Part shown: positions 1 to 64,000 of the stretch, piece by piece | Numbering within the stretch: position 1 is the first letter of the stretch | How the letters are laid out: each line of letters starts with the position of its first letter | NCBI GenBank assembly: GCA_903813345.2 | Contig: CAIIXF020000012.1 | Span: 28,036,684-28,100,683 of the forward strand | Direction: 5' to 3' | From: Owenia fusiformis | Lineage: Eukaryota; Annelida; Polychaeta; Sabellida; Oweniidae | Length of the DNA: 64,000 bases | The notes under the pieces: model-generated | Told to the model about the DNA's origin: nothing | Databases searched by the model: none | What the model saw: the letters and a program-made list of their open reading frames with translations, nothing else | Position numbers and translations under genes: made by a program

Positions 1-513
1 ACACCCTAGGGATTACAGAAATGTATGTAACTTATTCACACCTTATGGGTGCATGGGAGCCCCTTGTTCCTACTATACTATTACTTTGACGGAACTTGTT
101 AACGGCCATACCTCTACACGTAGCTCAGTGAAACAGCTCCAAGTGTTTATTAGAGTCCTATTTAGCTTATCATTACATGATAATGATACCGTGACCACAA
201 GAATTCTGAGATAAATGAATCTGGAAAGAGCTGTACCACCAAAAAACTACCATTTTTCAGAAAAATGATTCTGCTCTACATAGCCTCAAAAATCACTCTG
301 CCATCTCTAGAAATTCTGTTTCTAACCAAACTTGAATATGTTTTCTGATAGATAAGTATTTATTAATAAATCTCGATTCATTTATGATTTTACTCGATAG
401 CTATGGCGCTGTACAGGACCAGAAAGGGAGAAAAAGCTTTTTATATAGGAAACCAAATTCCCGGCGTTATCCGCTAGCATCCCTACTCTGAACTATATTC
501 AATTTTAACTTAC

Positions 514-658
514 AGATTCGTTCTCTTTTCGTAACATCCCATTCCCTTGGAAAACGCGGCACAGCTATCACCGTTTCTTCTGGAACTATAAAATCAATTA
601 TCTGTGCTGATGCAACTCCAAACAAAAGTACCGCCAAAAGGAGCACTTGGTTCTTCAT
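514..658 (-). CDS. Gene A, first coding exon: secreted protein (partial)
   Basis: ATG at 658 opens a 48-codon exon that ends with one extra base at a good donor (T|GTAAGT). Residues 1-18 are a typical signal peptide: MKNQ, a run rich in Leu, Val and Ala, then a likely cut after ASA. The mature start is followed by a segment ending PREWDVTKRERI. The exon has the same phase, the same position of a KRE motif and a similar upstream region as exon 1 of gene B (16178-16265), so the two are paralogues. Exon 2 was not found in 1-513 and must lie beyond the window. Product family not recognised; a secreted or extracellular protein is inferred from the signal peptide only. Confidence 0.6.
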
Positions 659-705
659 TTCAGCTGTTTTCAGATTTCTCTTGTATCAGCTGATGCACTT
701 TGATC

Positions 706-716
706 GTTTTTATACC
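706..716 (-). promoter_or_regulatory. TATA-like element of gene A
   Basis: Read on the minus strand this is GGTATAAAAAC, about 50 bases upstream of the gene A ATG. The next bases, AAATTATAACATATGG (read on the minus strand), recur upstream of gene B near 16325-16350 beside another TATA-like element. A start codon this close to the TATA box implies a short 5' UTR. Confidence 0.45.
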
Positions 717-850
717 ATATGTTATAATTTACCCTTGGTGTATTATCGAATCAAACGTTCTTACTGCATTCAAATCCCGCCTTGTATTACTTATCAACTG
801 AGCTCCTAATAATATGCAAGTGTCTACTACTAGCCTAACAGAACAAATAT

Positions 851-2560
851 GCCCAAGTCGGTCTCTTTTACTTATCTTGATTTCTATTATGACCGCCTTG
901 TACCAAAGAGAAAGCCACGTGCTTTACCGACAGTTTGTTGATGTCGGTAGAATTTGACCAATCAACGACGGCCCTGTAGCGTTAGCTCATTATTATGCAA
1001 GGTCAAAAACAAGTACACTTTTCACTGGGACTTTTCACGAACAAATCTTGCACGAATCTGAGCACGAATTCATCATGAAAATACAACTATTTTATCAGAT
1101 AAATATCAATGAGAGTTTAGTGGATGCCGGGGCATCGATCGGATAACCAAAGGTGAGAAGATTTCAACAATAAACGTTGAAACGATCGCTGAACATGTAG
1201 GCTGAGATTCAATCACCGATCGACGACAACGAACATGACCCGCTACATTGGACTAGGTCTTCGTACAATTTCATCGCGAAATGAGTTTTAAATAAAACTT
1301 GAATCGCATGATTTAATTCATATTAATTACTCTTACCTTCCAATGTACATTTAATTACATAATATATTGTAACTCTAACGAAACACTCGATCAGATCTGA
1401 ATTTCAAGTCGTAGATGGGAAGTTTGTTTTGTTTATGCAGCTCAACCTGATAACGTTTTGATTGGTCATTCAGCCTGAAGTCACACGTAGTGTCCACGCG
1501 CTTCCTAGTCAACTCGTACCCAAGACAACTCGTACCCAAGACAACTTGTACCCAAGACAACTCGTACCCAAGACAACTCGTACCCAAGACAACTCGTACC
1601 CAAGTTATTTCCAGTATTATGGGTGCATATAAGAATACAAATTGAGTTTGTATAATAATGTTTAATTGTTATTATGTGAATCAAATAAGCCTCAATATTT
1701 TTTCTGAATTTAGAAGACATTTTTCCTGAATGGATTAAGCAAAGCATTTTGTTTTAACTTGGATCACCTTTTTTAAATAAAAGAAGTGCTTTGAAGGGCT
1801 TGTTCTCAACTTTTTTTGTCATACATATATATATATAAATTAATATAATTACAGCAGTAACCTTTCTACAAATGAATCAAACAATTAATTTAGCTAAGTG
1901 CATTTAGATAAAGTTAATAACGAAAGTTTAATCTGTTAATTTCTTTTCCATTTTGAACTTAATTGGATTATATTTGAGCACATGTATACGAAGTGTATTA
2001 TATCATGTATGAAAAATATAATATTATTTAGAATATTTTATTGCTAAATTTTATGAATGTGACTTCTTAGAATTAACATTCATTAATCTGATAATATGAA
2101 ATCCTAAATAGATTATCTGTTAAATGAGAAATTAGGCCCAAGGTTTGATAAATCTTTATATTTTTAATAATACCATCTTGAAGATTTCTTCCAAAAACTC
2201 TTCTACAGACTTCAAACTATTCTGAACTGTATGTAACAATTATAATATGTATATCTATACCCATTCCCATTTCAACACTTGATTGAAAACAAAACATAAA
2301 CTTGGGTACGAGTTGTCTTGGGTAGGAGTTGTCTTGGGTACGACTTGACTTGGGTACGAGTTGTCTTGGGTACGACTTGACCAGTTACCGTCCACGCGAT
2401 ACCTGTCAATCAATAAGGTTTCGCGATACCCCTGATAGCGTAGGTATTATGGAAATCTCGAAACCGTTGAATATTTCAGCATAATAACAGCGGAGATGTA
2501 TTGGATTGTACAAGGCGGTCATAATAGAAATCAAGATAAGTAAAAGAGACCGACTTGGGC
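851..2560. mobile_element. TIR element with identical 53-bp ends, hosting a second element
   Basis: Bases 851-903 and 2508-2560 are inverted copies with no mismatch that I can see over about 53 bp (GCCCAAGTCGGTCTC... at each end). Perfect ends suggest recent movement or gene conversion. No transposase is visible and no clear target duplication was found. A second foldback element (1501-2389) sits inside, so without it this element is about 0.8 kb. Confidence 0.6.
1501..2389. mobile_element. Foldback element with 17-bp repeat termini and 9-bp target duplication
   Basis: The 9-mer GTCCACGCG occurs directly at 1492-1500 and 2390-2398, flanking the element. Its ends are inverted and are made largely of a tandem 17-mer (ACTCGTACCCAAGACA with variants), about six copies at 1509-1605 and about five inverted at 2300-2385. 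The interior is AT-rich and non-coding. A 9-bp duplication plus terminal repeats built of tandem units resembles nonautonomous Mutator-like or Foldback elements; family assignment is inference. Open frames across the 17-mers are repeat artefacts. Confidence 0.6.
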
Positions 2561-3524
2561 AAGGCTATCTGTACTTTTCAGTACATTCAATATTATAAAT
2601 TGTATGATGCAAATGTTAAAGGATATTATGAATGCTTTGTCGGTTATGGCAAACTCAATATTTAATTTCAATATTTAATCCTTTCTATCTTTACGTAATA
2701 TCCATATTTCACAGACCTAATGCAAATGTTATTGAGGTAGACTTCAAAGTAATTCACGCGTTGCTGATAGTATCATATCTTTTAAACATCTCTTAATGTC
2801 ATCGCAAATATAATATTTTAAAAACATTCAATCCATCCATTTATTATGCAAAACCTAACGATGAACAGCACTGCCATGATGTCGTCGCAAATATAATATT
2901 TTAACTAGATTCAAGTTATCTATTTATTTTGCAAAAATATCCGAGAATGTATTATACTCCCGACTATACTATATTTACTGAATTAACGATAATCTTAATT
3001 GAGCAAACAGTGGTTATGGGACAATTTACGATAATTGATATTTCAAAAAATACAAATTTCGAAAATCAAAATATTCATATGGCGATGGTTTTATCTTGAA
3101 TTGCAGAGGGAACACATTATATTTTAAAGCGGCATCATTGGAACTATATTGGTACTTCGAAACCTGAGCAATTTTCAAATGAATAAGAAATTAACATATT
3201 CTCGTTAATCGTTCAATAAGTCTGGTTTAATTTCAAATAAGATAGTATTTATCACATGTGTGTGTGTGTCAAACAATAAACAAGTTTCCTTGGATATCAG
3301 TATTGAATTGTAAAAATAAATAGAGTCAACGTTATTGTTTGAAACTATAAGCCGCAAATTATTATTTATTATATTATTTTATTATTATGAACGACCCCTT
3401 TTTCAAAAGTGATAACTAAAGTAATGGGCAAGATACGTTCATACAATTTTACATGTACAGTTCTTCTCCGATGCCCTTACTATAGGATAAATAAATCACT
3501 ATAGGATAAATATTCAATACAATA
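2561..3524. other. AT-rich stretch without a gene
   Basis: No coding frame or RNA gene seen. It contains two related copies about 82 bp apart starting near 2799 and 2881 (GTCRTCGCAAATATAATATTTTAA), and a short TG run near 3260. Confidence 0.4.
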
Positions 3525-4172
3525 CAGGGTGTCCCGAAAGTATGCCCCCCCCCCCCCCCTAGGCAGACATATACCAGTGTCGTCATAGTATGAATCATAT
3601 ATCATTTTAAAGCTCACACAAAGTTACATTGATTCACCAAGTATCATGGTTCAACTCTCAAATGTGAAAAAATTACAGGCATTTCAAAATTTAGTGTTTG
3701 GTCAAAATGAAGTTCAATTTTACACCAAATCACTAGTCAATGTGTCCTTCCGGGCCATCGTAACAGCAGCAATTCTTTTCGGGTCGGATGGATATTGAGT
3801 TGGAAAAAGAGAACGGTGAGGGTAGAAACTCTAAGGAAACTCTTCTAAAGTCCCTTAACAGGTTTTAAGAGGGTTATAAAATACCACACCTCTATTTGAA
3901 GGGCTTTTAAGGTCATATATGAAAATAATTGGTGCTGTTAACATGGCCAAGGGGGGACTCATTCACTAGTAATGTGGAGTAAAATTGGACTTTATTTTGA
4001 CAAAACACTAACTTTTAAAATGACTGTAACTTTTTCCCATTTGGGAGTTAAACCATGATACTTGGCAGATCAATGTAACTTTGGATAAGCTTTAAAATGA
4101 TATATGAGATGTTTTATGAGGACACTGGAATATGTCTGCCTAGGGGGGGCCCCATACTTTCGGGACACCCTG
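3525..4172. mobile_element. Mariner/Tc1-type MITE
   Basis: Starts CAGGGTGTCCCGAAAG and ends with the inverse, between TA dinucleotides (3523-3524 and 4173-4174). The terminal inverted repeats are about 210 bp long and include a poly-C or poly-G tract next to TAGGCAGACATAT. No transposase is present. A shorter relative with the same ends lies at 26990-27169. Confidence 0.75.
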
Positions 4173-4198
4173 TACAATACAAAACAATACAATACAAT

Positions 4199-4600
4199 CA
4201 GAAGTTCAAATCTGACTTTAGATTTGATATTCGACTTTCATTGACCTTCTCAAGGTCAAAAAGGTATGTTTTAAACTTGCTTCAAATTGACCAATTCTTT
4301 TTTCAAAATCATCTACAAGTTCTCAAAAGTTCAAATCTGACTGTAGATTTGACCTTCATTGACATTCTCAAGGTCAAAAAAATATTTGACCTTCTCAAGG
4401 TCAAAAAGGTCTTTTTCAACTTGCTTCAAATTGACCAATTCTTTTTTTCAAAATCATCTACAAGTTCTCAGAAGTTCAAATCTGACTTTAGATTCGAGAT
4501 TTCATCTCCAATGACCTTGTCAGGGTAAAAAAGGTATTTTTCAACTTCAAATTGACCAATTTCTCAGAAATTCAAATCTGACTTAATATTGAACTAATAA
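4199..4600. repeat. Tandem degenerate repeat with GACCTTCTCAAGGTC cores
   Basis: About three imperfect copies (spacings of roughly 95-145 bp) of a unit with GTTCAAATCTGAC, TTGACCTTCTCAAGGTCAAAAAG and TTCAAATTGACCAATTC. One inverted copy lies in the GST intron at 47536-47680. The open frame at 4097-4528 is made of this repeat and is not treated as a gene. Confidence 0.6.
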
Positions 4601-5533
4601 TATTGTGAGCAACTAGGTGGTGACATTTTGTCATGTTAATGCCTTGTTTTCGTCCCCCACCCTCTGAATTTTCAGGATCGCATCAGGTCTTGGTTTACCA
4701 TGGACATTTTTGATGTGTGGGCAGGGGGATATGTTCGGGCCTCCTCCCCTTTACTAAAAGCTGGCTAGGGGCATGTTGCTCATACTGCATGTGAAGTATT
4801 AAAGATTGCAATGAATGAAATCATTTTCATTGGAATCGATAAAAAAGTATTCTGGCACTTACAATGACTAAGATGTCCAAGCAACATTTATCATTTCGGG
4901 TAAAGGCCAAACATTCATCATAGGGAACTACAAGCGGCATTCAAAATATAATATCATTCAAAAACACGCAGCGGGGGCAATGAGGGAATGAGAAACATCA
5001 TTCAAAGTTGTATGGTTATGTGTCGGTCATGGAAATAAAAAGAAAGCATAGCATGTTGAATAGAAATGTAAAGATTACATGCATCGCTATTCCCACAAAG
5101 TTATAGCATGATCATATGTGAAACTGAGAGTGAAATATATTGTTTCTTGGTTTGGCAATGACTCATTCTTTGCTGTAATTTAAATATAAACATAAAAATA
5201 CGAATACAACTACATGTAACTTTTGATTGTACCTTTATATTTCACATAATTTTAAAGTCGTTTTGTCACGCGGTAGTTGAGAGGTTAAGCTTTGCATATA
5301 TAATCGAAACTGAACCTGTACGTATCACTCGACCATATACAAATTCATGTAGCCTTCTCATATAAATAGCCGTTCAAATCCAGTGTTTGTTTAGACTACA
5401 CCATAGCGTGTAATGATTCTATAGTATGTCATTGATGCGGTTTATAGCTGGTTTTCTAATACATATTTTAAACGAGCTCGTTTCGTAAGATTTTTGGCGC
5501 TAAATCATGCATGATTGTGTGCGTTAGCAGTAT
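4601..5533. other. Intergenic, nothing recognised
   Basis: No gene, RNA or structured repeat could be supported here on either strand. Confidence 0.35.
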
Positions 5534-6480
5534 TTGCATTTCCAATCAAATCATTCTCTTGATACTAAAAGAGGAGTTGTCAAATCCCTCTTTAGGAGGG
5601 CAGAAACATTGGTAACTAAAGAGGAAGATCTAAAGAAAGAAAAGGAACTGGTTTGCCGATCATTAAAGGAGTGTGGGTACCCGGAATGGCTGATTAAAGA
5701 AGGTGAAAGACATGCGACAAATAATGTAAACAGAACAAGAAATGATGACGATATAAGGTGTACTGCAGTTCTTCCGTATATCCCTAGTATTTCCAACCAG
5801 TTACGGCGTATTTTTAAAAGGCATCGTGTCCGAGTATGTTTCTCATCGCAGAATACTATCAAGAAACAGTTGGTGCATTTAAAGGACAAAACTAATGATC
5901 AAAAGAAGTCCGGTGTAATTTACAAAATTGATTGTAAAGACTGTATTGCCACTTATGTAGGTGAAACAAAGCGGGAACTAGTTACTAGAATCAGAGAACA
6001 TCGTAGACCCACATTACTGTCGACTGGAGGTCTTGCTTCTGCGGTTATTGAACATTCCATGGAATATGATCATAATATAAACTGGAACAATGTAAAAATC
6101 ATTGATAATGAGAGTCATGATCTTAAACGTAGGGTTAAGGAAGCAATTCATATTAAAACAATGCAACCTAAAATGAACAGAGATAATGGGTATCAGTTGG
6201 ACAATTTGTATCATAAAATATTGTAAATTAAGAATGGTATAGCAAAGTATGCAATAGTAATATTTGAGTTTAATTGTTACCATAACGATGATATATTTAT
6301 CTTAAGGTTATTATTAGGTCATTCGTTTTTTCGTATCTATGTTTTTTGTTGTTGTGATTTTTTAGGTTACTAGGTCATTTGTTACATAATTAAATTTTCC
6401 ATTGTCTGTTTATGACGTCACATAAATGTATACATGCTGTTATATTTTGAAAAAGACTAAGGGATATTAGTCGAAAGTCT
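5534..6480 (+). mobile_element. Penelope-like retroelement, 5'-truncated
   Basis: The open frame 5534-6226 (230 aa) is the C-terminal part of a Penelope-like element. It begins in the region just after the reverse transcriptase (HFQSNH, GVVKSLFRRAE) and carries a GIY-YIG endonuclease module: GVIYKI, C-x2-C, TYVGETKR, R-x2-EH, followed by a conserved C-terminal helix region. The reverse transcriptase itself is missing, so this copy cannot move alone. About 250 bp of 3' flank follow, ending in a small hairpin near 6455-6480. The frame is uninterrupted, so truncation is fairly recent or this part has survived by chance. Confidence 0.8.
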
Positions 6481-6492
6481 CAATATATAGGG

Positions 6493-6633
6493 GTTATGCA
6501 CTGGGAGGTTTTGGATTCAGGGAATATCCCGAGGGATATACAATATATCTTCCCGAGGGATCGAAGGGACCGAGGGAAGATGTATTGTATATCCCAAGGG
6601 ATATTCCATGTATCCAAACCGACCGTGCATAAC
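6493..6633. mobile_element. Palindromic foldback MITE
   Basis: The whole segment is one imperfect palindrome. It runs from GTTATGCAC through GGAATATCCC and GGGATATACAATA to a centre near 6562, then back to GTGCATAAC. Arms are about 60-65 bp. It lies at the 3' edge of the Penelope-like remnant. Confidence 0.6.
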
Positions 6634-6636
6634 TGG

Positions 6637-6980
6637 TGTATCTCATACTTGAGTGGGTTTAGGGTAGATATAACCTTTTCCACCTTTTTCAAATGACAAG
6701 ATATTTATATTGAACATTTTCGTAATATTCTTTTTGTTCAATACAATGAAATTGTAACATTTAAACTTAAAAAATTTAAATTTTAAAATTAAAAAAGTAA
6801 AACTTTTGGTATTTAAACTTTTTTAAACTTTTGAAAAATTCCCGGGAGCGGGATAGATATATTATATCTGCCCGCATTTGGCCTGGAGCGGGACATATAC
6901 AATATATCCTGCCCGGTCCTCAGATACGATATATATTCCCGGGTGATATCTACCCCAAACCCACTCAAGTATGAGATACA
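6637..6980. mobile_element. TIR element (MITE)
   Basis: Ends are inverted over about 37 bp (TGTATCTCATACTTGAGTGG, then GGGTAGATAT). The interior is AT-rich, then GGGCGGGATATAT-like. No coding content. Confidence 0.6.
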
Positions 6981-7055
6981 TTAAAAATATTCTCTGAAGT
7001 AAAGAATTTGACTTGTTTCTGATATATTAACCAGAGAGATGAACTTACATAGAAC

Positions 7056-7300
7056 AAATTTTCATAACTTTCAACTGTAAGTCAAGCTATCTCGCCAGTC
7101 TTTTACCCATTCTCGCCCATAATTCAGAATGGACTCCCATTACAACCTTCCATCGCTACGTCTTGATTTTTGGGCATCAAACGCCGCAGTTTCTAAATCA
7201 TCCACACATCTCTTCAAATTTGACCAATACGTCCCGTCATCTTCCACTACGCCCCGCCGAGTCTATCACTATACACGTAGAGTTGCATTCTAAAACAATT
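7056..7300 (-). repeat. Arm of repeat family R1
   Basis: Inverted copy of 9386-9637 at high identity over about 245 bp, including GGAAGGTTGTAATGGGAGTCC (minus strand). The family also forms a compact inverted element in the GST intron (51120-51945). Together the two arms here bracket about 2.1 kb that holds two other repeats, so this may be one foldback element or two inverted insertions. Confidence 0.6.
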
Positions 7301-7654
7301 TGTCCATCGATGTGTCCGTTTTTGTAGGTTGCCATTGTCGATTCTAAATACAAATCGGATTGTGTTTTAAGATTTACCCATTCTTGTCTTGTTTTCAGGG
7401 CTGAATGTGTAAGGGTATTTTGCCATATTAATCCAGCTCTGCCTGGGTCTCAATTGCGGCTAAATGGGGCATGTATTGTAAATGATCACAGCTCCTGAAC
7501 CAGTTACCTGTTTGTATTGAAACTTTCAGGAACAAATCTCCATAGAACAGTTCTGGTTTGTGCAAAATCTCATTGATGTCAGTTATCTAGTTTAGGAGAT
7601 ATTTCCTATTTCTACAGTCTCCTTTTTCCCGGTCACCCTGTACTTTTGCGAGGA

Positions 7655-7830
7655 ATCCAGGCCCGCGCTCGGACCCCCCCCCCCCCTCCCTACTAAAAGT
7701 ACTTTCAAAATTATGCAGTTTTTCACCATTCTAAGCCCATTTCGGGCAAAAAATGTCAAAAGTGAACCCCCACCCAGTAATTTCTTCAATATTTGTGAAC
7801 CCCCTTGGCAAATCCTGGCTACGGGCGTGG
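7655..7830 (+). repeat. Repeat family R2, copy 1
   Basis: Shares order and sequence with 60766-60950: ATGCAGTTTTTCACCATTCT, a GGGCAAAAAATGTCAAAAG-like core, and an end reading CTGGCTACGGGC. The ends are weakly inverted (GCCC-TAGCCAG type). Probably a short nonautonomous DNA element. Confidence 0.5.
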
Positions 7831-8168
7831 AATCTTACATCATGTTAATTCAGAGGATACACGTGTGCAGGTTGAGATTTGACATACTTTAAACGTATAA
7901 TGTAAACCACGAATAAAATATTGACATGCGAATCGAAGCCTATGTGATCGAGTTACTTTGATCACCTACACTGATTGGTGACAACAACTGCCATGCTAAT
8001 GTTTAATCACCCGTGTGAAGCGTTTGTTCTTACCATTAACTCAGAGACATATAAAATGTCTCTGCTTCCTCATAATGGCGGTAAAATGAAGTATGCTACC
8101 TTCCCATTGAAGAGTTCAACTAATTTCGTCCAGTGCAATCAGTGAAAATTGAATCAGTGAAATGTACC
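7831..8168. other. Non-coding, nothing recognised
   Basis: No supported feature. Confidence 0.3.
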
Positions 8169-8670
8169 GGTGTAAAAGAAATTATGGTCCCCTGGGGATT
8201 ATGGTCCCCTTTCTTAACGGCCCTTACTGGCCCCGATTGTGTATAAATAATAAGGAAAATATTTGTAATTAGGTCACCATATAAATCAATAGAGAGTAGG
8301 ACCATAATTTGATAGGACCACCTACGCTTTTACACTGGTGTGAAAGAAATTATGGTCCTCTGGGGATTATGGTCCCCTTTCCCAACGGCCTTTACTGGCC
8401 CTGATTGTGTATAAATAATAAGGAAAATAGTTGTAATTAGGTCACCATATAAATCAATAGAGACTAGGACCATAATTTGAGAGGACCACCTACCCTTTTA
8501 CATGTAAAAGCGTAGGTGGTCCTATCAAATTATGGTCCTAGTCTCTATTGATTTATATGTTGACCTGATTACAATTATTTTCCTTATTATTTATACACAA
8601 TCAGGGCCAGAAAGGGCCATTAGGAAAGGGGACCATAATCCCCAGGGGACCATAATTTCTTTCACACCGG
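8169..8670. mobile_element. Trimeric MITE: two direct units plus one inverted
   Basis: Three ~167-bp units: 8169-8336 and 8337-8502 are direct, 8503-8670 is inverted. Each runs from GGTGTAAAAGAAATTATGG through GACCATAATCCCCAGGGGACC-like sequence to CCACCTACGCTTTTACA. Because the last unit is reversed, the outer ends match as an inverted repeat and the whole may have moved as one unit. Confidence 0.65.
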
Positions 8671-9385
8671 CTTTGTTAGTACTTTGCCTTGGATGTCATA
8701 CAGTACATTATTAACACTGTGGCATGATGATGAACTTAGAAAATATGTATAGTCATGACAAAATGTTCTTTGTGATATAATATTGTATAGTATCATTCTG
8801 ATACGTATTACATGTTTATGTTTAATGCATAAAATTCATAGCCAGATCAATAATTCGGAGAGAATACGCTGGACGATAGAATATTAAAAACTATAAAAAC
8901 ATTCTTCATAGAATTAAGCAAATAGTGTTATTATCATTTAAGTAGTAACTGCATATGTTTAAAACCACTCTGTTTAAATACAGGTCAATAAATAAATATG
9001 ATGCAATGAAAATTGAAGCTTTCTGTCGAGAGCAATAGTCATCACAATAGTATAGCGTTTTTTCTTTTACATGTTACTTTTTGTACATCATTGATTGATC
9101 CGCTCTAATCTGCCCTCGGCCGATAATTTATAAATTATTTATGTTGAACATTAGCAAAACAAGATTCCAGATTTTATCGTGTTTCAAACCAGACACTTGG
9201 TTTCCTCACAAAATCAAATACAGGACAATTACATATAATTAAAGTTAAAAAGCAACATCTTCACAAACATTTAAATTATCAATATCCTGCAATCAGTTAT
9301 AGTTATACTCCGTATGTATGCTAAACTTAAGACTAGTGTTAAGAATCGACCAAGGCAAACCTATGTAAAATTACACAACGATGAA
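8671..9385. other. Non-coding, nothing recognised
   Basis: AT-rich, no convincing coding or repeat structure seen. Confidence 0.3.
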
Positions 9386-9885
9386 CAAAATGTTTTAGAA
9401 TACAACTCCACGTTTGTAGTCATAGACTAGGCGGGGCGTAGTGGAAGGTGACGGGACGTATTAGTCAAATTTTAAGAGATGTGTGGATGATTTAGAAACT
9501 GCTGCGTTTGATGCCCAAAAATCAAAACGTAGCGATGGAAGGTTGTAATGGGAGTCCATTCTGAAATTATGAGCGAGAATGGGTAAAAGACTGGCGAGAT
9601 AACTTGACTTACAGTTGAAAGTTATGAAAATTTGCTTTATCTCGCAGCTGGGGACCAAAACCCCGCTAAAACGAGGTACTTTGTACACGAAAACAATGTA
9701 TCGACTGAAAGGTATTTCTGTGAAGCTTTGTACGGAACAAGTTTGAAGAAAAACGGTGAAAAGTGAGACTCACAATCCTTGATTTTCAAACACTGGGGTA
9801 GGTTTTAAATTCAAATTAACGGTTTTTCGGGACGGAGTGGTTTCGATACGTCCCGAAGAGATACTACCGCGTGTTTGTATCCTCC
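9386..9885 (+). repeat. Repeat family R1, longer arm
   Basis: 9386-9637 pairs with 7056-7300 as an inverted repeat. 9430-9885 also matches the right arm of the GST-intron element at 51475-51945: GGAAGGTTGTAATGGGAGTC, GGGGACCAAAACSCCGCTAAAACGAGG, AAATTCAAATTAACGGTTTT. Confidence 0.6.
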
Positions 9886-12012
9886 AACACATGCTTAATA
9901 AAGTTTTACAAAGACAATCCAAATAATTCAAAAATTAAATAATGATGATCTAAACACCTTTATTAATAGTACAATAACGTCATTTCTAAGGGCAATATAG
10001 TGAAATATTGGACCGAGGGCCGAAGGGCTGAAAATCTTACGCACTGAACGATATCTAATATCCCGGGGAAAAAATGCCGATCCAGAATATATTCTAGACC
10101 GGTCCATATGGACCACCACTATGACGTCACATATTGCTCAGGTCGATATAGTAAAATAATGCCTTCTAAACTAGCACTAAAACCCCTAGAACTGACCCGG
10201 CAAGGTGGTAATAAGTAGTTTTATTTCTCAAAATAATAATCTAAAAATATTTTTTTCCCAAAGATGATATTCTAATGTTTGGACGATACAAAATATTGGA
10301 CAGCCTAATCTAGACAACTTGAATTCACGCCAGAAATACCTACACTCAATCATATATCTCCATTGTCTGCAATCGAAGATATGTTATCAAAATGTACCTT
10401 CTGGCATAGTTTTCACCAAAATAATGCATCAATATAATAGTAGTGTATATTAATATGGCCAATGTGTTTGAGGATACAAATATTTGCCAAATCGTATACA
10501 TATAGTAAAAGATACTTAATCATGTGACTAAGACATATCAAGCATCCCGCTTTCAAGAGTTGGTAGCTCATACATTTTATTAACATGCTTAAAAATATCA
10601 ACGCAATCGATACATTGTGGGTTAAGAAATCCGAGTTTATATTTGCCAAAAGAATAAAAATATTTCCTAATTGTCTAAAAATCCATCATTAAAATGATAT
10701 TTTTAAAAAAGATGAGCAATATTCCAAACAGGTACCTTGTGGTAACGATTGCTTAAAGTCTGGTCAACAAAAAATAACACATTGCATGTCCATGAAATCA
10801 ACATATATGTCGCAGTCTCTAGTACAACAACAGATTTTTAAAATAGCAATTATCCTAAATTGTCCCTTATAGGGAAATGTCATCAATATTTGATAGTTAC
10901 ATAAGCACGACATCAAAAATATCATTAATATCAAAGACAATACGATGTACTATTCCATGAAAACCTAGATGGTCGAAAAGAATAGGACTTAAGCACTACC
11001 GCGGAATAAAGATTAAACCGATGAATGGGTTCTGGAACTAAAAGAAAAATTCAAATACAAGAAATCCAAAGTGGTCTCCTAAAAATGCAATATGGCCTCC
11101 TGAAAGTTTTATAGCTCCAGAACTTCGATGAAAGGATTAATTGAACAATATCTAAAAAAGCCAGTTTTTTATGTATTGGAGACATGGTTTCTGGTCAAGC
11201 CCTCCAACTTGCACACAAGCACGAGGGCAATGACAATATACAACTAGTTCGTGTAACAAAACGTAAAAAGATGTGTTGTTTGAGATATGCATAGGTATCA
11301 GAGTTGTATGTGGACAGTGGGAGAAGTGTATTTAGCGATTTGGGTAAAATCTTAACTATATCATCTCATGTTCACTATTTTACCTTGACACGAGGATAAC
11401 TTCAACATATTATATTGAAGGATATCAGAGATTTATCATTTTGAAGTTGATTACTGAAATATGTTTTGATTTCGTCTACTTCTAGGATTGTGTACTGACA
11501 TGGATGACATCATCAAAAACTGTGTATGAATTCCTCAACTGTTTTTCGCAGAGGCCTCATTCTGGATATTGGTCACATGACTTATGCATGGGAAATCCAA
11601 ATAGACTTTGAGTAGGAAGCACATTTTTCTTCTTTTGATATAGTAGGTCTGTGAAGGTCTTACACAATGCAGATTCCTTAAGTTGAATTGTAACCATATG
11701 GTGATTTGAGAGCTGACTTTTCGGCTCAGTTAGTAATTAGCATTTCACATCTTCTTATATGGCTTTAAGTGAAAAAAATGACAAACACAAACCTAGTAAA
11801 GAACCCAAATAATATTTTTCAAAATGTAATTTAAAACTAAATGGATGTTTACATTTTAAATGTAATTTCATTTTTAAAGGTTGCTATAACGTTCTGGATT
11901 GGTCATTTACATGTTTGCCGCATGAGGATCTCCACCCTTCAGCTCAAATGAATACTGGATTTTCCATCCTCCGTCATTGTAACTCCGGAAAAAAGTCAAT
12001 ACTCTGAAAACG
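9886..12012. other. Two kb without a recognised gene
   Basis: No exon with good splice sites and coherent frame was found on either strand. Further exons of gene B could lie here but I could not identify any. Confidence 0.3.
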
Positions 12013-12023
12013 AAAACGAATCG

Positions 12024-12630
12024 AATCACTATCAAGAGTCACTTTTAAAACCAGTTTGCGTAAATATTCAGGGAGAATGAAGCATTTAACAATCACAAAC
12101 CTGGATCTTACAAGAAAAGAAGAAATTTTACTGAATAGAACAAGATGTGATTTCATTTTTACTGGTCATCTTTTTCAACATAATTTTCAAGGTATTGACA
12201 GTCCCAAATGCATCTGTGGTTTTAAACAACAAACTACAAAGCATCTAATCTTCAAATGCCCTCTGTTGATTGTTATAAGAGAGAAACTTTGGGGGGAACT
12301 CAGGAACATGCCAGAAATGAACATTTTCTTTACAGGATGCTCTATAGAGCAAAAGCTAAATATCTTAATGTATGGCAGAGATGGAGTTAGCATAACATGC
12401 AGTTTTTCAATATTGAAGCATTTTACATCCTTTTTGTGTGAATGCATTGATATAATTATATAGTTTTAACACATTCCTGCCATGCATACATACATGTTGG
12501 TAGTCATTTTGTTGCTATTTTGTAAATTTGAATAAACTTTGAATTAACAGGGCCAATAATGCTGATTTCAGCCTCGGCCCTGTCATTTGTAGATAATTTT
12601 GTAAAGTAAAATAAAGAAACCATAAAAACT
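12024..12630 (+). mobile_element. LINE, 5'-truncated, with 11-bp target duplication
   Basis: An 11-mer (AAAACGAATCG) flanks the insert at 12013-12023 and 12631-12641. The frame in 12056-12463 is the extreme C terminus of a LINE ORF2: a C-x-C-x7-H-x4-C zinc-like segment (SPKCICG, TKHLIFKCP) downstream of the reverse transcriptase. A short 3' UTR with AATAAA motifs and an A-rich tail follows. The copy sits in the presumed intron downstream of gene B exon 3. Confidence 0.75.
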
Positions 12631-12774
12631 AAAACGAATCGGGAAAATTAAAATCGTTTTTCCATCTCTTTATAATCAGAAATACCACTGCTATGCTTAC
12701 AAATATGGAAAAATGCATAAAACGGATGAAAAAGTCTCTTGCAAAAATCTAATGAAAGACAAAAAACTACTAAC

Positions 12775-12931
12775 CGCCACTCTTCGAGTATCTCCCTCTT
12801 ATCATTTGAATACACCGTACCAACTCCATATAATGCAACACCTTTACGACTCCCTTTACAGTAATACCAATGAACGGAGAAATATGTATCAGGACCATGG
12901 CCTCGATTTTGTTCCAATATTTTTTGGACGC
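12775..12931 (-). CDS. Gene B, coding exon 3
   Basis: Acceptor TTTACATTTAG|G and donor CG|GTTAGT bound 157 bases. Phase 1 entry joins exactly with exon 2 (G|GC gives Gly84) and exit is phase 2. The piece encodes residues 84-135: VQKILEQNRGHG, VHWYYCKGSRKG, ALYGVGTVYSNDK, EILEEW. It is open only in this frame. The exon continues the same secreted protein; the next exon was not found within 9-12.7 kb. The family is not recognised. Confidence 0.55.
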
Positions 12932-13118
12932 CTAAATGTAAAGTTACTATAGTATATTATAATTGTTGAAATTGTCCCTACATTTCGTGCTTGTTTTCCA
13001 AAAATTATTATTTGTCTTAACCTATTCCACGTGGTATACGCATGCCGAAGACACTAATTTAATAATGAAATGTAGTGGCATGCATGCTTTACCCAGTTGC
13101 CGCCACCTAGAAAAACTT

Positions 13119-13630
13119 CAAATTACTACCTACATATCCGAAGTGTTCAATAAAGGAAATGAGATGTGTCCAAGTCGACCGATTGTGCCTTCAAATTACT
13201 ACCTACATATCCGATGTGTTCAATAAAGGAAATGAGATGTGTCAAAGTCGACCGATTGTGCCTTCAAATTACTACCTACATATCCGATGTGTTCAATAAA
13301 GGAAATGAGATGTGTCAAAGTCGACCGATTGTGCCTTCAAATTACTTTCTACATATATCCGAAGTGATCAATATAGGAAATGAGATGTGTCCAAGTCGAC
13401 CGATTGTGCCTTCAAATTACTACCTACATATCCGATGTGTTCAATAAAGGAAATGAGATGTGTCAAAGTCGACCGATTGTGCCTTCAAATTACTACCTAC
13501 ATATCCGATGTGTTCAATAAAGGAAATGAGATGTGTCCAAGTCGACCGATTGTGCCTTCAAATTACTACCTACATTTCCGAAGTGATCAATAAAGGAAAC
13601 GAGATGTGTCCAAGTCGACCGATTATGCAG
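13119..13630. repeat. 73-bp minisatellite, about 7 copies
   Basis: Exact 73-bp spacing (for example 13119 to 13192) of a unit with CAAATTACTACCTACATATC, CAATAAAGGAAATGAGATG and GTCGACCGATTGTG. 73 is not a multiple of 3, so open frames over it rotate through the three frames and are artefacts. It lies in gene B intron 2. Confidence 0.85.
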
Positions 13631-13967
13631 GGTAACATAATATTATAAATTGGACATATGTTTAAGGATTTTCAAATGACGAGAATTACAGCCATAAGCC
13701 CTTTAAAATTCAAAAGAAATATTTAAGATTTAGTAAGATTGCGTTCTTTGTGTGTTTCCCCTTGGACTCACATTATACAATATTGTCCACAAAAAGGACC
13801 ATTCTCAGTTTTGAGAATGAAGTTCATCGGCTTATTTTAACGTTATCAATGTCGCCAACAATTTTGAATTACATAATGAACCCCATCGTCAAGGGCTCTT
13901 GACGACGGGGGGGGGGGTTCCCTAATATTTGTTTTATGAAAGAAATAAAAATATTACCATAATTTAA

Positions 13968-14778
13968 TCTTACCCCCGTATCACACCAAACTAGTTCTTA
14001 CCCGTTCTTGCCAGTCCTACGAAAACGTCGTAAAACGGGCTCAATCTGGCTGTGGTCGGGAAATATGTCTGAAATAATTAGCTTCTTCGTTCTTAAATAG
14101 TCTTCAATACGTCCATCTCGTTCGCAGTTCGTTCAGGTCGCACCACGTCGGTGTGCAACGTCGTAGAACGCGTCCCTTAGTCTAGAAGGTCAACATGACC
14201 TGATTACAGAACGGTATGGTCGCCATCGAATTTTGAATCGATTCAAAATTCTAAAATCACATTCCCGTCCGAGAACGTTCATAAAGTTCGTAAATAGACC
14301 TTAGAAAGTTGCAGCTACGTTCATTCCGTTCGCACACAGTTTAAAACCAGTTTTGAAAGAACGCAGTGGCAACTTGTTTGGTGTGATAGCTATGTTTTTG
14401 CTAACTCGTTCATAAGCAATGTTAAATACGTTCTTAATCAGTTTAAACCCGTTTGCAATTAGTTCTACCTCGTTCTCAACACGTCCTCAGACAGTTCAAC
14501 TCGTTGTTAAAACGTCCCTAGTAGGATTGAAGTACGACGGTTCCGTTCGTAGTACGTCCAGCTCGTCGTTAGTACGTTGTCACTCGTTCTAATTGTAGAA
14601 CGTCACAACCACGAGAACATTTTGAGCATTGTCTAAGTTCTAGAGGACCTACCCGTTCGAGTACGTTCAATGAAGTTTGTAAATAGATCCCAAACGGTTC
14701 TTAGTAGGTTCAGTCCGTTCGTACACAGTAGAAGCCCGTTTTCGAGAACGTTGTGAGAACTAGTTTGGTGGGGTAGGG
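13968..14778. mobile_element. piggyBac-like nonautonomous element
   Basis: TTAA occurs at 13964-13967 and 14779-14782. Inside it the ends are inverted: a CTTACCCC or CCTACCCC start, then CACCAAACTAGTTCT. The interior is rich in degenerate GTTCGTACGT or ACGTTC motifs and holds another internal copy of the TTGTTTGGTGTGATAG end. No transposase seen. TTAA duplication points to piggyBac; the assignment is inference. Confidence 0.5.
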
Positions 14779-14916
14779 TTAAATATTCAAAAGATGACAT
14801 TTCAAGCTACACTATTTAAAAAATCAAAATTGTTGGCGAAAGTGATAACTTTGAAATACGTTTCACGTCGAAATAAGCCGATGAACTTCATTCTCCAAAC
14901 CGAGAATGGTACTTAC

Positions 14917-15078
14917 CTTCTCTACCATGACCGGAGTTTAGACCATCAACAGCAATTACGGCATCTTTGTCCCAGAAACTTGCAGCAACAGTGCAGTTAG
15001 GCTTCATCGAGTTTGTGCATTCTGGTAGCAAAATTGCGTCTTCATATTCCTTTGAGAAATTACTTAACTTTTTTAGCC
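14917..15078 (-). CDS. Gene B, coding exon 2
   Basis: Acceptor CATTTCAG|GG and donor GAAG|GTAAGT bound 162 bases, entering in phase 1 (T|GG gives Trp30) and leaving in phase 1. It encodes LKKLSNFSKEYED, ILLPECTNS, KPNCTVAASFWDKDAV and IAVDGLNSGHGRE, with two Cys that could pair. An AVDG motif faintly recalls F5/8-type or fucolectin lectins, but too weakly to assign. Frame and phases agree with exons 1 and 3. Confidence 0.65.
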
Positions 15079-15122
15079 CTGAAATGACCATTATATTTAA
15101 TCATCTCTATAACGAAAACACG

Positions 15123-15625
15123 GGAATAGCCTGACAACGGTATCTGGTATCAGATACCGTTGTCACAGATGGCGGGCATAACCGTCGCTTCAAATGTTAA
15201 ATACATGTAATAGAGCACCCAAACTAAATTCCTTTGGAACAACAATCAATCAAAGTGTCTTAATACTCTTTGTACAGTTAATAATGTTCTACCATCGAAA
15301 TAAAGCTTTTAATTTAACCGATCAAAATGAGATACGGGACAACAGACACTGTAATTACCATATGCAGTTGTCTTTCTTAATTGTACTCAAATTCAGATTC
15401 CGTTGTCATTGACGATATCAAAGACGCTAAATTATGGCGATTCACAGCCCAATTTGATCGAAATTGGGATTTCATATGAAACATCATCACAAGAGCTTAA
15501 TGCATGCTTAAAATTAGCGACGATAAAAAACCATTAAATGAGGACCAAGTGATTAAACAGTAGAAGCGACGGTTATGTCCGCCATTTGTGACAACGGTAT
15601 CTGACTACCATTGTCAGGCTATTCC
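15123..15625. mobile_element. Foldback MITE in gene B intron 1
   Basis: Inverted ends of about 70 bp: GGAATAGCCTGACAACGGTA, an inner TATCAGATACCGTTGTCACA, then GGCATAACCGTCGCTTC. The interior is AT-rich without coding content. Confidence 0.7.
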
Positions 15626-16177
15626 AGGGTGGTATACAAGAAGATTCGCGTGGCCCAATTACTCAGATGCGAGTAGGAAGTTACCAGGGGAAATAACATG
15701 GCAGGGTATTACAATTTTCCTTTAACTTGAATATGCATCAGGTTTAGTGGTTCACTTTTCATATTACCTTAAATGTAAGTGATAGTTATACAAATTAAAA
15801 TATGTCCAGTAAAAGAAAATATTATCTGCCCGACACAAGAAAAGATATTTCACTTTTTGTAGTTTTACAACAAGGGGTCTATGGGGAATCTCCCCGACCT
15901 TGAAGTCACATTTTCCCAAAAAATTAAATTTTCAAAGATGATAAACTCTTTTCAAAACCACATTTTTAGATGTAATTTTATATGTAGATTCCAAATATGA
16001 CACCAGTTTGACTGAATTGTGATTTTTAATGACGTAAATCAAGATTATTTCTACTCGCATCTAGGATAGTATTAGCCTGATTGGTGAAACATACATGAAT
16101 TCAAATGCGAGTCAAATACCGTTAAATATTCCCTTCTCTATCTGTAAACGGATAAAACTACGTATGGGGTAACTTAC

Positions 16178-16265
16178 AGAGTTGTTCTCTCTTCGTTCTT
16201 TCCCATCGTTGTGCTTCCGTGGAGACAGATACAAGTACTGTCAAAATAAGCACTCGATTCATCAT
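16178..16265 (-). CDS. Gene B, first coding exon: secreted protein
   Basis: Two adjacent ATGs (16265 and 16262) start an 88-base exon ending CTC T|GTAAGT. It encodes a signal peptide (MMNRVLILTVLVSVSTEAQ) followed by RWERTKREQL. Exon length class, exit phase, donor (TCTGTAAGTTA) and the KRE segment match gene A. A GGTATATAAAACC TATA-like element lies about 55 bases upstream. With exons 2 and 3 it gives at least 135 aa of a small secreted protein with Cys. Function unknown; not recognised. Confidence 0.65.
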
Positions 16266-16317
16266 ATTTTGGTATTGTAAGTTATTCTAGATTTCCTCTG
16301 GTGATCTTTCGTCTGTA

Positions 16318-16331
16318 AGGTTTTATATACC
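16318..16331 (-). promoter_or_regulatory. TATA-like element of gene B
   Basis: GGTATATAAAAC on the minus strand, about 55 bases before the first ATG. The flanking ATTATAACATATGG block is shared with gene A, so the promoter region was duplicated with the gene. Confidence 0.45.
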
Positions 16332-16683
16332 ATATGTTATAATTTGTCCAGGCTATTATATCGCATCAAATGTTTTGCTGCATTTTACGACTTGATTTAC
16401 TATCCAAATGAATATTATGCAATGCAATGTGTTTACCACTAGCTATTTATAAATGGAAATATTTTTCAAACATTTTATACCTCATTTTTCAAATATTTTA
16501 TTGTCATCGTCGTGTTCAATCTGCACGAAACTGTTTTGCGGTCGTTTTATTTTAAGAAATGCGAAGTTAGTGCTACGGCCACCATCTTTGTGTCCAAACC
16601 ACCTAGATTCAAATTGACTTCAGATCCTAGGGACCCCAAAGCATGAAAAAATGTGGAAGAGAACCTAAGTCGCGAATACTTGG

Positions 16684-16795
16684 CGATACACTGGTCCACT
16701 CGCGCACAGAGAGGTCTGTGCTCGCGAACCACTTGTACTTACATGTAGTGGTTTGCAAGCACGGATCTCTGTACGTGAGTAGAGAAATATGTTCG
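16684..16795. repeat. Imperfect hairpin
   Basis: ACAGAGAGGTCTGTGCTCGC, then GAACCACTTGTAC, is followed by its inverse ending ATCTCTGT. Arms are about 50 bp. It is probably the core of an older foldback element (16540-16910). Confidence 0.4.
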
Positions 16796-18119
16796 GTAGC
16801 GAGGAAATAGTGATGCGCGGCTAAAGATTTTAGGTTCGCGGTGTGAGGATCGTGATTCGAGTGCAAGGAACGTAGTTCGCGACGACAGAACGGATGTTCG
16901 CGTCGATGGAAGTCTATGAGGCCTGTAATTGTTTTAGTTAAAATATTACACCGGATTTATTGTTGTAGTCTTTCTGTCTAGACGGGAGAAATTTAAATGT
17001 GTACTTTACGAGAATATGATTAACATGTCTTATGCGACAATTCGAGCAATGTAATGATCTCAATACCATTTTGCCAATCTATAGACGAGGTTATTGCCTT
17101 CACTTTTTTCTAAGAAAGCCCAACTTAGGACTTGATTTTAAATCTGAAGCATTTTTTAAAATCAAATACGTTTAAATGTAAAGCCGATCACTAATAGTAT
17201 TATTAGTTTTTGGGAGGCTTCCTCTGTTACAGATCCAACTGCTCTGTTTGCTCTCTTTTAAGCCATGAGGGTGGGAGTCCTACATTCTTGAACATTCGGT
17301 TTAGAGATGTCGATTGGAATCCTCTTCAACCTTCTTCGACGGAATAGTAATGAACTTTCCAACCTTTTGGCCTCTATCGATTTACCAGATCATGGTACTT
17401 GGCGCTTTTGAGTTCGTGTGCTACCTCAATGCGATCTTCCCAAAGTACTGTATACTGGATGAGCGTGGTGTAAAAGTGGTTTTGAAAAGTAGCAAATTTC
17501 TCTTCATATAGGTTATTTGTGGTTTATTATTATACATTGATTCTGAAATTATTGGTGTCTAGTTTTTCAGTGTTTTGGAAATATTCAGATTTATACCCCC
17601 CTGGTGTAATTTTAAGGGGGGTACTTGGAAAGCCATATATCATTCCTAGAATATAGAGTCAATCATCTTGATTTTTCCAGGTAATCATGCACTTATCATG
17701 TCCTACCATTATGACAAGTTTCATTAAAGTTGATCAACTGGTTGCTATGGAAATGGAGATCATATGTTAAAAAGTACACATTTTCGTCAAAATGTAAGAT
17801 ACCCCATGAGACAAAACACATATTATTTTCATGAAATTGGAAGGAATCACCATGAAACCATTTTAGAAAACTTATTCAAAGGATATTTGATAATATTAAA
17901 TCAACTGCTGTTTTATCTTATCCACACAGTGGAATCTATTGCTGATGATTATATGGCAATGCAAGTAAATTTAGAAAGGGGATGTGGCACTTTTCCAAAG
18001 AATTCTTTATTTGTGTTCAACTTTTTGAAGAAAATAAGTAACCATTTGTCCTGAAATTAACAGATATTATTCACATCATTATGTTTGACTATCATGGAAA
18101 ATTTCATCAGTGTTGGATA

Positions 18120-18800
18120 ACTGGTTACTATGGTAAACAGATTTATACCCCATGGGTATGATTTTAAGGGGGGTACAATGAAATCCATCTATAATTCCTA
18201 GAATATACAGCCATTCATCTTGATATTTACAGGTAATCATCTACTTATAATGCACTACCACTATGACAAGTTTCATTAATATTTAACACTTGGTAGCTAT
18301 GGTAACAGAAATAATTTATTAAAAAATACACATTAAGGAGATACTATGTATAATTCCTGGAATTAATCATCTTGATATTTATGGGTAATCATCTGCTTAT
18401 CATGTCTTACCAGTATGACAAGTGCCATCAATGTTGGTCAATTGGTTGCTATGGTAACAGAAATCATTTCTTAAAAATTGCACATCAAGGGGGTACTATG
18501 TATAATTCCCAGAATATTTAATCAATCATCTTGATATTTACAGGTAATCATCTGCTTATCATGTCCTACCAGTATGACAAGTGCCATCAATGTTGGTCAA
18601 TTGGTTGCTCTGGTAACAGAAATAATTTGTTAAAAAGTGCACATAAAGGGGGTACTATGAAAGCCATGTATAATTCCTAGAATATTCAATCAATCATCTT
18701 GATATTTACGGGTAATCATCCCGTTACATGTCCTACCAGTATAACAAGTGCCTCAATGTTGGTAATTTGGTTGCTATGGTAACAGAAATCATTTGTTAAA
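18120..18800. repeat. ~170-bp tandem repeats in E1 left arm
   Basis: About four units of TCCTAGAATATNNAATCATCTTGATATTTACAGG-type sequence followed by CTTATCATGTCCTACCA, GACAAGTTTCAT and GGTTGCTATGGTAACAGAAA. The inverse is found at 20100-20482 and 31141-31480. Confidence 0.7.
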
Positions 18801-18970
18801 AACAAAGAGTACACATTTTCGTAAAAATCTAAGACTCATGTAACCTTTGACATTAAGCACATAATATGTTCATCATTTCGGGAGAAATAAGCATGGAAAC
18901 ATTTCATAAAACTTATCACATCTCATTAATCACAACAGTGGACGCTTTATTGCCATCACTGGTCATCAAC

Positions 18971-19599
18971 GTGTTACGCGGTAAACACTATACAAAAATA
19001 TGTCATATTCCGCAACGAATATGGCATATTCACTTGCGGTGTATGACAGATTCACCTGCGGTATATGGCATACACACTAACCAATGAGAACGTGATACGG
19101 AAGTGCGCAATTGTCAATTGCATCGATTGAACGAACAAGTAAATCATTCTAAATTATTATAGTGATTACTGAATCAACAGTACTGTATCGAATATATTAA
19201 CTTAGCAGAAGTATCAGTCACCAATCTCGCGTAATAAAGTTACTCAATCAACCCAGGATTCATATATTAGTACTCGACGCACTAACTATATTGGTAATCC
19301 AGTGTAGTTTTACATTTGGAGTCGATTCTCGCAACCAATCAAATCAAGGCTTTCTGTATCACGTTTTCACCTGCAGTATATGTCATATTCACCTGTGGTG
19401 TATGGCATATTCCGCAAGTGAGTATGACATATTCCGCAAGTGAGTATCGGTATTCACTGAAATCAATGTATGGCATATTCACTGCGGAATATCGCATACT
19501 CACCTGCGGAATATGCCATATACCGCAGGTGAGTATGGCATATTCACCCGTATCACAAATACAGTGCAACCATGAATGTACCCATATACCGCGTAACAC
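18971..19599. mobile_element. E4: element with palindromic internal motifs
   Basis: Ends GTGTTACGCGGTA and its inverse, flanked by a 3-bp direct repeat AAC (18968-18970 and 19600-19602). Both ends hold many copies of a palindrome-like motif, ATTCACCTGCGGTATATGGC, in both orientations; short open frames over them are artefacts. It sits at the centre of E1. Confidence 0.6.
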
Positions 19600-20589
19600 A
19601 ACGGACATGTTTTACACTCAGAGTAATACATGCTGTTGTTCTCAACTTTTTTATGTCTGATGTTTTTTTTCAACTGTTCATTGTTTTTAGAATTCATTAA
19701 GAAGCATTTCCAGTATTTTTAATTGGGTGTTATAGTTGTATTTATCTCTTAGTTTGTTTATTACAAGTGACGTGGTAACTTGTTGATGGCAAAATAGAGC
19801 CAAATTGGCCAGACCAACCCATTCCACCTGATGATCTCATAGACATATAGTCACATAAAGATTGCAACGGATGCTTTGACAGAAGTAGACGTTGAAAGAT
19901 CTATGAATGAGGATTTTGATGCAAATGATATAAAAGATGACTAAGTGAGATCAGCTCATAATTTACTATGTCCCTACGCATAATGTGACAGCCGCATTCT
20001 GCATAGTTTTATTATCATAAGCAAATACAATATATCAAATGGCCCAGATGGAATATCCATTGATTAAATATTATCAGACATACTCAAAATAGGTTTTTAA
20101 AAATGTTTTCATGCTAATTCCTCCTAATTTGATGAAGATTTTCAATGTCTTAGGGTGTGTCTTAAAATTTTACGAAATGTGTACTTTTTTAACAAATAGA
20201 TTTATACCCACATTTGACCCACATTGATGAAACTTGTCATCATGGTAGGACATGATAAGTAGTAGATTGTCTGTAAATATCGTAATGATTGTTTTGATAT
20301 TTAAGGAATCATAAATGGCTTTCATAGTACGTCCTAATGTGTACTTTTTAACAAATGATTTCTGTTACCATAGCAACCATTTGCCCCGCATTTATGAACT
20401 TTGTCATAGTGGAAGAACATGGTGAGTAGATAACTACCTGCAAATAACAAGATGATTGGTTAGATATTCTAGGAATTATATATCAGCAGGAGATCCAAGA
20501 CGTCATTTCCATTGTTCTTTCGGCAAAATCGCGTAGTAATCTACGGTGATCAGTCCATTTAAATGTCACGCATTTGAACGTCATGGTGT

Positions 20590-21640
20590 ATACATGCATT
20601 TCTAATCGATCATATCTCAGTCAATATTTATCATTATATTATAAATTTGATAATTAATGAAAGCTTATTACAAGGGCATTATGTACGTGAATTAATTATT
20701 TCGATCCGATAAAATACCACCAAGATACGGGTGCTAACGTGTTGACATATTTTTCATTAAAAATGCAGAAATGTGTATCATTTTCGCGCGTTAATTAGGC
20801 TATTTAAGCAAGTCTGGGCAAAAAATGTTTTTCACTCATCATTTAGCCCACATTGAGCTCTTTCTAATGGTAAAATTGATTTTTTCTGAAACCCCTGAAG
20901 ACAAATTTCTGCCAACTTTCCGTAACGACGAGTGAAAATTCATGGTTTTTCCCGCAAACCAATGACGTCGTACTTCTCGATTTTTATATCAAGATTAGAT
21001 TTGATACGCGTATGATATTTGTTCACGGTCATATCTCGGTCAATATTCGTCATTGGATGATAATTTTTATAGTTAATGAAAGCTTATTACAAGGGTATTG
21101 CGCATGTGGATTAATCATTTCGACCCGATTAAATACCACCCAGCTACGGATACAAACGTGTTGACATTTTTTCAGTGAAATTCACTGAAAATGCAAAAAT
21201 GTGTATCATATTCGCGTATTAATTGGGCTATTAAATCTCGTCAGATTAAAAAATGTTTTTCACTCTACATTTAGCCCACAATAAGCTCTTTCCAATGGTA
21301 TAATTGCTTTTTTCTGAAACCTCTGAAGACAAATTTCTGCCAACTTTCTGTAACGACGAGTGAAAAATCATGGTTTTTACCGCAAACCAATGGCGACGTC
21401 GTATTTCTCGATTTTTATACCAAGATTTGATACGCGTATGATATTTCTTCACGGTCATATCTCGGTCAATATGCATTAATGATTCATGAATCGAATACTA
21501 CATAAAAGAGTATTACAAGCACATCGCATTGATGGACTTATTACATATGATCCGATGGAATACAGCCAATTAAACCAGGTTTTTCTGTTACCGTTCTTCA
21601 CGCCAAATGCGTAAATATCACTCGTTTTAGCGCATTAATT
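20590..21640. repeat. ~425-bp tandem repeats, about 2.5 copies
   Basis: Copies share GGTCATATCTCGGTCAATAT, AATGAAAGCTTATTACAAGG, ACAAATTTCTGCCAACTTTC and GTATTTCTCGATTTTTATA. A fragment (ACAAATTTCTGCCAACTTTG) recurs in direct orientation at 30810, near the other end of E3. Confidence 0.6.
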
Positions 21641-22587
21641 GAGGCATAAAACATATCCAGGAAAGAATGTGTTGGTCATCAGTAAGAATTCATTTCCAAC
21701 TTTGAACAATGAAAGTCAAAATACCCGGCTTTTACTTTTACGTAGTGAGGTCGGCGGCCGTCTCTATTTCTCGATTTGTCCAATGAGGGAATTGCAATCA
21801 TTGCTCGCTCTGTATTTAAATCTATTTTATATCATGACCAGACACCGGATATCACGGCGATGAATAAATGTCCGAATTAAGCGAATTATTTCGAAGGCAT
21901 GTTTTATTCGAAAATGATCAGCATACGTATACATATTCATTCATAGCATAATGACCCGTGGTTAGTAGTCTCGGATGAGCTGTGAATGCCATCTATGCCC
22001 GGCCTCAATTCAACAATGAAGGTGCGCCCCTAAATCAACACGCAATTAAAAATCCTCCAATAAAACAGAGTTTAAAAAAAACATTGTACTGGTAATTTCA
22101 GCATTATGTTCCGAGGAGCCACTCACCAAATAGCCACAATTTGTTAATTGTGCATCCTCAGTCTGTCAGCCGCTTAGCGTATGGATCAGTGACGCTGACC
22201 GCATATTGCACCTTTTATAATTTGTAGCAGTTTGCACAACGTCGACGTGCAACTTGAGATTTCTTACTCTTGAGTGCAATGAGGACTGGCTCCCAGAATT
22301 TCATTTCTTGTGAGTTTTGGAATGTTTCGTTTGGAAATAAGACCAAAATTCACGATTCAAATGTTGATGTGAACAAAATGGCGGTTGTTGGGATTCGAAT
22401 CTTGAAGCACGACATCCCCATATATGAGACAGAATATGTGTGTTGCACTCTGGGAGGCAACCCTCTTTACCCTTGGGAAAATCAATAGTGCATAGACTTT
22501 ATTTATTTAAGAATTGAAAGGAAGTGAAGTTAACGATATATACAATTATACTTTTCTGCCAAAAAAGCACATTAATTTCGTGGGTAT

Positions 22588-22823
22588 TAAAGGACCGCGA
22601 GTTGTTTATAAAATGAAACTGGGGAGCTTTTTCGTACATTCCGCTTGTGTTTTTCATCTAAAAAACATCAATACACTTTAAAACACAGTGTAACAAAACT
22701 CGGGTGTTAATCCATATATATAATCCTTGAAAATGAGAAATATTTTTTAGGATTATATGGTGCAATCTTAGTCAATTAAATGTTTTAAAGTGTATCATTC
22801 TACAAACAATTCGAGGTCCTTTA
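22588..22823. mobile_element. MITE
   Basis: Inverted ends TAAAGGACCGCGAGTTGTTT versus TAAAGGACCTCGAATTGTTT (minus strand). Non-coding. Confidence 0.6.
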
Positions 22824-23232
22824 CCCTACAAAACTCCCATACCCTTCTGTTTTCCTGGCGTTTTCACGAACCTTCCCTGTTCCACCTAACAAGACTCTTT
22901 CCCCCCATTGCTATACCCGTATACTGCCCATAGATCTGTGCACAGGAGTTTCACGCGGAAGATGAACTTATTCTAGGAAATATTGTGGAAAAATTACACA
23001 GCAAATCATTCCTCAACTATATACACTGACCGTTGAATGCAATTATTCATATATTTCATTTCATCAATAATCATAAAATCATGACGCTAACATGCGAGCA
23101 TGCTGACTTGGTTTTAATTCTAAAAATTAAGATATGTGCAGTAATATAGAACCAAATAATATTCATTCATAATATGCTAGGTTATAGAACAAGTACTCAT
23201 ATGTCTATGTGGAGATCAATTCTGAATAAAAA

Positions 23233-23556
23233 GAGGGGTGGACTCCCAGAGCTTTAGCGATGACTGATATATTAGTCTCTTGCTACCACCTTTGTTTGCG
23301 CAAATTCTCACGAGTTAGTTTTCTAATATTACACGTTGCGTGATGTTTCTTCATCTTGATGTGAAAATCCAAGCTATGATATTGGTTAACACCCCAGAAA
23401 TAACAGTATTATTTGAAGCGTTGTTAGAAAATTTGAATCCGCAATTTTTGTTTATCGATTTGGACCAATCAGAGGTGTACGAATTGTACGTCATCTCAAT
23501 ACATGTTTACATTATAAGTGTAGTCATCTTTGAACTCTGGGGCTAATCCACCCCTC
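23233..23556. mobile_element. MITE
   Basis: Ends GAGGGGTGGACTCCCAGAG and the inverse of CTCTGGGGCTAATCCACCCCTC. Interior non-coding. Confidence 0.55.
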
Positions 23557-24091
23557 GGTTCTGAAATATATATGCATGAATACTCAGTAAACATGCGTAT
23601 GGTAATATTTCTCAAATGTAAAGATTCAGTTCTATGTACATTCTCTCAATGACAAATAATGATCTAGACATTCTTATCAGAAGCTTATTCCATGGCTCAA
23701 AGGTTCAAACTAACAATTATGCTATTAGACAGTGTTGTGTATGTAGTGCAGAATCACAGAAGTGTAGTATAGCAGACAGCTCCAAGTGATACCTCAATCT
23801 CCCAATTCTTTATGGGTCAAGATTTACTACATCTTAATTTTCAACATAACACAAAACATTTTTTTCAATATAACACAAATCATTTTAATTTTTTCAACAT
23901 AACAAAAATCATTTTAATTTGTTGAGCTACTCCAGAAGATCATACTACTGCACATATTATCCACTGTCTATTTAAACATTTCATTGAAACGAATCAGGAA
24001 GACTGGCAGTGTCATTTGGAACTAATTCTCTATTAGTTTATGTTCATTATAGAATGAACTATATTCAGGTTTTGAATTCATGGAGGGAATT

Positions 24092-24213
24092 TTAGAATAC
24101 ATTCTGTAGTTTTCCTTCTTTTGTATCTGCAATTTTGCTGGAGGTCAACTTCGTCAGCATATCTTCAACTCCAGAGAATATGATGGCTAGCTTCTCCTCT
24201 ACTGCCATGGGAA
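24092..24213 (-). CDS. Gene C, terminal exon
   Basis: Acceptor ATCTTTGCAG|TT precedes 39 open codons and a TAA at 24094-24092. The peptide reads PMAVEEKLAIIFSG, EDMLTKLTSSKIAD, KEGKLQNVF: hydrophilic with an amphipathic helix look. Entry phase 1 fits the proposed exon at 26787-26853. Product unknown. Confidence 0.45.
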
Positions 24214-24657
24214 CTGCAAAGATATATCATAAACATAAAAGAACAGGTCCATTTAACAGCCTATTGGTCCACTTTTTCCAAAAAACTCATTCTTCCATTT
24301 ACTTTTAAACCTGATTGCAAGTTGTAGATAAACCTTTTTTCTTGAGATGTGCAATTTCAAAAAGTGGCATTAGTTTTCAGTTTCTTTGAAAAATTGACGG
24401 TAAGAACCCCTATCACAAGGTTGTCTGAATATGGGTACACACTATGTTAACCACCAGAATAATATCAAAACTTATCATTGTATAGAATTTACTATATGGA
24501 ACATATGGCATACAAGCATTCGGAGTAGAATATTAACAAAATCCAGCTACGTATGAAGTTTACCAATCCAAATCTGGAAAACATTGTCATTTTTTGTTCA
24601 CTTTGTTATCAAGTTTTAGCATGGTGCTCATTCCCTTTCATTGAAAATTTAACCATC

Positions 24658-24752
24658 AGCCCACACTCCCACAAAAAAGATATTGAAACTGTATAATGCA
24701 GAGACTGTAAAGTAGCTTCCCTGCAAATATCATTTTTGTGGGAGTGTGGGCT
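24658..24752. mobile_element. Short palindromic MITE
   Basis: AGCCCACACTCCCACAAAAA and its inverse at the other end, about 26-bp arms, 95 bp in all. Confidence 0.6.
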
Positions 24753-24860
24753 CACCACCAAAACTTAACTTTTGTGATAAAAATAAGGCTGATTTGTTTA
24801 TGTTTTCAATATGGCTGCTAACCTGGGCATACATGTACACTACATAATTGCATGTACAGA

Positions 24861-25200
24861 TTAGGCCATTCAAAATTAATTATATGTTGGCATTGAACTG
24901 ATGAAGGGCCTCATATTAAAAACTACAAAACCTTAACTTATTTAAAGGGTTTTATATTTTATTTAATAGTACTCTGTACTTGTAATGCATATACATGACA
25001 AAGGGAATTGTGATCTTGAATTATTATCATGTAGTTTTTAATCAATCTTGGAACTCATTTCACTACAATATAATCCAAGATTACAATTCCCTTATTTATA
25101 TGCATTACAAGTATAAAGAGTACAATGTACATGGGAACATTTTTTTTCTGAGAACATGGAATTTAGTGACATTAAATGTAAAAATCTTTGAATGGCCTAA
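24861..25200. mobile_element. Foldback MITE
   Basis: Outer inverted ends TTAGGCCATTCAAA. A second nested inverted pair lies at about 24970-25130 (GTACTCTGTACTTGTAATGC, GGGAATTGTGATCTTG). Non-coding. Confidence 0.6.
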
Positions 25201-25409
25201 GTGTTTTCTAAATAGGGAATAAGTAGAAATTATTTTAGGCAATCCTTTGATTGTCGTGCCACTTATACATGATGCTGCCTCATATTTTATGATGTATATT
25301 GAAAGAGGATTTCTCTGAATTATTTGTGTTTCAAATATGGGAACTGCAAATTGGCAAACAACTTTAAAATTAAGTGTCCATACATTTAATTTCAAATTCC
25401 AAAGCAAAT

Positions 25410-26490
25410 GCCAATGGGCATTTATTAAAAGTGACCCTATTAGCTATTTAGAATTTGGCAAACATGTTTAGAAAACTGGCGAGAAGCAATTGAAATAAGA
25501 AAATCCATTCTCATGGAAGTACCCTTGTGTGCCTTTAATTGCAGTCATTTCATCCTAATTGCCCATGGGCATTTCAAATAGTAATCACATCCCAACTCTT
25601 AAAACATGCTTAGGATACTGTTGGAGTTTCAAAAGGCAGCAAGAACATTCATTTTTGAAACAGGAACATTTAGTTCCCCTAAAAATGCCCATATATTTAT
25701 TCTCAAGATTTTCATGTAATTGCCCATGAGAATTTATTTAAAATATTTTTTATTTCCATTCACATGTCTTATTATCAGTCACAATCAAAATTAAGCCAAC
25801 TGCTTTCATTTCTTGCATTAGAAAACGGCAAAACTTTGACAAAAATAGCATCTCTCAAAGTTGACCTTTAAACCACCCTAATGTCAAGGTCAAATGTCAA
25901 AATTCTCAGAAATCATATTTTAAGTAATAATTCATACTTCCTCTTCAATTTCATGTCAATATATACTTGTTTTGAAGGGGGGCTAAAAGAGGGGTTTACC
26001 GCCACCTGTTCTTTCAAGGAAATGTGTGACATATGAGTTGGAACAAATGGGGTTACTGTAGTTTTAGGCCCATGGGCGTTTATTTTACACAGGGAAACTG
26101 CCATGGACCTTTATTAAAAGGGAAAATCATTTATTCAAGGGGTGTGGCGTTTATTAAGAGGGAAGAAAATTGCTTCCCAAGCCAGTAGGTGTTTATTTTG
26201 AGGGATAATATAGATTGCCAGGTTAACACATGACCCTCATACTCATGCAATAGTATCATGAATGCAGATGTTGACTAACTTGTGACCTATTGTAATATTT
26301 ATGCTACATCATGTTAAATTCACCTCTATTCTCTGTTCTGTTTGCCACTTTAATTTTATTCCTTTTCTCAATGTTTTTGCACACTGTGTTTATGAAGAAG
26401 TATCTTAAATGAATGCCCATGGGGGTTCACAAAGAGGGAAAAACCGTTTTCATACACCTCTTTCAGATAAACACCCATGGGCCTATACTT
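25410..26490. repeat. Scattered GCCCATGGGC-TTTATT motifs
   Basis: About nine short blocks of CCCATGGGCNTTTATT(A)AAAAGG type in both orientations (25414, 25561, 25721, 26069, 26102, 26412, 26470 and others). Probably a decayed composite element. No gene seen. Confidence 0.4.
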
Positions 26491-26786
26491 GAGAAACTCT
26501 GTTACATATTTATATCACACATTTGCAATGTGAAATAAGAGCATGTGCAAAACATTAAGTAGGCCATTTAATATAATATTTGTGGTCGTCTTAAAAATTT
26601 ATCCTTGAACTGACCTTTCTTTCAGCATATAAAATCTGAACCAAATCAGTTAACTGGTATTTCAATTTTCCAAAAATATGTTTTTCAAGTAAAAAATGAT
26701 GGCCATTTTGAAACTCAGCTGTCTTCTTGAACCTACCTATTTCATGGCTTAAATCTTATCCTACACGTGATATAGACTTCAGGGAC

Positions 26787-26853
26787 CCACATTAATGGAG
26801 GGATCTACTATAGAATTCATTGATCTTAGGAATCTGGATATGCGAATGGAGAT
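26787..26853 (-). CDS. Gene C, proposed internal exon
   Basis: Acceptor CTTTTTTTCCAG|ATC is strong. 67 bases, phase 0 in and phase 1 out, encode ISIRISRFLRSMNSIVDPS and INV. The donor (G|GTCCCT) is weak, so the 3' edge is uncertain. Phases link exons 28779-28803 and 24092-24213 without a stop. Confidence 0.35.
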
Positions 26854-26989
26854 CTGGAAAAAAAGAAATTGTGTAAACTAGTGTAGATTATAACTATTCT
26901 GTGCATCAGGATGCAATAAAGCACATGTTATGGGGAAAATGTATTTTGTTCACCAGTAATGAGGGTTGGCAGTACCCGTTCCGTATATA

Positions 26990-27169
26990 CAGCGTGTCCC
27001 CCACCCCACTAGGAAGTATGCCCCCCCTAGGCAGACATATACCAATGGTTCCATTGCACGTGTCATATATCATTTAAATCTTTGGAAAGCTAATGATATA
27101 TGACACATACTATTGAGAGACATCAGTATATGTCTATCAAGGGGGGTCCCATACATTCGGGACAACCTG
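26990..27169. mobile_element. Mariner/Tc1-type MITE, short
   Basis: Same ends as 3525-4172 (CAGNGTGTCCC, then GCCCCCCCTAGGCAGACATAT), 180 bp with a central hairpin GTGTCATATATCATT. Left TA flank at 26988-26989; the right flank has decayed. Confidence 0.6.
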
Positions 27170-27288
27170 TGTATGGTGATAATGCATGTTGTCATGGCTT
27201 TTTGTACCAGCTGTGGACCATGCAGTCAACCGCACTTCCACCCATTAAATTGATCACAATATTGCACCTTCTAATTATAATAATATTG

Positions 27289-27569
27289 TACTCCCAGTAA
27301 TTTTTTGCGCGCGACTTTATTTAGCGCTTTTCGCGAGAATTGGAAAATTCGCGAAATATAATAGCCGCGAAATTCCAGCAGTTCTAATTCGCAAAATTTA
27401 ATATTCGCAAAATTCCAAGGAAGGTACCGGGGGTTTCAATGTTGACAATGTTTTAATCCAGAGCTGGGCTATAATAGGTAAAAATAGGTGAAAATTAGCG
27501 AAATATAATAGCCGTGAAACAAAATGCCAAAAACACAAAATATAATCGTGTCAAATATTAGTGGGAGTA
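27289..27569. mobile_element. MITE with TACTCCC ends
   Basis: TACTCCCAGTAAT at the left and ATTAGTGGGAGTA at the right. The interior is rich in TTCGCGAAATATAATAG blocks. Confidence 0.55.
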
Positions 27570-27720
27570 CAGTATATCATGTATATCAGGATGTACCTTG
27601 ACCTGCATATTTATAATTTGAAAATGTACACTCAACTTAATTCATGAAACATGCTGTAATTTCGCACTTCTTAATTTAGCGGAACTGCCCTATTTCAAAT
27701 ATTCATGGCTATTTACACTG

Positions 27721-27976
27721 GCAGATCTGGGGGGGGGAGCTGGGGGCCCCTTGGGTGAGCCCAGAAGAATAAAATTGGACCCAAAAGATTTCGGGCGAAA
27801 AAGTGGGCCTTTTTGGTCATTACTGGGCCTTCTTAGGCCTTATTTTTTATTTCAGGCCACATTTAGAAGAAAATAGACCTCAAAATTCCAAAAATTGGGC
27901 CCACTTTTTGGTTTTAGGGGCCCAACATTTTTTGGGGGGTTTGGGCCCCCCTTGTTGGTTCCCAGATCCGCCCCTG
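27721..27976. mobile_element. G-rich/C-rich element with inverted ends
   Basis: Starts GCAGATCTGGGGGGGGG and ends with CCCAGATCCGCCCCTG. Repeated GGGCC and AAAAATTGGGCCCAC blocks inside. The frame 27803-28009 is not treated as coding. Confidence 0.45.
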
Positions 27977-28110
27977 ATTAAATTTTCCAGATTCAGAACT
28001 GAGTTTTAAGTTTTATCATTGATCTGGAAAATAGCATTTCAAATTCAGGTGTACAGCATACAGTAAGTCTTAGTATAGCAATGAAATCCAAATAGAAAGA
28101 CTTACACAAA

Positions 28111-28319
28111 TTCAGTGATCTCCCCAGCATTAAAGCAAGTGGGTGCAACACCCACCTGAGATTTGAAAAACAGGCTTGCACCCACCTGAAAATCCATTTG
28201 CACCCTCTTGAAATGAGAAAAATTATGAAAAATTGGCACATTTTTACTTATTTAGGTCTGAATTGTGACAATGAGAATTTTGCACCCACTTGAGGAAATA
28301 TCCTGTGGAGATCACTGAA
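28111..28319. mobile_element. MITE with CACCCAC repeats
   Basis: Inverted ends TTCAGTGATCTCCCCAGC and GTGGAGATCACTGAA. Four internal TGCACCCACCTGA-type motifs. Confidence 0.6.
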
Positions 28320-28376
28320 TATACACCTGAAAATTGGTGGATTTTTATTTGGCAGACCTTTTCAATCTGTCAAATT

Positions 28377-28733
28377 AAAGGTGCAACAATTAGTGCAGAG
28401 GGGCAATTCAATGATCATTGACCAGTGTCAAAATATATTTACGTATTTTTCATCAAGACTAAAATTATTTTTTATTATCTCCAAAGAAACCCCCTGGATG
28501 TACATTAGTTCAGCTGATATTCCTCTTGAAAAGTTGTGAATCTTAAAAATCCATAAGTGGGACTCCCTTTATAGAAGCTTTGAACTGAATTTATTCTGCT
28601 TAATGCTGAAATTGATAGTTTATCCATACATTTCAAGAAAAAAGGTATGTCAAAGAAGATGTTAAGCCAAATATTGGCCTGATAGCTCAGAAAAAATAAA
28701 AATGTTCTCTCTACAGTCCTTGTTATTTTATAC
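28377..28733 (+). repeat. Repeat family R3, copy 1
   Basis: Aligns in the same orientation with 58669-59012: AAAGGTGCAACAAT, CTCTTGAAA, AAATCCATAAGTGGGACT, GAAGATGTTAAGCCAAAT, TTCTCTCTACAGNCCTTGTT. About 350 bp, non-coding, likely an interspersed element. Confidence 0.7.
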
Positions 28734-28778
28734 CCCTTTAAGTATATCTACAGTACCCAAGTAATAGGACTTTCTCAC

Positions 28779-28803
28779 CTGTTTGGCTTCTCTCTGAAGT
28801 ATT
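28779..28803 (-). CDS. Gene C, proposed 25-base microexon
   Basis: Donor CAG|GTGAGA is good. The acceptor ATGTGAG|A is poor. Phase 2 in, phase 0 out, giving RILQREAKQ when joined to the exon before. A stronger acceptor (TTTCTTTAG) lies about 100 bases upstream, but all frames from it stop early, so either this microexon is right or the transcript is alternatively terminated there. Confidence 0.3.
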
Positions 28804-29116
28804 CTCACATGATGTCACAGCCAGAGTAAGGAGTCAGGTATTAGAGAGGAGCAGCATCAGAAAGCGGTACCAGATACAACAATGATGCTGTACTTTATGG
28901 CATCTAAAGAAACATAAACAAGTTGTTAGAGAGAATTAGTGCATAGATGACAGGCAGGTTTATGGTTGTTTCAATACCTATTACTCCAGTATCATCAAGG
29001 CAACAATAAATATTTTTGAAACAATCTCTAACAAGGCATTAAAGTGACAAAATAAACCCATGTGAGCTAAAATTATCATGACTTCAACTAATATTTAAAT
29101 CAACGAGGAAACAAAC

Positions 29117-29238
29117 CTGCATCTTTGAGTCTCTTGAGAAACTGAGTAACTATAGATCATTTCTACTAGAGCAATCTGCATGGGTTCTTTCACTCCGTGT
29201 TCATATAATACCCAAATTAGTACCCACTCTTTGCCTGC
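29117..29238 (-). CDS. Gene C, internal exon
   Basis: Acceptor TGATTTTCAG|GC and donor AG|GTTTGT. 122 bases, phase 0 in and phase 2 out, open in one frame: AGKEWVLIWVLYEHGVKEP, QIALVEMIYSYSVSQETQRC. Helical, with no motif I can name. Confidence 0.5.
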
Positions 29239-29370
29239 CTGAAAATCAAAGTGTGAAGAGCATTTAGTATACAGTCAGTTCTTGGATGTGTTATGCGTGG
29301 AAATAGTACTTTTCCCTCTGTAAAAAAGCATCTAATATTGAAATTTAGATTCATTCAAATGCTAACTTAC

Positions 29371-29471
29371 CATCCTATTTGGCCAATGCAGTTGTGCTCT
29401 CTGGCTAATGACATTTTCAGTTAATTTTCCACATACAATATAAAAAATACCCTTCTCAAAAGTGAAATCGA
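29371..29471 (-). CDS. Gene C, internal exon
   Basis: Acceptor ACTTTTCAG|TC and donor ATG|GTAAGT are both good. 101 bases, phase 1 in and phase 0 out, encode DFTFEKGIFYIVCGKLTENV and ISQRAQLHWPNRM. It joins in frame to 29117-29238. Confidence 0.5.
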
Positions 29472-29699
29472 CTGAAAAGTCTATAAATATTGCCTATACC
29501 TAACCTTGATAAGACAATGCATCAAATGCAATGGTGCAAAGATAATGTGTTTTGCACTGTAAACTGTGAAGTGGACTATTTGATTATTAAAAATTTCACC
29601 TTTTATTTGTAAATTGGTGGGATATTTGAATATTTGAAAAAGATTTCTAATATTTTTGCTTATGTCTGTTAATTTTGGACCTTTCGATGTTAAAGTCTA

Positions 29700-30050
29700 A
29701 AGAACATCTGGAGATTTTTTTATGATGCTTGATCATTATATGAAAATTTGAAAATGAATTCCACAGATCATCAAAAGCAAGGCTTTTTGGCCAGAGTTCA
29801 ACTCAGCTCATTACATGAAAAAAGTTTCACACCAACTGTTAAAATTATGAGAAAGCTGCTAGTAAACTGGTAAAGGCTTAAGAAGACCTGGAGATATTTC
29901 TATGATGCTAGATCAAAATATGAAAATTTGAAAATGAATTCCACAGATCAACCAAAGCAAATGCTTTTTTGCAAGAGTTCACTACATGAAAAAGTTTCAC
30001 ACCAACCGTTGAAATTATGAGAAAGCATATTCTGATGCTTTCACTTGAAG
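29700..30050. repeat. Two ~180-bp tandem copies in gene C intron
   Basis: GAAAATTTGAAAATGAATTC, CACAGATCA, AAAGTTTCACACCAACNGTT and ATTATGAGAAAGC occur twice in the same order. Non-coding. Confidence 0.6.
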
Positions 30051-30382
30051 GATTAAGTGTAGCTAAATTAAACTGGCCCTCTCTAAACCTAAGTATTAGC
30101 AGTATTAGCAGGAGCTTTTCTTGCATCAAAATGAGAAAAATATACACAATAAACAATAACAATTTCAGTTGATCAAAATAATGAAGGGAATACAGAGAAA
30201 GAAATGTCTTGTCACCCTACACTTGAAGGAAGTTTAAATTGTGACTCTGCAGTTTTTAGACTAATTATTGTGTAACTTTATTAACTAATTATTGTGCACT
30301 TTAATATCCCCGGGGTAATATCGAGCATCTATTTATAGCCTAAAAGCACAATACTTCAGATTGGAATGGCAAAACTGGTCAC

Positions 30383-30413
30383 TCAAAATTAAACTTAGAA
30401 AATTGGAAGCCAT
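30383..30413 (-). CDS. Gene C, tentative first coding exon
   Basis: ATG at 30413 has an excellent context (GAAGATGG) and encodes MASNFLSLIL. A phase-1 donor (A|GTGACC) would join in frame to 29371-29471 and make a protein of about 155 aa over six exons. The donor is weak and other starts are possible. The product is unknown and no family is proposed. Confidence 0.3.
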
Positions 30414-30627
30414 CTTCAATCTTCAAATAATTTTAGTAAACTGTTACGACTTGTTCCTTCACTTTTATCGATACCATTTGTTGTATACTTACTTCAATGT
30501 TATCTGTTTGTTCCCTTATACTTTATACACCAGACAGCGATACCTTAGGGTCCGATTTATTGTTTACTGTCGTCCTATTCGGGCATATTCGACAGCAATT
30601 TGAAAACTTCCACCAAAAACTTCAAAA

Positions 30628-30642
30628 CCGGAATTTACGTCA
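30628..30642 (-). promoter_or_regulatory. Possible gene C promoter elements
   Basis: On the minus strand TGACGTAAATTCCGG combines a CRE/ATF-like half (TGACGTAA) with an ETS-like half (TTCCGG), about 215 bases before the proposed start. A GAA|GTAAGTAT donor near 30490 could end a 5' UTR exon. Confidence 0.3.
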
Positions 30643-32065
30643 TGAGGTCATGACTCGCCAAAAATACGATATAGGGTAAAAAATGAGAGTGTACTTTCTA
30701 CTTCGTTATCTCCATGAACTACGACCGGGGCAAAAAAGATAAGCTGACAAAAAGATCAGAAGTATCCAAAATAATCACGAACACCCGAAGGTTAGTGCTG
30801 AAAACCTCAAAGACAAATTTCTGCCAACTTTGAAGCGGGAAAATTTTTTTTTTTGAAAAATCATCAAAAAATATTCAAGTCGAGTATACACCAAATACAC
30901 GATTTTATCACATACGAAACATATCAATGGCTTTATATAACGCAACTCTCGTGTTGGGCATCATAAAAATCCAAACGGAATCGAAATTGATGATTCATGG
31001 GTTGAGTTATGGCCTCTTGATTTGAGGTGTCGTATTTTTCTACGAACTCGTGTACCGAGAAATCGGGACTATATCACGCCACGGCGGAGATAGAAATGTC
31101 GCTAACCGAAGCACAATTTGCCCTTTGGATCTCCTGCTGATATGGCTTTCATAGTACCTCCCTTAATGTGTACTTTTGAAAAAATGATTTATGTTTCCAT
31201 AGCAACCAATTGATACACATTGATGAAAATTGTCATGGTTGTAAGACATGATATGTAAACGATTACCTGTAAATATCAAGATGATTGGCTGTATATTCTA
31301 GGAATTATAGATGGCTTTCATTGTACCCCCATTAAAAATCATACCAAGGGGTATACATCTGCATAGTATAGTAACCAGTAAACCAACACTGATGAAACTT
31401 TCCATGATAGTCAAACATAATAATGTGAATAATATCTGTAAATAACAGGACAATTGGTTATTTATTTTCTTCAAAAATTTGGACACAAGTTAAGAATTCT
31501 TTGGAAAAGTGCCACGTCCCCTTTCTAAATTAATTTGCATTGCCATATAATCATGAGCAATACACACAGATTTCACTGTCACTGGGGAGTATCGTGATGC
31601 AACAACACCGTGTTGTTGCATCAAGATGGCCAGACTTCCGGTGATAGATTTTCGTACGATATTTTGTTTCCCCAATTAAACCCATTTCTAGGACGAGTTG
31701 CTCAATAACCATACACGTACAGTTAGCGCACGATCTATATTTAAAGAAACTGTCATTAGTATACATATACCATCACCAAGAAGCAATAAGTTCACGGTTT
31801 TAGTTCCTCACTATTGATGCAACAACACCAAACCGAAGATGCAACAACACTCCTCTAGATTTGAGCAATGATGCAGCAACACCAATTAATAGTATAATTT
31901 CAGAAGACCATCTCGAGAGGAACAGATTTTTAAATGCTACTATTGCAATACCGTTACCAATTAGCCTACCCATATTTGCGTTCTTCTCAAGGCATTCAAA
32001 ATACACGTCCTGCGGGCGAAGATCTTTATATGTATTTTCAAAAATTTATACTTTTACATATTTAT

Positions 32066-32209
32066 AGAATATCCTATGATTTTGAGGAATATTATTTTTA
32101 TCTACGAGGTGATGTTGATATCTGTACGAGTGAGCGAAGCGAACGAGTGCACATATCAATATCACCGAGTAGATTAAAATGATATTTTGAAAAAATCATA
32201 GGATGTTCT
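32066..32209. mobile_element. Palindromic MITE inside E2
   Basis: AGAATATCCTATGATTTT and its inverse at the ends. Internal inverted TGATNTTGATATCTG and a central CGAGTGAGCGAAGCGAACGA. Confidence 0.6.
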
Positions 32210-32210
32210 T

Positions 32211-32467
32211 ATTATTCTACACTTGCTTGTAGTGTACTAAATGTATAAAATCATTAAAAAATAAATTTCATGTCAAATAGTTCAATTTTGCGGGAAATCA
32301 ACAAGCGGAGTATATCGTCACGATATCCTCCGCCCGGAGTATATCGTCACGATATCCTCCGCCCGGAGTATATCGTCACGATATCCTCCGGTTATTCATT
32401 TTGCCAATAAATATCAAATTTATTTTTTAATGTTATTATACATTTAGTACACTAAGTGTAGGATAAT
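32211..32467. mobile_element. MITE inside E2 with three tandem palindromes
   Basis: Long inverted ends (ATTATNCTACACTT, GTGTACTAAATGTATAA, TTAAAAAATAAATTT). The centre (32306-32391) has three head-to-tail copies of a ~29-bp palindrome, CGGAGTATATCGTCACGATA then TCCTCCGCC. Confidence 0.7.
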
Positions 32468-33269
32468 ATAATGTACTGGACGTTATTCTATAACATAATT
32501 CAATCGCCTTTAACACGGCAAGCTTTAGTAACCCAATCTATTTTCATAAACCACTGTTCCATAGCTTGATGACCCTGACTCCAGTTAGTATCATTCAAAA
32601 TGGTGGACAAATATCTTTCGTTCTCGGAAAACATGATGAGCTATTGGATATTATCATGATATTATCTGTTATCCTTCTGTGGAACAGTGATAAACTAGTA
32701 GATGTACGTTACCACTGTTTATCAAATTATAACTAAAACAGTTTAACTGTGACATTCGTGAGCTTATGTTGATGGGATGATTGCTTCATCTATGATATAA
32801 TATGACATGATTCTTTATTTCCTACAATTTGGAGAGCCAACGTGTAAAAACGTCTAAATGACTTTATTAGAGAGGCCGTTTAGTTACACGTTTAATGGAA
32901 ATCTTGCACGACGCACATGTAGAATTATTGCTCTCTTTGGATTCCTTCTCTCCGACTGAGTAAAAAGGTAAACAAAAGTGATAAGATTTAGGGCCCAAAA
33001 AGGTAAATTGATGGGGGTACAGTTATCCCAGATATCCCGGGCCTTTGGGAAATATCATATTGTCTCTCGAAATAAAACCAATATTGAATCCCTCTCAGTA
33101 AATAACTTTTATATAATAGCATTGTATAACTGCAATATCATTAAACCAACACTCATCCTATACAACTCTTGAGAACGATGTACAACTCCTGGATAGCGTA
33201 AACTCCTGAGCAGCGTATACAACTCTTCAACTTGATATATGACATCATACTTTGGGTGGGATAACAAAG

Positions 33270-34830
33270 GATATACAATATACAATTGTAGACCCCTCTT
33301 GAGGTCAACTGGCAAAATTGTATACCGATACTGTAATCCTTGAAAGTACTGTTGATCAAGACCAGAGGTCGAGGACACTTTTGCCAGTTGACCGAAAAGA
33401 GAGGTTAACAATTGTTCTGTTAGTCCAAATAATATAATAATTGGAGGAATATATAATCGAATATCACGTGAACATATTTGATAAGTAAAGGTATCATATT
33501 TTAGCAAAAAATCCCCAAACCGTCGAATACTTTTTCACACAACTTATTTTTTCAAAATTAAAAAAATTTCAACATTAAAAAAAACAAATTTTCAAAAATA
33601 GGGGTCAACAGTACCTAGTAGTGGTCAACAGTTTACAATTGTTGACCTCCCCAGAGGCCAACCGGCAAAATTGTATACAGAGACTGTAAACCGAAAAAAT
33701 ACTATTGACAGAGACCGAAGGTCGAGGTCAACAGTAGTTTCAAGGTTTACAGTCGAGGTATATGATTTTGACGGTTGATCAAATGGAGAGGTCTACAATT
33801 GTTTTGTTAGTCCGAGTAAACTAATAATACACATATAGACGACGATCATCAATCGGCATGGCTTCATTTCACAACCTTTTCTCCGAACCACGTTAGCAAT
33901 ATTTTTTTTAGAAAATATGGAGACAGTGCAAGAAGCTTAACTCTGTATTTGGCACATCACGGCGTACTCGTTAGTGAATTAATGTTAATTTTAAGTTTCT
34001 ATTTGTATTTTTGCTATACTTGTCGCCTGGTAAAGTCATTTTCCTCAACATTTACAAAATGTCCGTCTTCCATGTTTTTTGTGACGTCATGAAACTTTTT
34101 TTTAGAAGTAGCGGTCAACAGATCCTAGTAGCGGTCAACAGTACATAATTTTGACCGCTAATCACCCAATCAGAATCGAGTATTTCAGTTGAGGTACTAA
34201 CAATATACAATTGTTGACCTCTCCAGAGGTCAACCGGCAAAATTGTATACCGAGACTGTAAACTGAGAAACTACTGTTGACAGAGACCGAAGGTCGAGGT
34301 CAACAGTAGTTTCAAGGTTTACAGTCGAGGTATACGATTTTGACGGTTGACCGAATGGAGAGGTCTACAATTGTTTTGTTAGTCCGAAGAAACTAGTAAT
34401 ACACAATCATATAGACGGCAATCAACAATCGGCATGGCTTCATTTCATAATCTTTTCTCCGAACCACGTCAGCAATATTTTTTTTAGAAATTCTGAAGAT
34501 GTGGTAGCTAAACTCTCTATATTCGGCACATCACGGTAGAGTCATTAGTAAATTAATGTTGATTTTACGTTTCTATTCGCATTTTTGCCATTCTTGTCGT
34601 CTAGTAAACTCAAAAAATCACTTTCATCAACGTTTACAATATTATGACGTCATGGAACTTTTTTCAAAAGTAGCGGTCAACAGTATCTAGTAGCGGTCAA
34701 CAGTGCATATTGTTGACCGCTAATCAACCAATCAGAATCGAGTATTTCAGTTGAGGTACTAACAATACATTTTGTTGCCCGCTCATCAACCAATCAGAAT
34801 TGAGTATTTCAATTGAGGTACTAACAACAC
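33270..34830. repeat. Palindromic satellite, ~560-bp period
   Basis: Two near-identical tandem units (about 33600-34190 and 34190-34770) plus an older partial copy at 33270-33440. Each carries a ~190-bp imperfect palindrome (ACAATTGTTGACCTCTCC ... GGAGAGGTCTACAATTGT) and repeated AGTAGCGGTCAACAGT motifs. Non-coding. Confidence 0.65.
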
Positions 34831-35945
34831 AAAATGACTGATATCTGTTGTCTTTCCAAAATTATATTAGTTATTTGTAAGCAATTTCCATACAGTAAAT
34901 CAAGGGCATTTAATTTAGAAAATGTATAATCTTTATTTTTCAGATACAATATCAATGAGATTGCCTCCCGGGGATTCTGTACTTTATTTAGTTTGCCTTG
35001 TATATCCTTTTAACTTTGATATAGACGAAGAAACCAAACAAAATACGTTTCGTTCATGGACCACTGACTCACGCGTTTTATTCATGTCCCGACCTACACC
35101 TGTAAACAGAACATAAAACAGTTTCTCTTGTTGTTCAATGATACACTATATTGGCGTTTTGCATCAGCACATTGGTGTTGTTGCATCATCGATAAGAAAC
35201 AGAGTGGTGTTGTTGCATCAATAGTGAGGAATTAAAACCACGAATTTATCGCTTCTTGATGATGCTACGTGTATACCAATGACAGTTTTTTAAAATATAG
35301 ATCATGTGCTAACTGCATGTGTATGATTATTGAGCAACTCGTCCTAGAAATGGGTGTAAATTGGGAAAACAAAACATCGTACGAAAATCTATCACCGGAA
35401 GTCTGGCCATCTTGATGCAACAACACGGTGTTGTTGCATCACGATACCCCCCAGTGACTGTGTGGATAGAATAAAACACCACTTGATTTAATATTATCAA
35501 ACATACTCTGAATAAGTTTTCTAAAATGTTTTTATGGTGTTTCTTTCCAATTTCATTAAAATAATATGTGTTTTGTCTCATGGGGTGTCTTACATTTTGA
35601 CGAAATTGTGTACTTTTTGACATATGATCTCCGTTTCCATAGCAACCAGTTGACTAACTTTGATGAAACTTATTACTTTTTTAGTACATGATAAGTACAT
35701 GATTACCTGTAAATATCAAAATGATTGGTTGTAAATTCTAGGAATTTTACATGGCCTTCCTAATACCCCCCCCCCTCAAAATCAAACAAGGGGGGTATAA
35801 ATCTGAATATTTCCAAAACGCTGAAAAACTAGACACCAGTATTTTCAGAATCAATGTAGAATCATAAACCACAAATTACCTACAGTACATAAAGAGAAAT
35901 TTGCTATTTTTCAAAACCACTTTTACACCACGCTCATCCAGTATA

Positions 35946-37599
35946 TAAGTTCTTTCATAACATCAATGCTTTTATCCTCTGAAAATAAAAGCATATCTGG
36001 TTTGCGACAAGCCATTGTTCTCTTTTGTTGACATATCCATTTCTAATATATTAGCAAGAGACTAACCCCAATGTCTGCAAGCGCGGGGGTCAAACCGAAC
36101 CTCTCTGAATCTTTTCGATAGTATTTTTGTAAGTTTTTGTTGTGTCTCCGTTTTTTTTACCTCGCGCCACAGATTTATGACACGTTTTGACTTTTCGACT
36201 AGGCTATCTTATGAATTTTCAAAGGTAAAATACAGTCAATTGACTAATATACGCGAATCGCGTTCTCCCCACGAATTTAAGAGAAAAACGTTTTATTCAA
36301 AAACCACTACATTTTAGATTTTTTGCACGTTACTGACTGTTGATGCAATCTGTAGTACCAGAATAACAGGTCTCTGATTTATAAAATAAAACAATACGAT
36401 AAATAAAATAGTATAATAAATTTATTCCAAATATCATTACTTCCACCTCTCTATATCAATGGTTTGTCATTGCATTAACATTTCGTTGTCAATAACATTT
36501 GCATAGAAGTAACATAACAATGAGCAAGGAGTCATTGAATAAGCCATGATTTGAATTTTTCTTGTGTAATATATTGTAGACCTAACCTAATAGACTTAAG
36601 AATCAATTTCTAGAATTTGTAAAAAAACCTGTGTTTAACTGGGGGCTACTGCAGCTGTCAAATGAAACGAGGCATTAATATGCGGAATGTCACCACTTGC
36701 CATTTGTTACAGATATCGACCGCCGAAAACCGACCACAAAAGGATGGAGACTTTAACAATACGTCACCACTTACGGAGGTGACACAAAAATTACAATTTC
36801 TAAAAAATACCTGAACTTGAGCCTACATTGCACATTCCCTAAATAATATTTTCATATCAATTGCCAGAAGAAATAAATGCAAATATCAATGCAGATGTTT
36901 TAAAATAATTATTACACCAAAATAAATCCCTAGCATGCTTTAAAATGAATATCGGATGTAAATAAAATACAACCGTTCATATCCTTCAAACGCTAACAAA
37001 CCGTTGGAGGCAATATAATATGTAAGAAGGTAAATTCATGGATAAATTATTGTGAGGAAATATAAATCAAATACTGTAAACATAAAACACAACAGTAATC
37101 TATCTTAACTTTAAAGTAAATACTATATAATAAAAATAGAATAATAAAACAAACATTTTATACTCGTATGACAGAAAAATGCATATGGCAATAAAATGCA
37201 TTAATTGTCTATTCACATCCAAAATTACTTCTGTTTAACTTAACTTCTGAGTTCAGATACAATTTTCCAATTGCCAACCCTCATTCCAAAAGTTTCAATA
37301 TGAATTCATCCAACTGCCATGAATTCCATATCAGTTCAAAATAGATGGCATCACTCATAAAGAGACACACTTGGCAATGTATTATGCTCTTGATGGAACT
37401 TTGGGAGTAAACCATTCGTAAATTCATATCCTAAAAACAATCTTACAGTGATGGAATTTTCGGTTGACTGTTAGCTTTAAAAAGCATCTAATATATAACT
37501 CATTATGCTTGCATTATTAAAACATTGTCAATTAATTTTTGATTTCTCTATGGGCTTTCTCTTGGAAGCCCATGATTTCTCATATTTCTTTCAGGATTT
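35946..37599. other. Intergenic / possible distal 3' UTR of GUSB
   Basis: AT-rich, no coding frame. Several AATAAA signals on the minus strand (for example 36426-36421) could serve longer GUSB transcripts. A degenerate repeat (TTGTTACAGATATCGACCGC) has relatives at 39690 and 45165. Confidence 0.35.
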
Positions 37600-37605
37600 T
37601 TTATT
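37600..37605 (-). promoter_or_regulatory. Candidate GUSB polyadenylation signal
   Basis: AATAAA on the minus strand, 86 bases after the stop codon. Confidence 0.4.
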
Positions 37606-37690
37606 CACGATTCTAATATTATTACTGGATTTTGCCGTAAATCTTTAGTTTCCCAAAGTTCCACCAAAGTAGACAGATTTAATTCGGTAA

Positions 37691-37845
37691 CTATGGCAAC
37701 CATTTCCAGCCATTCTTGTTGCATGATGCTGGATCAAGTCCATTGGCTAGTGACAAATAGCGATCTCTAATAAAGTGAGCAGCCATCTTTGGTTCCCGTT
37801 GACGATTCAGCAGCCCTTTTTTGTTACCAACAACTCTGGTTATTT
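37691..37845 (-). CDS. GUSB: GUSB exon 12 (C terminus)
   Basis: Acceptor ATTTTAG|AAA. Encodes residues 594-644 with [19 protein letters not shown] and ends GWKWLP-stop. It replaces the varied tail seen in vertebrates. Confidence 0.9.
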
Positions 37846-40800
37846 CTAAAATAAAATATGAATGAGTAATTGATATGATGCAGATTAAGGTACATGGTTT
37901 TTTGATTGTGGGCAAGATTTTTATCGTAAGAATCAGCTAGATTCATCTTCTTATTTTTTAGAATATCCTACAATATAATTTAGGGCTTTAATATTTCCAT
38001 ACAAAGATGAGATCCTGGCAACTCTGGAATTTATACGAAAATAATAATAATCCATAAAGAACTTACGTTCAATTGTCATAAAATCTGCAAAGTTCCACAC
38101 CATTTCTCCAACAAAGAATTGTGTGCGCAGTTTGTCAAACACAGCATGATATTCTCGCATAAAATCAACCTGGTATTCCTCAGTGAAGATGAAGGATGGC
38201 ACCTGAAATATTAAAATGAATGATGGTTTATATTCTTCACGTAATAAGCACTGTGAATGTCAGCTTATGACTAGACCTAAAGAAGTCATACGACTTGTAT
38301 ATTGTACGGCCGTATTTTCCCGTGGTATTATATTTTTACCTCTTTGCGGTGAGTTTTGGAAAATTTGCAAAGTATAATTGAAAAATATAGATCTTTCAAC
38401 AAATGAATTCCGAATTAAATATTGACTTTGTTCACAGTATATAGAAGGTGGAATATGGTCATGTTCGACTATTGAATTAATAGGTTTTGTCATTTTGATT
38501 CGACCACAGGATAATCAAATACTGGTATAAAGTATTGTTATTTCAACTCAACCAAACGCCTTATTTGGATTGAGCCTTGAACAAGCATCTCATTTACAAT
38601 AGCTCATTTACAATAACTTTTGCTCATTGGTTGAATCAACAAGCATTTGCATTTAAGAAAAGTGGACACCATGAAATTTTCTAATGAATCATAATTCTCC
38701 CTTTCGCGATTCGCTCTTTGAATCAGAACGTTCGCAAATATGTACTGAAAAGCACTCAAAAAGGACAAAATTTGATTGGTTTATATTTTCTCACTATGCA
38801 TTTCGCGTAGCTATTTGCGTGACCCGAAAGTTCTAAATCAAACTAATTACGTAATTTTGTTTTTACACCCGCACGCTAAATAAAACAATGACAACATCGG
38901 AAATTTTCTTCTTTGTCATTGCTTTAATAGTCTGTATACCGAGTTTAATCAATAAAAGATTGTACAATGAACAACAAAATTCGGAAACGAGTACTATAGA
39001 TTTGCTTTCGGACCAGTGAACAGAGTGACCTAGATAATAGCGACGCTTCTTCTTTGGTCTACTGCTCAGTTATTTGTTGGTTTTCAACGTAACTCTATGA
39101 TGTAATTTGATGATGAATACTTTTATTCCGTTGTTGCATCGATGATGCAGTTTGTAGTGCGGTAAGATTGGCATGAAAGTATTGAAAGTCGAATGGAATT
39201 GATTTTTCGAATATGGCGACTAGTCAACTGATCATCAGACCTTCTCTTCAGGAATATTTTCTCACTTTTCAATCATCGTTTTCACCACGCTATGAATCAA
39301 TACAATGAAAAGAATAGCTGTTATATTAAGATTAATAAAAGATCAATCGTTTCTAATAATTTTTTCTGTACCCTCGTACGAGAATATGAACGAATATATC
39401 GTTTGAAAAATAGGTGTTAAAATCCCCATGTTAAACCTATGAAGGAAAACAAGGAAGTATAAATTTGTTCCTCCGCGAACTGCATCATGGGAAATATTTT
39501 GACCTTATAAGGAAAGATTTTCGCGTCTCCTCTTTTGAAGAGGGAACAGCGATTTCGAGAATTAATGAATTTAATGGTGGATCATTTATCTATTTTATTT
39601 TAAGAATTGTATGGTCCATCATTTTGAGGATCAAATCAGGCATGTTGTTAACAAGGTATTAACATACAAAATATCAACACATTTTATTTGTTACCGAAAC
39701 CAACCGCTGAACACCATCCACAAAAAAGTTAGTTGACTATAACTTCTGATGGTAACATTAGAATATGAAAAATCAGGCAGTTTAAGAAACCAAATATGGA
39801 GCTACTCATCTGACGCAAAGATAACACATTATGGGTCCTCTATTCAAAATGTGAGCCTCTCATTTACTCACCCTATGCAGACCAGCTATGGTATCAGCCC
39901 CATATTCAGTAATTATGACAGGTTTGTTGAACCTCTTGTTCCAATTTGTCAGGTCTTCAGTGAGTTGTCTTTGTATAACACCAGTCACCCCTGTATCACT
40001 ATACCAACCATAGTAATGGTTAATACATAGGACATCTACGTATTGAGCCTACAAGTAGATAATAATATACATTAAACTAATTTGTCAAGTCTTCAGTGAG
40101 TTGTCTTTGTATAACACCCGTCACCCCTGTATCACTATACCAACCATAGTAATGGTTAATACATAGGATATCTACGTATTGAGCCTAGAAGTAGATAATA
40201 ATATACATTAAACCAATTTGTCAAGTCTTCAGTGAGTTGTCTTTGTATAACACCAGTCACCCCTGTATCACTATACCAACCATAGTAATGGTTAATACAT
40301 AGGACATCTACGTATTGAGCCTAGAAGTAGATAATAATATACATTAAACCAATTTGTCAGGTCTTCAGTGAGTTGTCTTTGTATAACACCAGTCACCCCT
40401 GTATCACTATACCAACCATAGTAATGGTTAATACATAGGACATCTACGTATTGAGCCTACAAGTAGATAATAATATACATTAAACCAATTTGTCAAGTCT
40501 TCAGTGAGTTGTCTTTGTATAACACCAGTCACCCCTGTATCACTATACCAACCATAGTAATGGTTAATACATAGGATATCTACGTATTGAGCCTAGAAGT
40601 AGATAATAATATACATTAAACCAATTTGTCAAGTCTTCAGTGAGTTGTCTTTGTATAACACCAGTCACCCCTGTATCACTATACCAACCATAGTAATGGT
40701 TATTACATAGGACATCTACGTATTGAGCCTAGAAGTAGATAATAATATACATTAAACCAATTTGTCAAGTCTTCAGTGAGTTGTCTTTGTATAACACCAG

Positions 40801-43800
40801 TCACCCCTGTATCACTATACCAACCATAGTAATGGTTAATACATAGGACATCTACGTATTGAGCCTAGAAGTAGATAATAATATACATTAAACCAATTTG
40901 TCAGGTCTTCAGTGAGTTGTCTTTGTATAACACCAGTCACCCCTGTATCACTATACCAACCATAGTAATGGTTAATACATAGGACATCTACGTATTGAGC
41001 CTAGAAGTAGATAATAATATACATTAAACCAATTTGTCAGGTCTTCAGTGAGTTGTCTTTGTATAACACCAGTCACCCCTGTATCACTATACCAACCATA
41101 GTAATGGTTAATACATAGGACATCTACGTATTGAGCCTAGAAGTAGATAATAATATACATTAAACCAATTTGTCAGGTCTTCAGTGAGTTGTCTTTGTAT
41201 AACACCAGTCACCCCTGCATCACTATACCAGCCATAGTAATGGTTAATACATAGGACATCTACGTATTGAGCCTAGAAGTAGATAATAATATACATTAAA
41301 CCAATTTGTCAAGTCTTCAGTGAGTTGCCTCTGTATAACACCAGTCACCCCTGTATCACTATACCAACCATAGTAATGGTTAATACATAGGACATCTACG
41401 TATTGAGCCTACAAGTAGATAATAATATACATTAAACCAATTTGTCAAGTCTTCAGTGAGTTGCCTCTGTATAACACCAGTCACCCCTGTATCACTATAC
41501 CAACCATAGCAATGGTTAATACATAGGACATCTACGTATTGAGCCTACAAGTAGATAATAATATACACTAAACCAATTTGTCAAGTCTTCAGTGAGTTGT
41601 CTTTGTATAACACCAGTCACCCCTGTATCACTATACCAACCATAGTGATGGTTGATACATAGGACATCTACGTATTGAGCCTAGAAGTAGATAATAATAT
41701 ACATTAAACCAATTTGTCAGGTCTTCAGTGAGTTGTCTTTGTATAACACCAGTCACCCCTGTATCACTATACCAACCATAGTAATGGTTAATACATAGGA
41801 CATCTACGTATTGAGCCTACAAGTAGATAATAATATACATTAAACCAATTTGTGAAGTCTTCAGTGAGTTGTCTTTGTATAACACCAGTCACCCCTGCAT
41901 CACTATACCAGCCATAGTAATGGTTAATACATAGGACATCTACGTATTGAGCCTAGAAGTAGATAATAATATACATTAAACCAATTTGTCAAGTCTTCAG
42001 TGAGTTGTCTTTGTATAACACCAGTCACCCCTGTATCACTATACCAACCATAGTAATGGTTAATACATAGGACATCTACGTATTGAGCCTACAAGTAGAT
42101 GATAATATACATTAAACCAATTTGTCAAGCCTTCAGTGAGTTGTCTTTGTGTAACACGAGTCACCCCTGCATCACTATACCAGCCATAGTAATGGTTAAT
42201 ACATAGGACATCTACGTATTGAGCCTAGAAGTAGATAATAATATACATTAAACCAATTTGTCAAGTCTTCAGTGAGTTGCCTCTGTATAACACCAGTCAC
42301 CCCTGTATCACTATACCAACCATAGTAATGGTTAATACATAGGACATCTACGTATTGAACCTAGAAGTAGATAATAATATACATTAAACCAATTTGTCAG
42401 GTCTTCAGTGAGTTGCCTCTGTATAACACCAGTCACCCCTGTATCACTATACCAACCATAGTAATGGTTAATACATAGGACATCTACGTATTGAGCCTAC
42501 AAGTAGATAATAATATACATTAAACCAATTTGTCAAGTCTTCAGTGAGTTGTCTTTGTATAACACCAGTCACCCCTGTATCACTATACCAACCATAGTAA
42601 TGGTTAATACATAGGACATCTACGTATTGAGCCTACAAGTAGATAATAATATACACTTAACCAATTTGTCAAGTCTTCAGTGAGTTGTCTTTGTATAACA
42701 CCAGTCACCCCTGTATCACTCTACCAACCATAGTAATGGTTAATACATAGGACATCTACGTATTGAGCCTACAAGTAGATAACAATATACATTAAACCAA
42801 TTTGTCAAGTCTTCAGTGAGTTGTCTTTGTATAACACCAGTCACCCCTGTATCACTATACCAACCATAGTAATGGTTAATACATAGGACATCTACGTATT
42901 GAGCCTAGAAGTAGATAATAATATACACTAAACCAATTTGTCAAGTCTTCAGTGAGTTGTCTTTGTATAACACCAGTCACCCCTGTATCACTATACCAAC
43001 CATAGTAATGGTTGATACATAGGACATCTACGTATTGAGCCTAGAAGTAGATACTAATATACATTAAACCAATTTGTCAAGTCTTCAGTGAGTTGTCTTT
43101 GTATAACACCAGTCACCCCTGTATCACTATACCAACCATAGTAATGGTTGATACATAGGACATCTACGTATTGAGCCTAGAAGTAGATAATAATATACAT
43201 TAAACCAATTTGTCAAGTCTTCAGTGAGTTGTCTTTGTATAACACCAGTCACCCCTGTATCACTATACCAACCATAGTAATGGTTAATACATAGGACATC
43301 TACGTATTGAGCCTACAAGTAGATAATAATATACATTAAACCAATTTGTCAGGTCTTCAGTGAGTTGTCTTTGTATAACACCAGTCACCCCTGTATCACT
43401 ATACCAACCATAGTAATGGTTAATACATAGGACATCTACGTATTGAGCCTACAAGTAGATAATAATATACATTAAACCAATTTGTCAAGTCTTCAGTGAG
43501 TTGTCTTTGTATAACACCAGTCACCCCTGTATCACTATACCAACCATAGTAATGGTTAATACATAGGACATCTACGTATTGAGCCTACAAGTAGATAATA
43601 ATATACCCTCAATCATATCTGCTGGAAAACGTTATGTAAGAAACTCATTTTGTAAGGAACACCTATTTTTAAAAGAACAGTTTTTAAAATAAGTTCTATC
43701 ATGTCTATTGACTGACTTGTTCATGAACTCGCCATGCCCATCATAAAGGAATAATTTGGGTCAGTATGGAGGGGTGCCCCATAATCATAGGTTTTACTGC

Positions 43801-46800
43801 ACTGTTACAAAAGAATAAGTTATCATATGAGATTCCCATCTCTGCATTTTCATGGCAAAATCATTTCTCCATTATTTTAGGACGTGCAAAGCGGACAAAA
43901 GGATTACAGTTCAATACATTCCTGATTAGAAAAGGTTAATTTGATTACACATGTACCTGTAGCAAACATCCAGTCATATTATTGGTTGCTTGATGACGAT
44001 TATAATTCCATTTTATCTCAATAATTGTGACATTTCGGGCGTTTTTATTGTTGGAAAATATCAACTTCGATTCTGGGAGCCAATCCTACTATATATCATA
44101 CATGCACAATTATGACAGCATTTCTCACCTAATTTCTTGCCTAAAAGCCATTATTTACAGCATCTTATCACATACTTACTGCTCTATCGGTGCTCCAACT
44201 TGACCCTCCAACCACAAATGTCACAGGTCTAGTGGGGTCTAACTGTCTTATATGTCCAATTACAGACCTAAATAAATAAAACAGGGGAGTCCAGTGATAA
44301 ACCAGGGGGTGATACTTACTGCTCTATCTGTATTCCAACCTCCACCCCCAGATACAAATGTCACGGGTCTAGTGGGGTCTAACTGTCTTATATGCCCAAT
44401 TACAGACCTGGATTAATAAAAACTGGTATCAATACTGGCAGAGGGAGTTTACAGACAGATTGGGCTCATCAATGGAAACATGTATCCAGGGGAATAAGAA
44501 AAGAAAAATACTTGCAGACCAGCTTTATCTTAGAAAGTGAGACCAATACCTCAGAGCTTTAAATAAAGATTTGGCAAAATAGACAGAATTCTGATACCAG
44601 TTTTCTCCTGAATTTTGGATTTCCTTTTTCGTATGTATAAGAAGACTGACAGAGATGCAAGGAGAGCAGTACACTAGATAAGGCTATAGGAAATGTATTT
44701 TGGTTTGTAACCGATATACAGTTATTCTATTCAAATGAATGACTCAATACTTTAATGCCTCAGATTTTACATGGCAGTTATATGCTTTGTTTTTTAAAAA
44801 ACATCATGAACAAAACATTGGGTGTATTCTGGTGGCTTTGCATAATTGTTTCTTAATTTATGTCACATTATTACTAGTCCCTTGGAGGCTTAATTACATG
44901 AGTGTTTTATTCAACTTACTTGAAATAATGGTCAGCCTCAGGAAGACTACTTGCAGGTTCATTGGCGACTGACCACATGACTACTGCAGGTCGATTCTTG
45001 TCTCTGGCATACATCTCTCCCATAACTTCCATGTGGTGTGCCACAGATATATTCCCCATGTTATCGGGACTGCAAGTAAAGTGTTAAAGTGTAATAGAAT
45101 AATGTAACAAACTGAGGAAACAAGTAGTCGAACAGGCATTAACTTGCAAAATCTCACCACCTGCTATTTGCTACAGATGCTGAACTCCAAACATCAACTG
45201 CTGAACATCATCCACAAAAAAGTGGAGACTAAAAATAACATTTATTATTATTTCCATGCCGTGATACGCGTTCTCTCATTGGTCAATTAGATACCATGTG
45301 ACTTAAAATATATAGAGGTATTCCTTGTCTCCCTGCTTTGAAAACATGTGAAGAGTGTATTCACTAAAAATGAAGTAATTTAATTGAATAAATAGTGGTA
45401 TTCACTAAAAATGACGTCACATCACTGAATTTCCGGGAATTTAGTAAAAAGTGTTTTCATCCGATATGACAGATGGTGAAGTTTTATCAGTCCTCCCAAG
45501 AAAGGTTCAATACTGTATTCAAAATGTCAACTAATGAAAGCACGAAGACTACGAATCTAATTTTTATATATTATGGTGTGACAGAGATTGTGAATTATAA
45601 CAGAATATTGGCAAACGTTTGGAAATACGTTAAAACTAAACGTCATATCATAACAATATTGTGAACTTGTAACTTTAATATTGTGTGCTGCTTTAATGGG
45701 GAAATAATAAAACAAATATTGAATTCTGTGATCGTTTAATATCTGTTTATATTTCTTAGCCCTTCGGGCCCTTCGGGCTGCGGTGAATACACCTTCAGAA
45801 ATATATACAGATTATCAACTCCACAAAATTCAATATTTGTATAGCAACAATGTGAATAATATTGTATTTAATAATAAAAAATAGTACCACAGGTACTGGG
45901 CTCACATGGTGTTGCTTAAAAGTGAATGATGGCTAAAATGGGAGAAAATAAAAAAACGAATACAATTTTTGCCGATTTTTTGTAACAAAATTATATCATA
46001 CATCTACTCTTTACAGTGACATGGCTTTTTACAATGCAGGACACCTGAAATTATTTGTAAAGCTAGGAAATGGGCCAAAAGTGAATTTCGCTATACAAAA
46101 ATGGCGACCATTTTGAAAATAGGCAAGCTTTTGAACCAGAAGTCATAGGGGAGTTTTCTGTATTGATGTTGAACAAAAATAACTTAAAATGGGAATCCTA
46201 ATCGACAGAGGTTTTAAGGCAAATTGTCCAAAAATGGATTAAACGGACAAATCAATGTTAACGAAAATGGCCGAAAATAAAATAATGGATTTAACTTATT
46301 GCTGATTTTTTCTAACAAAATTATTTCATACAACTATTCTTTACAGTGACATGGCTTTTTACAATGCAGGACACCTGAAATTATTTGTAAAGCTAGGAAA
46401 TGGGTCAAAAGTGAATTTCGCAATACAAAAATGGCGACAAATTTGGAAATAGGCGGGCTTTTGAACCAGGAGTCATATGGGAGTTTTCTGTATTGTTGTT
46501 GAACAAAAATAACTAAAATAATAAACGGGAGTCCTATTGACACAGGTTTTAAAGCAAATGGTCCAAAAGTGATTTTTGCGAGACAAAAATGGTGGCCATT
46601 TTGAAAATAGGCAAGCTTTTGAACCAGAAGTCATAGGGGTTTTCTATATTGATGTTTAACAAAAATAACTGGGAATCCTATTGACAGAGGTTTTAAAACA
46701 GGCCAATTGTTGACAGATGGACAGACGGATGGATGGACAACGGACAGACGAACGGACCAATGATGGACGGACAGACAAAGGGACGCCTGGTCGATCCCAT

Positions 46801-49800
46801 AGGCTCACTGTGTGAACCATAAACTAGTTTACATTCAAGAAATATGGAAATAAACCCAAGTCCTCCATTTACAACTTCACTGTGGCCTATATCTCTTTTA
46901 AACCTTGAGTGCTTAACATATTTTTAAGGCTGACGCTTAAGTGGCCTGATATGCTAGCAATACAGTACTATGTAGGTTAACATGTAACTGTTTGGTCATA
47001 AGTCAATCTACAGTACTATGTAGGTTCAAGTGTAACAGTTTGGTCATAAGTCAATCAATTGGTAGATCAAATCACAGCGCAACTTGATGTCTAGCTGACT
47101 CTCTGGCAGTTATCAATGGCAGAATACAAACTCTACTATTTCTATGTTAGAGGTAAGATACATGTATCTATTCATTTCTAGGAAAAACTTATTTTTTTAT
47201 AACATAATCTGCTAAAATTCCTCAAGGTTGAGAGCTCTACACCCACCCAGATATCATTAAAAGGACCCTTATAATGCATAATCTGTAGAGAAAAAACACA
47301 ACGTGCACAAACAAAGAGTCTAGCTGACTCTCTGGCAATTATCAATGGCAGAATACAAACTCTACTATTTCTATGTTAGAGGTAAGATATCTATTCATTT
47401 CTAGGAAAAACCTATTTCTCCAAAACATGATCACTATTTTACTCATTTTATAAATTCTTTAGTGATTGTATAAATCATATTGGGGGCAACTTGTTTTATT
47501 TCTTCAATGTGATTGAAATTTTGATTTTTGCACATGACAAACTTAGACTAGTTGCTCACAATATTTAAGTTCAATCTTAAGTCAGATTTGAACTTCTGAA
47601 AGTTGTAGATGATTTTGAAAAAAATTGGTCCATTTGAAGCAAGTTGAAAAAGACCTTTTTGACCTTGAGAAAAAAACGCAAAAATGGGCTAAGGGCTCTT
47701 AGCTAAAACCGATGGATTTACACTCGCTTGTAAAACATTTTAACGCTAAGACGTCTTGGCTATGACTAGGGTCCTAGAACATTTTAGCTAAGCGCTCTTA
47801 GCCGAGAGCTCTTGAGAGAATCTGGATTTACATTACATTGTAAAACGTACGCTAAAACGTTTTAGCCAAGACATCTCAGGACTCTAGTGTAAATCCAACA
47901 AATATAATTAAGATCTAAAACATCTAGAGAAATCATGAACTACAAACTAAAATGGATAGATTTTTAAGTTTACCTTTTCATGACCTCTTATATCAGTTGA
48001 GGATAGATCAGTGCAAAATAGTTTTTCATTTGAAAAAGATAAGGCACATGTTTTTTATTTGATCCACAAGGTTCCGCATAACTTGCTTATTCATATACTT
48101 AAATCATATGAAATCTCAGGAAATCTCTTAAAAAGGAGCACGTAGGTTATCGCACTTGGTGATATTTAGCTAGCAATCAACCCATCAACACACTTTTCAA
48201 AAATGTTGACCTCTTTTTCACCAAAAATGCAATCATTTTTTACACTGTTTAATGCATTACTATTCTTTATTTTATTGTATCAAATATTTCTTGAAAGAAA
48301 AACTTGATTGCTTTAAGATTAGTGTTCCCAATGTTATTTCTCCATTGAAAAAACTCATGCTATCCATTGGTTTCATCTCATTTTGGTCATCCAAATTCAT
48401 TATCTTTAAAGTCCCTGGAGCAATCCACTTTTCCTCTTAGGAAATAGAACATGTCTCAAAGCACATTCTAATTATGCATTCAACAATGTAATAATGGTTG
48501 CAATTTTGGTGAAAATTAGGTCAACATTTTTGAAAAAGTATGTTGATTGGTCCATTGCCCCTTCAATACCACTTAGGTCTGATTAACAAAATTATCATAA
48601 TATATACTTTTCTTGAAGATAATGAATGGATTTAAAAGATACACCCATGTTCATGATCAGAAAGTATTCATAATTCAAGCTAGAATCATTTGAAATTGTT
48701 TGCGATAACATACATGCTCCTTTATCGAATCATATTTAACTAATATATCTTCTTCTTCATCTTCTTCAGCATCACCAGACAACTATATAAACACCTCAGT
48801 CCCTCAAGAAAGTATCCTCAAACATTTGCTCTTCCTGATTTATGTCAATGATCTTCCATAAAACGAGAAATTATTCTAAATCATACCAGATCAGATCTCA
48901 TTCTCAAATCACAACTTAAGGCCCACAACTTGACAACTCTTGAATCTCCAAACTGCAAATGCAGAGACCCTGAAACTTTCGTCCATTTGTTTTTTAAATG
49001 CCCTTTGAAAACCGAACAAATTCTTAAATTGAATAGATATATCGAACTAATCACTGGAAACCAATCTCAGTTCAGGACCCAGATGGACAAAATAAACCTT
49101 CACTTACTCGGAACAAATTGACATTCTTTTATCAATGGTGAGAGCATGCATAGATACATGTATTTGGAAGCTTGTCTACTATTGTTCTCAGTCTTACCAC
49201 TCCTTATCTCTACTGCTCTTCTCCCCATGTTTCCCTCTCTTACATTATACTGTAGTATCATGAAGTCTTCTGCACAAAGAAGGTACAGATCAGTCACATG
49301 TTTTAGTCATGGGAGACAATGGCGTGAACCTCTTTTCCAAACTCACATTACTATATCTTTGTTTCCAGGACCCTATAGGCAGAGGCAGCAGCAGCCCCCC
49401 CCACACTCCAATTAAAATGCAGATACTTTCTTTTTTTCTTTTTCTTCTCATATATAACTGTGTATAAACAATGTTTACAAATTATAATTACTACATTGAG
49501 GGACATCTATAATGCCACTGGCGATCGGGTCCCTCATTTATGGTATGTATATGATAAATGGCAATAAAACCTCTTGATAAAAAAAATTGATCCACATGAT
49601 AGATTTGATCAAACAAGTTAATATAAAACTCATCACTTTAATAAGTACTTAGAAAAATCGAAAGCCATATAGGTCAGGACTGTAGCCAGGGCGATATCTT
49701 CTAAAAAATGTGGATACATGTACCTTTATTTGCTTTTTTGAAGGAAAACCTGCTCTTCCCTCTTTTTCAAAACCAGACTAGGTTTAACTTAGTTGCATTA

Positions 49801-52800
49801 ACTCTCCGACTATTATTTTTATGATAGAGGCATTTCTAGGAAAAACTTATTGCATTCATAACATGATAATGTAACAAGTTTTGTGATTGCTTTAATCTGT
49901 CTTTATAAAAAAACAATTTGGGGTTGTGATTTGGAGTTATATGGGGTTTGTTTTTCTTGACTGGTATGCACTCACAAACATAAACATAAACTTAGAGTTT
50001 GCTTTTTCTTGCTAAGTTCCATTACAATTTTTGGTCCTTACCCTTTTGCACTAGTGCTTATATATTGATAAACATGCATTTTTCAAAACAGGTAAGGGTC
50101 AAGTGATCAGATATGTCCTTGAAGATAATGATGTGTCGTTCGAGGATATATTAGTTCCAATGTGGTCAGAGGAGATTAAGCAGCGTTGTCTTAGCGACCA
50201 GGGATTTTACTTCGAAGACGTTTTTAATCCTAGACTGGACTGGCTGAGCAAAGAATGGCAGGAGTTGAAACAAAAAACTGTAAGTTACGAATTACAGGGT
50301 GGTCAAAAAGTCAAAACCCTGCATTTTTCTCAAATTTTTGTCATTTTAAGAAATTACTCCCTAACTCCCTGATATCTGACACATTTGTACATCATTCAAT
50401 TTCCTACCGGCCTACCGTATTTCATGACCATCATGCTGATAGTTACAATGTTACAGCACTTTGAACAACATTCTTCAGATTTGGCCATCCTTGCGCTGAA
50501 GGCACAGTTGTCAATGATCCGAATGCATTCCTCAGCAGGTATGGCCTGAATGACACAAATGATTTCACTTTTGAGGTCTGCAATTGTCATGAGGTCATTG
50601 TTGTACACTCTATCTTTGCCTTATCCCCACAGGTAGAAGTCAGGTAGGCACATTTTGGATGACGTATGCAGGTTTGCCTGCAGATCAATAGTCGCCACTG
50701 GATGTTCTTGAAAGTGCTGTTACTTTGTATATATCAGTCTGCTGGTCATGAAATATGATAGGCTGGTAGGAATTCAATGATATTCAAATACGTAAAATAT
50801 TAGAGAGTTATTTCTTAAAATGACAAAGATATGAGGAATAGCAATAGGATTTCCATTTTTTGTCCACCCTGTATTTGCTTCCCTTGCTTGAAAAGTAGAT
50901 TTCATATCTTAACTTAGACAATTTTTAAAATTCGCCCACACAGAAACCCAGATTGGTTAACAGATATAGGGGTTCAGTATATGTTACAATGATAAGGGCA
51001 ATGCTTATGTGTTTCTAGTGCTGAGGACTTCTAGATTTACCAAACACATACTGGTACTTATAACTTAAACTTTTGAAAAAAACATAAATCCATTAATTTG
51101 AATTTTAAACCTACCCTTTCTTTGGAAAATCAATGATTGTGAGTCTCACAGTACACCATTTTTCTTCAAACTTGTTCTATTAAACCCTTCACAGAAATAC
51201 CTTTCACTCGAGACATTGCTTTTGTGTACTGAGAGTTGCTCGTTTTATCAGCGTTTTGGTCCCCAGATGTGAGAAGATGCAAATCTTCAGAGATTTCAAC
51301 CAAAAACCTCGATATATTGCCAGTTCTATTATCATTCTCCCCTATATTTTGCACAAGAACTTCCATTTCCACCCTCCATCTCTGCATCAACATATTTATT
51401 ACATTAAACGCAGCAATTTCCAAAAGTCCTACGCATCTGTTCCAAATTGATCAAAACGCCCTGTTCTCTTCTTGGATCTATACACCTTGAAACTACACGT
51501 TTGTAGTCAAAGATTCTGCGGGGCGTTTTGGAAGACAACGGCGCGTTTTGGTCAATTTTGACTTTTCAGCATTTCATTACATGCGTATCATGTAATAAAC
51601 ATGTTGATGCAGTGATGGAGGGTTGTAATGGGAGTCCTTGCGCAGAATATGAGGGAGAGTGATAGAAGAACTGGCGAGATATCAAGGATTGTGGTTGAAA
51701 TCTCTGAGGATTTGCAACTTCTCACATCTGGGGACCAAAACGCCGCTAAAACGAGGGACTTTGGATACAAAAGCACTGAAAGGTATTTCTGTGAAGGTTT
51801 TAATGGAACAAGTTTGAAGAAAAACGGTGTAGTGTGAGACTCACAATCATTGATTTTCCAAAGACAGGGTATATTTGAAATTCAAATTAACGGTTTTGCT
51901 GGGCGTTTTGGTTTCGATACGCCCCGGTGAGTTAGTACCGCATGAAATCGTCCAGTGAAAACAATGTAAATATGAATGAGGGTGATCTCAGGAACTTAAG
52001 AGACGAGATATAATTTATCACAAAGGTTGAACATTTCATTAAAATAATGTTTTTTTGCGCAATATTATAAACAGTCACTTTAAATGCATTCCTTCAACTC
52101 CTCCTTGTATCAATTCTCCAGATTGTTTCAAGTGCCTTTTTATTTTCAAAATTGTTGTTTTTCTCATTGCAGACATTTGGCCAAGTACCCTATCTTACTG
52201 GCCCAGATGGACTGGAGCTATCTGAATGTTATGCCATATTGCGATATTTTGGACGCAAACTTAATCTCTATGGCAACAATGATATTGAGGCTGCCAAGAT
52301 TGATATGTTACTAGAGCGTGAACACCCAACATTGGTGGGGGTACTTCTTTCATTTTTTGTAAGTTGCTTATCACACTAGAAAAGAAATCTGCTCTGAGTA
52401 AGCAAATTCCACAAATCAAAACATATTTTATCAAGTCCCTCATCATTTTCATCATTGCATGGGCGCAACCAGGAAGGAATAGACGAGACAACTACAACAA
52501 TCTCTTAAGTTCAATATTAAAAATGAAATATGAAAATCTACCCTTTGCATTCGTTCGACTTTGGTTCTCAAAAGAGAGCTTCATCTTCACTCTTTCAGTT
52601 TTCAATAAATCTCTGAACTCAACAAGCTAATCAGAGTTCGTCACCTGAATAAGGACGCTTTCTACATATGATTTATCTTCTGGAAGGATTGACAGACTGA
52701 CTGACAGACCGAAGGCTTCACTGCTGTATAAGTGGTATTTAATCCGAGTGGTTAATTTGCCGAATGGTCAAATTTTATCATTTTCCTAATTTTAATTTTC

Positions 52801-55800
52801 CTAATGATAAGCTTTAGTATTTCCAACATTTAATTTTCCGAACCTGGCAAAAATTAGGCAAAAGGCAAATTAAATGATAAGGCAAAATTACCACTTATAC
52901 ATAATATCTCTAGTACCAAACTTCGTTGGTTGGAATAAATATTAATCAACCATTACCAGAACTATACCCAGCTGTGTATTTTACAGAAAAAACAAGATGA
53001 TGCTGCAAGGATAGAGAGTACAAAGATTTGTGATACCCTGGCAATATTTCAGGTATGATTGCTCCTATTTAATAACCAAAAACTATCACCTCATCATTTA
53101 TTTCCAAAGATTCCTCATTATGAATTAATCATGCCAGGGATTGTAGTTCTTCTTAGCAAAGAAGATGAAGTTTTGAATGGCATATTTGGCATATTTTGAG
53201 AGAATATTTTGGGAATAACAATCTTAGACTAGCACTAGTGTGAAAGAGGGATTTTCTTACAAGACTCTGTTCCATATGAGTGAGAGTGAATATTTGATAT
53301 CCACTAAAATAAAAAAGAGTTATACAAGATACAAGAGTTATTACATTGTAAAAAAATATTGGAAACTTTTTTAGAAACTTCTGGAGAAGAATAAGAAAGG
53401 AGAAGGCTACTTTGTGGGAGATAGAGTCTCTATTGCAGACTATGCCATGTTAGATCTCCTAGATGCCTGCATAAGTCTCTCAAGCACAATGCTAGATGCC
53501 TATCCAACACTGAAGGCATTCTATGATCGCATGGCTTCAAGGGAAAAGATTGCAGCGTGCAAAGCCTCAGAAAAGTACAAATCTTTCTATGTTGCTGGCA
53601 ATCTTGGACGAAAGTAAATTGGTATAGAAACAGTACCGAAGTTGCAAACATGAACAGTTCAAATTGTTACCAGAAATGCTACCATTGTAATTGAAATGTG
53701 AACAAATCTTAAAAGATTTGAAAATATTCTAAATAGTATGGCTCAAAATGTGAAGTGATTTCAGACAAATTGACAACCATATTTTGAACATCTTGGGATA
53801 ATTATAATGGAATTAAATGATAGTTTCTTAGCTAAAACTAAAACTCACAGTGTGAGCTTAAAATAGTGATTGTAACAATATATCGCCACTTCTTGGTGGT
53901 ATTACATAATAACAGGGTAATATTATTTATGTACAAAAATTTGAATTATACGCAAAATAAATGAGATGCTTTTTAAACAATTTTTGAGATTAATTTGTAC
54001 AACTAGACAATGGGTGTTTATCAGATAAGGATTGAGGGAAAACTATCTGCACCTGCACAGCATTCAATATAAGGCTATTCAAAGTTAATAACTGAACTAT
54101 ATGTTTAATGACCTGACAGAGGGCCAAAGCTTTGGAGAAAGGGTGGTGAAAAAAACAAATTAAAAAACAACTTTTTGTTTATTTTCTGAAAATTCATATC
54201 TTCATGTTTCAATAATGAAAATTCAAACAATCAAACAATGAGGCCAAGGTTAGGTTCAAGATAAAGGTCAAAGACAGCAGCGTTGGTGAGGGATCAAACA
54301 AAAGAACGTTACTGATAAAGGATGTAATTAAATTCGAAAGCTCTGACAGTCTAGTTATTGTTATTGCTGGTTTAATGTTCTAAACCTCTCAAGTTACACT
54401 AACATGAACTTTAGACAGATAACACACATATCTGTAAGTGTAACATGAGTAATAGTTTGTATATTAATGATTTAAGTTACTGGTAGGCCTGATTGCAGAC
54501 TCACAGACGGTTATCATGGCAGAATACAAAGTGTATTATTTCTATATTAGAGGTATGATAACTATTCATTTTTAGGAAAAACTATGTATTCATGGCATGA
54601 TAATTAATGTAACATGTTTTGTGATTGCTTTAATCTGTCTATATGAAAAAAAGCTTGATACAGTGCTGGTATATATTAATTGATGAGTCGTTAAATTGGC
54701 ATATTTTCTTGAATTTTAACATTTTATGTCCCAAACTCCCACAAACTGCACAAAAGTATACACCATAAATCATATTTACCAAAATGAGAGTCTCCAAGGC
54801 TTCACACCAGCGTATGCATAATGCATTTGTCAAGAGTTTGAGCTGAAATTTCACCAAAATGAAGTAGGCTAAGGGTAGTCTCTGCCAGGTTTGTTTATTG
54901 TGGTAAGCTTGTAAGTGCTCAGAAGCAAATAATTCATGTGCGCAAAATAATCAAATAATCTGATTGGTTTAAATTTGCTGCACATGCGCACAATGTGTGC
55001 CATGTTTTTTTCTAGTGATTTTGTTTCCTTTCATGGGATTTGCGTTTCAGTGTAACTTCTGCAAAAATGGCGGACCATGGACAGAATCCTCCTCCTAAGC
55101 AGGTGTCCAGAATCCGTACCTCCTTCATCCCCCCTGCTATAACCAATCTGGAATCGCCCGATTTAACCGTATCACGTGATCTAATTATGCGCAATGGCTT
55201 ATACATGATTTCTGTCGCAGTGTTGCGACACCCAATCAGATTGCGAGTTCTTAATCGGGGAAATGGTTACTGCTTATCACAGGGGGTAACAAGGCACAGA
55301 CGTGAACAATATCGTACCTAAAACACAGCAGTGTGACAGTGAAGAATTTGGGACGGAAAATCCAAAATGGCCACCTTAAAATTTACACAGAATGCCCAAA
55401 AACTACGAAGGTACGAAAAGTTTCGAACAGAATGCGTGACATATACATAATTCGCGTGAAAAGTCAGAACGAAATGCGTACATTTTTTTTCCGGCGTTCG
55501 AATTTTTGATGTGTAGACGATCTTTTTTAGAAATTTTTCTACAGAAATATTTTTGCTTGACAATTACCAGGTAAAATGCGTATTTGCGTGACATTTTTTG
55601 TCACGCAAAAATAACTGGCGTGACTTCAAATTCTTCAGCAAATGCGTGACAAATACGCAAATTGCGGGACAGTTGACAGGCCTGGAAACATCCCTGAAAA
55701 TTTCGGATGAATCCATCAAATGGTTTGGCTGGAAACCTGTAGACAAGTCTTGAAAGTGAAGATTTTAGAACGGAAAATCCAAAATGACCACCTTAAAATA

Positions 55801-58800
55801 AACCCAGAATGCCCAAAAACTAATTAGTTGTTAACTTTGATATGTAGAAACATCCCTGTAAATTTCAAATGAATCCGTCAAATGGTTTGGCTGGAAACCT
55901 GGAGACAAGTCTTGAAAGTGAAGATTTTAGGACGGAAAATCCAAAATGGCCACCTTAAAATTTACCCAGAATGCCAAAAAACTAATCAGTTGTTAACTTT
56001 GATATGTAGAAACATCCCTGTAAATTTCAAATGAATCCATCAAATGGTTTGGCTGGAAACCTGTAGACAAGTCTTGAAAGTGAGGTTTTAGGACAGAAAA
56101 TCCAAAATTGCCACCTTAAAATTTACCCAGAATGCCAAAAAACTAATCAGTTCTTAACTTTGATACGTAGAAATATCCCTGAAAATTTCAGATGAATCCG
56201 TCAAATGGTTTGGCTGTAAACCTGTAGACAAGTCTTGAAAGTGAAGATTTTAGGACGGAAAATCCAAAATGGCCACCTTAAAATTTACCCAGAATGCCCA
56301 AAAACTAATCAGTTCTTAACTTTGATACGTAGAAACATTCCTGAAAATTTCAGATGAATCTGTCAAATGGTTTGGCTGGAAACCTGTAGACAAGCTGAAA
56401 AGTGAGACGCCAAATCAATGTTAACTAAATAGCTGAAAATAAAAAAAACGGATATGATTTTTTTTCCGATTTTTTGTTACAAAATTATTTCATACAACTA
56501 TTCTTTACAGTGAAATGGCTTTTTACAGACGAACAGACGGACAAGTGAGTGATTGCAAAAGCTCACCATGTGAGCTAATAAAATGGGAATCCTATCGACA
56601 GAGGTTTTGAAACGTACCACTATTGTTGACGGACAGACGGACGGACGGATGCACGCACGCATGGACAGACGGACAATTGAGTGACTGCAAAAGCTCACCA
56701 TGTGAGCTAAAAATACCATCTCTAAGATTTGCCAAACTTGTCCTAAAACTAATCAACTCTATATACCCATACCAAGGAACATCCCTGATTGTATTCATCA
56801 ATCGAACTTACAATTTAATGCCAACACCTGGGCTTTCATCTATGACTACAATGCCTTGTTGATCTGCTTGGTCCAAGATCTCCTCTGCATAAGGATAATG
56901 GGAGGTTCTGAAGCAGTTAATCCCAAGCCATTTCATCATTACGAAGTCCCTGGCAATCAGAGGGAAATCCAGCCCCTTTCCACGAATCTGAATATAAAAA
57001 TACAGTTAACTTTTAAAGTGGAACACCTCTGTCTGTACGTGGAACAATTTTATAAGTGGAATTGCCATGACCAATTGGTTTATTCTTAAAATAAACCTCT
57101 GTAAGTTGAAAATCTCCCACATGGAACACTTCTTACAGGTAGCAAAGGTGTTCAACTTATACAGGTTTTACTGTAAAAGGAATGGAAAAATACATATTGC
57201 ACTGGAAGTCACCGATGCAAAACACATTTGAGGTTCCCTGAAGCAAACCTACTAAAAGTAATCAGATAGGCACTTAATAAAACATTCTATCAACAGTGTG
57301 TGTCAATTTTTTAAGTCAATTTTGATTGTTGTGTATCAAATCTCACAGAATATAAATAAACTGCTCTTATAGTACTTGAAGTATAAAATGCATAAAAAAC
57401 TAACGTCAGAATCCTCATGTTTAGCTGCGCCATGGCAATAAAATGCTTTGTTGTTTATAAGAAATGTTGAGTTTGTTGTCTTGACAGTGCGAACACCAAA
57501 TGGTTGTCTGTATACATCAGTCCCATCTGCTGTTGTTACGGTAATCTGCAAGAAAACATAAAATAAAAACGTATAAACATGATGAAACTTGACATGTAAA
57601 ATATATGATTAAAAAGCATGACAAATGTCACCATCCTTGTTGCAATTACATTAGAGGCGGACTCTGAAGCCACATTTCCCAAAAATGTGTCCAAAACAAC
57701 ATGTCACACCATTTCTAACATTAGTTTACATTTTCAAAAGCATTTTTGCAATCACCTTATTAGGCATGCCTTTAGTCCTGCATTAAGCCTCTGCCCCCAA
57801 CCACTCCTCTCCAATGGAGGTATGCTTTAGAGGGAGGGGGCCACAAGGGCTTGAAACAAGACTAACTCACCTTCAATGTGTACATATACGCAGGGTCTTC
57901 TGAATTCATTGTATAGGGCCACCAGAGATGGACATTTTGAATGTGGATAATGTCTGATGGTTTTACAGCTGGGCCGTATTCTTTACCAGCTTTATCTATT
58001 ACTACTACTCTGTATGTAGCTGATGGAGATTGTGTGCCGTTAACTTTAAGTGCGTAATTCACTAGGCCTGAAAGAAATATGAGGTGTGTCATACTTTCAT
58101 ATCCACTAGGCCTGAGAGAAATATGAGGTGTGTCATGGATGGACTTTTCAAATTAGTATTATTAATATAAATGTGTATTCTCAGATGTTCTTCTTTTTTT
58201 CACATCAATACCCGCAATGATTCTTATGCGCTTTATCTCGCCAGTTCTTAAAAAATGAGTATTCAAAATGCAAATGTCCCATTGATGATTTTTTTTTTAA
58301 TTATCAAAATCATAATGATCAATAATTAATTAATGAAATTGGTAATATTTTTCACAATATTTCTAGATAATTACACCTAATGGTAGATTACATAGTTCAA
58401 AATCAAAATGTTAAAATGAAAATGTTGGAATGACATTTCAATTTTCAACATTTTGTTAAAGTGCGGAACTACCTTAAAGCTGTTTGTACCTTCTGTTCCT
58501 GAGAAATTAGTTGTTATGGTAACATCACTGAGGTAGGATTTGGGAGTAGTATACAGGCGCACCGAGCGATGAATTCCTGCATAATTGAAGAAATCCATCT
58601 GAAGATTCTGAACAAAATAACCTGGTGGATACCTATAGAAAAAGTTTACACAATGTTATTTTCTTCTAAAGGTGCAACAATGAGGGGCCATTCAACAATC
58701 ATGTACAAGTGTCAACATATATAAGTTTGGTTATTTCTATTTTTATTATTTCCGAAGAAACCCTGGGAAAGAAATCCCCTGGATAAACATTATTTCAGCT

Positions 58801-61800
58801 GATACTCCTCTTGAAACATGGTGAATCTTTAAAATCTATAAGTGGGACTGAATTTGAACTGAATTTACACTTCTTAATGCTAAATTGATAGTTTTATCCA
58901 TACATTTTAAGAAAATATGTCAAAGAAGATGTTAAGCCAAATGTTGCCCTGATTGCTTAGAAAAAGTAAAATATTTCGAATTTTCTCTCTACAGGCCTTG
59001 TTGCCCCTTGAACTCCCCAAGAAGTGGACTGGCTTAATTGTCAGATTGTATACCTCGGCTCAATAGTTCAAGGATGATGCAGCTGCTCATTTCAATTGTA
59101 GATAAATGAGAATGGATATTGCAAAATTTGCTCTGGACATTTCTTTCATAGTCTTGAAAATAAGATATCCATGTACTTAAACTACATATTTCCTTTTTCG
59201 TATATTCTAGGATATGAGGATTTGGGTTGTATGGGTGAAAGTTTACTTATTCTTAAGAGTATATCTAATCGCACACCCATACCCTTTAAACTAAATAGAA
59301 GATCAAGGTCTTAAATTTGGCTGATAGATAGCCAAGCTCACATTTCAAAGGAATTTCGCTTCCTAATCATGATCCCGGAGAACAAAATGGAAGCAAAATA
59401 AACATGGAAATCAGGTCAGTAAAATTAACATGGTAATCAAGTAGGCAAAATTAACTTCCAAATCAGGTAAGTACAACAAGCACGAAAATCAATTGGGCAT
59501 ACATTTGGATTATTATGTTTTCCCTCAAGGTTTGTCTCTTATTTTTCATAGAGTATCAAATCGAAAAACCAACCTGAAGAACATGTTTAAGAGTATCAAA
59601 TCGGTTAACCAGTTTGAAATAGTCAGAGGAATGTGTGACTGGCCTATGAAGAACAAGGGTATATATGGAGATGGGGTATATAGTATACCAAGAAGGGGTA
59701 TATAGTTTACCAAGAAGGGGTATATAGTATACCAAGAAGGGGTATTTCTATGTTAGATATTACATACCTTTTAGTATCAGTCTTATATTGTATAGTGCCA
59801 GGGGGAAGGGTGGTTGGTGTCAATGTATTATTTATCGCTATGGTGACATAATTCACCTCATTAAAATTCACCAGTTTATTCACCTCGGCTTCAAATGGCA
59901 AATGTCCGCCATTGTGAGAGACTAACTCCTGGCCATTTATCCACTATAAAAATAATATAGAAAATAAAATGCCAATTCATTCTCACAAAAAAGAAAGGTT
60001 TTACACATGTTTTAAGCTCAAAGTATCTAAAATCCTAAATGCATTCACAAGATTTATGCGAATCAGTTCAATTAAAATGAGATGCGGTTGTGGATACATT
60101 TTAGCTAGAGCCCGTTGTGTGAAACCTCCTATTAATGTGTAAATGTGGGGCTATTTCCAAAGTAATACTTATTCATGGTTACGAGAACGTCATTACTTTT
60201 AAAACATGCCCTAAATCAACTAAAAGAAAAATTATCTTATAGCATTCAGAAACAAATAAAGTATACATATAAAATTGCAGCTGTTGTATTTTCAATGACT
60301 TCTCAAATAAATTAATCATAAAATATTATGCAGGTGCTTGCTTGATAGATACATGTTAATATGCATGGAGCAATGTCTGAGTTGATAAGAAAATAATTTT
60401 ACATGCCAGGTAATGGATTTTCGCAGTTGCTTACAAATTGTCATCCCTCTGATATCTCTGATTCTGGTGTCAATTAACCAGATTAATTAATTATTTATTA
60501 ATTGTATTTGGTCTTCTTCAAACATTACTTACCACCATTGAAAAGTAATGTGCGCTGTCAAACCTCATCATGATTCGTTTATTCTGCCAGTCAGCGGATA
60601 CAAAAAATTCACGATCATACCAGGCCCAACCAACGAAATCCCGAATGCTTTTGTCAACTGTGATGTCATTATAACTGGATGGTACAGGCATGGACATCAC
60701 TGGGCCAGTCTAAAAATACAATGTTAATGTTTTACTTCTCTCATCAAGATACAGCATGCCCATAGCCAGAGGGAGAGCGGAGGGAGCAGCCGCTGGCCAG
60801 AAATTCTTTCAAAATCATGCAGTTTTCACCATTCTGAGCACCTTTTGCATGATTTTTTGCCAAAGCTGTCAAAAAGCTCCCTCTGCCTTGGCGAAAGCTT
60901 CCCTATGTAAAACCACTCCCCTGTAAATCATGGCTACTATGGGCCTTTGCGGTATACCTGATATGGAAATAGAGATGGCACAGCCCATGGCGTATTATCT
61001 CGTACCAAGACTTGTTGGACTTGTTACAGGGTGTCCAAAAAAAACAGGACCGTAAGAAAGTTGAATAACTCGATCAATTTTGCATATTTTGCCTTGAAAT
61101 TTGAGAATTATTTTGTTCATTCAATGTGAATTTTGTTCTGAAAGTGTGATGATAATCTGTTCATTGTGTCAAGTCCTTTACAAAACATGCTCAAGTGGGC
61201 ACTTCTCTCTATGCACAAACGAACCCTACAAACAAAGTTGTTAATGACCCTTACCTATACATATTAATGTGGATGGTAAATATTGGGGTAGTTATTGCCT
61301 TCTTAAGATTGTAAGGGGCCTGTCAGTATACACATTGGCTTTGAGAAATCCTCAAAGATAAAAATTTGGGGGATTTAGATCAGGCGAATGAGCTGCCCAT
61401 ATGGTTTGCATTCTGCAACTGATGAGCTGACCACCAAAGCATTGCCTAAACCATTTCAGCATATCATGTGCAGTGTTGGGGTGTATTGGCTTGTTGAAAC
61501 CACTGCTTAATTATCTTCTTAGATGTCCCTCTGGTGCTTAGTGACCTCCAAAACTTGGTGAGAACTTACTGGTCCTTGTTCATGGTGATAGCAAGTCCCC
61601 AGTCACCTTCGAACCAAAAGGGACTAATGATTCCATGTTTCCTCATTGCCACCCAGGGAGTGCATTGTTCAGAATGCAATGGATGCTGTAACACTTCATC
61701 AGGAGGATGTAAGCCCTAGTAGCAATTGTTCTTGGAACAGTCCATTCAGAAAGAAATGTGTGTAGGAGGATCATCAACAGATTTGTTCGCCGGATTGAAT

Positions 61801-62422
61801 TGTGCATAGAGATGAGATTTGCACATTTGGGGCATGTTTTGTAAGGAGCTGTAGTTTTTGACTCAATTGGTAGATTATTATCAAACTTTCACAACAAAAT
61901 TCACATTGAATGATCTAAATAATTCTGAAATTTCAAGGCAAAATATGCAAAATTGACCGAGTTATTCAACTTTCTTACGGTCCTGGTTTTTTGGACACCC
62001 TGTATTAAATAGATCAAAACTAAACTGAAAGCTTACAATGTAAAAATCTAAGTAGATTATACAAATTCACTATTTAGTGTCCTTCATTGGGCTGAACATC
62101 CACCCCACAAATAACACAAAGTTATAAAAAAGAATTCTAAAATCTGCAGTTTTAATTTTTTGTTTATTTTGATCATGTGACCTTAGCTAAGTAGTCTACT
62201 CACATGACTCAGTTTTGAAGAGAACCATTTTCTGTCCAAGCCTTCGCGTCGACTTGCAGAAGAATCAATACGAAAATCCCACATTCCGTTTAGATCCTTC
62301 ATTTCTCTGGACTCTGATTCCCTTGGATAAAGTAGACATTGCACTCCTGGCAACAGTAATCCAGCGTAAAGGAAGATAATAAGAAGTTTTTCGGGACCAA
62401 ATTTCCCGGCGGTGACCTCCAT
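37691..62422 (-). CDS. GUSB: Beta-glucuronidase (lysosomal, GH2), whole gene span, 12 exons
   Basis: Hydrolyses terminal beta-glucuronate from glycosaminoglycans and glucuronides in lysosomes (family knowledge). Twelve exons join in consistent phases to 644 aa, against about 651 in human GUSB. Order: signal peptide (1-29), GH2 sugar-binding domain (about 35-230), Ig-like GH2 domain (about 235-345), TIM barrel (about 350-644). Catalytic acid/base Glu447 lies in WSVANEPAS and the nucleophile Glu537 in [17 protein letters not shown] supplies the active-site tyrosines, and [13 protein letters not shown] matches the conserved C-terminal region. The 11.7-kb intron 7 contains a GST gene on the other strand. 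Exon 9 is duplicated, the exon 10 acceptor is repeated 27 times, and the exon 5 acceptor is doubled. Exons are listed separately. The gene looks intact. Confidence 0.95.
38067..38202 (-). CDS. GUSB: GUSB exon 11
   Basis: 136 bases between TATTTCAG and C|GTAAGT; residues 549-594. Conserved [20 protein letters not shown]. Confidence 0.92.
38203..39871. other. GUSB intron 10
   Basis: No gene seen inside. A short fragment near 39690-39735 belongs to the repeat also seen at 45165. Confidence 0.5.
39872..40048 (-). CDS. GUSB: GUSB exon 10 (nucleophile exon)
   Basis: 177 bases, phase 0 at both ends, acceptor CTACTTGTAG|GCT and donor AGG|GTGAGT. Encodes residues 490-548: [16 protein letters not shown] ... 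[19 protein letters not shown], with nucleophile Glu537. This is the only complete copy: the acceptor and first 108 bases are repeated 26 times upstream in the transcript (40049-43604). Confidence 0.93.
40049..43604 (-). repeat. 26-unit array of acceptor plus partial GUSB exon 10, 136-bp period
   Basis: Units are exactly 136 bp: the exon starts at 40048 and 43584 differ by 3536, or 26 x 136. Each unit holds 28 intronic bases with a complete 3' splice site (ATTATTATCTACTTSTAG) and the first 108 bases of exon 10 (36 codons, through DLTNW). It then joins directly to the next intronic segment (TTGG|TTTAATG). No unit but the last has the rest of the exon or its donor, and all lack the Glu537 codon. 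The base at -4 of the acceptor varies (12 of the 27 copies have G, 15 have C). Most shared differences in the coding part are silent; one unit has a stop. Not independently coding; the array lies within intron 9. Confidence 0.95.
43605..44179. other. Upstream part of GUSB intron 9
   Basis: Single-copy AT-rich intron sequence between exon 9b and the array. Nothing else recognised. Confidence 0.4.
44180..44267 (-). CDS. GUSB: GUSB alternative exon 9b
   Basis: 88 bases between TTTATTTAG and GCA|GTAAGTA. Residues 460-489: [18 protein letters not shown] then [11 protein letters not shown]. Same length and phase as exon 9a, 140 bp away. Confidence 0.88.
44320..44407 (-). CDS. GUSB: GUSB alternative exon 9a
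   Basis: 88 bases between ATTAATCCAG and GCA|GTAAGTA. Residues 460-489: [18 protein letters not shown] then [11 protein letters not shown]. The part before TFV is nearly identical to exon 9b. Most differences fall in the last 11 codons, a loop next to the conserved barrel strand. Confidence 0.88.
44920..45069 (-). CDS. GUSB: GUSB exon 8 (acid/base exon)
   Basis: 150 bases, acceptor ACTTGCAG|T, donor AA|GTAAGT. Encodes [20 protein letters not shown] and [19 protein letters not shown], with acid/base Glu447 in the NEP motif. Confidence 0.93.
45240..45860. repeat. Possible degenerate MITE
   Basis: Contains GTATTCACTAAAAATGA twice (about 45357 and 45401) and a CCCTTCGGGCCCTTCGGGC run near 45762. 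The ends look weakly inverted. The frame 45473-45664 is not supported as a gene. Confidence 0.3.
45950..46800. repeat. ~305-bp tandem repeats ending in a GACGGACAGACGG run
   Basis: About 2.6 copies of a unit with TCTTTACAGTGACATGGCTT, AAGTGAATTTCGC, AAAATGGCGACCATTTTG, GAACCAGAAGTCATAGGGG. A GGACAGACGGATGGATGGAC microsatellite-like tract follows. A related block lies at 56410-56720. Typical of molluscan genomes, in my experience of such sequence. Confidence 0.6.
47116..47152 (+). CDS. GST exon 1, copy 1
   Basis: ATGGCAGAATACAAACTC... encodes [13 protein letters not shown], with the catalytic Tyr (Tyr8) and donor AGAG|GTAAGA, phase 1. A second identical exon starts at 47345. Upstream, a 47-50-bp block (CAGTACTATGTAGGTT ... 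GGTCATAAGTCAAT) is repeated at about 46964 and 47012. Confidence 0.85.
47116..53617 (+). CDS. Glutathione S-transferase, pi-like, whole gene span, 5 exons
   Basis: Conjugates glutathione to electrophiles, cytosolic (family knowledge). Exons 47116-47152 (or 47345-47381), 50092-50279, 52173-52358, 52987-53052 and 53375-53617 join in phase to 239 aa. The N-terminal thioredoxin fold has Tyr8 and [10 protein letters not shown] (79-88), with the cis-Pro at 81. The helical domain has [19 protein letters not shown] and a tail like pi-class GSTs. Compared with a usual ~210 aa there is a ~26-residue insertion after Trp33-type position (about 38-65). The G-site Ser of the usual (E/Q)S motif is Cys94 ([11 protein letters not shown]). 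Nested antisense in GUSB intron 7. Possible poly(A) signal AATAAA at 53957. Confidence 0.88.
47345..47381 (+). CDS. GST exon 1, copy 2 (alternative)
   Basis: Identical coding sequence to copy 1, 229 bp downstream, with about 30 identical bases before the ATG and a similar donor region. Either copy splices in phase to 50092. Confidence 0.75.
47536..47680 (-). repeat. Inverted copy of the 4199-4600 repeat
   Basis: GTTCAATNTTAAGTCAGATT, TGTAGATGATTTTGAAAAAA, CAAGTTGAAAAAGACCTTT match the minus strand of that repeat. It is followed by a palindrome-rich stretch to about 47890 (GCTAAGNGCTCTTAG, AAAACGTTTTAGC). Confidence 0.55.
47900..48770. other. GST intron 1, nothing recognised
   Basis: AT-rich. 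A short inverted theme (AATGTTGACCTNNTTTT near 48204 and its inverse near 48520) suggests a decayed foldback element. Confidence 0.3.
48775..49590 (+). mobile_element. LINE remnant with internal deletion
   Basis: 48772-48860 encodes [20 protein letters not shown], a reverse transcriptase motif (usual form GVPQGSxLGPLLFLxYxNDLP). It is followed almost at once by the ORF2 C-terminal part: [20 protein letters not shown] (C-x-C, H, C). Most of the domain between is missing. The 3' end has CAATAAAACCTCTTGATAAA. Degenerate. Confidence 0.7.
49790..49900 (+). pseudogene. Degenerate third copy of the GST exon-1 region
   Basis: CTCTCCGACTATTATTTTTA corresponds to the end of exon 1, then GCATTTCTAGGAAAAACTTA and GTAACAAGTTTTGTGATTGC match the intron after exon 1 at 47160 and 54560. 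No ATG and no donor remain. Confidence 0.6.
50092..50279 (+). CDS. GST exon 2
   Basis: Acceptor CAAAACAG|GT, donor ACT|GTAAGT. Residues 13-75: [19 protein letters not shown], then a longer than usual acidic and aromatic segment ending [14 protein letters not shown]. Confidence 0.85.
50295..50871 (-). mobile_element. Mariner/Tc1 remnant in GST intron 2
   Basis: TA-flanked, with ~140-bp inverted ends (CAGGGTGG...). The minus-strand frame (50608-50396) has [16 protein letters not shown] and [16 protein letters not shown], the usual C-terminal part of mariner-type transposases. The catalytic domain is missing. It starts only 15 bases after the exon 2 boundary. Confidence 0.75.
51120..51945. mobile_element. 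Repeat family R1, compact inverted element
   Basis: Left arm (51120-51420) and right arm (51600-51860) are inverted copies: AATCANTGATTGTGAGTCTCAC, CACAGAAATACCTTTCA and GTTTTGGTCCCCAGATGTGAGAAG-type blocks. Both arms keep an open frame with [16 protein letters not shown], which may be chance or an old coding remnant. Confidence 0.65.
52173..52358 (+). CDS. GST exon 3
   Basis: Acceptor CATTGCAG|ACA, donor TTT|GTAAGT; residues 76-137. Holds the GSH-binding loop [18 protein letters not shown] and [11 protein letters not shown]. Confidence 0.88.
52987..53052 (+). CDS. GST exon 4
   Basis: 66 bases, acceptor TTTTACAG|AAA, donor CAG|GTATGA; residues 138-159 ([22 protein letters not shown]), helix in the C-terminal domain. 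Confidence 0.8.
53375..53617 (+). CDS. GST exon 5 (C terminus)
   Basis: Acceptor TTTTTTAG|AAA, stop at 53615-53617; residues 160-239. [20 protein letters not shown] carries the N-capping box and hydrophobic staple typical of GSTs. Confidence 0.9.
   Translation, partial: KLLEKNKKGEGYFVGDRVSIADYAMLDLLDACISLSSTMLDAYPTLKAFYDRMASREKIAACKASEKYKSFYVAGNLGRK
53957..53962 (+). promoter_or_regulatory. Candidate GST polyadenylation signal
   Basis: AATAAA, 340 bases after the stop codon, in an AT-rich 3' flank. Confidence 0.4.
54516..54552 (+). CDS. Orphan GST exon 1 (copy 4)
   Basis: Encodes [13 protein letters not shown] with donor AGAG|GTATGA, phase 1, downstream of the complete GST gene. Intron sequence after it also matches copies 1-3. 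No following GST exons were found before 64000, so this is a remnant of a tandem GST gene or an isolated exon duplication. Confidence 0.6.
55335..56400. repeat. 162-bp tandem repeat, about 5-6 copies with one interruption
   Basis: GTCTTGAAAGTGAAGATTTT recurs at 55747, 55909, 56071 and 56232. Units contain GGACGGAAAATCCAAAATGG and TCAAATGGTTTGGCTGGAAA. A ~260-bp foreign block rich in AATGCGTGACA motifs (about 55410-55680) splits the first copy. Confidence 0.75.
56410..56720. repeat. Relative of the 45950 repeat with GACGGACGGACGG tract
   Basis: Has TCTTTACAGTGAAATGGCTT, then GGACAGACGG runs and two AGCTCACCATGTGAGCTAA palindromes. Confidence 0.55.
56812..56987 (-). CDS. GUSB: GUSB exon 7
   Basis: 176 bases, acceptor ATATTCAG|ATT, donor TT|GTAAGT; residues 352-410: [45 protein letters not shown]. 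Confidence 0.95.
57405..57545 (-). CDS. GUSB: GUSB exon 6
   Basis: 141 bases, phase 0 both ends, acceptor TCTTGCAG, donor GAC|GTTAGT; residues 305-351 with [19 protein letters not shown] and [11 protein letters not shown]. Confidence 0.93.
57871..58067 (-). CDS. GUSB: GUSB exon 5
   Basis: 197 bases, donor AAG|GTGAGT; residues 239-304: [21 protein letters not shown]. The acceptor TTTCTTTCAG|GC has a duplicate 44 bp upstream (exon start would be 58111). Confidence 0.92.
58061..58136 (-). repeat. Duplicated 3' splice site of GUSB exon 5
   Basis: 32-bp copies at 58061-58092 and 58105-58136 differ at one base and each carry CATATTTCTYTCAG|GCCTAGTG. Use of the upstream copy adds 44 bases and meets an in-frame TGA after seven codons. 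Confidence 0.85.
58490..58632 (-). CDS. GUSB: GUSB exon 4
   Basis: 143 bases, acceptor TTCTATAG|G, donor G|GTACAA; residues 191-239: [29 protein letters not shown]. Confidence 0.93.
58669..59012 (+). repeat. Repeat family R3, copy 2
   Basis: Matches 28377-28733 in order and orientation; sits in GUSB intron 3. Confidence 0.7.
59668..59745. repeat. 23-bp minisatellite
   Basis: About three copies of GGGGTATATAGTATACCAAG, then AAG, within GUSB intron 3, just beside exon 3. Confidence 0.65.
59768..59943 (-). CDS. GUSB: GUSB exon 3
   Basis: 176 bases, acceptor TTTTATAG|TGG, donor AG|GTATGT; residues 133-191: [40 protein letters not shown]-like conserved stretch ([18 protein letters not shown]). 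Confidence 0.95.
60533..60709 (-). CDS. GUSB: GUSB exon 2
   Basis: 177 bases, acceptor TTTTTAG|ACT, donor GTG|GTAAGT; residues 74-132: [37 protein letters not shown]. Confidence 0.95.
60766..60950 (+). repeat. Repeat family R2, copy 2
   Basis: Same order as 7655-7830; inverted ends GCCCATAGCCAG and GGCTACTATGGGC. In GUSB intron 1. Confidence 0.5.
61027..62002 (-). mobile_element. Mariner/Tc1 transposon, degenerate, in GUSB intron 1
   Basis: TA on both sides (61025-61026 and 62003-62004) and ~210-bp inverted ends starting CAGGGTGTCCAAAAAA. Minus-strand frames keep transposase pieces: [35 protein letters not shown] and NVYTDRP, matching the second and third catalytic Asp regions (QDGAPPH and WPxxSPDLNP types). 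Several stops and frame changes, and a missing N-terminal part, mean it is inactive. Confidence 0.8.
62204..62422 (-). CDS. GUSB: GUSB exon 1 (signal peptide)
   Basis: ATG 62422, donor CAT|GTGAGT, phase 0. Signal peptide [19 protein letters not shown] then [10 protein letters not shown]; the mature part starts [20 protein letters not shown]. The start fits human GUSB in length and context (TGCAATGG). Confidence 0.93.
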
Positions 62423-62452
62423 TGCACTGATGAACTCTGGGTAAAATCCTAC

Positions 62453-62492
62453 GAATATGATTGGTTCATTTAGAAATTCTCAACTTCCGTGT
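62453..62492 (-). promoter_or_regulatory. Candidate GUSB promoter motifs
   Basis: On the minus strand ACACGGAAGTTG (ETS-like) and GAACCAATCAT (CCAAT box) lie about 70 and 40 bases before the ATG. No TATA box close by, as usual for housekeeping lysosomal genes. Confidence 0.35.
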
Positions 62493-63005
62493 CTAAAAAT
62501 AGTAACAAATGTGGAAATATAAAGTTCTACAAATTATGGATTATCATTTGATTGTCTGAATACTCATGAGGTGAGTACAGTTAATTTATTTTTCTGTAAA
62601 GCTTATTTGAAAAGTGTAGACTTAGGTTTAGTTTTGTCAGAAGTAGACTCAAGGCTTCACACAATCACAAGAGGAAGAGCTCTGATTTCATTTTGAATTT
62701 GATTCATATTTTTTCTGTGAATTTTTTTCAAAAAATGAACCATGAGTCGACATGCATTTCCTGTATTTTTTCCGAGTCATATGCATTGTTTCCCAATAAA
62801 TGATCTAGAGATTAGGCGGTAGATCTAAAGGTAACATGATTTCTACTATTTTACTCCAGAATTCCATTCTGGTATGGCATTGCCAGAGCACAGATGGCAG
62901 AATTTTTTAAGGTACAGCTGGAAAGTAACATTTTGGTAAAAAATTGCTATACCTGCACATGTTATTTTCTGGTACAAAATAAAGTATGAAGGCTAGTTCA
63001 ACGTC

Positions 63006-63069
63006 GTTAAACTCAATAACGGCGTTATTTATTATTAAGAATTTTCTTGGGGCCGTTATTGAGTTTAAC
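63006..63069. repeat. Perfect 18-bp stem hairpin
   Basis: GTTAAACTCAATAACGGC, a ~27-base loop, then GCCGTTATTGAGTTTAAC. It could be a small MITE or a structured transcript. Confidence 0.6.
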
Positions 63070-64000
63070 CTCTTTACTATTCTTTCCATTGATGCAAGTT
63101 TTGGATCCACCCAAACCATTTTTCCGCGATAACATGCATACTTGACAACAATATAAAAACACATAACATCAAGCGATTCAACACAATATTATTGTATTAA
63201 ATGGTCATTAATACGAGTAAAATGAGGTTAAACTTACCAATCTCTAAAATGACATTTCCGCATGTCCGTCGTTGTGTCTGTTCGTCCCGGGTTAAAATTT
63301 AAACTATTGAAACGAAATTGTTGTCAAATAGATTGATAATTATTATGCGATTACTCGGGATAAAATAACCATTTTTGAGGATAGCAGGTATCTTTGATTG
63401 ATTTATATAGCACTTGTATACACACAAAATAGTTATTAATTGCAAACCTACTGTTCGTTGATGCAGTGTCGCAATGACGGTTAATTCCTGATAGGATTTG
63501 CAATTTCGATGTTACCGGAGCTGACCGATATTTTCGTAAAATTCCAAACCTGTCTCCAATATTTTCGTAATTATGCATCAATATGGTCTAAGGGGGATAC
63601 GGGATGGTGTGTATGTATTTATAAGGTATGTATGCATGCTTGAATCACATTATTTATGTAATATTACCATGTTTTCGGAGTTTAATTGGTTCCGCTTGTT
63701 GGAACCTGCGGAACGATTAAATTAACGCATCAAGGGCAAAATGGTCATGGAGGTTAGACCTAGCCGGGGCAATAAGACATGTCAGATAAGAAACGAGGCC
63801 CAGGCTAGGTCTAATGTTGTTGGACTATATGAAGGCATGTGTCAATTTCCTTGCTTTTTTCAGGAAAGTATCATTACATTGTCTTCTTTTAGAATATCTG
63901 GTAGGGGTTCAATGGAAACTCCAGGAAATTCTGATATTTCACACTTTCTATTTTTCCAAATTTTCTTTCAAAATTTCCAGACAACACAGGAGCTACCATT
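63070..64000. other. Upstream of GUSB, nothing coding recognised
   Basis: No exon with supported splice sites. A short inverted pair (GTTAGACCTAGCC near 63753, GGCTAGGTCTAA near 63803) is seen. Confidence 0.3.

Follow-up and report, generated by a model that had tools for sequence, protein, structure and literature searches.

Amphioxus genes contain tandem repeats that run across intron/exon boundaries and go by the name of 'mirages'; they are reported to leave splicing undisturbed, to vary in length and to undergo concerted evolution (PMC3087553). In the globin gene BflGb6, the mirage consists of 150-160 bp units, each containing the 3' end of an intron and the 5' part of the following exon, which are 81-100% alike and occur in 3 and 6 copies; one of the BflGb6 haplotypes appears, according to the authors, to be aberrantly assembled in the lancelet draft (PMC3087553). 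A further mirage is located in Adh3 (Canestro 2002, as cited in PMC3087553). In lancelet PGBD5, tandem repeats of 60 and 108 bp lie over the 5' and 3' splice sites and are said not to disturb splicing, and Adh and TnC are given as further lancelet cases of splice-site repeats for which normal splicing is reported or argued (PMC3902484). The cases described under the mirage name in these papers have cephalochordate hosts.

Several other arrangements share some of these properties. Variable-number minisatellites with 30-bp units and an average of 4 repeats were found at the exon-intron boundaries of human segmental-duplication genes, where new introns are possible via cryptic sites (PMC2812944). 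In human OGT, a decoy exon has splice sites that bind U2AF and favor detention of the intron (PMC12017769), and the dual-specific AGGT sites of the polyubiquitin gene UBC, which can act as donor or acceptor, delimit the coding monomers (PMC10809524).

In the whole stretch of DNA that was analyzed (the window; 64,000 nucleotides, 35% G+C), the boundary between intron 9 and exon 10 of a beta-glucuronidase gene is repeated in tandem. This array resembles the BflGb6 mirage in repeating the 3' end of an intron together with the 5' part of the next exon and in having units of similar size, while it differs in its copy number (27 versus 3 and 6) and in its 136-bp unit free of indels. The PGBD5 repeats likewise lie over splice sites, but comprise just a few imperfect copies (3 x 108 bp), and the human minisatellites share the position at an exon-intron boundary but have units of 30 instead of 136 bp. 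The OGT decoy is comparable in that unused intronic splice sites are possibly recognized without being spliced, although it is a single decoy with a tested function and not a repeat array. In UBC, splice sites are also repeated with the tandem unit, but these are AGGT sites, whereas the acceptor in our array reads AG/GC (the slash marks the splice junction). Normal splicing and length variation are reported for the amphioxus mirages; the glucuronidase array was analyzed in one genomic sequence. Judged by these likenesses, the array is most likely of the same kind as the lancelet mirages, and it is larger than those whose copy numbers were compared (3 and 6 copies in BflGb6 and 3 in PGBD5). Among the literature matches listed, judged by their titles and drawn from journals free of subscription, there was no glucuronidase case and no mirage outside the lancelets.

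The host gene and its neighborhood

A bacterial relative served as tblastn query to locate the exons of the host gene, which were then connected at GT-AG sites. All introns of the resulting model have GT-AG ends, and the use of the last copy of the array yields a single open frame of 645 aa. Over its C-terminal 212 aa, the predicted protein matches the human beta-glucuronidase 1bhg with an E value of 1.5e-76. In Pfam searches of the raw genomic frames, the GH2 C domain was detected at 2.1e-22, and the GH2 N domain (0.00038) and the middle domain (0.19) both remained below the curated cut-offs. Two catalytic glutamate motifs are found in the model, ANEP with Glu447, presumably the acid/base, and EYGA (within ITEYGAD) with Glu537, presumably the nucleophile. 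The GH2 domains and both glutamates expected of a GH2 beta-glucuronidase are hence present. The match to 1bhg and the open 12-exon model confirm the gene identity and the placement of exon 10 that had been proposed in an earlier sequence-only reading of this DNA. Beyond the last unit, exon 10 continues for 69 unique nucleotides; an intact real exon is thus found at one end of the array, and the coding frame is kept with copy 27.

Table 1. Positions of the beta-glucuronidase gene, its array and neighboring exons in the window
Feature	Position	Strand	Basis or remark
Complete GH2 beta-glucuronidase gene (GUSB-like), 12 coding exons, 645 aa	37691..62422	-	Exon model, one open frame
Working exon 10, 177 nt, with Glu537 and donor AGG/GTGAGT	39872..40048	-	Exon model, scan
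Intron 9, 4131 nt, if read between exon 9b and the last acceptor	40049..44179	-	595 nt ahead of the first decoy acceptor
Array of 27 x 136 bp units (26 decoys and the working copy)	39941..43606	-	Tandem Repeats Finder and acceptor scan
26 decoy units	40077..43606	-	Part of intron 9 when splicing goes to the last acceptor
Exon 9a, 88 nt	44320..44407	-	85% identical to 9b over 110 nt including flanks
Exon 9b, 88 nt, alternative to 9a	44180..44267	-	Exon model

Exons 9a and 9b are separated by an intron of 52 nt. The frame stays open with one copy and runs into a stop with both or neither, and swapping the two exons alters four residues (479, 482, 483, and 485) just past the stretch conserved with 1bhg. 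By its arrangement, this pair has the form of mutually exclusive exons. The acceptor region of exon 5 is duplicated once (58067-58135, minus strand) at a distance of 44 bp upstream, the first exonic base of the second acceptor being 58111; if this upstream acceptor were used, translation would stop at codon 246. The 11.7-kb intron 7 contains a glutathione S-transferase gene on the plus strand, which extends, judged by eye, from about 50100 to 53620 and includes a match to the Pfam domain GST_C_3 (E 1.5e-16) near 53345-53557 on the same strand.

Anatomy and variation of the 136-bp array

Tandem Repeats Finder reported a period of 136, 27.0 copies, 97% matches and 0% indels for the array. The acceptor scan of the minus strand identified 27 acceptors whose 26 spacings are each exactly 136, the first exonic bases being 43584, 43448 and so on down to 40184 for the decoys and 40048 for the working copy. 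The 27 copies at exact 136-bp spacing and without net length change noted previously were thus recovered in full. Each unit consists of the last 28 nt of intron 9 and the first 108 nt of exon 10, so that all 27 units span the boundary; this makeup, too, had been described before and holds in general, but three of the first six bases of copy 1 deviate from the unit, and the repeat is certain there for the last 22 intron nucleotides only. Chance is excluded as the source of the array. The acceptor scan and the exon model also bear out that only the last copy reaches Glu537 and the GTGAGT donor.

Pairwise identity among the 27 units is 97.2% on average and at least 92.6%, and individual units carry 0 to 5 changes relative to the consensus. 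There are 22 distinct unit types, which have variants in common but combine them differently. Between the working unit 27 and units 2, 14, and 24, there is no difference in any of the 136 nt. The acceptor positions -3, -2, -1, and +1 are invariant in 27/27 units, while position -4 is C in 15 units and G in 12, including the working copy, and exon position +2 deviates in one unit. The 26 near-equal decoy acceptors of the sequence-only reading are borne out.

To assess selection, changes were counted relative to a consensus built from the 27 units, and the working copy itself carries two of these changes (-4 and +97). Among 18 distinct exonic changes, 6 were synonymous, 10 missense and 2 stop, with 26, 68, and 6%, respectively, expected given the observed transition bias (p 0.43). 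A stop falls within the exonic part of two decoys. The intronic and exonic parts were equally variable (p 0.41), and none of the 26 distinct changes fell in the acceptor sites -3 to +1, an outcome compatible with chance (p 0.46). The predicted RNA fold of one two-unit stretch showed no excess structure over shuffled sequences (z -0.02). There is no sign of selection for a decoy function in these tests, which have low power with 26 distinct changes.

The high mean identity would fit homogenization of the units; at the two edges of the array, the working copy belongs to the four identical units, and copy 1 deviates. No block or higher-order structure was detected at lags 1 to 8, none of which was significant at 0.05 towards similarity (lag 1, P 0.096), and units at lags 3 and 4 were rather less alike. 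Units next to each other thus show no clear excess of similarity over units farther apart, and the lag test gives no clear trace of past exchange.

Tandem arrays abound in the window. Other sizeable ones are located at 13116-13628 (73 bp x 7), 18190-18802 (159 bp x 3.9), and 55685-56405 (162 bp x 4.5), which shows that tandem duplication is a general tendency of this region. A Pfam search of 14-24 kb in six frames for an exon under the 159-bp array at 18190 gave no match at E 0.01, and a 32-nt exact pattern of the 136-bp unit had 0 matches in viral_contigs. Within the gene, three of 11 acceptor loci are duplicated (exon 5 x2, exon 9 x2, and exon 10 x27). Since a near copy within 2.5 kb was also found at 12% of 380 random window sites, at least 3/11 is not a significant excess (p 0.15), and duplication targeted to splice sites was rejected as an explanation.

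Donors and the choice of acceptor

The strength of donors was predicted from pairing with the human U1 end and from a human weight matrix, which makes the scores rough. The exon 10 donor is predicted to pair with U1 at -9.6 kcal/mol and to be the second strongest of the 12 donors in the gene after that of exon 5 (-10.2); among the 3628 GTs on the strand, 0.3% pair as strongly as the exon 10 donor. Exons 5 and 10 (donors at 57870 and 39871, minus strand) hence have both partly duplicated acceptors and the two strongest donors of 12. A pairing of duplicated acceptors with strong donors was nevertheless discarded, because it is a post hoc observation on two cases and the wholly duplicated exon 9 has ordinary donors.

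The sequence-only reading reserves a 5' splice site within 200 bases for the last acceptor. This was not confirmed, since a plausible candidate donor is present at +60 in 27/27 units, reading GGG/GTGACT in 26 and GGG/GTGACG in one. The common form is predicted to pair with U1 at -6.3 kcal/mol, which beats 8/12 donors of the gene and ties with a ninth; the value for the exon 9 donors is -5.1. In the weight matrix, the +60 donor scores 2.89, above exon 9 (2.07) and below exon 10 (6.94). The same GT is also located within the working exon 10, where it must be passed over to make the enzyme. With a plausible donor in each decoy, the lack of a nearby donor is an unsafe reason for decoy skipping, and as the +60 donor is predicted to be no weaker than most donors of the gene, clean skipping is not guaranteed.

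Because units 2, 14, and 24 equal the working copy, the feature that marks the working acceptor must lie outside the unit, namely downstream, in the position of the acceptor or, with lower probability, in the slightly different unit ahead of it. Unit 26, which adjoins the working unit, differs from the units preceding decoys 2, 14, and 24 at 7, 6, and 2 sites, respectively, so that the preceding unit might conceivably influence acceptor choice. The three identical decoys together with the strong exon 10 donor fit exon definition, which is a plausible and, from the sequence, the best available account of acceptor choice. The exon definition proposed earlier thus stands on these two points, but not on the argument that decoys are devoid of a donor.

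We also determined by translation what the use of a decoy would cause. Splicing to an upstream acceptor followed by read-through to the real donor leads to a stop in 26/26 cases. In 20 of the 26 decoys, the stop follows after 54 codons, that is, after TNW and 18 further codons, while unit 7 is open for 15 codons, unit 26 for 35, unit 4 for 40, unit 21 for 53, and units 3 and 14 for 61. The run from TNW into the intron had been described correctly; the 19 additional codons given there include the stop, and six of the 26 decoys differ. If no new donor is used, all 26 stops lie at least 205 nt ahead of the exon 10/11 junction. A stop that far ahead of an exon junction is predicted to trigger nonsense-mediated decay (NMD) under the usual rule, so NMD is the predicted fate of these transcripts.

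Origin of the array and competing explanations

Taken together, our results suggest that the array is a mirage-type minisatellite that is probably neutral, and it is likely that the last acceptor is chosen by exon definition and that the decoys leave with intron 9. A 136-bp segment that by chance spanned the acceptor between intron 9 and exon 10 would have been duplicated in tandem, and the copies would then have multiplied and been kept alike by unequal exchange or gene conversion. Since the copies would have been added upstream of the intact exon, they may have lengthened intron 9 without harm to the coding sequence. The last acceptor would be picked because only at this site does the unit continue into the 69 unique nucleotides of the exon end, with a donor predicted to be strong behind them, as expected for exon definition, and the 26 other copies would be removed along with intron 9, presumably without consequence. 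Copy number may well vary.

The array could, on the other hand, act as a regulatory splicing decoy, in which the acceptors and +60 donors recruit U2AF and U1 unproductively and either delay the splicing of intron 9 or send transcripts into NMD, with the copy number setting GUSB output. In its favor, 26/26 decoy acceptors used without a new donor are followed by a premature stop 205 nt or more ahead of the exon 10/11 junction, the acceptor AG is kept in all units, and the OGT decoy exon offers a precedent for intron detention and U2AF binding (PMC12017769). We nevertheless regard this explanation as unlikely, since the decoys show no excess conservation in our low-power tests, two of them carry a stop in their exonic part, the lancelet mirages are reported not to disturb splicing (PMC3087553, PMC3902484), and repeat turnover alone accounts for the gain of the array. 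Quite improbable is a copy-number rheostat, in which the detention or diversion of intron 9 would scale with the number of the 26 acceptor and donor decoys, three of which are identical to the working site over the unit; glucuronidase output would then follow the length of the array, which would vary from one individual to the next. A regulatory role of the array is thus unsupported. Among the options raised earlier, tuning of GUSB output, feeding of NMD and a neutral VNTR, the last one fits best, and tuning and NMD find no support here.

The units might also serve as usable in-frame pseudo-exons of 60 nt, ending at the GGG/GTGACT donor at +60 and separated by 76-nt introns, which would give the protein a variable number of 20-aa repeats. 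While 25/26 decoys are open with a GT at +60, a length of 60 nt preserves the frame, and this donor surpasses those of exon 9 in predicted U1 pairing (-6.3 versus -5.1), the same GT must be ignored inside the working exon 10, added copies of a barrel segment should break the fold, and the codons show no constraint, which together make this possibility extremely unlikely. It is also hardly probable that the array is an assembly artefact or has a wrong copy number, the real array being shorter, longer or mis-joined. Arrays with three decoys identical to the working copy are hard to assemble, and the apparently aberrant draft assembly of one BflGb6 haplotype (PMC3087553) is a warning for the copy number of the 136-bp array as well. 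However, 22 unit types among 27 that combine common variants in differing ways at one fixed spacing, the unique flanks, and a working copy that runs into a sound gene argue against such an error.

With the mirage-type minisatellite as the preferred explanation, glucuronidase joins the genes that carry mirage-type repeats, and in a host other than a lancelet, the array would carry mirages into a further group. Should splicing go cleanly to the last acceptor, the gene would provide a strong natural test of exon definition, in which one pre-mRNA contains a working acceptor and 26 near copies; local acceptor strength would then be ruled out as the deciding feature, since no base of the 136 nt distinguishes three of the decoys from the working copy. 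Should usage be less than clean, copy number would act as a simple genetic control of the enzyme level.
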